Part shown: piece after piece, positions 1 to 64,000 of the stretch | How positions within the stretch are numbered: position 1 is the first letter of the stretch | How the letters are laid out: every line of letters begins with the position of its first letter | From: Spirogloea muscicola | Taxonomy: Eukaryota; Streptophyta; Zygnematophyceae; Spirogloeales; Spirogloeaceae | DNA: 64,000 nucleotides | Direction of reading: 5' to 3' | NCBI GenBank assembly: GCA_009602725.1 | Contig: WELB01000029.1 | Location: 356,342-420,341 of the forward strand | The notes under the pieces: generated by a model | The model's input: only the letters and a program-made list of their open reading frames with translations | The model's database searches: none | Told to the model about the DNA's origin: nothing | Made by a program: the position numbers and the translations under genes

Positions 1-971
<971 letters not shown>

Positions 972-1791
972 TTTGTGGAACGGTTGGCATGGTTTGCATA
1001 GTGGGAATTGTAACTAATATCGATCCTCACTCTGCGCACATGCGTGGAGCACTTGCTCGGGCCCAGGTCTTCGTGCCTAGGGCGTTGCTTGGACCCCACT
1101 TTCATAGCCACTGGTGCTGAGGTGCCTTGGGTTGCACTTGTACGCCAGAGCTTCGTCGCGTTATTATCATAGTCTTTTCAGTCACGTGCTATTAGAGTTG
1201 TCTTACAAGGAAAGTAGTAGGACAGAAGAAGGGTACATTTTAGGCCAGTGCTCCTTCTGTGTCCTCAAATTGTCCTTGGCCTGCCTGGCATGATACGAGA
1301 GCTGTGGCAGCCAGCTCGCAAGCCCACCTGTAGATACTCCACTTCTACGCTATCATTAATACATGTGCTTTCAACTTCTACTTGGCTGCTTTTCATCGCG
1401 TCTATCAATGTGTTGCAGAGGTCTTACGGACACTTTGTTCAGTGTCATGTACTAGGTTCTGATTCAAGCATTTTCTGCAATGTGTGGGTTGTTCATCAAA
1501 GCCTTAATCTGTTGAGTAAGTTAAATGCTGATGGAGTTAAAGTCTTTATGACATCTGTACAAATGACTGACAGGCGCATTGATACCCACTCGCCACTTAC
1601 TGTGCCATCCATTGGCACGGCAGCAGCCACGACCTCTGATGCAACAGGGCATAGTACTCTGACATCTTGCGCACTTTGACTTTTGCATTGTTATTATGGT
1701 CGGCAAAGAATGTATCATCACAGACCAATGATGCAACTACTGTACAAGAAGTTGAAGAAGTCGCTCTTTGAATATAACCAGTGGTGACCCT
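972..1791. other. Intergenic, no gene seen
   Basis: About 820 bases between two convergent genes. A TGTAA element, the polyadenylation signal typical of chlorophytes, lies near 1010, shortly after the protease stop codon. Short ORFs here have no recognisable motifs and no splice-consistent partners. Confidence 0.5.
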
Positions 1792-4477
1792 TCACTCCAC
1801 CTCCGCAAGATAGTCATCAACCTCTGAAGGTGTCAGGATCCTGGCAAGAGTGCAGAGTGCAGTGGAGAAGATTTAATTGCTAAATATGGGCCATTAGAGT
1901 GGTCTGACTGAGTGGCAGGGATGTGCAGTAAGGCTAAGACCTTCACTACTTTTACCTCAAATACAACAACTGAAAGTCATGAGCCAATGAGGGAATTAGT
2001 GGTAGCTCTTGTGTGCGCTCCTATTCATGACACTTTTTGCTACACTGTGAATATGGGATGCTTTCCTGTTCAAGCACTAATTTTCAGCGTGCTAACCTGA
2101 ATTTGTGGTCGTTGCCCACTATCCCAATCTCGATGTTGCTCCCAGATATTTGGCCCTCAAAACTAGACGGCAAAAACCCAGAGCAATATATGAGTAGATT
2201 GTGATGCTCTTGCTGTCAAGCTCAACCACAGCTTGATCAAGGAAATCAGAGCTGTCAGGCATCCCTGTGCAGCGACATAACTGGGATAGAAACCATGACC
2301 CAAACAGCACTTACCCTTCCTTCAGAGTCAGAATAGCAGTATGGACAGCATCCTCCAACTCCATGTCCTCTGTATACCTGTCAAATCCATCCGAGCAGGT
2401 AGAAGTTGCCCAGCTGAGACATGTCAACTGCGGGCCTGCCTCCCTTCAACTCAAGCGACAGAATTGAGGAGCCCAGTGCCAGCAAGAGGCACTCCAGCAC
2501 AAAGCGAATTGATAAGGGGTGCTGGAAGAACATGACATTTACTTCCACACACACGACCTGCTCTACATGTAAGAAGCTCAGCATGACACAACTCATCCAC
2601 ATACGTCAAGACCACTGTAAACGTTCCAAGAGATCGAACCTCTTCTCCAGGAACGTCTTCGCATTCACCATATTTTTCCCAATTGCTGACGCTTTCCAGG
2701 CAAAATATGAACCTGATGGATCGACCTGGTTGAGGCACGTTGTAAGGCTTCCCACTCAGTCAAGCAAAGTGAAGTGTCATCCAAGACAAGGTATGTATTA
2801 CATTGGCACTATGAAGTGGCGCAAGACTCGTAAGATGAGTAACTCAAGGAACACTTCCAGCTGCCTGCCCCAATGCACCATACGGACCAATGGGCGAGCA
2901 ATATAAGGCAAGGTGACATTGCCCACTTGCCTGATAAAGCTGAGGGCCCTTGGTATCATAACCAGCGACAAGTAAGGACACTCCAAATGGCCTCACGCCT
3001 CTGCTTAGCCAATATGCATAATTGCATGAGGCACGTTGTTAGTCTTCAGGTAGCACGACACAAGGTAGCATAACGAGCTGTTCCAGGCAGGCAACATGTC
3101 ATCCACAATTTGACACAAAGGGCACTGACCCAGACTGCGTGAACTCCTGCATCACTGTGGCAGTCTCCCTCACAAGCTGTGATACGGGGATCACCTCCTG
3201 CAGGTGAGGAAGTACAAGTCAGGCTGCTCTCAACAGAATGGACTATGCACTCCTTCTGCAGGACTTGAATAATTGAAGCATTGCCATGCAAGGCAAAGTG
3301 TGAAGAAAGCTGCAAATCGCTGAAATGGCACCTCGTACAGGCGGTAGTAGGCCTGCGCCGACTTGCGGCTCTGTCGGACTAGCACCCGCGAGTCTGGCCC
3401 CATGCCGCTGCAAGGAGAAAGCCCACCTTGCTGCTGTGCGTGAACACAACATTGCCTGGAGAAGCTAGCATATGCTGCAAATACTTAAGGACTGCCAACA
3501 TGTATGACCCTGACACAAGACTATGTGACCCAATATTTGACACTGAGGCAGACCTAGCATTTGCATGACCTGCAGATACGACCTTTGACACCTGGGTGTG
3601 GAGCTGGCGGGGCAGACCTGTAAACCACGCCAGTGTTGGGAGTGAGTAGCTGGATCTTCTTGACCTGCAGTTACCTTAAGTGCAAGCTCAGCCTATGTAG
3701 TTTGCCGCTTGACCAGAGTGCCATCGAGCATCGCAGTGGCAGGCACGTGAGGTGGAAGTTTTGGGTTTCTTGGTTGCCGTGCTTATGCACCCCATGATGC
3801 TTTGTGGACACACAGCCAGAGTGTGGCCTGGAGTCGCAGACTGAGGGCTTTCAAACAGCAGCAACTGGCAAACAGATCATAAGGACTTAAGATGAAGGCT
3901 TTGCGATTGGAAGTCTATGGTGCTTTGCTTAGTCTGCACACCCCATGCGACTAAGCATTAGTTGTTGACTGGGCATCATTGGGCATCATAATAGCTCAAG
4001 GCGCCCATTCTCATGCCCATCTGGGCTAAGCCAGCCCGTGTTGATTATGAACGTCGTTTCTGGAGAGGTGGAGTGCAGGCTTTGGCCTCACCGACTCCTC
4101 GTCAATGAGCGTGGACGGCAGCTTCTTCTCCGTGGCAATCACCACCCCATTAGTGGCTGCACGCAGAACCCAATCCAGCAATAACGATCACCGAAAGCAG
4201 CGGCCGAAGCGCCGAGAATCAGCTGACCATGGCCGCAGCGTCGTGGATGGCCGACGCGCGACTGCCATAGATGGCTAACCTCCCCTCCTTCCGGCTGCGA
4301 CGGCTAAATGACTATTATAAACATAAAGCCTAACCCAAAACCCTGAATCCTTGATCAAGTCCATAGAGATGCGGTTCCTGACATGGTTAGAACCACCCAC
4401 CCTTGATGCCGAGGGAGGTGGCGCCGCTGGCGACGGCGTTGATGGCGTACTCAATCTGCACCAGCTTCCCGGATGGG
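1792..4477 (-). CDS. PSMA2: 20S proteasome subunit alpha type-2 (5' exon missing in gap)
   Basis: Non-catalytic alpha-ring subunit of the 20S proteasome, acting in cytosol and nucleus. Exons in coding order: 4477-4401, 4156-4092, 3664-3618, 3407-3332, 3197-3130, 3000-2931, 2725-2640, 2377-2315, 2162-2097, 1840-1792 (TGA). Readable blocks in order are [120 protein letters not shown] and [15 protein letters not shown]. All match the alpha-2 family from about residue 15 to the end. The first exon (the family start, usually M..SYSFSLTTFS) is not visible and probably lies in the gap at 4598-5091. The intron between exons 3000-2931 and 2725-2640 has a GC donor (CAG|GCAAGT). The gene diverges from the ketosamine-kinase gene across the gap, so they may share a promoter. 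Confidence 0.93.
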
Positions 4478-4597
4478 CTGCCAGCGCGCTCGCAGCCAGC
4501 GGAGGCTCAGCTCGCCGCCCCGGCCGCGGAGACGGCGGCGGCGGCGGCGGCGGCGGTGGGCTGGCCCACGGGCCACGAGCCAAGCGCACTGCGGCGG

Positions 4598-5091
4598 NNN
4601 NNNNNNNNNNNNNNNNNNNNNNNNNNNNNNNNNNNNNNNNNNNNNNNNNNNNNNNNNNNNNNNNNNNNNNNNNNNNNNNNNNNNNNNNNNNNNNNNNNNN
4701 NNNNNNNNNNNNNNNNNNNNNNNNNNNNNNNNNNNNNNNNNNNNNNNNNNNNNNNNNNNNNNNNNNNNNNNNNNNNNNNNNNNNNNNNNNNNNNNNNNNN
4801 NNNNNNNNNNNNNNNNNNNNNNNNNNNNNNNNNNNNNNNNNNNNNNNNNNNNNNNNNNNNNNNNNNNNNNNNNNNNNNNNNNNNNNNNNNNNNNNNNNNN
4901 NNNNNNNNNNNNNNNNNNNNNNNNNNNNNNNNNNNNNNNNNNNNNNNNNNNNNNNNNNNNNNNNNNNNNNNNNNNNNNNNNNNNNNNNNNNNNNNNNNNN
5001 NNNNNNNNNNNNNNNNNNNNNNNNNNNNNNNNNNNNNNNNNNNNNNNNNNNNNNNNNNNNNNNNNNNNNNNNNNNNNNNNNNNNNNNNNNN
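4598..5091. other. Assembly gap (494 N)
   Basis: A run of N flanked on both sides by GGC/GCC-rich sequence. It sits between the divergent proteasome alpha-2 and ketosamine-kinase genes and probably hides both first exons and their shared promoter. Confidence 0.95.
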
Positions 5092-5173
5092 GGCGATGTG
5101 CAGGAGCCGGCGGCCATGGGCCCGGCGGAGTCATCGGCGGCGAGGGTGCCCCAAGGCGTGGTTCGACTTCAGC

Positions 5174-5204
<31 letters not shown>

Positions 5205-8200
5205 CCGGCGACCGCGCGATCGCGGACCACCTGCGGCTCCTGGGCTGCGGCGAGCTGCGGCGGCGGCCCCGCGAGGTCCACTTTGCCGGCTGCACCAACG
5301 AGTCGTACGCCTTCCACTGCGCCCACGGCGACTTCTTCGTCAAGATCAACAGGTTAGCGCAGCCGCTCGCAGCCCCTGAGCTGAGGCTCTGTCATGACAA
5401 AGGCTCCACAGTCAACGACTGACCCTAAACCCCAAACCCGAAGCCAACCCTAAACTCCTGAACCACTCCCTAAACCCTAAAATCTCATCTTGAAGGCCTA
5501 AATCCTTAACGACTGCTGGAGGCGTTTAAGGAAAAAGGACACTTGCAAGGCTGCTGCATTTATCTGAAGGTTATGTTGGGACGCTGCGACAGGCACTCTT
5601 GACAAGCCTAGCCGTAACACAAGTAGCGCCAGAACACATCGAGTGGCTCAATGTTTCTATACATTGCATCTGCTGAGCTCTTATGCATGTGCTTGCCACT
5701 GGGACAGGAATGCGTCGGCAGCCCAGATGTTCGAGGGTGAGGCAGAAGTGTAGGTCTGCTCCCTCCCGACCTTCTTCTCTCCTTGCCCATTCTTGAAGAT
5801 GTCCTTGGGATGTGTGCTGACAAACTCAGGGGCCACCAGATTAAAGTCTGCTGCTTGTGCTCCTCCCGTGCGCCCCTGGAGCTATATATTCCCGCGTCTG
5901 TCATTGCAGCTAGTCAGACTGTCAAATAAGTTGTGTTCTGACTGTTGGTGTGAGCTGCAGAAAGTAGACTCTGTCTTGCAGCCAGACGAAGTCAGATGCT
6001 TGCAGTTCCTAGCTGATCTTATTTCTGTGATACCTGCACCATATAGCTATTTGTCAAGTCTTGCAATAGCAGCAACTCTCTAGTCCTTGCTAAGGACACC
6101 CCCGAGTCTTAAATCCTGGCCCTGACCTTTCAGCTTTGACTTCGACTCCCCAGTCTTAGTTGCATAATGGCAATAGAATGACATATAATTGCTCCATGGT
6201 GGCTGATGCGGTATGGCGTTGGGTTAGGTTGAAGCAGATACAGGCGTCAAGCACAGTGCGAGTCCCATCCCCACTGGGGTCTGGCGATCTGCCAAATGGA
6301 GGGTCATACATCATCCTTGAGTTCCTTGCGATAAGACCCTTTGGCATGGTGCACTCTCGTCTGCTCGCAGCCTTCATCACAATGAGATTTGGTCGGCACT
6401 CTCGTAGACTTCTTGTTGTTTCTTTGTACCTGGACAAGCTCATCTATTCTGCTGATGTCTGAGTCTGAGTTGCGTCATATTATGACCTGCATTGTCCTGG
6501 GCCACAGTATGTCACCGATAAGTGTGGCGTAGTTATGTTGCCATAGTACCTGCTCTTTGGAACTTCCATGTGCACAAGGTGACGACCTTCCTGTCTCCAT
6601 TTATATGTGACTTTCAGTGTTATTGTGCGGTGGCACCTTGCAGATGCAAGAAAGCAGTCAAGCTGCATTGGGACATGCTTTGGCGAGCCTGCATGTTGCA
6701 CCTGCCAGCATGAATGGCTACGGATTTGCACTACCTACACGGTGTGGCTCAAGTGCAGATTTGTTTCTTACTTGGCTAGCTTTGGTATGTGCCGCTGGGA
6801 CAATTCATGCCATGACACTGGCAATTGAAGTACCCTCATTCCCTACATCCCTACAGATTAGGAAGTTTGCCTCTTGTCAATGACTGGTCTACATCATGGG
6901 AGCAGTTCTTCATCCAAAGACGCCTCCTTGATCGATTTGAGGTAGATACATTGGGGCCTTACCTCTTTCGCCTCCCTTGCTCCATTCAGGACTTTCTGTG
7001 TTCTAACGGCCTCTTGCAGATTCTTCGAAGTAGGATGATCCAGATGTTACTCACATCTGGTTGCGTCATTCATGCAGAAAGCTTGCCAAAAACTCGGCAA
7101 CAATGCTGGGGACATACGTGGCACCAGAGATAGACTGATTGCAAGGGCACAGGACTGTCTGAGTCAGCATACGGTCAAGCCAAGCATGCTACACGGAGAC
7201 CTCTGGGTAAGTTTGTCGCATTTCCTTTCACAAAGTAACTCAAGAGGTTCTCAACCATTTCATAAGGCCTTCTGTAGAAATCCTTGTCGATCTCGATCTG
7301 CAATGCACGCTTGAGATTAACTGAAAATGACATCCTGCGGCACAAAGTGCTCTGCAAGTAGGATGACTTGAGGAAGTTTCTGAGCCGTTGTGCTGAAGCA
7401 GGTCGGCAACTCTGGCCTCACCAATCAAGGAGTGGCCATATTCGACCCAGCAGGCTTCTTCGGTCACTCCGAATTTGGTAGGCCCGGGTCATGCCCGAAA
7501 GATCGAACCTTTAGAGGCCTCTAGCCTGCGGTTGTGCGCCTGGTCAGTCAATTGAAGAGCGTGCTTGTGGTGCATGATGACATACAAAGCAGGTAAGCAC
7601 ACAGTAGTGTCTGGAAGAATGTGTTCAGCAGAGTGTTTCAGAATGTATATTGTACAGGACCAATGCAGGGAGCTGTCCTGTGCAGATCTGGCATTTTGCG
7701 GATGGCAGCCAACACCTGATTTTCCTGGCTTCTGTGAGTGCTTCGAGCTCTCAATCGTTGTTTCGATAACTACAGTCATAGATGAGAGAGGATCCTCAGT
7801 AAGTGCACGTGCACTCCACTTATTCCTATTCCATGATGATTGCTGTTGCAGCCTCGGCCTTCTATGATGCATACCACGACATCATTCCTCGGGAACCTGG
7901 TCACGAGGAGCGGCGCCAACTCTATCAGCTATTCCACCTCCTCAATCACTTCCTTATATGTACGATTGTCCTCATGCATTCAGTTTTTAGGCACTGATGT
8001 CTGGAAGTATCCGTCATATGCATTTCTGGTCAGACGCCCAGCCGTTCAAGATCTGCACAAGGCGTTCAGTAACACAAGCACAACTGGAATCCTGCAGATG
8101 GCGAGGAATACTATGAGCATCTGATGGCAATGCTACGAAAGATCTTGTAGCAGGATGTAGAGCGATCTACTCTAACCATAGCTCTCCTTGATGGATGCTC

Positions 8201-8579
8201 ATATCTGTAAACCTTCCTTCGCAGCATCATAGATGTGTGCCTTCAATGCAGGCTTGTTATCTATTGTACCTTGCAGCTATGGCCAGATCAAAGCATTTCT
8301 CTCATGCCAATGAGCATTGGTGCCCATAGCTATGAACCACCAAGAAGTCCACTTGCAACATGTGCTACATTCTTATATGCCCTAAAGTCCAGTTGTGGGT
8401 GGTATCCAGTAAGTATCCAGCAAAATGTTCGATAGTCAGTAAAACCCTGCCCACGCCATTTTGCTGGATACTGCTGATCATTATGATATCGTCGCCTCGT
8501 GCCAAGACCTACACGCAGGAGTGCAGCATAACTGTCTGGCACATTTGCAGACGAAAGTCACTCCAGCATGACTAGTTGA
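5092..8579 (+). CDS. Fructosamine/ketosamine-3-kinase family protein (5' partial)
   Basis: Predicted kinase of the fructosamine-3-kinase (FN3K) family, which phosphorylates ketosamines on glycated proteins or metabolites so that the adduct breaks down. Exons: <5092-5352, 5708-5749, 6228-6348, 6644-6752, 6862-6941, 7078-7206, 7402-7477, 7686-7733, 7852-7959 and a tentative 8551-8579. Landmarks: a P-loop-like start (FAGCTNESYAF), the ATP-binding Lys in FFVKINR, AAQMFEGEAE, TVRVPSPLGSG, DWSTSWEQFFIQRRLLDRFE, the catalytic loop MLHGDLW, the metal-binding Asp in IFDPAGFFGHSEF, and the C-terminal QLYQLFHLLNHF block. These are in FN3K order. The N-terminus is lost in or before the gap. The last coding exon (YESHSSMTS, then TGA) fits the family ending but is short, so it is uncertain. 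Intron 1 carries CCCTAAA-type motifs. Confidence 0.88.
5421..5493. repeat. Degenerate telomere-like (CCCTAAA) motifs
   Basis: Several CCCTAAA or near copies occur within about 70 bp just after the first visible exon of the ketosamine-kinase gene. In plants AAACCCTAA is a promoter/first-intron 'telo-box'. Whether it acts so here is inference. Confidence 0.55.
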
Positions 8580-9010
8580 GGTATCCAACTTCATCACGCG
8601 ATTGCCACGTTGTGGTAAAGTCAACTGGCACTTTGCGAACGAAAGCCACTGCCAGCACCACTGTCTTGGCATGTCTATCCTAGTTAGGCAGTGATCACAA
8701 TTGTTGACCTGCCTGGTGGCGCGAGGCTCTAGAAGTCGGTTGATCTCAGACGGCAGCCGCTGCTGGTGCAATTCCCCCCTTTGACGCAGCTACTGAGCAG
8801 GCACCCTTAATGATTTCTACGCTTTTCGGCTTCTTCGACCTTGTTCAGTCATTGAGCAGTTTCTGTGGGCTGTTTATTCACAGCCCTTGCCCACTCTGAA
8901 AGAGCTGCTTCATATCGCTCTCCCCACTTGTGATGGCTGCTATGCGAGGTGGCTTTCCTCCTGGCTGCTCCATTCCCTCGAACCGCCATTGCCGCCGCAG
9001 CTGCCGCCGT

Positions 9011-9041
<31 letters not shown>

Positions 9042-9454
9042 AATGTCGCCTGAGGCCGAGGCCGGCCATGTTATGAAAAATGCGGCTGCTGTCTGAGAAC
9101 AACGGCTATAAAGGTCCAGCCAGGTACATGAAGAGGGTGTTTCTGACTATGTTAGCCACAGGCTAGGCAGACAGGGCGCTGTTAGTACCCCCCGCGTCAG
9201 CATCAGGAAGTCAGATGAGCTGACGGTGGAGATGATGACGGGCACTCAGATGATCACTGATCGTTTGCGTCGACAGAGGAGCGGGTTCCGACCGTCCGAT
9301 CGGAAGATCCGAGGGTCAGCGCGGCCCCGCTGCAGGCCGATTCAAATCTCACTTCCTCCACCACCACCCTGCGCTGGCAAAGCCAGCTCCGGCGGCGGCG
9401 CCGGCGGCGGCGGCGGCGGCTGCGGCGGCGGCGGCGGCGGCGGCGGCGGTGGCC
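8580..9454. other. Intergenic with stem-loop module and CCG microsatellite
   Basis: No gene seen. A copy of the dispersed stem-loop module lies at about 8867-8915 (GGGCTG...CAGCCC followed by CTTGCCC). A CCG/CGC triplet run spans about 8990-9042 and a GGC run about 9392-9451. ORFs through these triplet runs are proline- or alanine-rich artefacts. Confidence 0.5.
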
Positions 9455-10620
9455 ATGCCGGAGCGCGGGCAGGCGCTGCTGGNCGCGGGGTCGTGCAGCC
9501 CGGCGCTGGCTACCCGCGGCCCCGCCGCGCACGACGCCGCCAGCCCCGCCGCTGCCGCGTCCGGATCCACTGCCGCGCTCTTTGGATCCGCGGCAGCGGT
9601 GCCGGCAACCGATACGTCGCCAATGGACGACAAGGTCACCAACTCGGACCTGCGTAATGCCATGTATCAATTCAGACGTTATTTCTGCTGGTCCGGACAC
9701 TCCTATCATGGGCCGTGATGCTGTGACGCGGTATTCCTGCTGATTTTGATGGACAATCATATCATTACGTTGCAGTGCGCTCGGCGTGAGGTCCTGAGCA
9801 CCTTGCAGCAGTGCAGCCTGCGCCTGCGCATCGCGATGCGGGGGGTGCTGGAGGCACAGAGCTTCGCGTCATCAAATGGCAGGTCAACCTCGTGATCAGC
9901 TTGCACGGCTTCTACCTCGCTGCTTGTTCCTGCATCGGATGCCACTCAGCAGCGGACATATTCATGCAAGCATCGAACTTGAGAGCGGAGGGCACGTCTC
10001 CCAGTCGGAGTTGATATCCACTCTGACACTTAGCTACTTACAGGACACCAAGTACAGAGATTGGTGCAGCTCATGCAGCTCTATATACACGCTTGTGTAG
10101 AGAAAACCAGCTTCCAGAAGTGGACTACAGCCTCCTCATGGACCAGCTCAGGGATGCGGAAAGAGCAGTCAGGAAGGGCCTTGACATACTGCAAAAAGGA
10201 CAACCCAGCAAGTCAAGCCCCAGCTTGCAACCAGCTGAAGAGTATGCACGAGATACGGGCATATATGGTAGCAGCAACAGCCGTCATTCCTGCCTCACTA
10301 ATGCCGATAACCAGCGACAGGCAGAGCGTCTGGAACAGCCACAGCGTGCAACCTTGCTTGATGACAGAGCTCAGGTTCAAGCCCAGGGCGGCGCAGCCTT
10401 CGTTGAGCATCCTGCACGAGCAACGACGTCCTCCAAGGAGCGTCGCCTGCTTAGGCGGATGCTGATGCTGCATTCACTGGAAGTAAATAACCGAAGGCTC
10501 TTGCAGAAGCTGGCCTCTGAGCAGGCGGCACGTGAAGCGGACGACCTGATGCAAGTCCAACTTGCCATTGAAGAATTGCAGGCTGACCTGCAAATTGATA
10601 TAGCAAGCCCAGATGTGTAG
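9455..10620 (+). CDS. Predicted coiled-coil protein of unknown function
   Basis: I do not recognise this family. A consistent three-exon model is 9455-9634, 9776-9882 and 10044-10620 (TAG), giving 287 residues with all junctions in phase. The N-terminal exon is Ala/Gly/Ser-rich and low-complexity, starts at the ATG after a GGC run, and contains one N (9482), so its start is uncertain. Exon 2 (REVLSTLQQCSLRLRIAMRG) and exon 3 (LLMDQLRDAERAVRKGLDIL; LLRRMLMLHSLEVNNRRLLQ; EADDLMQVQLAIEELQADLQ) are helix-rich with leucine/charged heptad-like spacing, suggesting two coiled-coil stretches around a less ordered, Gln/Ser-rich middle. No signal peptide or membrane span is seen. It converges on the small gene at 10805-11457. 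Confidence 0.6.
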
Positions 10621-10804
10621 GTTCATTAATCTACTGTAGGATGCTCGTTTTCCGCCATCAATGCAGGTTGAGCAGAATGATGTCCTCTGACCTCACCCAA
10701 AGTTGCTTACGAATTTCCTGGCAGAAAGCTCGGGGTGGGTGGATGGTCGTGTCTTTAGATTGCTACAGCTTGACAGGGTGGCAATGAGACAGTACATGTT
10801 TTCC

Positions 10805-11457
10805 CTAGAAGCAAGTATGGTTATGCCAGCTTAGAGTCATCAGCCGTCTATAGCGACGTGTGATATGGCTTATGCCAGCAAGTAATACGGATAGCCCAAG
10901 GACGGTCAGGCAACAGGCGATTGCTTTTGCTACCGCTTTTGCGGCCATCCAAATGGCACAGGCCGTCCCAAGGTACACATGAAGCCCCAAATCAAACTCG
11001 CATTCAGGCCGAGCATGCGGCGCGCCGGCAGGCCGTGTCCTAGCTGAGACTGCGGTTAGACATTCACGGCCTGACCTCCTGCTGACTGCGGAGCTCCCCG
11101 TCATTGAAGCCAATGAGATTAATAACTTTCTCACAGTGAGTAGTCCGATAACACACTCGGTGATCAACTGACACATGTACAGGTCTTAGAATCCATGTTA
11201 AGCTTATCATAAGTAGATGCCCAGCAGATATCAGTGGCCTCCTCGAGCTTCTACACGCCCTCGTTTCTGCGCACTCCATGCGAGCGGCAGAGCCTCGAGG
11301 CCCGTTGAGGAACGCCGGAGAGAATGCGGCTGCTGATGTTGAAAGACCGGCTGTTGTGAAAGCCAGCCAAGTGCATGCGGAGGAGGGCGCGGACGCTGTC
11401 CGGGCTCCGGCCGCCTGCGGGCGGCGGCGGGAGCGAGCCTGGGGCCAGGGTTGCCAT
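10805..11457 (-). CDS. Small unknown gene, about 137 residues
   Basis: A four-exon model with GT-AG introns and matching phases is 11457-11257, 11129-11076, 11049-10934 and 10847-10805 (TAG). The first exon is Arg/Ser-rich with few acidic residues, like an organelle-targeting leader (PDSVRALLRMHLAGFHNSRS). The second and third exons read VINLIGFNDGELRSQQE and MLGLNASLIWGFMCTLGRP. I recognise no family. A competing reading is the long ORF 11176-10805 on the same strand, which encodes a strongly hydrophobic helix (AVAKAIACCLTVLGLSVLLA) followed by basic residues, as in a tail-anchored protein. Only one of the two can be right. Confidence 0.4.
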
Positions 11458-11640
11458 GGCGGCAAGTGGAAGTCTCCAACGAGGGGCTGGGTGCCAGGTC
11501 GTGTCATCTGTCTTCCATGGAGAGACTCCGCTTAGGAAGGGGGGCAGTCAACGCGGTCCCCCGCCCACATTGGCTCGGCCGGTGACGTCCCCTCCTGTTA
11601 CCTTCGACACCTTACAGGGCTCCGCTTTATGTAGAGCTTT

Positions 11641-12610
11641 GGGCTGGCCTCTCCCAGCCACCAGTTAATGTGGCCGCGCTTGCCCCCTTTATTTAGCCTT
11701 ATTTGCTTTGCACTAGATTCTGCCTGAACAATTTGTTAAATTGAATTGGCCTCCTTTTCGATTCATACGATGCGCGCGCCTTCTCTCCTGCTGAAAGAAG
11801 GGCCCCGTTTCTTCTGAGACCGGCAATGCTGTGAAAGCGGCCGAGCACAAGATCTCTAGTCAAACAATGATCACCATGCTGGCGATACCTTCTATCCGCT
11901 GGCCATGGACATCCACGGGTGATACGGGGGTCGGTGGTCTTCGTACATTCGCTGCTGGCCTTTCGAGCTTACCGGCGGCGACGCGAAAAGGGTGCAGCAC
12001 TTCCTGGAGGCTCAGTGCCCTAAGATCTTGCGTCCTGCTACCGCATGCGTCCGTCTATGTCCCTCCAGCAGTCCCAAGCGCTTGCTTGGCACCGCCCCGC
12101 CAAATGCGCCCTTGCAGCAGCCTCTGGCTTGTGCAGCAGGGTTGCTCTTCCTCCCCTCAGCTCATCTGACTTCTTATTGCTGACACAAGGGTACGAAAAG
12201 CGCCCTGTCTGCCTAGCCAGTGTCTCTGCTAGTACACTCATGAACATTGTCTGTAAAGGCTGGCTCCTTCAGCCGCTCCTTCAACATCAGCAGCGGCTCT
12301 CTCCTCCTCACCCCTCTCCACCCCCCCGCAGTCCAAGGACCGCCGTGCGGCTACTCTCTGGAAGCTCGGTACCTTTAGGTCTTGTGTCGTCTCCGCTACC
12401 CCTAAATCATGCGTCTCTCCATGTCCCTTCAGCAGTTCCCATCGCGTGTTTTGCACCAGCTTCTTGGACAGCGGGGTTCATCTCCCTCTCCTCAGCTCAC
12501 CTGACTTTCTATTTGTGGACACGGGGGTACTGAGAGGCCACCTAGCCTGCGGCTCCGCGATATTTTGATGCCTATCCTCTCTGTAATGCACTCGACTGGT
12601 TTGGTGACAG
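11641..12610. repeat. Dispersed stem-loop repeats and an imperfect tandem duplication
   Basis: At 11641-11682 lies the retroelement-type segment GGGCTGGCCTCTCCCAGCC followed by ACCAGTTAAT..TGGCCGCGC, which recurs in the 42-54 kb nests. Near 11745-11800 there is a segment resembling 26525-26575. Two diverged copies of a segment of about 250 bp lie at about 12000-12240 and 12353-12590; both contain the order ATGCGTC..TCTATGTCCC/CTCCATGTCCC, CAGCAGT, then CTCAGCTCA..TGACTT. No convincing gene. Confidence 0.5.
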
Positions 12611-13093
12611 CCCCTACTTTCTGAAACCGCCTTGCACTCTTGGGCACCTCTCTGCACCCCTAGGCCAAGCCCTGTCACCTCCATCGCATCCAGTGCGCAA
12701 AGTCTCCTTGCCCAGGTCGGCGAGCTGTCAAAGCCTGCGGCCTCTTGACTACGATCGCTGGACTGCTCCTCAGAGGCAAGTCCCATTGCGAGTAGACCAT
12801 ACAGCTGCCGACAATCTCCTTGCCGCTGGTGGCCTGCCACCACCCTGATCTCCATCCCGCTGTCAACAGAGGCCAGGAGGTTGTGCAGCCCGCCTTAAGC
12901 GCTAGTCCACCATACGCTCAGGCGGCCTTTTTAATGTGCGACAACCAGAGACAAGGCCTCTGACTGCTTCAGTCAAGTCAAAAGTAAAAGCCCCCCACTA
13001 ACAAGGGACTTGGAGGCAATTGCTTGCTCCACTGAAGGGAGCCAGCTCGCCCAAGGGGAGCACTAGCTGGCAATGGCCAGAAAAATCATGTCA
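12611..13093. other. No gene seen
   Basis: Intergenic DNA without recognisable coding signal. It ends near a short tandem repeat of an 8-9-mer (TCATCATG) at about 13087-13110. Confidence 0.4.
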
Positions 13094-13700
13094 TCATGTC
13101 ATCATGTCAACGTACACAGGGGCACAAGCAAAGAGCAGATTACAGCGGCTTCGCCGCTTTTCAAGCCAGGACCGCACGCGCACCACACCTGCAGGCTGCC
13201 GTGTTCGCAAGCAGAGATCTGAGAGCCTCTGGTAGCGATTGGCCAGCAGCGCCCTTATCCATGGCAACTGGCTGATTCGCTGTGCCAAGGGTTCACAGCA
13301 CCTTCTGAATCTGCGCAGCCCCACACCAGCAGTTGTTGCATGAAGCGCGTGACCGTGAAGGACCCACCATTCATGCTCCAAGGCAGTGAACTGAGTTGCT
13401 GCGGGTAGAGGCATGCCTGAAGCAGGCACAGATATACATCCTGCTCAGTGACAGTAACGCTACCTGCTTGTTTGCCAGATCAGTGCATCACCTGTCAGCT
13501 GTAAGTGGCAGCTTGTACCCCGGCCACCGATTTGGTGGCCCGTGCCCCTATCTGCAGCAGAGCGTCAACAAGGTCCATGATCCCAGTTTTGAAAGGCCAT
13601 AGATCTAGTGCCTTCAAGTCTGGGACTCGTCTGAGGCCCAGAAAGTCCCTGCTTATGTCTATTCTGCGTCCCTACCTATGTGGAAGTGGGTTGTCTGCGA
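13094..13700 (-). other. Candidate coding exons, unassigned
   Basis: Two open stretches on the minus strand look protein-like but I cannot join or name them. One, about 13650-13510, contains SRDFLGLRRVPDLKALDLWP and IMDLVDALLQIGARATKS. The other, 13429-13094, contains RFRRCCEPLAQRISQLPWIR and RYQRLSDLCLRTRQPAG. They lie just downstream of the alpha/beta hydrolase gene and on the same strand. They could be an independent small gene or chance ORFs. Confidence 0.3.
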
Positions 13701-13748
13701 GGTGAACGGCAAAAGACTCAATTAGACAGTAGTAGTGATGCAAGGCCA

Positions 13749-13827
13749 CCATCTAGCAGCAACCAGCAGACATGCAGGCAGTAAACTTGTTCATCATCTA
13801 GCAGAAATTAGCAGACATGTAGGCAGT
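13749..13827. repeat. Imperfect direct repeat, two copies
   Basis: A 34-bp segment starting CATCTAGCAG occurs at 13749-13782 and again with a few mismatches at 13794-13827; both end in GGCAGT. Confidence 0.7.
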
Positions 13828-13929
13828 GCAATACTTGCATTAATGCATCAATGCCTCTAGTCTGTGCAACAGAGTTGGAGGTCTAATATTGCAATAGCAA
13901 CACATATACTGACATAGCGTTCATATGAT

Positions 13930-16678
13930 TCATGTATGCTTTGCTGCCTTGCGAATCCTTGTGCAGCTTCTTGAGCAGCGGCCGTACCTTGTGTCTGCAA
14001 ATTCTCCCAAGCTGATCCGCCTGGCAAATATGTCAACTTGCTGGGCAATGTAGCCATCAAACCTGACTCCCTCGAGCTCAAAATGACCGACCCCGTCTAT
14101 GAGGTGCCTCTCAGTCACGCCTGCAGCAGACTTTAGCTTGCTTTCAAGCTTCTTCACAGTTGTGAAACCGTCCCTGCAACCCACATAGACATGGGATTAT
14201 CAATCCATTCTTTATGTCGCCCAATTGGCCCAGCCCCACTTTACAGGCAAGTCATTCTTGCATCCTTATCCCGCTGAGTCTGAATACTTTGCAGCAGCGT
14301 GGCCACGGAGCATGGCTCCATCCTGCTAGCCTTGCTGCATCTTGTAAAAGTGAAGGGAGGAGCTATGCTCTTGCATTTTTACTCCTAGATGTATCCAAGG
14401 AGTGAGTCAACTCACAATACCTGGTTCCCATGATAAATAGCTTTGGCTTCGGAGACTTCAGGATTGCTTTGTAGTGTCTGCAAATCAGCGACGCAGTAGC
14501 TCAGCATTGTAGCTTGTGAACAATCATCATGAGGAGGCTAAAAGTATGTAAGCAAGGTGCAAGCAAGACAAAGTCTAGATTAATTGCAGCTTGTGCAGTT
14601 ACATGCCATGACCAAATGCACAGACTAGTCTGGTCCCAACACACTTTTGTGACTCCTCCTTTTGGTGCAAAGAAAGCAGCCGCTAGCTTATTATGCATGA
14701 CCGACTAGAACAAGGATAACAATGAGCCAATATCCACTTATTGCATCTGGAGATGCAGAGTAACACTCAATCGCAAGAATATGGCGATGAGGAGGTGTAC
14801 CGGCCAAAGAGTATGGAAGACCAAAAGCCAAACGTGTACCCTATACCAACGAAGCCAAGAACGTCTTTAAGTCGATCAACGGCAGCACCAGCAATAGGTG
14901 CACCTGAAACACAACAAGCACCAGAAGCATTTGACATTGTGGTGTGAGCACTTCTCTGCTAAGATTGTCAGCTCAAGGCACAGGTTTTGGAGAATGATGT
15001 CATGCCGCTCTGCCTGCAGATTGAGCCTGGTCACTACAGCTAAACGAGAAACCAGTTTGAGGGATGTGCAGTTTGCGAGTGAGAATAATGTTTGTCATCC
15101 TCCAACAACCACCTGCTTGATGCTAGTGAGAGCTCTGCAACTATCCGACTTTACACGTACTTGACAGAAGTGGATGCTAAATGACATGCCAAAACCAGCT
15201 ATTGAGCTGCTTAGTAAGCCGGCAGCGTGCAGGACTCAGCACCAGAATGTATGGCACTCATGCTCCTCTCAAGACGGTCAGAGGAGCAAAGTGTTTTGTT
15301 CAGTATAAGCATGGCATGCAAGGCCAAATGCAAGGCATTTGACTGGCAGGCAGGTACACCTATGCTGGTGGAAGAAACATGGAGTTGAAGTGGCAGGCTG
15401 CAGCACCTGCAGAAGAGCCGACCAGCAGCAGATCAGACTGCAGCGTTGCACTGGCCCACTCGCACACGGCCTTGACATCATGGACCTCCCTTGTCCCGCA
15501 CAAGGAAGCCCGTCCAGTGGAACGATGTACACCCCTCATGTCAAATGTGATGCAGGTATAGCCCAGCTCGTTGAGGTGCAAAGCCAGCCCTGCGCGAGAT
15601 TAGTGCAGCAAAGCCGATCAGCATGCATGCAGCAGAGGGCCTCCACAATGTTGAACTTGAATCTCCATCATCTGGACATATATATCAGCAGCAATCCTCC
15701 TACACATCCTTGATAACCAAGCATGTCTTTCAAATACGAGTCCAGTTGATATGTGAATTCTCAGTGTCATTTGGCATGGGCCTGTCATCTGCAGGCTGTC
15801 AATCAACGCTCAGTTCTGATTCAGAGCTTGCCTACTAATAAATAATGTGGACAAGCAAATGCAACTCAAAAGGAACTGCTCAACTGATCGTTGCAGAGAC
15901 ATAGGACTACATTGAGCAACAGGAAGTGTTGACGAGCTTGGGAAGTCTAACATAAATACAAACAGATGCCTTCCTGAGATCCTGACACCTAAGAAGGTAT
16001 AGATATCTTTCAGCCACAGGTGATATCAACAATAGCAGCAATCATAATCATTTCAATCATCTTATGATGCATATTCATGCACACAGGTTTGACTTGCAGA
16101 TGTAACGCCGTCTATCAGTGGTATTTCTCAGAACTGATATAGGTGACGCTTCGCTCTCAAAGACAGTCTCCTTTCACGTTTCACGGAGACGGCTCAAAGC
16201 TGCGGTATTGATTACCTTCCAGAAGCATTTGCCGTCCACCAAGCCATGAGTACGGGTGCACGAGGACCACTGCTGCGATGTGCATCAAGCGCCGGAGAAG
16301 GTGGTCAGCACCTTTTGGCGGCGACCTGGCACGAGCTACGCCTTCGAAGCACAACGGCCTCGCGCATCAGAAGGTCGCAGGCCTTGAAGGCTCACTGGCC
16401 AGACCGGGGCTGCTGGGAGAGGCGGGCTTCTCGCCGGCAGCAGAAGCAAATGGGATGTACAGCGTCACGTCCAGCTTGGCGCCGCCGGCCGAGGGGACGA
16501 ACACGATTTGCCGGCCGTGCTTGCCCCGCAGCTGCTGCAGCATGAAAAATGGCCGCGCAGGCCGGTCGTCCAGCGCGGCCCGGGCCTGGAGATCGCCGCC
16601 GCCTTCCTGCTCCGGCGGGCTCGACATGCGCGACGGCGAGCGGCCGTCCCCGTCGTCTCCCGGCTGCCGCTCGCGCAT
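13930..16678 (-). CDS. Plant-type alpha/beta hydrolase superfamily protein
   Basis: Predicted serine hydrolase (esterase/lipase fold), substrate unknown. Exons in coding order: 16678-16396, 16272-16216, 15589-15407, 14903-14801, 14477-14421, 14173-13930 (TGA). All phases match, giving about 308 residues. The fold is readable in order: AVVLVHPYSWLGG (strand 3 and oxyanion region), HLNELGYTCITFDMRGVHRS, the nucleophile elbow GSSAG, LGFVGIGYTFGFWSSILFGR, the acid segment KPKLFIMGTRDGFT (Asp) and the catalytic His segment LIDGVGHFELEG. The nearest family I know is the small soluble plant hydrolases with FDMRGVGxSTGR and GTRDGFTSVKQL motifs. The start is not certain: ATG at 16678 or 16627. The C-terminal 20 residues are basic and could instead be cut by an unseen intron. 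Confidence 0.88.
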
Positions 16679-17278
16679 CCTCAGCGTCAGAGGCCCCCGC
16701 TCAGCAGCCCGCGGCGGCGGCGGCGACGGCGGCGGCGGCGGCGGCGGGCTGGCCCAGTGAAGGTGGATGCTGATGGTGAAAGAGCGGCTGCGAAAGCCAG
16801 CCAAGTGTACATAGAGAGTTAACGGAGCCAGACCGGATTAACGGAGCCACAGGCTAGGCAGACAGGGACTGACGGGCGGCATTCGGCGGGCGGGAGCTCG
16901 TCTCGAGACGGTGGCACAAGCGGCGGCAGCTGGCCCGACGGCGACGACAAGGCCAAGAGACGAGGACGAGGACACGACCGCGGGTTGGCATTGGAACCAC
17001 GAGAGAAGGCGCGCGGTGCGCACGAGATGGAAGTGTGGCCATTTCCGAGCCAACACTCTGTACAGGCCACAGCTACTGCAGAAAGTGGGGCTACATCTGC
17101 TGAAGCCCTATGCTAAGGTGGCTAAGGTGACAGTGTGACGTTAGTACCCACCGGTGAGCACATACGATTAACACGACGTGTGGTGTTTGATGTGGGCTGT
17201 GTACTCAAATATCACAAGCAAGCACGTCCACAGATGTACGCGACCTGCTGCTACGCCGACCCGCTCGATGACCACGGG
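16679..17278. other. GC-rich intergenic sequence with stem-loop module
   Basis: A GGC run lies at about 16712-16750. It is followed at about 16764-16810 by another copy of the module (GATGCTGATGGTGAAAGAG, GGCTGCGAAAGCCAGCC) also seen near 11330 and 12265. No gene seen. Confidence 0.45.
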
Positions 17279-17532
17279 TCAGCAAGTAGAGGTCTGGCTA
17301 TGTCCGACTACCAGCTTGCAGATTCTAGGCCCTTTTGCCACCAACTCAAGCTCGCCCAGCTTCATGGCGGAAAGCATGAGCCTGAGCTCGCTACAAACAG
17401 GCTCACACACGACGCTGAAAGCACGACAATGTGCTGCCAAGTGGGGTCTGGTGAAGGGAGACCCTCATCAAATCACTACGAGCACTGAGCACTCAGGGAC
17501 AGGGCACTCAGTGGACTTCAGGTAGCCCACCA

Positions 17533-17658
17533 AGCAGCTTGACATTCGAGCCCCAGCGCAACCAGGAGTGCTCATCTGCTTAGGTGCACGAGAGTTCACG
17601 CAGCTACCTAAGCAGATGAGCACTCCTGGTTGCGCTGGGGCTCGAATGTCAAGCTGCT
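17533..17658. repeat. Perfect 53-bp inverted repeat (long hairpin)
   Basis: Left arm 17533-17585 and right arm 17606-17658 are exact reverse complements over 53 bp, separated by a 20-base loop. Imperfect pairing continues for about another 12 bp outside. The arms begin AGCAGCTTGACATTCGAGCC and end CATCTGCTTAGGT. Transcribed, this would fold into a near-perfect long hairpin, as for a small-RNA precursor, or it may be a foldback element. Confidence 0.95.
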
Positions 17659-17720
17659 TAGTGGGGGGCTACAAGGGTGGACTCGGCAGTCTGCTTGCAC
17701 TGCTTGGATACTCCCTCCGC

Positions 17721-18333
17721 TCAAGGTACTCTGTCGTGTGTTTGACTCTGACCATCGATGTAGTCAGATTCCCAGAGCCCTCTAATAGCCTTAAACACTC
17801 GATGACAAGAGCCCCTGTCCAGATTGAGGCTGTCAAAGAGACCACGCAGCGGTGACGCCTTATTTGGCACTGCAACAGTGCTTCCTACAATGGTGGTCGA
17901 CTCGAGTGAATCTAGGAGGAAGGAGTGAAAGGGCTCTTGCAGGGAGGCAGCTGCTGCTGTCAGACATGCCTGCACAACATTTGTGATCACTTCATTGATG
18001 ACCCGCCATCCTTACATCCCACCTTAGGCAGGAGAAATCCAGAGGCTATCAAAGGAGAGGGTCAAGCTCATAGTGGTGATTACAGTGGTGACAATGCCAG
18101 AAGCTATGATCAAGGTCAGCGACAGCATAGCAGCCAGGCAAACTGACTTCCAGAGGGGGCATAGAGTTGAGGCGAGCTGGCAAAGTTGCCAAGTCGTGTG
18201 TGATGCATTGCAGTCCCACAATGCCGTCCCTCATAGCACAACTGAATGAAACGAGCAGTGCGTCGAGAATGCACCATGTAACTATGCCTTCAGATGCTGA
18301 AAAAAGTCGTGCACCCGAGGCAAGCAGCTCCAT
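17721..18333 (-). CDS. Hypothetical protein, unassigned
   Basis: Two minus-strand exons read well and join in phase: 18333-18148 (MELLASGARLFSASEGIVTW; SFSCAMRDGIVGLQCITHDL) and 17969-17721 (QEPFHSFLLDSLESTTIVGS; KASPLRGLFDSLNLDRGSCH), ending in TGA. A third protein-like stretch, 17421-17279, contains SELRLMLSAMKLGELELVAK. It could be a further 3' exon with the hairpin at 17533-17658 inside the intron between them, but I found no phase-consistent splice. An upstream exon may also exist. I recognise no family. Helical, Leu-rich sequence without signal peptide or clear membrane span. Confidence 0.4.
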
Positions 18334-19177
18334 CTTCCCAACCTTGCTTTTCTAAAATGTCACTAACAAACTGCCGCTCAAGCAAATATACAAGCTCAGT
18401 ACATCCTGGCATTGCTGTCTGTCCTGCAGCAAGTGCAACTTGATGCACAGGAAGAAGCGCAAAGTGAATGCCCTTGACCTAGTGCAATTCCTGATCGGCT
18501 GATTGTAACAGAAAGGTCGTGTAGCGCCGCTGTGAAGCCTTGACTTGTCAAGCGCACTGCATCTGTCCAGGTCCATAGAAGATCCACAGAAGANCCCCCC
18601 CCCCCCGCCTTCTCTCTCTATCTCTCTCGCGCTCCCTCTCCCTCTCTCCCTCTCCCCCTCCTCCATCCTTCCTGGCTGGCCTTTTACTAGCCACCGCCTC
18701 CCTCTCGGAGCAGCCTCTTCTGGCATCCGTACGGCCCCTCAGCCCCTCAACACTTCAATGACCACGCGCGTAGCAGCATCGTCACTCCCCTCTTGCACCC
18801 ACTAGGTGACGACTTGGCCAGTCGGCATGGACACGGTGGTCGTCAAGGAGCTGCTGATGAAAGCACGGCCCCACCGCCACTCCCAGCGTTCCTCAGCTTT
18901 CTGCTCACGCCAGAATCTATTCTTGCACTAGCCTGTCGCACTTCAGTGGACCGCAAGATCGGCTCAACGAGGAGACGAGAGGTTGAACATCCATTGCCAC
19001 ATACCCTCGCTTTATTAAGTGAGTGTTACAACCACTTGCATGAAGAAGCAAAGCCGCCACCCAATGGTATCCACACATAGCATGGTGAATCTGTTCCTCT
19101 CCTGGAAATCAACACACAGATCAGCACCTCGGCCTACAAATAATCATGCCGTAACTGCCTGCCATAATAGACTTGCC
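18334..19177. other. Intergenic, pyrimidine-rich tract
   Basis: A C/T-rich stretch with a C homopolymer next to a single N (18594) lies at about 18594-18665. No gene seen. The DUS3 stop codon is at 19178. Confidence 0.45.
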
Positions 19178-22100
19178 TCAGCCATTCTCGGCCAGGTCGT
19201 ATGAGTTGGACTTGTGCTTGGGGACGAACGAAAAGTTGGCCGGCGTTGGCCCCAGAAGCATCTCGCTTAGCTTAATCTGCGCAACATACCGGACGACGTT
19301 GCCTGCGAGCGTCAGCGTGCCAGACAACAACCAAACCAGCACAGCAAATGTGAGCGCTAGGCAGCAATCCTAATGTGGTGAAGTCACACCCTCAGCTTCC
19401 AGCCTGGCTAATGACAATTTTGGACCATATCATGGCAGGACCAACTCCGTTGACATCACCTTGACAGGACAGTAGGTGACTTAAGAGCTCTTTCAGTGCC
19501 TCCGTATGCAGAAGGCGGTGCTGTGGCTTACCCAGTCATTGGCCTGATCAGAGGCCATGAGCGTCTCGAGGTCGTTTCTGCCGAAGTAGCTTGGCGGCCG
19601 CCAGTTCATCTTCTGCGGAAGTATGTCCAGCAGCCCGACTGGGATGTATCTGTGCAGGAAGCCCAGCCACTCCAGAAGGTAATGCCGCGTGGTCTCCACA
19701 CCTGCCAAAAGGCTTTAAGGTTTAGCCAAGCCACACAGATGAGATTTGCAGGTAAGAGTCAGCAGCCATGGATGTTTCCACAAGCTTGTCTTCCATAGTC
19801 AACACAGTATTCAAAGTGCGAGGCTCCTGCAAGTCTGGAGCGATGAGGCGTAATCCAGAGGCAAATTAGACTTTCAACCAGAGCGGAGTGACCACAGCAC
19901 ATGAGTGCCTCAGATTGTGAAAGGACGAGCAGCAGCCATTCCGACCATGCGTCCTGGACTCGGCACGCCCCGTGCTCTGACAAATAGTACAGTGGCGAAC
20001 CTTTGGTGTCAGAACCCCAGTGCTCGAGCCCAAAACGAGCATAGTCCTGCAGGATCGCGAATCGCTCTCCCGAGCTGATGTCCCAGTGGCGCTGCTCCTT
20101 GATTTCAGTCAAGAGCCACGGCTGTGCAAGCGAGACAAAAAGTGGTGTCAGCTGGCAGCAAAAGACACAAACTTGAAATATCGACAGCTGCAATGTGGTA
20201 ATCATGAAGTCACTCTATGCAAATACAGCTAGATATGGAACTCACTCATACTCTTACTTTGCAGGAACTGTAAAAAAGTGATCAACTGCTATAAGATACA
20301 CACAAATCTTATTGTAAGTGCAAGTTTTTCATTGAAGGATTGGAAAGACCTTGATGAGCACTCCGCGTGCCAGCATGCAGGTGTCCACTCCAGGGCCCCC
20401 AGCGGCCATGCGCTCATTCCAATCGGTGAAAGAGAAGACGTCACCATTTCCAATCACCTAAGACAAGGGGTGGCTTTACTTTAGCTTCTGGCAGCAGCCA
20501 TTGAAAAGTCACCAACACCCATTGTAGAATTTCTCTAACGAGTGCTTATTTCCCAAAATGCCGCTCCACTCCACTCCAGAAAAGGTGTCACAAATATTCA
20601 GCTGATGGCAGCTCACCAAAATTTCAGCATACAAGAAGGTGGCCTTGAAGTGATTACCTGCAAGGATGACGGTGCACACTCCCGGCACTTCCGGATGTAG
20701 TCCCAGTCCGCCGTCCGGCTGTACCGTTGCTGTCGTGTCCGGCCGTGGACGACGACCGCCGAGGCCCCCCAGTCAGGGAAGTTCGGGATGAGGTTGTGAG
20801 CGCAGTTCTTGCCCTCATAGTACGCCATGCGCACCTGTAGTGGTATACATGACAGGAGGTGTTAGAGCGATTGACGGGAAAATTGGTCAACATCCCCAAT
20901 GCTCTATTACAGACCTTGACATCTAGTAGGTAGCTAGTGTGTTTCGGATGTAGCCTCTCAGAAGCCAAAAGCTACATGCTTCACCTTGCAGTGGTTCGTG
21001 AACAAGGCCTGTAGTATTACAATATTTGCGCTTCTGGAACTCAATTGAGCAGCGAAGTGCTGCTGACTATTGTGAAAGAATAAGCAAGGCTGATTCCTAA
21101 ATTGGAACCTATCAAGTGATTGACCTTGACAGTGAGGCTGCTGTCGATGGCGGCAGACGTGGCACGCAGGCACTGCTCCAACCTCATCGGCTTTGTCAAT
21201 AGGCAGGACCCAGCACCCTACCAACCACAAGGGAGAGTTGGGTCAATAAGGGCCAACAAGTAAACCTTCTGTCACAACCCAGACCCTGAGAACTAATCAT
21301 CTCGACCGCTGACCTACTTGCGACCATGCAAGTGGGTTGCCCATGCGGCAGTTGCTTCAAGAGCCAGTCATGGGTCTTCAGTGAAATCATAAATGCAAGT
21401 TTCAAGCCCTCCCTCTTGAGCTAAGTATTTGCAGCCAAACGAAGCCGCAAGGTGCGGATCGCACACAAGCAGGGTTGAAGATAGTTTGCATCAGGTTACT
21501 TTGCAGCGTCCAGCCCGATCTTCATCAGCAGAGTATGGCAATAATAGCAGAAGACCCTGAGCCCTGAGTCCTACCCCTAAGCTCTGCGGCCTTTGAGCTG
21601 GGTGGCTGAGCTGACATGGTTTCAGTGAGAGCCCAAGAGCATGAGTCCTTTGAAATGGCCAACATTTTGGAGACATAGGCTCCTTGAATGCGCGTTAATT
21701 TACGGGTTCGCATTGTAATGGGTGCATTGCACAGTACGTAGCATCTGAGGGCCTCACCTTGTTCACCACGAGATCAATGGGGCAGCCCATGTTGATGTCA
21801 AGGAAGTCAATCTGAGCCGCCGCCGCGAACTCACGAGCTGCAGCGTCAATAGGCGGTCTGATGCAACAACAGGGCCGACGAGGCAAGAAGACACCATGAG
21901 GACCTCCCTCCTCAGCCAAGAGCAGCAGAAGGAAGAGGCGCACTCAGCGTCTGAGGTCTGAGCCTAGACGCTGCACAAACTTGATCCCAAGTCCGTCAAG
22001 GGACGCCCACCTGGCACTCGCGCTCGACGATCTCGGCGGTGCGTGCAAGTGTGTCGGGGTGCGCGCCACAGATCTGCACGCCAAAGACGTCCTCACTTGC

Positions 22101-24889
22101 ATGCCGCCGCAGTAGCGCCCACTCCGACGCCTGGCCCTGTATCCAAATCCCAGCATGAGGTCTGGCAAATGCCGCAATGGCGAACCTTATATTACAAGCG
22201 GGGCAAGGTCAATACAGGCATTTGTTACTGCAGAACAGACATAGACAATTAATACTAACCCCAGGTAAATTTCAGGTCCCAAGTTGATGGCAATCAGGAG
22301 GACAAAGTGGGCACAGAGGCACTCGCCTGGAGCAGATTGGTGCACATGGCCATCTCGCCGCACGTGATGTCGGCGCCCAGCGTCTTGGCGACGCGGCGGA
22401 AGGGCAGGTTCCCGACCGTCGTCAGCGGCGCAAGATACAGCTTGCCGCGGAAGTCGACCACCTGCCGCTCCCGCGGAGGGGCCCGAGCTGGCTCTGGAGC
22501 CCCAGTATTGACGTCCCCATGTGGAAATGCTACTGTGGCCTCGCTGACGGACCCATTCACACCACTGCCAGTGGAAGCGCCATCTTGCTCCTCAAGGGCG
22601 TGGGAGCCGCCATCCTCCACCATCCGTGGCCGCTTGACGCCATCGGCCTCCAGCGCGTCCTCATTCCCACTGTGGAGAGCCATGCCTTCCTCCAATGAAG
22701 CCGGCTCGCATTCACCGACAATCTCCTGGACCTTCCGCTTGAGGCCCTCGCTGGCATCTTGAAGGCCGTCATCGCCCTCCTTGCCAGATGTATCGTCCAG
22801 CACCGCGTCCTCGCCAGGCAGTCCTTTCGGCGGGCGCACCTTGCCCTTGCTCTGGAAGCACAGGCCATTGAGTATGAGCAGCACTGTCAGGCACTTGTGG
22901 GTCCTGTTATGTTTCTGAACCCGCTAATTAATGGAAAACCATCAAGAGCTAGTCAGTCCTCACCTCTCAACCCATCTGCCGAGCCTTCAGCACTCCTCTC
23001 ACACTCCCTAGCCACTTGCTAGCCGTAAGCAAGGCACACTACTCCTTCCAAAGCACAGATTGTACACCTATTTGATTGACTTTACTATCTAATTCATCAA
23101 CCCTCGGGTCAAAGAAGTTTGGCTTACTCAGGTAGTCTAATCTATTTCCTACATCTACTAACAATCTGCACATCAGCATAGCTAACAGACTGGCAGGTAG
23201 AAAAGTTGTATGCGGTTGCAAGTTAGGCACCATGGGCTTAAGGTTCATACTTGCTGTCCTTACCAGGAGGCCATGTGCGCGAAGGTATGCATCGGCGCGT
23301 GGGAACGCGACGCGGTTCTTCCACAGGAGTTTCTGCAGCTCCTTGCTCAGGCCGTTCGCCTCTCCCTCGGGGCCTTTCTTCTGCGCGGCCCCTTGCTCAG
23401 GGGCGACGCCCGCTGCTTCCACGCCGTTTGTGGGAGCGGCGTGCCGCCCTGCGAAGCGGCAGGCCAGCCCGAAAGGGCACGGGTAGAGCTTGCCGGCAAA
23501 GGGGCAGTCGCCGTCCAGGTCGGCAGGTTTCTGCAGTCAACCACAAATATGATGCTCAGAGAGTCAGTCCCGATGAGAGTTAACGGACTCTATTGTGACA
23601 TTGATACCATGTGTTGGAAATAGTGCTGGGTGCTTATAAACAAATGTTACTGAAAAGCCCATGCCAACACCCATTCCCCGTTCACTCTCTGTCTCGCTCG
23701 TGAAGGTGTCAGGGAGGTATCCAGTCCTGCAGAGGCATGCTGACCACTTGCTGGCCGCGGACTCGCTGAGGAGCAGATGTGCAAGACTTGAGCTGCGACT
23801 GTCCCGCTCTCAGACAACCACCCGCCATCATCCAGGTTCACCAATTACTCTAAGACGGGACCCAACGCTTGCGACTACATGCAAAAGGAAGTGAAGGCGA
23901 GAGCATTTTGGGCTAGGAAGGAAGGGCAGAACTGAGGTGGCAGCCCAGGGCTTTGACTTCATGGAGGTCTGAAGCCTCAAGTCTTGACGACCCAGCAATC
24001 GACGAGTAATAGATTGGGACTTCCAAGAATCCTGAGTGTACGTTAAAAGTGGGTTCAGAACAGAAGCAAGAGGGCAGTACCGGCTACCTGGGCAAGGAAG
24101 CCCGCCAGGTCATGGTTGAAGCGGCAGGCGGCACCATAGGGGCAGGCATCGGTGCGGCCGGCCCGAGCCACTGCTGCACAGACGTGCTCTGCTGACACCT
24201 TTGCCTGCATGACGAGGCGGGACGGGGCGGGGCGATCAAATTGGTGCTCAATTGTTGCAGAAGCATAGGGCAGGGCAAATGGAAGGGGCCGCACCTGGTC
24301 AATCAAGATCTCCTACACGGTCAATGGAACTGTAAGCCAACAACAATTTGATCTCATTCTGAGAAATAGCAGCTATAGCGCCTAGTGACACAAAAGCAAG
24401 GCTGCAGAAGACGAAGATGGGCTGCTGATCATCAGAAACTATCAACGGCTTTTATTCCCGTTTCCATAGGTTCATGAACGGGTGGGTATATTTCCAGGAG
24501 CTATTGGGGATGGTCCAGTTATTAGTATCAAGAAGTGTTCTAGAAATGATATGCAACTCTCATGTGTGCTAGTCTGGTGTCGAGATATACATAAGCAGTG
24601 TTAGAGGTTTAGACATGCATTGGTCTGAGATCCGGTGAAATACCTGCTGCCTTTCCCGCTTCTGCTGCCGCCGGGACTTCTTGCCCGCCGGCATGCCCGC
24701 CGCCGTCGGTGGCGCCGGCACCGCAGGCGCCGCCACTTGAACCCTACTCTCCAGATTCCCAGTCTCAGCACTCAAGGCTGAAGTTCCTTCCGTCTGCTCT
24801 GGGGGCTTTCCGCCCTCCTTGGCCGACGAGCCCCGTGGCCGCAGGTACTCCCGCTTCACCGGCGCCCGGTTTTTGGCAACCAGCTCCAA
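19178..24889 (-). CDS. DUS3: tRNA-dihydrouridine(47) synthase, DUS3 type (complete)
   Basis: Flavoenzyme that reduces uridine to dihydrouridine in the variable-loop region of cytoplasmic tRNAs, with NAD(P)H as donor. Twelve exons: 24889-24644, 24204-24088, 23530-23264, 22851-22327, 22136-22011, 21811-21758, 21217-21125, 20834-20658, 20457-20350, 20121-20001, 19701-19532, 19276-19178. They total 2,103 nt, 700 residues, all in phase. N-terminus: APVKREYL and a basic [10 protein letters not shown] stretch. Next come two CCCH zinc fingers ([14 protein letters not shown] and [10 protein letters not shown]), then a long acidic, low-complexity linker of about 130 residues. The TIM barrel follows: [42 protein letters not shown], the catalytic Cys in [36 protein letters not shown], and the C-terminal [20 protein letters not shown]. 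The intron after 22327 has a GC donor (CAG|GCGAGT). Zinc fingers plus barrel are diagnostic of DUS3. Confidence 0.95.
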
Positions 24890-25070
24890 TGGTGTGAGGA
24901 GGGTGGTGTCTGCCAGGCCGCTGCGGGCAGGTGGAGCTTCTGTGCTTCCTGCGGTTGGGATGGAGCAGCTGGCTGGCCGTCAGCTGCCCAAGGGACTCGG
25001 GCGGGGGATAATGCAGGCGAGGCATGAAGGAAGGCCGGCTCATGAAGAGAGGGAGGCAGCGGTGACTGAG

Positions 25071-25107
<37 letters not shown>

Positions 25108-25515
25108 GGGGGGGTGACTCTTCTGCCACATTCGTCGCAGGCCTGCTCATCTGGTAGTGAGGCCATGCAGGGCAGGCTGCTGCTNNNNNNNNNNNNNNNN
25201 NNNNNNNNNNNNNNNNNNNNNNNNNNNNNNNNNNNNNNNNNNNNNNNNNNNNNNNNNNNNNNNNNNNNNNNNNNNNNNNNNNNNNNNNNNNNNNNNNNNN
25301 NNNNNNNNNNNNNNNNNNNNNNNNNNNNNNNNNNNNNNNNNNNNNNNNNNNNNNNNNNNNNNNNNNNNNNNNNNNNNNNNNNNNNNNNNNNNNNNNNNNN
25401 NNNNNNNNNNNNNNNNNNNNNNNNNNNNNNNNNNNNNNNNNNNNNNNNNNNNNNNNNNNNNNNNNTGAGAGGGAGGGAGGGAGGGAGGGAGGGAGGGAGG
25501 GAGGGAGGGAGGGAG
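24890..25515. repeat. Poly-G tract, assembly gap, and GGGA tandem repeat
   Basis: Upstream of the DUS3 start codon lie a run of about 33 G (25074-25106), one A and seven more G, then an assembly gap of 281 N (25185-25465), then a (GGGA)n/(GAGG)n array to about 25515. The strand asymmetry suggests a purine tract able to form G-quadruplex or triplex structures; this is inference. Confidence 0.9.
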
Positions 25516-28500
25516 GCAGGGGGAGAAGGAAGGTGAGAGAAGCAAAACAGGCGAGACGGGAAGGAGCGGGAGCGTGTGGAGGAGGGTGCGACGAGGGGAG
25601 TCCTGACTGACCCGTCTGCGCCGCCACGCTGCCGGCCAATGCAGCGGCCGCCACGCCGAGCTCCTCCTCCTCCGGCATCGCCCCCACCGCCGCCGCCGCC
25701 GCCGCCGTCGCCGCCGCCATCGCCGCCGATGGCGCCGCCGCCGGGGTTGCTTGACGGGTTAGGGTTTCGCACTTTGGGCTCTGCCTCTGCGGGATTCTGC
25801 GGGGTTCGGGGTTCTAGCAGAGGTAGTCGGGACGGTGTCGGAACGGAACGGGACGCTCCAGTTTAGCGGCCGCCGTCTTGCGCTCCGCCGCCGCCGCCGC
25901 CGCCGCCGCCGCTTGCGCTGGCACGGCGGAGCGCGGCGGCGCTTGCGCGGGCCTCAACCCTAAATCTCAAACCTAAGCCCTAAATCCTGCCCGGATCTCA
26001 CCCGCGGCGGCGCAGCCGACGCGCCGCGTACCTTGGCGTGCGGAGCTGCCGCCGGCGGCGGCAGTTGGGCGGAGCTCGGCGCCTTGTGATGCGCTGGCAG
26101 GAGCAGCGGGCGAATACTCAGCTCGAGGAGGACGAGCAGCTCCGAGCGTTTGTGCAGCTTTCTCACTTATGATGTGTGAAGGGTTTAGGCTCTACTGGTC
26201 AGGCTGTACTTAAATGGGGGACATGCCACCACCATAGTCAGCCCCCGACTCGACTCAGCGCCGGGCTTGCTTTGGTGATGAGGATGAGTGCCTGTGTCTT
26301 AGGCTCCTGCGGCGCACAAAGGGCGTCTGCATGTTCTTAGTCTTCGTTGTACATCGTCTCACCACGGACGACACCCACCCTCTTTGCAGGCCCAGGCTAA
26401 TGGCTTCCGTGGTGGTGGTTTGGCGCCTCAGTATAGCTTGTCAGATATGCATGTGCTCACTCGGGTTTATTAGTGTCCCCCTTAGCCAGCTCATTACCCA
26501 GTTAACAGGTCATTTGTAAGGCTAGAATTGGCCTCCCTTTCAATTTCATGCGCAGTGCGCGCCTTCTCTCTTTGCAGACAGCCCCAGAACTCCCAGGCGT
26601 GTGGGCGCGGGATGTGCGAGAGCGTGTCCTGGGGCCGAGGCGCGCCTTTGTCGGGGGCTGCCCTTTGGCGGCTTCTCACATAACGCAGGAACAAATTTTG
26701 CTCTTATTACATCCACTTATCTGTTGGAAAGTCAAGCAATATTCACCTGCGCACTTGTCTAAAATGGTGTCCCTCCACGTTTTCCATGCAATATTGCGCA
26801 CCCTCTTGGCTCCAGAGCTCACCACGTATGTGATGTCCTTATTCGGCCGCCTGGGAATGACATACGAGCTAACTCTGAAGCGGTGCAAGTTTTGATAGTG
26901 GGTGGCCTCTGTCACTGTTGGCTGGAAGTAGTAGTTGGAGGTCGCCGGGTCGATAGTTGCAGTAAGTGCTGGCATGCATCAATAGCCGCTATAAGTGGTG
27001 TGTGCTTGGCACCTCCGCATGCAGGTTGTGGGTTCTCCTCTTGTGCTTGCAGAGTAGCTTCATTTCAGCTCCAGGCCATGCATTTAGTGTGTGCATGTTG
27101 CTACTATCCTTCACAATGTATCTGAATGCACCACCTTTGTCATCCTTGCATTTTGTCTCGATACCGCAAGATAAGGGCCTCACAAATTGCTTTCCTTAAC
27201 GTTAAGGTATCACTTAAAGTGGTCAGCATGTGTATATCATCGTGCTTTGAGTTTCTGGCTTGGGAGCCAAGCACACGGGGTGCTTGGCCATCCAAGGCAG
27301 CAATGGAAGACATGCCAGCGACTGTGAGACACTATTGTAAACGACGCGTCGTTCTCAAGCGGCCTTGCAAGAGGCTCGGCCTGTGGCTGCAAGCTTGACC
27401 ATGGACATAACTGATCCCCTAATTAGGCCGCGCGAACAGCCCAACACAAAAACGCGAAAACGCGTCAATCAGGCTATGGAAGAGAGCGGTGAGCATGGGT
27501 TGGACCGCCGCTGGTCGGACCCCACGAAGTGGCAGTCCAGGCAAGTGGGAGGAGTACATCCGAATGAACCCAAATGAAGTTTAACGAAATCAAGCGCGGC
27601 CAGATCAACAGTTGGCTGGGAGAGGCCAGCCCAAAGGAATGGACAAGGTCTGAGGAGCCGGAGCCGGAGCCGGAGCCGGAAACGAAAGCGGCTGCTGATG
27701 TTGAAGTTGATGTTGGAGATCCACGAGACCGCCACGTCGGCCCGTCTCCTCGCACCATCCCCGCAGAGTCAGCTCGACTCCGCACGCGTTGACCCGCTAC
27801 TCGCTCCCGCCAACGGGTCTAGGAATCCCGGACTTGGACCCAATGCTGACCACTGTGCCCGTTCTTCTGCCGTATCTCCAGCGTGGCAGCTCGGCGAAGT
27901 AATTTCGCCGCCGCCGCCGGGGGGCCCGCGCATCCACACGTGTGATGGATTGGGGGCTGATGCCCCCGAAGCCGCCGGCGGCTTCGCCGTCGTGAGCCGT
28001 GCGATGCGCAGCGGGAATGATAGCGGCCGTCGGATGAGGACGCGGAGTCTTGCGGGCCCGGCGAGCTTGTGGGCTAGCGCTCGTGCCTGGCCGCCTGCCG
28101 ACCAGGACCGGTTCAGAGTGACCGGCTCCGGTCCGCTGTGGGCCCTTCCGAGCGGGGCCCTGCACGGGGACCGGCCCGGTCGCGACCGGGGAGGCGGCCC
28201 TTGCCGCGCCGGGCGCCGGCCGCCACGCGCCACGTGGCATGTCGCGACAGTAGCGGCCGCAGATTGCCGGGATCCCCGCCGGCAAGGACGCGCCCCGGGG
28301 ATATCTAAGCGAAGAGAGATTAGGGGCAAGGGTGAAAGCTGTTAGGGCTAATTGATGCGCGATTCGTCGCAGGCGGGTTCCTCAAATCTCACCCCCAAAC
28401 CGGCCAGCTGGTGGTTGTGAGGGGCCAGCCCAGAGATATTCCAGATTGAGCAAGATTTAAGGGGCCAGAGGAAAAACGCTAACGCCAGCCGGGATTAGGC

Positions 28501-28906
28501 GCTAAAGAGCTCTTAAAGGAGCTCTCTCAGGGCCTAACGGGGCAGCCAAACCGTCCCCGCCCAGCGCCGCCCGGCCAGCCTGGTGGGGCCCCTGCACCGC
28601 CCCCGCCCCGCGGCCCCGCCGCCGGGCCAGCCCTCCGCAACCCCAGCCTGGGCCCCCCACGGCGCGGGTCAAGCTTCGCAGCAGGTGATGAGCGAGCAGT
28701 CTGCCACTGTGCTTGTCATCGTACTCGCCACTCAGGCCCTCCATTCCATGGCGGCCGCCTGCAGCAGCAGCTCCTCCCCGCAGCTCGCCGCCGCGCCGCC
28801 ACCCAGGCCGCGGCGAGGCGCCGTCATGGCGCCCGGCCTCCGCTGAAGCCCGGCCGCGTTCGGCGTCCAGGCTCGAGCTCGAGCTCGACGCCCGCCACCC
28901 CCCGGG
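25516..28906. other. GC-rich intergenic region with repeats, no confident gene
   Basis: Contains CCG runs (about 25681-25745 and 25889-25912), degenerate CCTAAA telomere-like motifs (25955-25990) and a segment resembling 11745-11800 (about 26525-26575). It also holds two copies of the retroelement stem-loop segment (27592-27640, with a GGAGCC x4 microsatellite at 27656-27681, and about 28398-28440). Long ORFs between 27700 and 28345 on both strands look like GC-rich artefacts. It separates DUS3 from the large secreted-protein gene and presumably holds that gene's promoter. Confidence 0.45.
26676..27310 (-). other. Candidate minus-strand exons, unassigned
   Basis: Several adjacent minus-strand stretches look protein-like: around 27310-27160 (LSDTLTLRKAICEALILRYR), 27160-27010 (GGAFRYIVKDSSNMHTLNAW) and 26975-26676 (YQNLHRFRVSSYVIPRRPNK). 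They are in different frames and I could not assemble a splice-consistent gene. They may be a decayed mobile-element ORF or a small unknown gene. Confidence 0.25.
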
Positions 28907-31900
28907 ATGGCGCCCGCGGCGGCGGCCATGACGGGCCCGAAGGCGCTGCTCTGGGCCGCCGTGCTGCTGAGCTGCTGTGCCGCCGGCGCACTCGCCGCCT
29001 GCGGCGCACCAGGTGGGCGCCCACATCCTGCCGGGCTGTTCGTCCTGAGGTCCCCTTCTGCACTGTGAAGCATGGCCCTGGCCAGGTCCCACTGACAGTG
29101 CCCTGCCGCCGTGGCCGCAGCGGGCAGCCTCGTGGGGCAGGAGAACTGCCTTCCCGGCGCCGGCGCGAGCTGGCGGCACAGCGTCGACCTCAACATCGTC
29201 GGCTTCTCTGACGACATCAGCTACGAGCCCGGCAGCGCTGTCAGCTTCAAGGTGGCTCCTGGGCCCCCCCTCCCTCGTGGAAACTCTCTGTCTGCCTCGT
29301 CCTTCCCTTTCCCTTCCCTTCTCGAGCTTCTGTGCAAAACCCATGTTAGCCCCACTGCGAGCTGGTCAGCTCACAGTATCTCCTCTTGCAGCCTCCTTGC
29401 CATTGACGACGCTGTTTGCAATGCAAGCCCGAAGGTCGTCAACTTCGGGCAGCATGCGTGCCCTTTGCTGCTTGTGCTCACTGGCTGTCACCACTGTTGG
29501 GGCTGTGCCTGCTGCCTTCCGGCACTTGTGCAGATCAAGGTGGCCACTGGCAAGACTTTTGCGTCTCTCAGCGTGCTGCGGCTCGGTTGGTACAACGGCG
29601 ACGGAGCGCGCGTGGTGACTACGGCACCTGTGACGGCCACCGGCACCGCCACGCAGCCGGCGTGCGCTTACAACTCAACCACGGGCCTGGAGGACTGCGG
29701 CAACTGGGCCACGACTGCAACGTGGACAATTCCAGCCAACGCTGTCTCTGGTTCGTCATCTTTACATACTCTCCCCTCCCTCCAAAGGCTTCCCTCTTAG
29801 CTCTGGGCTTGTTGCACAGGCCTCCACAGTCCCGCATCCGAGCTTCATTTCTAACACCATCATGTGCTGGTAGTTTTGTTCGTGACACTGGAGCACGAGG
29901 CAACAAACTATACTTAGTGGAAAGTGGCTACAGTTCTTACTCTTGGTCTCTACGCTTGCCGTTGTGGTCCTCACCAACTCGTTAAATCGCCACTTCCTCA
30001 CTCCTCAGGTGTTTACTCACGTCCTCGTCATCTTTGCAGGTCTGTATTTGGCACAGCTGCAAACAACAGGCAACCTGTACAACTATGTTCCCTTCATCGT
30101 TCGACAGCGTGCATCAGACACTGCTCCATCGGCCATCCTCTTCCAGACTTCTGACACAACCTGGCAGGTCCAGCTTCCTTAGCCGTCACCTATGCAAGAT
30201 TTTTCCACGTTTCCCCTTCTCAACTCATGGTAGTGGCTGCTACCACAGAGAGGCCATTGCCATTAGCGGGGCTCCGGCAGAGGGTGCATGGGTGATGAGC
30301 AGAAAGGTTGTATTCTCGTCCACGCCTTCATGTTTGCATAGCTGTCCTATTTGAGGAAGTATGGTCACCACCTGCATCCCTGGTCTGTAAGTAGCACCTG
30401 AAGACTGTCAAGACCGTGGTGCAACTTGGCTGCGTCTGTTGAGCTGCCTCCTGTGCGTTTGCAGGCGTACAACTTTTACGGGGACATGGGCAACAGCTTG
30501 TATCGTGGCAAGGGCCCTGGCAATGGGGCCTCGTCCGGCAGAGCATACAAGGTTTGGCCATGACAATAAAACTTTGCCTTCATGGTCTCAAGTCCTTTTT
30601 GCATAGACAAGCCCAGGGCCTGTGAGCAAGCAGAGTCTGCTCGGTGACACTCACATCGAAATTTAACCCTGAATTGTCTTGCCATACTTATGTGCAGGTC
30701 AGCTATAACCGGCCGTTCATCACACAGACCGGGGACTCAGTGAGCAACTCTGTCACAGGGCCGCAGGACTTCCTCTTCAATGCTGAGTACCCCATGATCC
30801 GGTGGCTTGAGCGCAATGGGTACGACGTTTCCTACTTCTCTGGCGTCGACAGTGATCGCTATGGCTCGCAGATCCAGGTATTTCCATTCTTGCTGGATAA
30901 GCATGTAGGCAGCTATGAGCGAGCTGCTTCAAGGTCAAGGGGCCAGCATTGCACAAAATTCAAGTACTTGTAGATATGCTACATGATGCACAAGTCATGT
31001 AGCACTACACCGATGGTGGCACTTTGACTTCACTCTAGATTGCATTTTTACTGGAATACATCCTTTCATGTGACTTTCGGTGCACGTTGATGCAGCTTCA
31101 CAAGGTATTCATATCGGTCGGCCATGATGAGTATTGGTCTGGCGGCCAGCGGCGAGCTGTTGAGGCAGCCAGGAACACGGGCGTTCACCTGGCATTTTTC
31201 TCGTGAGAGTTCCTCCGCTGCAGGCCATCAACTGGCATGCATAAGAAAAGTGACTACAAAATCTGACTTTCACCACGTCAACGTGCCTTCAACAGGGGCA
31301 ATACTGTCTTCTGGAAGACGAGGTGGGAGGCTGACCTGAACAACAAGGCCTACCGCACGCTCGTCTGCTACAAGGAGACGCATGAAAACGCAAAGATTGA
31401 TCCCCTTCCAACCGTCTGGACAGGTTGCCTCTGCTCCTGACGTAGCAGATAGCTCTGGTTTTCTCATGCTTGCATGCAACACGTCCAAGTGCAAGCATGT
31501 CTGAGCAAGCCCCTACTCCGCCACTGCTCATTTGCATTGCTGTGTAGCACTCTGCTTATGTCATTACTGTATAGTGCATGTTGCTGCTGTGTCAAAGTGC
31601 ACGCCTCTGCAAAACGTACATGGTTCCTGTACCAGCCAGGCGACTTGAAACAGCCAGGTTTGCCGTAGAGCGATTATGGACTACAGCGAGGACTGACAGC
31701 CTCTTTCTCTATCAGGGACCTGGAGAGACAATCGTCCTTTTGTGCCCTCTGGTCCTGATGGAGGTAACCAGCCAGAAAATACTCTCACAGGACTCATTTT
31801 CCTTGTGACTGGTGGTACCGTGGATTTGCAGGTGAGAGGGCTGTATAGGCTAGTGTACAATAGAATGCTTATTGATAGAGAAGCCTGCTCTATCGTGCTT

Positions 31901-34900
31901 AGGCTCACACCGTGTCCACAATATGCATGCTGACTGTGCACATGATTTTGTCTCACACAGTGTATCGTACATTAGACATGCAAGCACTCTGTGCTTCACA
32001 GCATGTCTAGGAGGAGAATTACAATAAAGGATTTCTTGTGTGATTTATTGGAGACTGTTGTGCTTGTGGTGCAGGTACCTGTCAGCGCCAGCCGATTGCG
32101 GTTGTGGAGGAACACCGCGGTGGCCTCGGAGACGAGCACAACCACCCTGGTCCCAGGCACAGTTGGTTACGAGTGGGACGTCGACACTGACAACGGCCTT
32201 CGTCCTGCTGGTCTGCACGAGAAGGGCCTTTGACCTCTATTAACTTTCACATTTAGTACATTTGAGTGCTGAATTTACAGAGATCCATTGTCAACCTTCA
32301 CCCGTTTTGCTGCAAGTTCAGCAGGGTGCCATGACTTGTCCAACACTGGTAGCTAACGAAATTGTCAATATCTGGCAGGGCTCATTCTGCTGTCCAAGAC
32401 AGATGCGCAAGGAGTATCTGTGCTGGTGGACCAGGGTTCGAACTACGTTGACGGGCCTGCCACGCACACGATAAGCCTTTACAAGTGGGGCTCTCTACCA
32501 GCTATGCTTATGTGCTTATGCATGTAAACTGTCCACAAAGTGGATCACATTAACATGTTTTTGCAGAGTGCTCTGCAAAGCCCCTGCTGACAATCAGAGG
32601 TGGCCTGGCTTTGGAGGCAGACACGCCAGTGGAGCCCTGGTGTTTGCATCTGGCACTGTCCAATGGGCATGGGGCTTGGATGGAACCCACGACCGTCCCG
32701 AGAACTCGCCAACTGCTGTTGACCTCCAACCAATGCAGCAGGCCACAGTCAACCTCTTTGCTGATATGGCGGTCTTCCCTGCCACCATCCAGGTTTCCCA
32801 GCCTTGTCATGTGACAGCATGTTTTTGTTGCCCACTCTGTGAGCCTTACCCATAAAATTAGATGCTAAAATGTAAAGATCCAGAAGTAGATTCACAACAT
32901 CAGCACACACGACTTTTCCTAGTATTACATTTAACTGGACAGTGACAACCTTGACACCTCATCTGCGTGCGGCGCAGAGCAACCTGGTGTCCAGCACCGC
33001 TTCGACGGACACACTGGCGCCAACAGCCAGCGTTGACTCTTACCCGCATTCGGGGTCCTCCTTGGCACAAGGAGCCTCTGTTACAATCAGTGGGAGCGCG
33101 ACTGATCCGGGCTCGGAGGCGAGCGCCACCCAGATTGGCTCCGTCGAGGTCTCCACTGATGGTGGCGCTACCTGGCACCCCAGCACCACTCTAGTGCGCA
33201 GCTCAACAAGGTGCACAATTGCCGCCAGGCGTGATGATCCTTTAGTCAGCCCTCCTTGACTCTTCTGAGCGTTGCGCTTGAGATGCCATGCACAATGTGG
33301 GGTCCGGAGAGCAATACAACCCTTGCCGGCTGCTTTAGCTGATTGCTGTGGCCAAGTGTAACCCACCTAATAAGTCATTGTTTGTGGCGTGCACCTGCAG
33401 TGCTACCTGGACATACAGCTTCACAGTCTCCAGCAGCAACTCCTCCCTCAGCCTCAGCCTTACGGCACGCGCCACGGATGACAGCCTCAATACAGGGGAC
33501 GCTTCTGCGAGCATATTGGTCGTGTACCAGATGTCAGGGCAGCCAGCTGTAGGTGGTCCTGGCTCGCCAAGCCACTGCCCTTGCAGGATCTTTGGGGACA
33601 GCTTCCCAGCACCCGACCTTGTTGACGTGTCTGATGGGGTGAGCCACCGCGACAAGTAATTTGGGCATCTCACAACCTATAGTTGTACGACCTACAATTA
33701 GACAACCTGCACGTAGATTCTGTCTAATTCAGTGAGGTCTTTCTGAGAACATAGGTGGGGCGAAGCTGACAACCAACGATGTTGTAGAGGAACTGATGTG
33801 GACTAGACATTGTCGCTTGCTGCCCTCTAACAAGGGCAAATGTGTTAACAGCATCCTATCACCGTCGGCAACAAGGTGTACTTCCAATCAGATGGCTATG
33901 TCACTGGCATGCGTCACTATGCCAGTGTCAGCAGCTACTCCTACACGGCCCGCATCTACCAGGAGAATTGCACTCTCCTTGGGCAGGTCAGTCATTCTGC
34001 CCGAGTTGAAGGGGCTAACCACGTGCATGTATGTAAGACCGGCTGATTTGTATGTTAAGGACGTGGAGACTCCCTATATGAGCTTGGGTGTTGACCTGAA
34101 AGTGACATAGCACAGATGTTTGTTGATCTCTGCTGGAATGACCTTCACCTCTAGTTGTCTTGATGACGCTTGGCTGCCACTTGCAGGCTGCTTTCCCCGT
34201 CGTTTCCACCGCAGGCTGGCAGAATGTTTACTTTCCTTCCCCTGTACAAGTCACTGCAGCTACTACATATGTGGCAGCAGGTCGATAATCAATGCTCCAG
34301 ACAGTCCTGTGCATGTAGCAAAGAACAACTATTACATTGTTTGGAACAATCTTGGCTCTACTTTTCAATACTCATCATGTGTGTGCTCTGAGCTTGTGCT
34401 CGCACTCGGTGATTGCAGTGTACTCACCGGATGGTAGATACAGTGACACAAATGGCTTCTTCGGAAGCATCACCAGTTACTCCGACTCGCAAGTGGCATT
34501 TGGTCAAGGAAATACCGCCGCCAGCCCCAACAATGTCTATATCTATGACAACGCATGCCCCAATGGTCCAGGCAGCTCGACTTATCAATCAGCCAACTAC
34601 TACATTGATGTCATCTTTGATTACGTCCCCGGCAGTTCAGATCCTCCAGCTGTAAGATCTTATGATGCACAGTATCTCCCATCTTTGCTGCTTACACCAA
34701 TCAAGCTGGCAGCTCAATTTGCAGCTGCATGCAGGCTTACATGCTATCACATGTGCAAGTCTTACTCATGCAATGAGGTGACAACCTGCAGGTGCTTAGT
34801 ATTAGTCCGGCAGATCAGGCCACAAGCGTGCGTACAAGCATAAGTTCAGTCATTGCTGCGTTCACCGAAAGCCTGGACCCTGCGACTGTGTCATCAAGCA

Positions 34901-37900
34901 CCGTGACACTGATGGATGGTGCCAGCCCAGTTCCTGTAAGTGTCTCTCCTGTCTCACGATTTTCCCATGCTGTAATTAGAGGGCTCGCTGTGCTGTCATT
35001 CAGGTGAGCTAGCCTTGTGTGCATATTATGGCTACCACTCACAATTCGAGTAAAGCCTTCCAGTTACTCATTATGGCTTAATTGGCCCTGGCAGGGAATT
35101 GTCAGCTACGATTCCTCGCAGCTCGCAGTTGTCTACACACTGTCCAACAGCCTCGACGGGTCAACCAACTATGTGCTGACGATCAAGGGCGGGACAGGTG
35201 GGGTGAAGAACACTTTGGGGACACCGCTTTCTTCAGATTTTACCTCAAGCTTCACCACCGGTGCTGCACCCATCACGCTGCCAGATCCCAACAGCGATAA
35301 CGGCCCAGGTATGCTTTGTGTTATGGGGATATTGCTCCAAGCTAGAGTGTGGAGTCAGACTCGTGTCCGCTGCAGATCAGAAGTATGTGGAACCTTGGGT
35401 CATCAAGAGCAAGTCAACTTGCTATTGACCAGTGAAGGGCACCGGGACCTGGGGCCGTCGTTACAAAGGGTCCTCTAATTCAATCAACTAGCTTGCAGGG
35501 GGCCCAATCTTGGTAATTGTCAGTACCACCAATAAGTTCTGCCGGTACTTTGGCGAGATCTTGCGCGCCGAGGGCTTCAACTTGTTCACAATCAAGGACA
35601 TTTCGGCCGTGACCAGCGCGGACCTCACGGCTGCTGATGTGGCCATTCTTGGAGACATACAGGCCGTGACGGCTGCACAGGCAAGCAAGCACAAGCAAAG
35701 TGTCTGTGATATAGTCGCGCCAACAGGGCGTGGCAACTTGCAAGAAACATGCTCGTGCAGATGTCGTATAATGGGGACCCAAGTAGCATTCGATCAGACT
35801 GGCCTGCAGATTCCTCGGCTCTGCAACACAATGTCTCACATGCATCTGCGTTGGGCACCTTGGGCAGGTCTCGTCGTTGTCCAACTGGGTGGCTGGTGGC
35901 GGGCGACTGATAGTCAGCAGGCCAAGCACGCTCTTTGCCTCCCTCCTCGGGCTCACCAGTGTCTCGGGCATCATCAGTGAAGGCTATTTCCTTGTCGACA
36001 CTACTGTGGCACCTGGCAAAGGTACACATATGTCAGCACTTAGGCATCTCAGGAAAGGTATGCAAGGATTGTTTAGACATCCACAATTTCTGCTGCTAGA
36101 AAGACATGTACATCAATATCAACGTCCATATTTGTCCCGTACTTGCAGGCCTGACATCTGAGTCGATGCAGTACCACGGGACCAGCGACCAGTGGCAGGT
36201 CGATGCTGCAGCTTCTCCAGCTACCAGGAGGGTGGCCAGCCTCTCGGCGACGGCAACAGCGAGCACCGGGCTGGTGGCCGTCAGCTTGCGGACAGTGGGC
36301 GTTGCAGGCGGCCAGGTGGCTGCATTCACGTTTGACATTGCACGTTCCGTGGTGTACACAAGGCAGGGCAACCCAGCGTGGGCAGGCCAGGAGCGCGACA
36401 TGATCAGCCCCAAGCGTTCAGATGACCTGTTCGCCCCCCAGCCCTGGCATCTGCAATGCTATCAACCACTGGAAATTATGGACCATTCAAGTGCAATAGT
36501 AGACCCTTGAATATTACGTGTGGATCCACCTTCAGAGCTAGTCTTGAAAGTGGTGCCAAGATGCAAGACATGCCCTCCCCAAGGGCTGCATTAATGACAG
36601 GAGTTCGTGTAATCATGACACAATCTGACAAGAGAGGTCTACGTTGCTGTATAGCAGATCAGGCACTGTTACTGCTCTCTGAGTCGTGTACATGCCCATG
36701 CAGATTCTACGGCGTGGTCGGCCAAGAGTGGGTGAACCGCGACAAGGTGCATATCCCTCAGGCAGATGAGCTGATGCGGCTACTGTCCAACGTCATCCGT
36801 GCCCTGACCTTTGACATCAAGCCCCTCCCCAAGCTCTGGTACTTCCCCAACTACTACAAGGTGGTCGTCATCCTGACGGGCGACGAGCACGGGGACGGCA
36901 ATGTCGCTAGTCGCTTTGACAACCTGATGGTGACGCTCTATTTCATCTGGCCAACTCAGAAGTAGACCCACTCCATCAGGCGAATCTTAGATCCCACATC
37001 ACAGATCCTTACCATATATAGACACAGTTGTATTTATCCTAGTGCTAATACTTAAGTAGACCCCACATTGCGTCCTGCTATCTTCCCTGGCAATATCTTG
37101 ACATATCGACAGCAAGCTCCTTGTAGTAGCCTGACCTCATTCAACTCAAGCTCGTGCTGTTGTGGGCATTGCCACCTTGCTAGGCTGCCGATCCACCGAG
37201 CTGCAACCTTACAAGGTGGGAGTGCATCAGGGGTTCCTCGTACTTCTACCTGGGTGGCTCCTTCAGCAACACGCAGGCCCAGGTCCACTGACTCCTGCCC
37301 ATGTCTTGTGCCAATGCATAATGGTTGTTGCTTTATCAAGTCAGACGCTAGCTTACCTACGTCAGTCTCAATTGCTTAACTTCTTGTGGGCCTGGACTTG
37401 CAGCACTATCAATCTCTTGGTTTTGAAATGGGAGTGCATGTGAACACCGGCTGCGCCGACTGGACACCAGCAACTTTGGACCAATTCTACGTTGACCAGC
37501 TAGGCTCATTTGGTGAAAAGTACACGTCAGTGCCACCGCAAACGACGCACCGCACGCACTGCATTGCGTGGAGCGACTGGGCGACGCAGCCTAAGGTGGA
37601 GCTCAGCCACGGTGGGCCGTACTGAACCACCTTCACCTGGACACAGGCCTCTTTCACATTGTTTTCTGGCACGCAGAATGCTTAGAAACAGCAACAATCA
37701 TCACTGTGTACCTTATCTGCAGGCATTCGGCTGGACACGAACTACTACTATTACCCTCCTTTCAACACGCAGGGCCAGCCTGGCTGGATCTCCGGCACGT
37801 ATGTCGGCCACATGTCTGGCTCTGCCCTTCCCATGAGGTGCGTCCACTTAAGCTGACAGCATTGACACCGAGCAGTAGCAAGTGGAGGAGCCACCTTACC

Positions 37901-40900
37901 CACGTCGTTTGACTGTATGTGCTGCTGACACGTTCTTTGAGGAGTTTGACAGTTACTCCTGGCAGTTACTTAACGCCCATGTTTCATCACACAGATTTGC
38001 AGACCTTGACGGGCAAATAATTGACGTTTTCCAAGTGATGACTGAGATGACGGATGAGTCAGGCCAGACATACCCGAGCTTTGTGAACACGCTCCTGGAC
38101 GCAGCTCTCGGCGCGCCACAGTACTACGCCGCTCTGACAGTCAACGCTCACTCCGACTCGGAGCCCAATCCTGTGACCCAGGCGATCGTTGCGGTGACCA
38201 TCTTGCTGCCTAGAAGAACCCTGTGACATAGTCGCAGGGCACATATTGCATGCTTGAGATGGATGGGCTTATGCAATATGCAGGTCACAAGAAAACCACA
38301 ATCTGATGGTTGACAGTTGGTCGCTTTGTGCAGTCAAGCAAGTCGAGGAACACGCCAGTCGTCAGTGCTACTCAGATGCTCCAGTGGATCGATAAGCGGA
38401 ACAAGGTGTCATTCAGCAACATTGTCATGTCGCCGGCTAGGGACTCACTGACGTTCACCGTCGCCACCTCGGGCAGCTTCCCCTGGGGCGTTACATCAAC
38501 CCTGCCTACCATCATCAACTCGGGTATGTGCTCTTCACAAGTCAATCAAGGGGCTCTGATGCCATGACCCTGGGTTTCACCACATCCAGCTGGAGTTGGC
38601 GGTACAGTAGCATGAGCATCATTCAGCCTCTGAAGATAAACAACAAAATGAGCGTCACCCAGCAGTATGCAGTTGATTTCAGCTGCAAGCTACATTGCAG
38701 CTACATGGACTTGGTTATATCTCACAAACTTGATCCATGTCAGGAGTGCTGCTGGGCATCACTGGACCAGGCGGCGCTGTCTCGTACAAGACCGACACAA
38801 TAAAGGGTGAGTGTGGCAGCCAGCCTCGGTAGCCTGCCCCTGTGTGACATGTCGCACTGCAGCAAATATGTTGGGCTAAAGAATTTCTTGAATGTGCGAG
38901 TGTTTTTCTCGGGCTTCATCCATGTGCAGGCATCCAGCACGCGGTCTTCGCAGTCATTCCGGGCGATTACACTGCCACATACAGCAATGCGCCGCTGCCG
39001 CAGTCGCCTCCGCCGCCCCCACCTGTGGCTCCAGCCCCTGCGCCCGCTTCCTCACCTTCTGCACCAACGATCTACGACAGCACTGCTGCAGACTTCGCAG
39101 CAGCTACTACACTGTCGGCTGCCTGCTACATATCCCAGGAATCTGATGGCGAGGTCATTCTGGCCCCCACACTTGGTGAGCTTATCAGTTGCCTTGGTCA
39201 GTCTGCAATTGTCACTCAGGCATCTGGTTGTGACGTTAAGCAAGGTAGGCCTCAAAGGGCTGTGCACCAAGCGAGTGCTGCAGAGATGGTCATCAACCTG
39301 ACATCCTCCAAAACCGAGTGTGGCAGCGACGGAGTTTCCGTCGCCACTGGGGCCCGACTTTCAGGCAGATGTTTGGGACGGCACGGGATCACTGACGTAC
39401 GCACCAACGGGCAAGTTGACGCTGAGCCGAGCATACGTACGGGCAGCGGCATACACGGCCGCCCCCACAGGCGATCAGGTCGTCGCGCTCGAGTTCTCCG
39501 CCAACTTCTCGGCCGACGCTACTGCCTCCCAGAACCAGCACGTGGGCTTTGGCACAGACCTTAACGGCTGCCCCTGGGCCCTTATAAGCACGACCAGGGG
39601 CTCATCAGGCCAGCTATATGCGCGAACATGCGGCCCGTCGAACTCCGACGAGGTCATCGGTCTCGGCGATAGCTCCCTCGGCTCCTTCCACACGTTCCGT
39701 ATCGAGGTGGGCGGCGCTTGGCTCCTCACTCCCACTCAATGTATCCTCTGTTGACCTGTTCGCTAGGCAAAGAAGCAGCACCGAAGCAGACAATGACCCG
39801 TGTTTCCTACATTTGGTTGGCAGTGGCGGGCAACCGGGTTCACGTACCTGCTCGACGGTGTTATGGTGGCCATGTCAACCGTAACGATTGGTAGTCAGAT
39901 GAGGCCGATTGGCAGCGCATACTCAAGCAACCCAACGACGCTGACACTGGACTGGCTGCACCTCAGCCCCTACAGCTCCGCAGCGTGCCAGTTCTCATCG
40001 CAGCCGCTGGCAGCTCCCGGGGCTGCGGCGGTTATGTGGCAGTCTCTGACACTGGACGAAGATGTGCCGGCGAGTACTTCTATTGGGGGAGTGGCATGGA
40101 GCTATGGTAGTGTCCTGCCACCAGACACGTCCTGGACGACTGTGGCGCTGCCGACCCAGGCGAGTGCCACATGGGTGCTGAGCCCTGGGAGTGCGTCGAT
40201 GTACATGATATACTCATTTGCGCTGGCATCAACCGATGGGCAGCACACCCCGGCAGTGCGGCAGGCTGCCGTCACTTATGGGACAGGTCAGCCGCAGTTG
40301 TTTGAGCATCAATATCTGAGTTTCCTGATTTGCATCAACTACTCTGTAGACTGCAGCGGCTCAGGCCTTGTGCTGACTGTGCAACTCTTTCTGCAGCGTC
40401 CTCACTGTCGCCGCCGCAGCCGGTGTCTCCTCCGCCACCTCCCACGCCACCTTCACCAAAGACGTCATCTCCAGTACTGCCGCCGCCTTCATCACCGCCC
40501 CCAGTTGCACCAACGCAGCCCCCAATGACAAACTCTAACCTCACAGACACGAACACCACAGACTTTGCCGCCGGCTCGGCGACCGGCTGCTACATTGCTC
40601 AGCGCAGGGACGGTGAAGTGATTGTGGCGCCAACACTTGGTTAGCATTCTCTTCCCTGCAAAGCTTCTTAAGGTCTTTGCAAGCTGGGCTTTAATTATCC
40701 TGGTGCAAATCTTTGGGCACACTACGAATCTTACATCTGCGCTTTGCCTTCTGCCTGTTATCCAGCGACTGAATTCTCGGCACCAGTGGGCTCTGACTTC
40801 GAGGCAAACACCTGGGACAGCCAGGGTGCATTGACGTATGACACGACGGCGGGCACTTTGACGTTGAGCCGAGCGTATGTGCGGGCGGCAGCATTCACCA

Positions 40901-42134
40901 TGGCCCCCACTGGCAGCCAGGTCATTGCACTCGAGTTCTCGGCAAAGTATGCAGCTGACGCGGCTGCATCGCAGAACCAGCATGTTGGATTTGGCACCGA
41001 CCTCAATGCCTGCCCGTGGGCTATTATTAGCACAACCCGAGGCTCATCAGGTCAGCTGTATGCACGGACATGCGATGGAACAAACAGCGAGGAGGTCATT
41101 GGCCTCAGTGACAACTCCCTTGGTGCCTTCCACACGTTCCGGATTGAGGTGAGTGGCTCTTGTTGGCCCCACGTGCTTCTTCCAGTGTGGCCTCCAATTT
41201 CTGTGTGTGTGCTCTTGTGGCGCATTATGTGTCATTAGTGAAGGTGGACCGCACGAGGCAGAAAGAGCATGACGTGTAACCTCTGTCATTGGCTTGCAGT
41301 GGCGAGCGACTGGATTCACATATCTGCTCGACAACGTTGTGGTGGCAACGTCAAGCGTGACAATCAGCGCCCAGATGAGGCCAATCGGCAGCGCGCTCTC
41401 AAGCAACCAGCCAATCCAGCTGACGCTGGACTGGCTGCACCTGCTACCATACGGCCCCACCTCGCCCTCTTGCACGTTCACATCACGAGCGCTCGCTGCG
41501 CCAGGCAGCACACCGGCTCTGTGGACCTCGCTCAGTCTGGAGGAGGACGTGCCGGCAGGCACGTCTGTCACATCGGTGAGCTGGAGCTATGGGGACGTCC
41601 TGCCGCCAGATGCGTCCTGGACGACGACGGCTCTGCCAGCCAACGGTGGCCCCGTTTACACACTTGCTGCCAGCCGCCCGACCAAGTACATGGCCTACTC
41701 GTTCGTTCTCTTTCCGTCAGCTGATGGGCAGCGCACGGCAGCCATTGGCGCAGTCGCTGTCTCATACCAGCCAGGTAAGCTTCACCATCACCATTTGTGC
41801 AAAATGCTTTACTCTGAAATGGTTGTCTGCACTGTGAGCCGGCTGCCACAGCCCTTACCCCCTTGGCCATTTGGCCTTCGTTTGTATCAAACACTTCAAA
41901 TTTTCCAGTGGGAGATCCACTTTCTTCATTCTATTGTCTTTCTTTTTCTCCGGATATAAATCCCATTATCTGTTTGCCGCAGCGCCGCCGCCGCCGCCAT
42001 CACCGCCGCCGCCGCCGCCGCCGCGGCCCTGGCTGCGCAGGCTTCCCGCGAGGCCCTTCCTGGCGGCTCACGGTCTCCTCACGGTCTCGTCGTCTGCCAG
42101 TCCACTGCCTGCGACATGGTCGTCCGTTAGCTAA
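28907..42134 (+). CDS. Secreted multidomain protein, N,N-dimethylformamidase beta-like mosaic (36 exons)
   Basis: My 36-exon model sums to 7,017 nt (2,338 residues), every junction in phase. First exon 28907-29012, last 41983-42134 (TAA). A second ATG at 28928 gives a classical signal peptide (MTGPKALLWAAVLLSCCAAG). Approximate order: residues 45-560, DMFase beta-like region (YPMIRWLERNGYDVSYFS; GHDEYWSGGQRRAVEAARNT; GTVQWAWGLD); 560-690, Ig-like (SVEVSTDGGATWHPST); 690-870, DUF4082-like (CPCRIFGDSFPA; YYIDVIFDY); 868-985, SbsA-type Ig (ISPADQATSV); 987-1200, flavodoxin-like (GPILVIVSTTNKFCRYFGEI; VYTRQGNPAWAGQERD); 1235-1500, deacetylase-like (ILTGDEHGDG; GVHVNTGCADWTP; HGIRLDTNYYYYPP). Then come two Pro-linked beta-sandwich modules (to about 2288) and a Pro-rich tail. 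I know this order only from bacterial secreted proteins. Substrate unknown. Confidence 0.88.
38930..41774 (+). repeat. Tandem duplication of a three-exon C-terminal module
   Basis: Exons 38930-39175, 39327-39706, 39824-40286 (module 1) and 40397-40639, 40766-41148, 41300-41774 (module 2) encode homologous segments. Each has a Pro-rich linker, DFAA(A/G)..CYI..DGEVI(L/V)APTL, a sandwich domain (QNQHVGFGTDLN.CPWA; GSSGQLYARTC) and WRATGFTYLLD..V followed by LTLDWLHL. Intron positions and phases (1, 0, 1) are identical in both copies, so the duplication came after the introns were in place. Confidence 0.92.
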
Positions 42135-42934
42135 TGTGCCGCCGATGGCTGCGGCCGCTGCGTGGTGTCGCAGGGCGTCGGCGGAGGCCATGTCCCGGCG
42201 CTGCGGCGACCGCTTCCCTNGCGCCCGCCGCCGCCGCCGCCGCGCCCGCCGCCGTCGCCACGGCCTCCACCACCACCTCGCCCACCACCATCACCTCACC
42301 CACCGGCACCGCCTCGGCCACCCCCGCCAACTCGACCTCCACCTCCCCCACGCTAACTTGCCATTATCCAGCGACCTCCACTAATGTGCTCCTCAAGTCA
42401 CGCTCTGACCAGGCACTGCAGACGAGGGCTGCTAGTAAGCCATCAGGAGATGAAGGATTCACTGAATAGACTACACACACTTCAGCTTTTCATACTCTTC
42501 AGTCTTCTGCTTTTATTCACATGCAACGCATGGCAGAGTTAAGAGCTTCGTGAGCTGCAGAGCAACCCCGGTATCCTGACTACCCATTTGTCACTTGTGA
42601 GCACTAAGCAGCTCTGAATCTTCACACATTTAATCCTGTAGTACTACCGCCCATTAGCTCTTTATGCATATGAATCAGAATCAAGATGGAACAGAATAAC
42701 TCCAGCATGTGCTGCAGCCAGAGCAGGGCCGATCAGAGGTGCAGCTCGTCCAAAGGAGGTGAGGGCTGTAATAAGCCAATTCACATGAAAATGGACATGG
42801 TTGAAAAGCTGGAAAGCGCAAAGAGCACTGAGCTTACTGTGCAGCAACTAAACCTTCTGCAGCTACCTGCTTTGGGAGAGAGCGTCTTGTCCCCATCCCC
42901 AAGTAGAGGTAAAGAAAGAAAAGCGCAGCCCAAT
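42135..42934. other. Low-complexity Pro-rich-coding DNA and intergenic sequence
   Basis: 42150-42360 is CCG/CAC-rich and contains an N (42220). In one frame it encodes PPPSPRPPPPPRPPPS-type sequence typical of algal hydroxyproline-rich wall proteins, so the large gene may extend here by alternative splicing. 42360-42934 shows no gene; the last bases lead into the retroelement nest. Confidence 0.4.
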
Positions 42935-43041
42935 TGACTGGTGGCTGTGAAAGGCCAGCCCAAAGGAATGGACAAGGTCTGAAGGAGCCGGATGGTGCAG
43001 AAAGCAAGGTACTAATGACTAAGACGGCAGCAAGGGGACTC

Positions 43042-43536
43042 TCAGTAACCTCTAGTCAGTGGATGCAAATCGGAATAACTAGCAGGCGGATTGACGTTGC
43101 CCTGACGGAAGCTGGAGGCCACGGCCAAAGAGTGGCCCGCGCGCAAGTGGACCGCGAAGACAAGGGACCGCTGCAAGGAGATGGCCAAGCGCATCCAGAA
43201 GACTTGGGCAAGGGACCCGGCGACATTGAAGCTCGCACTGCTGCCCGTGGCGCGGGCCACTGCACTCCGCGCAAGGGGGTGAATAAGGTCAAGCCATTCT
43301 GTCTCAAAAGCTCCGTGTACGTCGACGGCGAGTGGGACGAACTCCTCCCCCTTTGGGTGATACGGACCAGCTCTATCAAAGGAGGCGAGTAAAAACTTCT
43401 CAGCAGCCGCAGCTTGGACAAAGTAGCAGCTAGAAAGAAAGAAACCGCGTGGTGCCCACGAAATGAACCGAGGAAGACGCCTCCAGGAGAAGGCGATGGC
43501 TGAGAGTGGCCAGCCCAGACAATGGGGATAGTCCAT
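43042..43536 (-). pseudogene. Retrotransposon ORF, C-terminal fragment (diverged copy)
   Basis: Contains EEFVPLAVDVHGAFETEWLD, ISLQRSLVFAVHLRAGHSLA and the end SDLHPLTRGY. It matches the C-terminal third of the ORF at 44573-45469 with many substitutions, and is 5'-truncated and upstream-frameshifted. Confidence 0.8.
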
Positions 43537-44572
43537 TCTTTTCTGGGCTGGCTTTGCTAGCCCCTCTTTTTCTATGGGCGAGCCCTTCCCCCAGGGATTG
43601 GGGGGGGGGGGAAGGAGGGCCGGCAGAGCCCCTGGGGGCCTTTCCGGCAGCTAGTTTGTCGGATTTGAGGCTCCTCACTCGTAAATACTGAGTGGTCCAT
43701 CCTCCCCCATTCTGACATAGCATTTTCAGGCCCCTTCGTAGCTGCTTAGCGCTTTTTCGGCCCTTCCGTCAATTGGCCCCTTCGAACCTTTGTCAATTCT
43801 TTTCGGGCTGGCTTTTCACAGCCCTTGCCCCCATTGGGAGTGCCAATTCTTTCCTGCTGAGTGGTCCATCCTCCCCCGTTCTGACATAGCATCTTCAGGC
43901 CCCTTCGTAGCGAGCACTTTCTTCGTGGCTGCTTAGCACTTTTTAGGCCCCTCCGTCATTTGGCCCCAACGAAACTTTGTCAATTTCTTTTTCGGGCTGG
44001 CTCACAGCCCTTGCCCCCATTGGGAGTGCCACCTCTTCTTTCCTGCGTCTTCTAGGCAACCCGACGAGACCCAGAAAAAGAAAGCGTGGCCCAAGAAAGA
44101 AGAAGAAGGGCTCGCCCATTGAGGATAGGAGCTGGGAAATGCCAGCCCAAAAGAGAATAAAGAAATGACGAGAAGGGGCCAAGGAAACTAAGAATCAATA
44201 AAAAAGCACGTCCGGAAGCAGCAGCCATGGCACGGCCTGCCCGCAAGTGTACTGCGTGAGCTGGGGACCGGAGGAAGATTGGGAGCAAGCGCGGCCAGAT
44301 TAACTGGTGGCTGGGAGAGGCCAGCAAGAGATTGTGGGTAGCAAAGTAAAACAGCACTTCCGAATTGACAGCAGTGGCTGTGAGAGGCCAGCCCAAAAGG
44401 AATGGACAACTGGACAAAGGACACAAAGAAGAAGTGGCTCTCCCAATGGGGGCAAGGGCTGTGAGAAGCCAGCCCGAAAAGAATTGACAAGGTTCGAAGG
44501 GGCCAAACTACGAGCTAAGCAGCGACTGCGGGGCCTGAAGAGGCTATGGCAGAACGGGGGAGGATGGACCAC

Positions 44573-45469
44573 TTAGTAGTTACGAGTGAGGAGCCTCACA
44601 TCCGACAGACTAGCTGCCGGTAAACTATCCCCCTGACGAAAGCCGGAGGCCGCAGCGAGAGCACGGCCAGCACGCAGATGCAAGGCGTGGGCCATGGACC
44701 GCTGGAGGGAGACGGACAAGCGCATACGATACACCTGAGCCCAAGAGCCAGCGGCGTTGAAGTCAGCCGGCTCACCGCGCCTGCGGGACACAGCGCGCCG
44801 TGCAAGCCTGGCCAACAGGTCGAGCCAGTGGGATCCGAGAGCCCCATGCACGTCCACAGCCAGGGGGACGAACTCGTCGGCAGCCGGGTGGTCGGCGTGT
44901 TTGGCCGCCTTGCTGCGAGCGGCCTTTGCCGCAGCGTGGCCAGCCCGCGAGGCAGAAAGCCCCGGGTTGGAGCGGTCGACCACATCAGTGGTGACCACAT
45001 CGGCAATGATGCGCCCGCCACCGCCCGTCGTGGACGCCACCAAGTCGACGCGGCGCGTGTGGAGTCCGTCGGCCCTCTGGAGGATGGGCATGACAGAAGT
45101 ATTCTCCATCGCAACTGTGTATCCGGCCTCCTGAAGGATGCCGAACATACCGTCGCGGAGGAGGTCGTGAGCGGCTGTGCGCTCGCCGCCAGTGGCGCAG
45201 CGAAGGATATGTGCCGCTAGCTCCGCGGGGTCCGTCGACCGCTCCCCACACTCACACTGCAGCACGCCAAGCAGACGGCGGGGGAAGACCCAACAGGCGA
45301 TGGGTGGCCGTACGGAAGAGTTCGTCCGGCATCCTGAGGGCGTCGTACAGGGGGAGCGCGGACAGCCAGGCTGCCGCGCCAGGGGAGGCGGCCGACAGCA
45401 GCCGAGCATGGCCTCGCACGTCTGTGGGAGGGAGGAGCTGCAGCGTGGCCGTGAAGGAGGCCTTGTCAA
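44573..45469 (-). mobile_element. LINE-like retrotransposon ORF fragment: zinc knuckle plus nuclease-like C-terminus
   Basis: Open frame of 298 residues, the best-preserved copy in the window. It is 5'-truncated: no reverse-transcriptase motifs are present. Order: a CCHC-like knuckle (CECG..., HILRC), a helical segment (TAAHDLLRDGMFGILQEAGY), then RRVDLVAS and ADVVTTDVVDRSNPG. Next is an Ala/Lys-rich helix (HAAAKAARSKAAKHAD), then EFVPLAVDVHGALGSHWLDL, MRLSVSLQRSMAHALHLRAG and the end SDVRLLTRNY. The Asp-bearing DLV/DVVTTD strands followed by a Lys-rich helix resemble the restriction-enzyme-like endonuclease region at the C-terminus of some non-LTR element proteins. That assignment is inference. 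Confidence 0.75.
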
Positions 45470-45534
45470 CTGCCGCCATGTACCGCGGACACAAAGGGTT
45501 TGAATAGCCGGATACGGGATAACGAAAGGAGCTA

Positions 45535-45775
45535 ATGCCTATATTCTCTGGCGCGCTGTGTCCCGCAGGCGCGGTGAGCCGGCTGACTTCGCCGCCGCTG
45601 GCTCGTGGGCTCAGGTACACCGTATGCGATTGTCCGTCCCCCTTCAGCGGTCCATGGCCCACGCCTTGCATCTACTCCGGCTTCCGTCAGGGCGACGTCT
45701 TTCCGCCTGCTAGCTACTCAGACTTGCATCTACTGACGAGAGGTTACTGAGAGTTTGCTTACTGCTGTCTCAGTC
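45535..45775 (+). pseudogene. Retrotransposon ORF, 3' fragment (opposite orientation)
   Basis: A plus-strand copy of the same C-terminal region, frameshifted and with an internal deletion between the LQRSMAHALHL-equivalent and the GFRQGD segment. It ends SDLHLLTRGY and stops at about 45750. It faces the minus-strand copy at 44573-45469 head to head. Confidence 0.75.
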
Positions 45776-45858
45776 CTTAGCACTCCGACTCCTTCAGACC
45801 TTGTCCATTCTTTTGGGCTGGCCTCTCCCAGCCACCAGTTAATCTGGCCGCGCTTGCT

Positions 45859-46453
45859 CTTGCATCTGCGTGCTGGCCGTGCTCTCGCTGCGGCCTCCGG
45901 CTTTCGTTAGGGGGATAGTTTTCCGGCAGCTCGTCTGTCGGATTTGAGGCTCCTCACTCGTAATTACTGAGTAGGTCCATCCTCCCCCGTTCTGCCATAG
46001 CCTCTTCAGGCCCCTTAGTAGCTGCTTAGCTCGTAATTTGGCCCCTTCGAACCTTGTCAATTCTTTTCGGGCTGGCTTCTCACAGCCCTTGGCCCCATTG
46101 GGAGAGCCACTTCTTCTATATTCTTTCGCCCATAGAGAAAGAGGGGCTAGCAAAGCCAGCCCAGGAAAGAATGGACACACGGAACACCTGGGCAAGAAGA
46201 AGTGGCTCTCCCAATGGGGGCAAGGGCTGTGAGAAGCCAGCCCGAAAAGAATTGACAAGGTTCGAAGGGGCCAAATTACGAGCTAAGCAGCTACTAAGGG
46301 GCCTGAAGAGGCTATGGCAGAACGGGGGAGGATGGACCTACTCAGTAATTACGAGTGAGGAGCCTCAAATCCGACAGACGAGCTGCCGGAAATCTATCCC
46401 CCTGACGAAATCCGGAGGCCGCAGCGAGAGCACGGCCAGCACGCAGATGCAAG
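45859..46453. repeat. Large near-perfect inverted repeat of retroelement 3' ends
   Basis: Left arm 45859-46116 (258 bp) and right arm 46196-46453 (258 bp) are near-perfect reverse complements around a 79-bp spacer. The spacer itself contains a smaller stem-loop (GGGGCTAGCAAAGCCAGCCC). Each arm carries the ORF end, stop, tail and stem-loop of the LINE family, so the two copies are tail to tail. Confidence 0.92.
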
Positions 46454-46970
46454 GCGTGGGCCATGGACCGCTGAAGGGGGTCGGACAATCGCATACGGTG
46501 TACCTGAGCCCACGAGCCAGCGGCGGTGAAGTCAGCCGGCTCACCGCGCCTGCGGGACACAGCGCGCCGTGCAAGCCGACAGGTCGAGCCAGTGGGATCC
46601 GAGAGCCCCGTGCACGTCCACAGCCAGGGGGGCGAACTCATCGGCAGCCGGGTGGTCGGCGTGTTTGGCCGCCTTGCTGCGAGCGGCCTTCGCCGCAGCG
46701 TGGCCAGCCCGCGAGGCAGAAAGCCCCGGGTTGGAGCGGTCGACCACATCAGTGGTGACCACATGGGCAATGATGCGGCCGCCGCCGCCGTCGTGGACGC
46801 CACCAGGTCGACGCGGCGCGTGTGGAGTCCGTCGGCCCTCTGGAGGATGGGCATGACAGACGTATTCTCCATCGCAACTGTGTATCCGGCCTCCAGGAAG
46901 ATGCCGAACATTGCGTCGCGGAGGAGGTCGTGGGCAAGCCACCGGCGACGTTGACGCCGGGCAGCTCACC
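46342..46970 (-). pseudogene. Retrotransposon ORF copy with frameshifts
   Basis: Second long minus-strand copy, closely matching 44573-45469 (MENTSVMPILQRADGLHTRR, LQRSMAHALHLRAGRALAAA, SDLRLLTRNY). The reading frame shifts after the GGCGGC-rich region near 46780 and returns near 46575, where a short segment (LARL-equivalent) is deleted. The copy is therefore dead. Its 5' junction is near 46970. Confidence 0.85.
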
Positions 46971-47470
46971 TCGCTGTCCCTGCCCACGGAGCGAACAAGG
47001 TCCACGTGGTGATGGCCGTCCTGGAAGGCGCGCGGAATTAGGAGCAGCAGGCAGCTGAAGGAGAAAGAAGAAAGAGAAAGGGCTCGCCCGTTGAGGATAG
47101 GGGCTGGAAAAGCCAGCCCAAAATGAAGTGAACAAGGAAGGAAAAAGCGCGGCCAGATTGACTGGTAGCTGTGAGAGGCCAGCCCAGGAAAAGGAATCGA
47201 CAGTCTGAAGGAAGGGACAGGAAAGGCCTGGAGGGGCGAAGGCTCGGAAAGGCTTGGGAAAGATTAGCGCGGCCAGAAGATTGACTGGTGGCTGGGAGAG
47301 GCCAGCCCACACGAATGGACAAGGTCTGAAGGAGCCGGAGTGCTAAGGACTGAGACAGCAGCAAAGGGGAAAGGCTCGGAAAGGCACCTCCGGCGGGACG
47401 TCTCCCTGTCAGCCAGCTGCACTCCCCTGTCAGCCAGCAGCAGCTCGCGTCCACCCCCGCGGCTGCCCAC

Positions 47471-49990
<2,520 letters not shown>

Positions 49991-51060
49991 TGCACCTGCA
50001 CTCCGAGCTGTAGTCGTCCAGCTTGGCAGTGCGACTTTAATTTTTCAGACAGGGTTTGCTCAGAGCGACTTGACTGAGTCGATTGATAGACAGACTCGAT
50101 ATGCCTCTTTTCTCAAGTTATTGCTCGGCTTTAAGGTTGAGCAGGGACATGTATTCACTGCAAAATGTGGCCAACATGATTGGGTGAGGCTCCCCATTGA
50201 TAGTACCTGTGCCACAAGGCAGCAGGCTGTAGCAAGGTGCACAACATGTTCTGATAAAATTCCCCAGAGCTCATTTGTAACTGACGAGGTTCACAGCAGT
50301 CCTTATTGTGATAAGGAGATGCAGATGACGAGGTTGACTTGCTACACTATCACCACAGTCGCAGGCTGTCTTGTACTCCGAAGTGCCTCTGAAAACACCA
50401 TACCATGAACAGAGCCTCATTCTCTCTGGCCCCTAAGTATGCTTTTGTCACTACCATCTGGTAGAGGCAGCCTGCGATCTATACTTACTGCTGACTTGCA
50501 TACGCATTGTTGTAGAACTCGCTATTTGTTGCTATCACTATCTCCTTAAAGCCAACCTGCTCTCTTAACAGGCCTGATGTTTTAGATGCACTACAAGCAG
50601 CAAGCACAGTGCCTCCTAGGCTCGCGCAGTGATGCGTATATGGCGACGAGCAACAGGCAGCTTCTGGAGTCCTCTGTGCAACATGAGCTGGCGACATGGA
50701 CTTGGACACGTGAGTGCATTACCGCCTCTCTAAGGCATGTCGAGCGACAAGAGCAGAAGTGCAGGCTCCATCTATAAGGGAGTCAGCACCAAGTTCCTCA
50801 CGTGGTCCACGCCAAGGCAGGCATCCTACCTCCAGGCGTTCGCCTGCTGGTGCTCTGCAGAGCGCGCAGCTCTGAGCTCTGTTGCGCTATCAGGCGCCTG
50901 AAAACAAGCACATGGTTCCTGTGCAACATGGGTCCTGTACATCGTGGAGTATAAATCTTGCTCTAAAGCGGCCGCAACCTACAAGCTGCAGCCTTATGTA
51001 CAGCTCCTCCATAAATGACGGCAGAGGCAGCAGCAGGGCGACGGCGCCGGCGCCGGCGTG
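49991..51060. other. Intergenic, no gene seen
   Basis: Lies between the convergent dehydrogenase and rhodanese genes. Short ORFs without recognisable motifs. Confidence 0.45.
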
Positions 51061-51966
51061 CTAGTGTCGCTGCGACTGCGGGGCTTGCGTGGGCAGGCCG
51101 CTCTCACGCCATGCGGCAAAGCCGCCACCAACGTCCGTCACGCCGACATACTCCTGTCCATGCATTAACGACGCCATTAGCTCTATAGTCTTAGTACACT
51201 GCATCAACGACGCCATTAGCTCTCTCTAACCTTATTACATTAGCTGGCATGCCAGCGGCCCAAGTCCTAGGCGTACGTCGAGTGTGGGGGGGAGGGAGGG
51301 GACTCTCTGTGCACTCACCGCGCTTTGAAGCTCCGCAGCCGCTTTCATCGACCGTTTCCCGCTCTGGCAGCCCTGCGGTGGACGCCACGACGCAGCACAC
51401 AGCCAGGCGGCAGAAGTCAGGCCGTGTAGGCGACGCCAGCTGCAAGCATGGCGGCATCAGCGGCAGCAGCAGCGGCGATGCTCACCACAAGGATCTCATC
51501 GGCTTTGTCAAAGTGCGCAGCGACCTCCGCTAGGAAGTCCTGCTTCCTCGTCATGCCTGTGGTGACGAAGACGGCAGATGAGCAATGGCGCTGCCAAGCG
51601 GGGCAACTAGCCACCCATGCCGACCGGACAGCCGGCTTGCGAGGTGCGGCCGAAGCGCCAGTGGCGGGGGTTTGCTCTACCGGTGGGCGTGCGGTGCATG
51701 TATGGCACGTTGACGGCGCCGGGGACGTGGCCGCCGCCGAACTCCTCCTCCGTCCTGTCGCCAGCCCATGGCCAGAGCAAGTCAGCAATTTGCGTGGTAA
51801 TGACTGCGACAGTGAGCGGCATTGACATCGGGGGGAGGGAGGGAGGGAGGTGGAAGAGGCAGGTGGGCCCTGACCTAACGTCGAGGTAGAGGTGGCCGGC
51901 CTCCATGAGCTCGTTCGCGACTTGCACCGGCACGCTGCGGATAGTCACTGCCTCGCCTGTCGCCGC
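51061..51966 (-). CDS. Rhodanese-like sulfurtransferase (5' exon missing)
   Basis: Single-domain rhodanese of the plant STR type, predicted to transfer sulfane sulfur to thiol or cyanide acceptors. Exons in coding order: 51966-51875, 51754-51681, 51556-51486, 51372-51319, 51153-51061 (TAG); phases match. Order: VRSVPVQV-like start (IRSVPVQVANELMEAGHLYL), DVR, the EEEFGGGHVPGAVNVPYMHR block, TRKQDFLAEVAAHF, the active-site loop GCQSGKRSMKAAAEL with the persulfide-forming Cys, and GVTDVGGGFAAWRESGLP. The upstream exon with the start and any plastid or mitochondrial transit peptide is not seen. It may lie in 51967-52270 or in the gap at 52271-52889. Confidence 0.9.
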
Positions 51967-52270
51967 CTGCAGGCGCACACTGCACCACCATCCGCCACAG
52001 TTCCGCACAGTCTTGTCACAGGTGAACCAGGGTAAGCCCAATAAGTCGTGGGCGCTTTGACAAGAAGAGGGAGGGCTGAAGAGGAAGTTGGGGAGGAGAG
52101 AGACGCACATGATGGGGTGGGGGGGGGTGGAGCACATGATACAGGCAGATGTGCATAACTATAATAGGACGGAGGAAGGAGCAGAGGGAGGGGAGATGGA
52201 GAATGGAGAAGAAGGCGTGGAGGAGGAGAGAGGCGGAGGAGAGGCGGAGGTTGTGAGGAAGGCAGGGGGG

Positions 52271-52889
52271 NNNNNNNNNNNNNNNNNNNNNNNNNNNNNN
52301 NNNNNNNNNNNNNNNNNNNNNNNNNNNNNNNNNNNNNNNNNNNNNNNNNNNNNNNNNNNNNNNNNNNNNNNNNNNNNNNNNNNNNNNNNNNNNNNNNNNN
52401 NNNNNNNNNNNNNNNNNNNNNNNNNNNNNNNNNNNNNNNNNNNNNNNNNNNNNNNNNNNNNNNNNNNNNNNNNNNNNNNNNNNNNNNNNNNNNNNNNNNN
52501 NNNNNNNNNNNNNNNNNNNNNNNNNNNNNNNNNNNNNNNNNNNNNNNNNNNNNNNNNNNNNNNNNNNNNNNNNNNNNNNNNNNNNNNNNNNNNNNNNNNN
52601 NNNNNNNNNNNNNNNNNNNNNNNNNNNNNNNNNNNNNNNNNNNNNNNNNNNNNNNNNNNNNNNNNNNNNNNNNNNNNNNNNNNNNNNNNNNNNNNNNNNN
52701 NNNNNNNNNNNNNNNNNNNNNNNNNNNNNNNNNNNNNNNNNNNNNNNNNNNNNNNNNNNNNNNNNNNNNNNNNNNNNNNNNNNNNNNNNNNNNNNNNNNN
52801 NNNNNNNNNNNNNNNNNNNNNNNNNNNNNNNNNNNNNNNNNNNNNNNNNNNNNNNNNNNNNNNNNNNNNNNNNNNNNNNNNNNNNNNNN
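52271..52889. other. Assembly gap (619 N)
   Basis: A run of N bounded by an AGG-rich tract (52160-52270) and a GGC tract (52890-52950). Confidence 0.95.
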
Positions 52890-53154
52890 GGCGGCGGCGG
52901 CGGCGACGGCGAGTGCGGCGGCGGCGGCGGCGGCGGCGACGGAGGCGGAGGCGAAGTGTGGCGCTGGTCTGTGGAGGGGGGGCGGTGGAGCTGGGTGGGG
53001 GTGGGGAGCGTGGCGCTTCAAGCGAGGGCCTCGGTAACGAAATGTACTGCCGGAAGGGAGGGGTGGGGGCCCCCCCGGGGCCCCCTCCTCGTCGGCAACA
53101 TCCGGTGGGCGCTATCCGCCAGCCGGCCCCGGGGGGCCCCGAATAGATCAGAAG

Positions 53155-56100
53155 AATGAAGCAAGCGCGGCCAGATTGACTGGTGGCTGGGAGAGGCCAT
53201 CCCAAACGAATGGACAAGGTCTGAAGGAGCCGGAGTGCTGAGGACTGAGACAGCAGCAAGCGGACGCTCAGTAAGAGAGAGAGAGAGTAACCTCTAGTCA
53301 GTAGATGCAAGTCTGAACAGCTAGAATGCGGAAAGACGTCCCCCAAGAATGGGGTCGAGGTCAGGAAACCGAATTGCTGAGTGGGAGTTCCCTGCTTTCC
53401 ACGTCGCTCCATGGCGTTTCCACACGTACGTCGATAGAAAGAGAGCAAGTGCTCGCCCAAAAAGGGTGGGGGCTGGGAAAGAAGAAGAAAGTGGCTCTTC
53501 CAATGGGGGCAAGGGCTGTGAGAAGTGGCTCTCCCAATGGGGGCAAGGGCTGTGAGAGAAGTGTGAGAAGCTAGCCCAAAAAGATCTGACAAGGTTCGAA
53601 GGGGCCAACCTACGAAGGGGCCAGAGGCGCTAGCTCTAAAACGGCAGCTAGTCTGTCGGATTTGAGGCTCCTCACTCGTAACTGCTGAGTGGTCCATCCT
53701 CCCCCCGTTCTGACATAGCATCTTCAGGCCCCTTCGTAGCTGCTAAGCGCTTTAGGCCCCTCCGTGATTTGGCCCCTTCAAACCTTTGTCGATTTTCTTC
53801 GGGCTGGCTTCTACAGCCCTTGCCCCCATTGGGAGAGCCACTTCTTCCACACTAGGGAAGGATGAATCACTCAGGCTGGGAAAGGCCAGCCTAAAAAGAA
53901 GAAAGAGCTCGCCCATTGAGCATAGGGGCTCGAAAAGCCAGCCCAAAAAAGGATGAACAAAGTACGAGAAGGGGGCCAGGGCAAGCGCTAAGGAAAACAA
54001 GCACAAAAAGAAACAAAGCAGCTACGAAGCACTCAGTAACCCCTGCTAAGCAGCCTCAGGTCAGAGTAAAAGAAAGCTGAGAGAAGCTGGGCTCCTGGGA
54101 GCGGGTCCCCTGGCCAGAGCCAGAGGCAGCAGCGAGGGCTCTGCCGGCACGCAGGTGCAGCGCGCGGGCCATAGACCTCTGCAGCGACACTCAGTTAGTA
54201 AGGAAGGTCGCTCGGTATTCAACAGTCAGCAGCCCTGGAGGATAAAGACGATACGCTCGTCTCCTTGTACATTTCTTTGGGCTGGCCTCTCACCTTGTTT
54301 TCCGGCAGCTAGTCTGTCGGGTTTGAGGCTCCTCACTCGTCGTTATTGAGTGGTTCATCCTAATCCACTTCTGAGCTGGCGCTTATGGCCCCTTCGTAGT
54401 TTGGCCCCTTGGACCCTTGTCCATTCTTTACGAGCTTCTTTTCCTGTCTTCTGCAATTGTCTTCTTCAAGGCCCTCTCTGGCTGCGAGTTACTCGGACTT
54501 GCTGCTGCTCACTCGCGGGTACTGAGCTTCCATCTGCCGATGTGTAGTGTCTAGCTTATCGGTAGAGTGTGTTGTCTAGCTGTGTGGTTTTTCTTCTCGG
54601 CCCCTTTTGGCTGCTTTGGACCTTCCTTGTCCACTCTTTTTAGCTGCTCAACCAGCTCGCCCGTCACGCCATCGTCCACCGCTTCCATGGGAGCCGGTGG
54701 AATTTCCTGCAGCCGGGTCGCTAGCGCAGGTGTACCGTATGCGCTTGGTCGTCTCGTTGCAGCGGTCTATGGCCCGTGCGCTGCACCTGCGTGCCGGCAG
54801 AGCCCTCGCTGCTGCCTCTGGCTCTGGCCAGGGGACCCGCTTCCAGGAACCCAGTTTCTCTGACCGGAGGCTGCTTAGCAGGGGTTACTGAGTGCTTCGT
54901 AGCTGCTTACTTTCATTCTGTGCTTGTTTTTCTTAGTGCTTCCCCAGGCCCCTTCTCGTCCTTTGTTCATTCTTTTTTGGGCTGGCTTTTTCCAGCCCCT
55001 ATCCTCGATGGGCGAGCCCTTCTCTATAACTGAGCGAGCCTCATTAGTCGAACTTAGTTGATTCGTGGTTTTCTGGGCTGAGCTGGCCCATCACAGCCAT
55101 CGCACTGAAAAGCCTCTCTCTCTTTTTCCCTTAGCGGTCACTTACTTTCACGACTCCTTCCTTGACTTCCCTATTCCTTTCATTCTCTTCGAACTGGCCT
55201 CTGACAGCCATCGCCTACCTTTGGAAGAGCTGTTAGCTTTGAGCGTTCGCAGAAGTACGGAGAGTAGGTTTTTGCGACTTCCGGCCTTTCCAAAGCCTTG
55301 TTCATTTCTCTTAGTGCCTTCTTCTTCTTTAGAGCCATCGCCGGACTTTGGAAGAGCTGTGTGTACTGGGCTGGCCTCTCACAGCCATCGCCTTGCTTTG
55401 GAAGAGCTGATTCTTATATCCAGATGGAATGTATAAGGTCCGAATGTTGTATTAGATCTTGTTCTCTCTTCCTGCCTAGAAGCAGCAGCTCTCCTTCTCT
55501 TCAATACGTTCATTCGTTTGTGGGCTGACTTTATCACAGCCCTCGCCTTTGAGGAGCTGCCCCATTTTCTGGAAGAAGCTTCATCTGGAAGAGCTGCTTC
55601 GTCTACAGCCTGCTATTGACATTGCGAATTGCCACGCCCGGATCACTCCATATCCAAAACGGATAAATGTGGGACAAAGTATTTAACCTGATTAAAGAAT
55701 TTACCCCCCTTCCCCCGCATTATCTTTCAGTAGAATGAAGGCCCCAACCAAGCCAGTCCTTAATTCGTGGCCGATTGCGTGGCGCTGACCGCTGACCACC
55801 TCCCATACTTCACCGCACGAGCGTTGCGACGTGGCGCATTCCTTGTGCCCTTAATTTTCTTGAGAGAAAGTGTGCGCCCATTGAGAAGAGGGGCTGGCAG
55901 AGGCCATCCCGAAAAGAGTGGACGAAATCCAAAGAGCCAAGAAGATGCCTACAAGAAAAATGACAGCTAGACACAACACGATGCAACGGGGAACTCACTT
56001 GAGAGCCAGGGGTACCAGGAATTGAATTGAGAGCGTCCCCTTAACGTCACCGGCTAGCTTGACGTGGGCCTGCAGACGGCATGGTAATTAGACCGTCAGG

Positions 56101-56300
56101 CGAGCTTGTAGACCGGGCATGGGGAGCACCTCTACTGGTAGGATCTTTGTTTTGAGAGACTACTTCCTCCGGAAGGGCCCAGAAAAACGCTAACATATAC
56201 AGCGACTCAAGAGACCAGGTGCTCATAAATCCTGTTGATCAGCCGTACGTCAAACTTTTCTTTTCCTTTTTCTGGGCTGGCTAATTACAGCCAACGTCCT
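53155..56300. mobile_element. Second nest of LINE 3' fragments and tandem stem-loop tail modules
   Basis: Contains the same ORF-end and tail pieces as 42.9-47.3 kb: GCGCGGCCAGATTGACTGGT at 53164, SDLRLLTRN(Y/C) ends near 53685 and 54350, and tails with GGGCTGGC stem-loops. From about 54960 to 55620 the tail is a tandem series of diverged modules. Each has a GTCCATTCT/TTCATTCT-like box, a stem-loop (GGGCTGGCCTCTCACAGCC or near), then ATCGCC..TTTGGAAGAGCTG. Similar units recur singly at about 55893 and 56271. Confidence 0.75.
54060..54895. repeat. Inverted pair of retrotransposon ORF ends
   Basis: 54060-54190 (minus sense) and about 54755-54895 (plus sense) are near-identical inverted copies of the ORF 3' end. 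The plus copy, read from 54607, gives VEFPAAGSLAQVYRMRLVVS, LQRSMARALHLRAGRALAAA and the end SDRRLLSRGY. The intervening about 560 bp contains two more tail fragments. Confidence 0.8.
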
Positions 56301-57324
56301 CTACTGGATGAGACTGTGAGGGTCCTCCACCAAATGCCCCACCCTTTCCTTTCCCTAACGATGACCTGTGCAATCTGGTCTAGCTCTTCTATAAATCCGC
56401 GTACATTCGCCTCATCTCCAAGGAAGTTACAACCCCAAATTTCCTGGACTTCAAGAAATCTGAATCTCAATGCATTCCTCCAAGTGAGGCGTCTGAACCG
56501 GCCACCCACAGCCGCAGCCACTGCAAGACAAGAATCTTACAATTTTGTCAGCAAAGTCATATGTGTGTCGCTCACGTGTAGTACTTTATGCCAAGATTGG
56601 ACTCATTGTGTCTTTGACAAATAGCTCTAGCGTTCTCTTTCCTGCCGTGAGTCCCAGTTATCAGTTCTTATCAGCAGCCATATGAATTACTTACTCCAGT
56701 GACCGGGATTCATTGTAGGCGCCCTCCTGATGTCCTGACCGCAACCCTTACAGGCGCTCTCCTCGTATCTGTCCACTTCTATAGCACCGCGTTGGTGCCC
56801 ACGTCTGTCAACTTCTGAATGGATCCTGGCTACTGCTGCCCTTGCTGACTACCCCTTGCTGTTTGACATGAATCACCAGTCTGGGCTTGTCATCTGATGC
56901 AGAAACCTGCAAGCTCGGACTTTCACTCACTGTAGGCTTTCTAATGGCAACTCCTTGAAGGATCAACTCTTTGCTCAGACGGGAAGATTCCTCCTGCAAC
57001 TTAATCATCTCAGTTGTGTATTCATCGCTTCAACCCCAACATTACTTGATGCTAATGGACATGCACCCTTGAATCTCGCGCGTGGGTCTGGTTAGGCAGA
57101 CTGGTTGTGCAGACAGGTTCCAGATTGTACTCCGAAGAAAAGAATTAGTCAACTCCACAGATAGGAAGGCCAGCTTTATCAAAGCGGGCCAATCTCAAGA
57201 ATGTATATGTAAGCGGCCACTGTCCTGGAGAGCAGGCCGCACGAAGAGTCCAGCTTTGCTGGACAAGCATGTAAAGTTGCTGCACTTTGGCACTGCACCT
57301 ACCAAAGAAGCTCAGCTAGTGGTG
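56301..57324. other. Intergenic; two protein-like minus-strand ORFs, unassigned
   Basis: Minus-strand stretches at 56521-56285 (RFLEVQEIWGCNFLGDEANV; FIEELDQIAQVIVRERKG) and 57008-56808 (MIKLQEESSRLSKELILQGV) look more protein-like than chance. They have no recognisable family, and I found no splice path joining them. They may be remnants of a gene or element. Confidence 0.3.
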
Positions 57325-60300
57325 CTATTCTCCAACTTCCACGGGGTTCCCAGCAACTTTGAAGTGCTGGTAGTACCTGTTACAAGAGAGCAGAGGCAAA
57401 AGACTTGAGTCTTTGAAGGCCACTGAAGGTGCAGACGCTGTAACCGTCTAGGTCACTTGCACTGTTGACTTGTCTGATGGCCCACAGTGAGGCATCTGAG
57501 GACAGCTGACGGTAAAGTATGTCAAGGTGAGGGTGAAAGAGTGCAGATTCATGAAAGAGAGGCGGCCAGTGCTCACTCCATGGCTTCTACCAAGCGGTCA
57601 CCAATCTCTTCTGCACTTGCAATCGTGGCACCTGGGCCTGACTGCATGTCAGCTGTTCTGACCCCATCCGCCAGAAGCGACCTCATGGCCTGCTGCAGTA
57701 AGTCTGCCAACACCGGCTGGTAGCAACAAGAAGGTGTCACCACGCGTGTTCATAGAGTGACAAAACATTGGCGGTGAATTCCACTAATGCGAGCTGAGGT
57801 AAGATGACCAGGTTGGTCATGTGCTTAAGCATTTGCCAGGCATGCAAATTGGCAGGTATAGGGTTTAAAATTAGGGGATGTTAGAATTTAGGTTTTAAGT
57901 TTAGGGTTTAGGGTTCAGGGGTTTAGGGAGGAAGGTAGAATGGAACGGACCTGCTGGAGTTGATACCGGAGCATCATTGAAACTGACCGCAAGAGTCCAA
58001 AGGGATTGGCTGCCCTTCCGCCAAGCTCACCAGCTAACCTTCACTTACAAGACGAAGACAAGGAGCATTTGCCTTGTAAGCTCTCAGAAGAGCAGGTGTT
58101 CTCCAGTACTGAGAAGGTTAAAGTACGTCCTAGACCTCGACTACAGACTCACCATCAACTATGCATGTCCTCAATAAGTCAAGATACTCTGCCAGCAGGA
58201 ATTACCCAAAGAGGCCAGGCTTGTCCCCTGCGCTTAATTCAGCGGATGGAGCAAAGCGGACACCACCCGTGATGCCCCTGGCTGTCTCAACCAGGACATC
58301 ACCCAGCAGATTCGCCAGCACAACTACGTCGTACTTTGTAGGCCGCTGGACACACGCCATGTAAGCTAGTGAGGGTGTTTCAGAACAATCTCAAAGGGGG
58401 GACTTTACAAAGAGTGCTGTCAAGCAGCACAAATAGGCCACGCTCCATTCACTTGATACTAGGAAAGCCAAGTGGCAGAAAAGAGCTATAGCTCTGGCTA
58501 GCAAAGTGACCCGTGTCCTTGAGCTATTACACCTCACAGGATAGCATTCACAACTATCAATGTTGTGCTATTTAACATGGATGTGCAGATTTTGCTAACA
58601 GAGAAGTGGGAACATAGACATATGAAGAGGCACAGAGGTGTGGACTTGATCGCAGACCTGGACAAGACGGCTGGCAAAGAGGTCAGCGAGCTCGTGATGC
58701 ACCTCCACATCCGGATACTCTGTTTCGCCAACTCTGGTCACAACCTGACATAGCAGTTGACCCGCTGTTTGCTTGAGCAAACGTCCCCGAAGGCTGCACT
58801 CTCAGCTTGCAGACTTGTACTTTCATAGCTAGGTATCTAGCCAATAATCAGTGCTTACATATCTATGCAATCTGCCTAAGAAATTACAGTATATAAGATT
58901 GTCAAAGATAAGCACCAGGGTGAGCAGGCCCTGCTTCCACGAAAAGGGATCAAGAGCGAAGTACCTCACGCCAGAGTCGACTGACTTCAAGGTAGTTGGC
59001 GAGGTCGACGGATGTCAGGCGGCGGCTGCGAGCTCTCGCAATGTCGAATGCAGCCCGGGCAATGCGCTCGACTTGCTGGCCAGAGTATGCAGCGGTGCTG
59101 AAGGCCCGCTCGTCTCCGCCTGGCAGCGGCTCCCTGCCCTGACACAAGAGAAGCGAGCACACTCGCTTCACGCCGGGCGGCTCCTTGACAGAGCTTCAAC
59201 CTCCGTGCAATAGCACAATGACGTCTCACAAGACGTGCATTGGAGACATGGGTGCCTCTCCCCCAGTCACCTGTTCACCGGTGTAGATTCCGCCACTGAT
59301 CTCGCGGACAAAGATGAGGTCGGTGCCGCGGATGACCTCGGTCTTCAGCAGGTAGTCATTCTCCAGCTGGGGGAAGGCCAGGGCGGGCGAGAGCTGCCAG
59401 AAGAGGTCCATCTCTGCCCGCAGCTTCAGCAGCGTCTGGGAGCGGAGCGGTGATCCCAGCGGGCCCTGCGCTCAGATAACAACTATGTGTGCGCTGAGTC
59501 CAAGTCTCGCCAACGTCCTCATCCAGTGGCTTGGGCTTGCTGTGCTTCTGCTAAGGCCTTGGTTAGTCTAGGATGCCCGCAGGAATGCGGAAACATACCC
59601 AAACAGCCTGCACACCACCGCTTTGTGCTCATGCCTTGTACAGTCCCCAGTCTGACTGGAACCGATGTATACTCTGTTTCTGAAGCTGCTTCTGCAAAGT
59701 AAAGCCACGAGTAACAGCTACAAGGTCTTTGGCCAGGCAGATGGATACGCCAAGTGGGTCAGACTTGGTCGCAGCGTCGGTCGGTACAGTAAGCTGTGCC
59801 TGTGACTCCATCTCAGCCCCTGATGTGATAGCCTGAGTTAATGAAGCAAAATCGGAGCTCATTGACGAGGTGAGAGAACCCACCTCGTTGCCCTCGACCG
59901 TGACCTTGCTCCCGATGCCGCCGAGCAGGACGGCGTCGCAGGCCTTGCACTGCTCCACCGTCTCGGGCGGCAGCGACTGCCCGGTCGCCTCAATGGCCGC
60001 GTTGCCGATCAGGGCGTCGGCGATGTCGAAGTCGACGCCGGAGCACTCCTCCAGCGCTTTGAGGGCCTTCTTCGCAATGGACATGACCTCGGGGCCCTGC
60101 GTGCACATAACAGAGAATTAGACTAACCATCGTACTAATGTAACAATAAGTGTGCTCCACATAAGTCAATGTGGAGCATTGGACGAGGCCGACGGCTGAC
60201 GGCTCACGGCCCACGGCTGACGGCTCACGACCGGCGGCCGACGACTGGCGGCCGACGGCTGACGGGCTGAGGACTGGAGGCGGATGGCTGCTTCGGAACT

Positions 60301-60564
60301 CTTGTGAAGCGCGAGCAGGAGCACCAAAGCCGGCACCCGCCGTTGAGCCGGCGGCGGCGGCGGCGGCGGCGGCTCGAGGGCGTCAGCCGAGCGCACCTGG
60401 CCGTCACCCGGCAGCGTGCGGATGACGAAGCGCGCCTTGGTGATGGTCTTGCGGGCCTCGCCCGCCGCCACCGCGGCGGCGCGGCAGGCGCCGCCANAGG
60501 GAGCCGCGAGCTCCACGACACTTACCGGCCTCCGCCAAGTCCCGCTGCAGCACCCCGCTGCCAT
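57325..60564 (-). CDS. 3-isopropylmalate dehydrogenase family protein, catalytic residues altered
   Basis: Nine exons: 60564-60397, 60096-59884, 59465-59271, 59138-58965, 58744-58658, 58345-58206, 58014-57951, 57716-57577, 57376-57325 (TAG). They total 1,233 nt, 410 residues, all in phase. Family marks: RTLPGDGQGPEVM, CDAVLLGGIGS, LRAEMDLFWQLSPA, VREISGGIYTGE, ERIARAAFDIARARS, LTSVDLANYLEVSRLWRE and a C-terminal ADGVRTADM block. The first 40 or so residues look like a plastid transit peptide (inference). Canonical enzymes have Lys in SVDKANVLE (here Leu), Arg in NLRPA (here Ser), GDILSDEA (here GDVLVETA) and HGSAPD before the conserved ANP (absent; exon 6 splices straight to AANPFGLLRS). Leucine-pathway activity is therefore doubtful. 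There is one N in exon 1 (60497). Confidence 0.85.
57859..57930. repeat. Interstitial telomere-like TTTAGGG motifs
   Basis: A cluster of TTTAGGG and near copies on the plus strand in the intron between the 58014-57951 and 57716-57577 exons of the isopropylmalate dehydrogenase-like gene. Confidence 0.8.
60190..60270. repeat. Degenerate short tandem repeat (ACGGCTGACGGCTC type)
   Basis: About seven imperfect copies of a 7-14-bp GACGGCTCACGGC-like unit, in the first intron of the isopropylmalate dehydrogenase-like gene. Confidence 0.8.
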
Positions 60565-61456
60565 AGGGGCGCCGCGGCGGCGGCGGCAGCGGCGGCCATG
60601 GCGGCCGGGCGAGGACGGAGGGGGGGGGGGGTTTGGGTCCGGCCGTGAAAGTATCAACGGTGGTGCGGATTGCCTCGGCGGCGGCCTGGCCAGCGCCACT
60701 TGGCCTCCTCACGGCGAGAACTCGGGCGGGGGGCACCGGAGATTCGGGATAAAAGCTTTGGGTTGCTGGATTTAGGTTTTCTGTTTCTGGCATGAGGATT
60801 TGCCTTCTGTCATCCTCTTTCGGGGCTGGCCCCTCTGCTATGACCGCATTGCCGATCCGTGCCATCCTTAGACCACCCCGGCTCTCACTTCTGTATGGTG
60901 GCTACACACAGGCAATGCTCGGTCAGGCAGCGCGGCCGTCCCACATGCCTTCTACTTTGTATCTGCCTCGCTCAAGGGACTTGGCACTGCTCAAGTTCTG
61001 GTTTTCAGTCTTCATGCAGGAGCATAGAATCGACTGCTGCCCATGCATTGCTTGTGGGCTTAGGTTTTGATGGACCTGTTCGGGGCTTGTGACTTTCAAA
61101 GCCAACGTCACACCTACCCTTGAAACCTTGTATCAGCGGAGGTAGCTCTCTTTCTGCAGTCAACCAGATTGGCTTGGGGTCCTTCACCTTTCGCTTCTGA
61201 CCAGTCACACCACTTGTCAATGCAGCAGGCCTTGTTGGACAGTGTTTCTTAGGCTCCAATGCACTTAGACGCAAGCCTAAGTCTGAGAGGAAGAGCAAGT
61301 TGTGCCCTATGCACAGATGGTGAGTGCAAGGTGATTGACATCTTTGGAACAATTTTCCCTGAAGTAAACCACTTCAAGTAGGAGCATAGCCTGAATGGGG
61401 AGCCAAATCCCATGGGTTGTCTTCACTGTTTGTTGCAGACAGGAGTGTTGCAAAGC
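60565..61456. other. Intergenic, no gene seen
   Basis: About 890 bases between the start of the isopropylmalate dehydrogenase-like gene and the stop of the malate dehydrogenase gene upstream of it. GC-rich just above the start codon, then ordinary sequence without protein-like ORFs. It presumably holds the promoter of the downstream gene. Confidence 0.5.
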
Positions 61457-63953
61457 TCACTTGTTGACAAACTCAATGCCTTTATCAATGCTGGCCTTCA
61501 GCTCACCCTTGAGCTTCTCCAGACCTTGCCTGATTGAGCAATGCCACATCGCAAACAACCAAAATGAGATGGCAGGCTGCTGCTCGAGCAGGATGGCTGA
61601 ACCTGATCACTGCAATTAGTGCAAATCTGAGATGCACACTTTGCTCAATAGTGCTGGATGCGCGAGAGTTGGGGACAATGTGCTACATGCAATGTGTGGC
61701 AGTGTGCTCTGCTTTAGATCTAGAGTCCTTTGATGCAAGACCACCCTACCTTTCGAAGGTGTTCAAAGGCCCGAGTGGAAGGATCTCCTCTGCACCATTT
61801 CTGCCAAGTACTACTCTAGAAGCGAAGAATGGCAGCTCGGTGACCTGCAGAGCAGGTCCCAGCCAGCCTCTATTAGAAAGTGATAGCAAGTGGACTTGTT
61901 TCGCAGTTCAAGCTTGCACGCCAGCACGAGCAGCTCTTTACAAGGACAGTATTGAAGGTTCAGCTTACAGTCGCAGTACCTGGGACTCTACAAATGCACA
62001 TTCAATAATTCCACCTTCCCCACGGAGAGCTCTGAGGCAGGATTCTGCAAATTTAGCGGCTGCGTATGCCTGCACATGACTCTCAGCAGAGACGAACATG
62101 TAAGTGCAACGCTGGAGGATCATGTGCAACATTGACGACGTACAGGCATGAGCAAAGTTCTCAGCATGTACAATTGCTCAAACTCTCAAGCCTGTCTTAT
62201 CCAGGCTACAAGTAAGCACCCCACCATTCAAGCTTACCATGGAGAGAGTTGCTGAGCCAGCCCCTGCCTTGGCCTGAAATGATGCCAGAGTGGCTTTACC
62301 CAACCAGCACATATCAGGACCAGCGAACCAGGATGATCAAGCCACTATTGCAGAGCATGCTAGAAGGCCTGCAACTGATAGGCAACTTACAATTCAGCGT
62401 GCATACACTGCTGCTTGCTATAATCTGAAGCTGATCAACTCAGACAGTGTCAGATGCATGTACCTTCACAACTTCTGTCCCACCATCTTGCACCCGTGCT
62501 GTCAGGGCCTCTGCCTCCTCTTGCGTTAATGAGAGAGGCGGCTTTGCCTGCAGGGGCAAACACACCTATTAGCCCCCATAATCTGTTTATGTAGGCTTCC
62601 AAGTGCAGGCATGTGGACATGGTAGATAGTCATGCTCTCCGCTTCTTGTAGTGTCAATGGCAACAGAGACACCGGCTCCCAAAGATATCCTTGTCTCCGC
62701 TAGACAGCCTCGGGGCTGCAAAGAATTGAAGGATGGCTTCAAGGATGACACTGGTGCATCAGAACTAGTAACATTCTGTCTCAATTACACCACGAAGCAA
62801 CCATACCTGGGAAAGCAGAGGCAAAATCGTGACTCCAGCATGCCCCCCAACTACAGGAATATTGACATCCTTAGGATCTAAGCCCACAATCTCGGCCTGC
62901 AAGCACTCAAATCACAGAGCATCACTTTTCAGCATTGTTGGCTTGAATGAGTAGACCAAAGAGCCCTCATAGACCATGGAGCAGGATCAATGTCCTACCT
63001 CTTAGACACGAGGAAAATTGTCTAGTGAAGGTCATTGCTCATGCATGACAGCAGTAACTACGTACCGCAAATGTGTTAGCACGAACAACGTCCAAGGTTG
63101 TCACACCAAGCAATTTCCTCGGGTCATAGACTCCAGCCTTCTTCAACACTTCAGCCGCAATTGGTACTGTGGAGTTCACTGGGTTGCTGATGATGTTAAT
63201 GAAGGCATTGGGGCAGTACTTGGCTACACCTTCAATGAGCGTCTTCACAATGCCTGCATTGATGTTGAAGAGATCGTCTCTGGTCATGCCCGGCTTCCTT
63301 GGCACTCCAGCTGGTATGATGACCACATCCACACCGCTGAGAGCACCTTCAAGCTGAGAAGGCCCCAAGAATCCTCGGACCTAGTAGAGCAGCAGTGGCC
63401 AAGCGAGCGTGAGCTTGTGTTGCGCTGAAAGCAAGCAATGCTTGCAAGACGAGTCGAGATGCTAGTGAGCTGTCCCATCACAGTCCATCACGATCATGCA
63501 CCAGATCTGCATATCTTTAATGTACCACTGTCGAGGAGTTGATATGGCTGATGTCCGCAGTCACGCCTGGCGTGTTGGCAACATCGTACAGGTTCAGTGT
63601 GGCCACATTGGGGCAGAGCTTCATGAGGAGAGACAGGGATTGGCCAATGCCGCCGGCAGCTCCAAGGATGGCCACTTTGAACCCGCTGGCCGCGCCCTTG
63701 GCGCGCGTGCCCTCGAGGCGAAGGCATCCGGCATCCTGCGCCGTGGGATAAATAGCACACGATGGCCTGATCAAGAGGAGGCAGCGAACAATGGCCTGAT
63801 CAAGAGGAAGCAGCCAACGAAGGCCTGATCAAGTCGTGCAGAAGTCGCGGCAGCCGGCGGTATGGCGCCCGGCCAGAGGCTGCGGACCTGGCCGAGCTCC
63901 GCGGGCGGCCGCAGGTGCGCGGCGATGCGGCCGATGCGCGCGCGGGGGTCCAT
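61457..63953 (-). CDS. MDH: Malate dehydrogenase, glyoxysomal/peroxisomal type (complete)
   Basis: NAD-dependent malate/oxaloacetate interconversion in peroxisomes, serving the glyoxylate cycle and reoxidation of NADH from beta-oxidation. Nine exons: 63953-63888, 63735-63526, 63380-63066, 62896-62807, 62547-62470, 62273-62238, 62069-61980, 61844-61750, 61529-61457 (TGA). They total 1,053 nt, 350 residues. The N-terminus [20 protein letters not shown] contains a PTS2 signal (R-I-x5-H-L at residues 6-14), as in plant glyoxysomal MDH. Motifs: the Rossmann loop [18 protein letters not shown], the substrate Arg in [29 protein letters not shown], the Asp and Arg in [11 protein letters not shown], the catalytic His in [13 protein letters not shown] and [16 protein letters not shown]. 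It ends [13 protein letters not shown]. All active-site residues are present. Confidence 0.96.
63764..63833. repeat. 29-bp tandem repeat, 2.4 copies
   Basis: A unit beginning GGCCTGATCAAGAGGA is repeated at 63764, 63793 and (partial) 63822, within intron 1 of the malate dehydrogenase gene. Confidence 0.9.
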
Positions 63954-64000
63954 GCTTCGCCGGCGGCGGCCTTGCCTCTGGCAGCTCCCGGCCGCTCGCC

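Follow-up and report, generated by a model that had tools for sequence, protein, structure and literature searches.

The locus examined here raises the question of how a gene of 36 exons in the alga Spirogloea muscicola came to encode a long protein built of bacterial-type modules, and whether it is a working gene. Gene transfer from soil-dwelling bacteria to the closest algal relatives of land plants is an active question. The gene model was rebuilt manually from the window (the whole 64,000-nucleotide stretch of DNA analysed, on contig WELB01000029.1) and compared with its two paralogs in this genome, on contigs C19 and C64. By this approach, the figures of the initial annotation (36 exons over 28907-42134, 7,017 nt and no internal stops) were reproduced. 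The introns were GT-AG in 34 of 35 cases and GC-AG in the remaining one (intron 20). Within introns 1-34 of each sister copy, 33 GT donors, one GC donor and 34 AG acceptors were detected, and the ends of intron 35 were recognisable by eye in both copies. Thus the gene is real, since the boundaries of exons 1-35, their phases and splice dinucleotides, including the GC-AG intron, are kept in two further copies.

In the single, phase-consistent model the start of exon 12 was corrected, and the end of exon 36 is to be taken as provisional. From the total of 7,017 nt, exon 12 appears to have been begun at 32567; paralog comparison and bacterial alignment place its start at 32621, with the acceptor GGAGGCAG followed by ACACGCC, which removes 54 nt and leaves 6,963 nt and 2,320 amino acids. 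After this correction the algal row equals 16 of 17 bacterial rows in length (L035 has five extra residues), and its sequence here is LYKHASGALVF, against a consensus of LYRHxSGALVF. Under the corrected start, the two apparent lesions of the sister copies (a stop in C19, a frameshift in C64) become intronic and vanish. Exon 36 enters a proline-rich repeat in all three copies, and there the sequence either stops or is given as N; its end is provisional. At the other end of the protein, hydropathy alone, with a peak at residue 14, gives the presumed signal peptide.

Features of the gene in the window (coordinates of the window; domain ends are approximate where marked).
Feature	Coordinates	Strand	Remarks
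Whole gene, 36-exon model	28907..42134	+	exons 1-35 backed by paralogs; exon 36 end provisional
Exon 1: start codon, hydrophobic N-terminus (presumed signal peptide, ~residues 1-31)	28907..29012	+	kept in all three copies
DMFA2_C (N,N-dimethylformamidase beta-like), ~residues 91-501, exons 3-12	29567..32683	+	PF20254; approximate ends
Tyr196 and Tyr207 codons	30468-30470, 30501-30503	+	correspond to iron ligands Y399 and Y440 of Paracoccus DMFase
His293 and Glu295 codons	31123-31125, 31129-31131	+	correspond to H519 and E521 of Paracoccus DMFase
Exon 12, corrected start	32621..32792	+	paralog comparison and bacterial alignment
Ig-like (Big_7), exons 13-14	32978..33450	+	E 2.5e-4; 22.1 bits, slightly below the curated cut-off of 24.1; approximate ends
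DUF4082, exons 14-17	33613..34608	+	Pfam PF13313, E 7.1e-24; approximate ends
Big_5 (SbsA-type Ig-like), exons 17-19	34641..35259	+	Pfam PF13205, E 4.5e-13; approximate ends
Core2, amidotransferase-like half (ThuA / GH42-trimerisation-like), exons 20-22	35499..36428	+	from bacterial relatives
Intron 20, GC-AG	35681..35867	+	common to all three copies
Core2, polysaccharide-deacetylase-like half, exons 23-30 (start)	36704..38986	+	fold match, conserved motifs
Core2 end, proline-rich linker 1, LamG/ConA-like module 1, exons 30-32	38930..40286	+	
Proline-rich linker 2, LamG/ConA-like module 2, exons 33-35	40397..41774	+	duplicate of the exon 30-32 cassette
Exon 36: third proline-rich stretch begins	41983..42134	+	end provisional

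The three copies were compared for signs of constraint. With corrected exon 12, 33 of 35 exon lengths were identical among them, and the remaining two (exons 30 and 33, which contain proline linkers) differed by multiples of three. Identity between copies was 93.0-94.9% in exons and 86.3-87.2% in introns (computed with uncorrected exon 12). Differences between the window and C19 copies fell at codon positions 1, 2 and 3 in 105, 67 and 307 cases, and whole-gene dN/dS for the three pairs was 0.174, 0.178 and 0.190 (corrected exon 12). Taken together, these results revealed that the three copies are under purifying selection. Contig C19 aligns colinearly with the window both across the gene and over about 2.3-25.1 kb, where one piece is inverted; the host genome has probably been triplicated. 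Contamination was rejected on account of the spliceosomal introns, the presence of three copies in one assembly and the colinearity of the C19 flank.

The N-terminal catalytic domain matched PF20254 with E 1.1e-98 and 331.5 bits against a cut-off of 27 (uncorrected numbering); in profile searches it matched an acylase (8i5a, E 3.4e-16) and, less closely, DMFase (6lvb, E 4.3e-8). An NCBIfam search gave no useful family. The initial annotation had pointed to the GHDEYWS region and to the iron site of DMFase (two Tyr and one Glu), and these residues are present: both Tyr, the Glu and also the catalytic His are invariant in all 38 sequences compared (35 bacterial, 3 algal), as mapped at the level of sequence by profile alignment to DMFase. 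The functions of Y399, Y440, E521 and H519 are given in the passages of PMC7686228 on these residues. The structure model of this domain was weak (pLDDT 66) and was used solely for agreement with the sequence match.

A second catalytic site, NodB-like, had also been proposed, and the NodB likeness held in fold. When a model of a bacterial relative (pLDDT 88.5), rather than the algal chain, was searched by fold, the second core (Core2) matched 3rxz (E 8.8e-7, TM by target 0.56) and 4dwe (E 1.4e-5). A Pfam deacetylase family, by contrast, was found in none of 23 bacterial relatives (E up to 0.5), nor in the algal protein (E up to 0.1). The deacetylase-like half carries the motifs ILTGDEHGDG, GVHVNTGC, RTHC and NAHSD. 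As to the Asp-His-His metal site of NodB / CE4 deacetylases, several Asp, His and Cys columns of Core2 are invariant or nearly so in a sequence-level comparison of 85 aligned rows. On this model Core2 is polysaccharide deacetylase-like at the fold level only; the border between its two halves is our reading.

The C-terminal third of the protein consists of proline-rich linkers and LamG-like modules. The exon 33-35 cassette has the same intron phases as the exon 30-32 cassette, and the six algal LamG modules form one clade (100/100) in a tree that holds eight of the eleven loci with a LamG match (L043 was too short; L059 and L079 were not recovered). The second LamG-like module arose by duplication in the alga, at a time when introns were already present. 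The proline-rich linkers occupy the positions of Fn3-like or Big_5-like stretches in four bacterial relatives. Plant-type hydroxyproline-rich wall proteins carry a secretion signal and repeated Ser/Pro-rich tracts; the window copy has three proline-rich stretches and, by hydropathy, a hydrophobic N-terminus, and is at most a candidate for this class. A genome search for DUF3707 found no match and was uninformative, as its controls were likewise empty; the RuBisCO large subunit also had no match in the genome search.

This C-terminal architecture would fit a protein that is no longer an enzyme and serves in the extracellular matrix, with its bacterial modules as a binding scaffold; no reported activity was found for close relatives, and only the names of the distant DMFase and acylase state one. 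We consider this rather unlikely, because in each of the three pairs both catalytic cores have a lower dN/dS (DMFA core, 0.10-0.12; second core, 0.11-0.15) than the gene as a whole, and the iron ligands and the core His, Asp and Cys residues are kept. In the C19-C64 pair the lowest dN/dS was that of Big_5 (0.060), not of a catalytic core.

Relatives were sought in prokaryote genomes, plasmids and viral contigs, and all those found were bacterial or viral. The genome scan yielded 264 bacterial stretches encoding relatives, with a best identity of 50%, and the relatives kept come from eight bacterial phyla. The module order had been described as familiar from bacteria, and four of 79 kept loci (L031, L038, L040 and L056) do have it, together with extra modules. 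Of 17 bacterial loci scanned, six had exopolysaccharide-type genes nearby, one of these (L022, Wzt_C) below its cut-off; none was present among the neighbours examined in the other 11, nor, by annotation, beside the Pararhizobium and Paenarthrobacter plasmid loci. In IMG/VR, nine contigs carried a DMFA2 relative, with 34-39% identity as measured against a bacterial query, L035. A viral vector was rejected; the search of IMG/VR for the core half gave 35 pattern matches and 0 relatives.

Three trees were built from bacterial relatives and the algal copies only; the length filters of the two main trees removed no row (85/85 and 38/38). Plasmid rows L016-L018 were in the Core2 tree, where L017 is a long branch, and L019 and L020 in the other main tree; the 36-row tree held only rows with both halves and excluded the plasmid rows. 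The algal branch was very long in all three trees (0.83-0.94) and lay outside the well-supported bacterial subclades in the 36-row tree and one main tree. By AU test, neither a grouping of the alga with five Chloroflexota (p-AU 0.548) nor one with eight Cyanobacteriota (p-AU 0.862) was rejected. Both constrained trees scored better than the quick Core2 tree, by 2.66 (Chloroflexota) and 31.89 (Cyanobacteriota) log units, so that topology is unreliable. We claim no bacterial donor; both groupings are compatible with the data. The position and length of the algal branch, in trees that sample bacterial relatives and the alga only, would also suit an old eukaryotic family inherited vertically, its bacterial likeness reflecting a much older common origin. 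This is improbable given the same module order in bacteria; as weak evidence, in the paper collection searched DUF4082 matched a bacterial secretome only, and an alga is named in none of the 13 dimethylformamidase titles listed.

Acquisition of the two halves separately, with fusion in the alga, is likewise improbable. Nostoc carneum (L022), Actinopolymorpha rutila (L046) and the plasmid loci inspected do encode the halves as distinct proteins; against this, they share one frame in 33 of 79 kept loci, 15 of them in reverse order, and four loci have the algal order. The view that the gene arrived as one unit calls for revision. Its module order does occur in bacteria, but no more than those 33 of 79 loci have both halves together; proline-rich stretches stand in positions that other domains hold in four bacterial relatives, and since the second LamG-like module was duplicated in the alga after intron gain, the gene was not acquired exactly in its present form. 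A decaying pseudogene family is very improbable: the C19 copy retains one in-frame stop (codon 159, exon 4), but the window and C64 copies are open throughout exons 1-35 with intact splice dinucleotides and dN/dS is 0.17-0.19, and for the window copy a pseudogene was rejected.

The best explanation, which we hold to be highly probable, is a nuclear gene of bacterial origin in a green-lineage alga. Its ancestor would have been a surface protein of a bacterium, with modules arranged as DMFA2_C - Ig - DUF4082 - Big_5 - amidotransferase/deacetylase-like core - LamG, presumably taken up by the alga through horizontal transfer. Some 35 spliceosomal introns would then have been gained, followed by tandem duplication of the three-exon LamG cassette; proline-rich linkers of the plant cell-wall kind would have been gained as well. 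Later duplication may have produced the three copies, the duplicated block being seen for C19 and the flanks not being comparable for C64. The product of about 2,300 residues would leave the cell and be anchored to extracellular polysaccharide through its Ig- and LamG-like modules. Catalysis on such a polysaccharide is a real possibility, though we put it somewhat below an even chance: the DMFA2 domain may bind mononuclear iron through Tyr196, Tyr207 and Glu295, with His293 as helper, and cleave an amide, e.g., of an N-acyl group, and the second core may deacylate the same glycan or one next to it. More tentatively, this zygnematophycean relative of land plants may have adopted a complete bacterial enzyme for exopolysaccharide remodelling, with two catalytic sites of which one is a 2-Tyr-1-carboxylate iron site. 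It would then have turned the enzyme into a component of wall or mucilage through the addition of introns, proline linkers and a second copy of a glycan-binding cassette, and retained three copies when its genome was triplicated. A multi-module protein of about 7 kb of coding sequence appears to have kept its catalytic residues through transfer, the gain of many introns and duplication. With three copies, common introns and an internal duplication to compare, the sequence of events can be put to the test. If active, the protein would be a bacterial polysaccharide enzyme employed in an algal wall or mucilage.

Among known systems, the large subunit of Paracoccus DMFase (6lvb) shares the DMFA2_C region and the counterparts of Y399, Y440, E521 and H519, and its fold matches in part (TM by query 0.51, on the weak model). 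DMFase itself is a 775-residue chain that functions with a small subunit, as stated in the passages of PMC7686228 on the enzyme. In both sequence profile and fold, the DMFA2 domain was matched best by N-acetyl-(R)-beta-phenylalanine acylase (8i5a, 8huy; substrate taken from the name), which has 772-776 residues and, in the alignments, none of the other modules. Polysaccharide deacetylases such as 3rxz and 4dwe resemble Core2 in fold, as seen in the bacterial relative; their usual motif is H-x3-H, which the algal GVHVNTGC lacks. Giant secreted DUF4082 proteins of bacteria, such as L038 and L056, have the algal module order plus extra modules; their identity to the alga is 51-52% over the DMFA part and 47-48% over the core. 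By contrast to the algal gene they are intronless, bear Fn3-like or Big_5-like stretches in place of the proline linkers, and have LamG modules that cluster with other bacterial LamG and not with the algal clade. Earlier transfers from soil bacteria to streptophytes, namely GRAS, PYL and LPR1 as treated in the relevant passages of PMC9168544, are alike in movement from a bacterium to a streptophyte alga followed by retention, but those genes encode regulators, receptors or a single oxidase, whereas the protein described here, which those passages do not mention, is very long and multi-modular.

The gene model was reassembled by hand from C29, the contig that holds the window (C29:356342-420341; genome of 153 Mb in 471 contigs). 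By this approach, the 36 exons, span and 7,017 nt of the initial annotation were reproduced, but the start of exon 12 was amended to position 32621, giving a corrected product of 6,963 nt and 2,320 amino acids. The upstream exon 12 start implied by the earlier total adds 18 residues that are present in none of 17 bacterial relatives. With the later acceptor, the algal stretch (LYKHASGALVF; bacterial consensus LYRHxSGALVF) was found to have the same length as in 16 of the 17 relatives, the other (from locus L035) carrying five more residues there. Intron 20 of the window copy is GC-AG and all others are GT-AG.

Searching the genome for PF20254 revealed domain exons on three contigs, C29, C19 and C64. 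When the copies were aligned exon by exon, the boundaries of exons 1-35 were found to be kept in all of them; once exon 12 was corrected, exons 30 and 33 alone varied in length, by multiples of three, and two apparent lesions (a stop in C19, a frameshift in C64) became intronic. For introns 1-34 in each sister copy, 33 donors are GT and the other is GC, and all 34 acceptors are AG; both ends of intron 35 are recognisable by eye. The copies are 93-95% identical in exons and 86-87% in introns. Whole-gene dN/dS was 0.174 (C29-C19), 0.178 (C29-C64) and 0.190 (C19-C64); the values for the DMFA core (0.10-0.12) and second core (0.11-0.15) were below that of the whole gene in each pair, and those of the remaining parts ranged from 0.060 (Big_5, C19-C64) to 0.248 (Ig/DUF4082, C29-C64). 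The agreement of the gene model among the three copies is not explained by chance. The C19 copy is open apart from one remaining in-frame stop (codon 159, exon 4, locus L009), which may be a sequencing error, a variant or a change that arose recently. Where exon 36 ends is provisional, because in every copy a proline-rich repeat coincides there with a break or an N.

Between about 2.3 and 25.1 kb, the window and the C19 contig were found to be colinear (78-88% identity), one piece being inverted, and colinearity resumes across the gene; this result concerns C19 only, the flanks of the C64 copy reading N over long stretches. A gene read as DUS3L-like lies upstream of the copy in both the window and C19, where it matches that of the window at 67% and has stops in the read-through (introns or decay). 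Pieces of 2-hydroxyacid dehydrogenase and isocitrate/isopropylmalate dehydrogenase are also contained in the window. The similar open frames on the minus strand resemble the terminal part of a retrotransposon reverse transcriptase; the one examined gave no Pfam match. Light-harvesting genes at C29:331304 and C19:1091409 are no more than about 55 kb from the respective copies, on opposite strands relative to them, which suggests that the duplicated block was rearranged.

Features of the window around the dimethylformamidase-like gene
Feature	Position	Strand	Remarks
Dimethylformamidase-like gene	28907-42134	plus	
DUS3L-like tRNA-dihydrouridine synthase (a reading)	22187-24979	minus	Pfam zinc finger 20.8 bits, cut-off 30
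Several similar open frames	43042-47000	minus	pieces recur on C64
Perfect CT repeat, about 178 units	47665-48021		directly before N

Across the genome, 68 light-harvesting exon matches were detected, and the one exon compared with the PDB matched chlorophyll a-b binding proteins. There were 92 GRAS matches, the best of which fall into groups of three contigs that score almost equally. Chlorophytes are not known to have GRAS. The three-contig sets are in keeping with a triplicated genome, as reported for Spirogloea muscicola (PMC7994812), and GRAS and PYL are reported to have reached Zygnematophyceae by transfer from soil bacteria (PMC9168544). These observations point to a zygnematophycean host, possibly S. 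muscicola.

Pfam analysis of the algal protein, with a query that stopped after the first LamG module and carried the old exon 12, detected DMFA2_C (E 1.1e-98), DUF4082 (7.1e-24) and Big_5 (4.5e-13), with Big_7 slightly below its cut-off. The plasmid search returned 188 matching records, all below 60% identity and 138 of them from Rhizobium or Sinorhizobium; the 40 matches listed were located within the N-terminal half. With the second half (amidotransferase- and polysaccharide-deacetylase-like), 29 plasmid records matched, 27 from Sinorhizobium, each covering at least 80% of the query. Of the plasmid loci inspected, L016-L018 encode only the second half and L019-L020 only the DMFA half. Scanning prokaryote genome contigs with the second half gave 264 relative-encoding stretches, from which 79 distinct loci (45-50% identity) were kept. 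Both halves share one frame in at least 33 of these, the DMFA half preceding the core in 18 and following it in 15, and a LamG module follows the core in at least seven of the 18. The algal module order, which the initial annotation had held to be familiar from bacteria, does occur there, in at least four loci (L031, L038, L040 and L056) with extra DUF4082, Big_5 or LamG modules. These counts are lower bounds because contigs end within several of the loci. In Nostoc carneum (L022) and Actinopolymorpha rutila (L046), the DMFA2 and Core2 (second-half) proteins are encoded by adjoining separate genes, which suggests that they act together. DMFA2 relatives are also encoded on nine IMG/VR contigs (L102-L110), at 34-39% identity to the bacterial query. 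In the literature searched, DUF4082 occurred in one paper and dimethylformamidase in 13, with no alga named in these titles, and no paper linked dimethylformamidase to both algae and horizontal gene transfer.

The algal copies formed one clade in each of three unrooted trees, on branches of 0.86 (core, 85 rows), 0.94 (DMFA, 38 rows) and 0.83 (joint, 36 rows). In the joint tree, the alga fell outside Pseudomonadota (99/99), Nocardioides (100/100) and Bacteroidota with two Anaerolineales (100/99), beside a poorly separated set of two Acidobacteriota, two Chloroflexota and one Actinomycetota row. Constraining the core of the alga with five Chloroflexota gave a p-AU of 0.548 and with eight Cyanobacteriota 0.862, both constrained trees outscoring the quick core tree. 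Thus, the trees and both constraint results single out no donor lineage. The direction and date of transfer are held with less confidence than the gene and its bacterial origin.

The six algal LamG modules were found to form one clade (100/100) separate from 13 bacterial modules, and the intron phases before exons 30, 31 and 32 equal those before exons 33, 34 and 35 (1, 1, 0); the second module therefore most likely arose by duplication within the alga, later than intron gain. In L031, L038, L040 and L056, inspection by eye showed Fn3-like sequence preceding the first LamG module and Big_5-like sequence separating LamG modules (with a Big_5 match between two modules in L038 and L056), positions at which the alga has proline-rich tracts. 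Nine bacterial proteins were compared for such tracts: L051 carries proline-threonine tracts towards its end; L032, L035, L056 and L079 have short proline runs directly before the core, L056 with another tract near its end; and none was found in L031, L038, L040 or L045.

The core model of a bacterial relative (pLDDT 88.5) matched GH42-type enzymes, amidotransferases and the polysaccharide deacetylases 3rxz and 4dwe. The deacetylase-like second core initially proposed thus stands as a fold match, but not as a Pfam assignment: at E up to 0.5, deacetylase families were detected in none of 23 members, DUF4350 in 16, ThuA in 11 and Glyco_hydro_42M in three. Invariant in 85 sequences are the Asp of GD(D/E)H, the His and Cys of HVNTGC, the His and Cys of RTHC and the His of NAHSD. 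Among bacterial neighbours (30 of 88 listed frames, hand-chosen, at 17 of 24 loci), an exopolysaccharide-type gene was found at six loci (L022, L023, L053, L067, L095 and L096), L022 being counted solely by a Wzt_C match below its cut-off, and none among the frames scanned at the other 11. By annotation, polysaccharide genes lie upstream at the R. etli plasmid locus and an exopolysaccharide gene downstream at that of Falsirhodobacter, with no polysaccharide-type neighbour at the Pararhizobium and Paenarthrobacter loci. The downstream neighbour at L053:16258-18513 joins an AAA ATPase to a UDP-GlcNAc 2-epimerase-like domain. The likeliest role of the protein is tentatively predicted to be catalysis on an extracellular glycan, a reading given somewhat less than even weight.

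A profile of the DMFA region matched N-acetyl-(R)-beta-phenylalanine acylase (E 3.4e-16) and the large subunit of DMFase (E 4.3e-8) in the PDB; the algal region alone gave no acylase or DMFase match at E up to 1. The predicted bacterial domain, a weak model, matched the same two enzymes in fold. In Paracoccus DMFase, iron is reported to be ligated by Y399, Y440 and E521, and the Y440A, E521A and H519A variants to be inactive (PMC7686228). By profile alignment, Y399, Y440, E521 and H519 correspond to algal Tyr196, Tyr207, Glu295 and His293, each conserved in 38 of 38 sequences. By alignment, the alga thus has counterparts of H519 and of the two Tyr and one Glu of the putative iron site, for which the initial annotation proposed a test by structure prediction.
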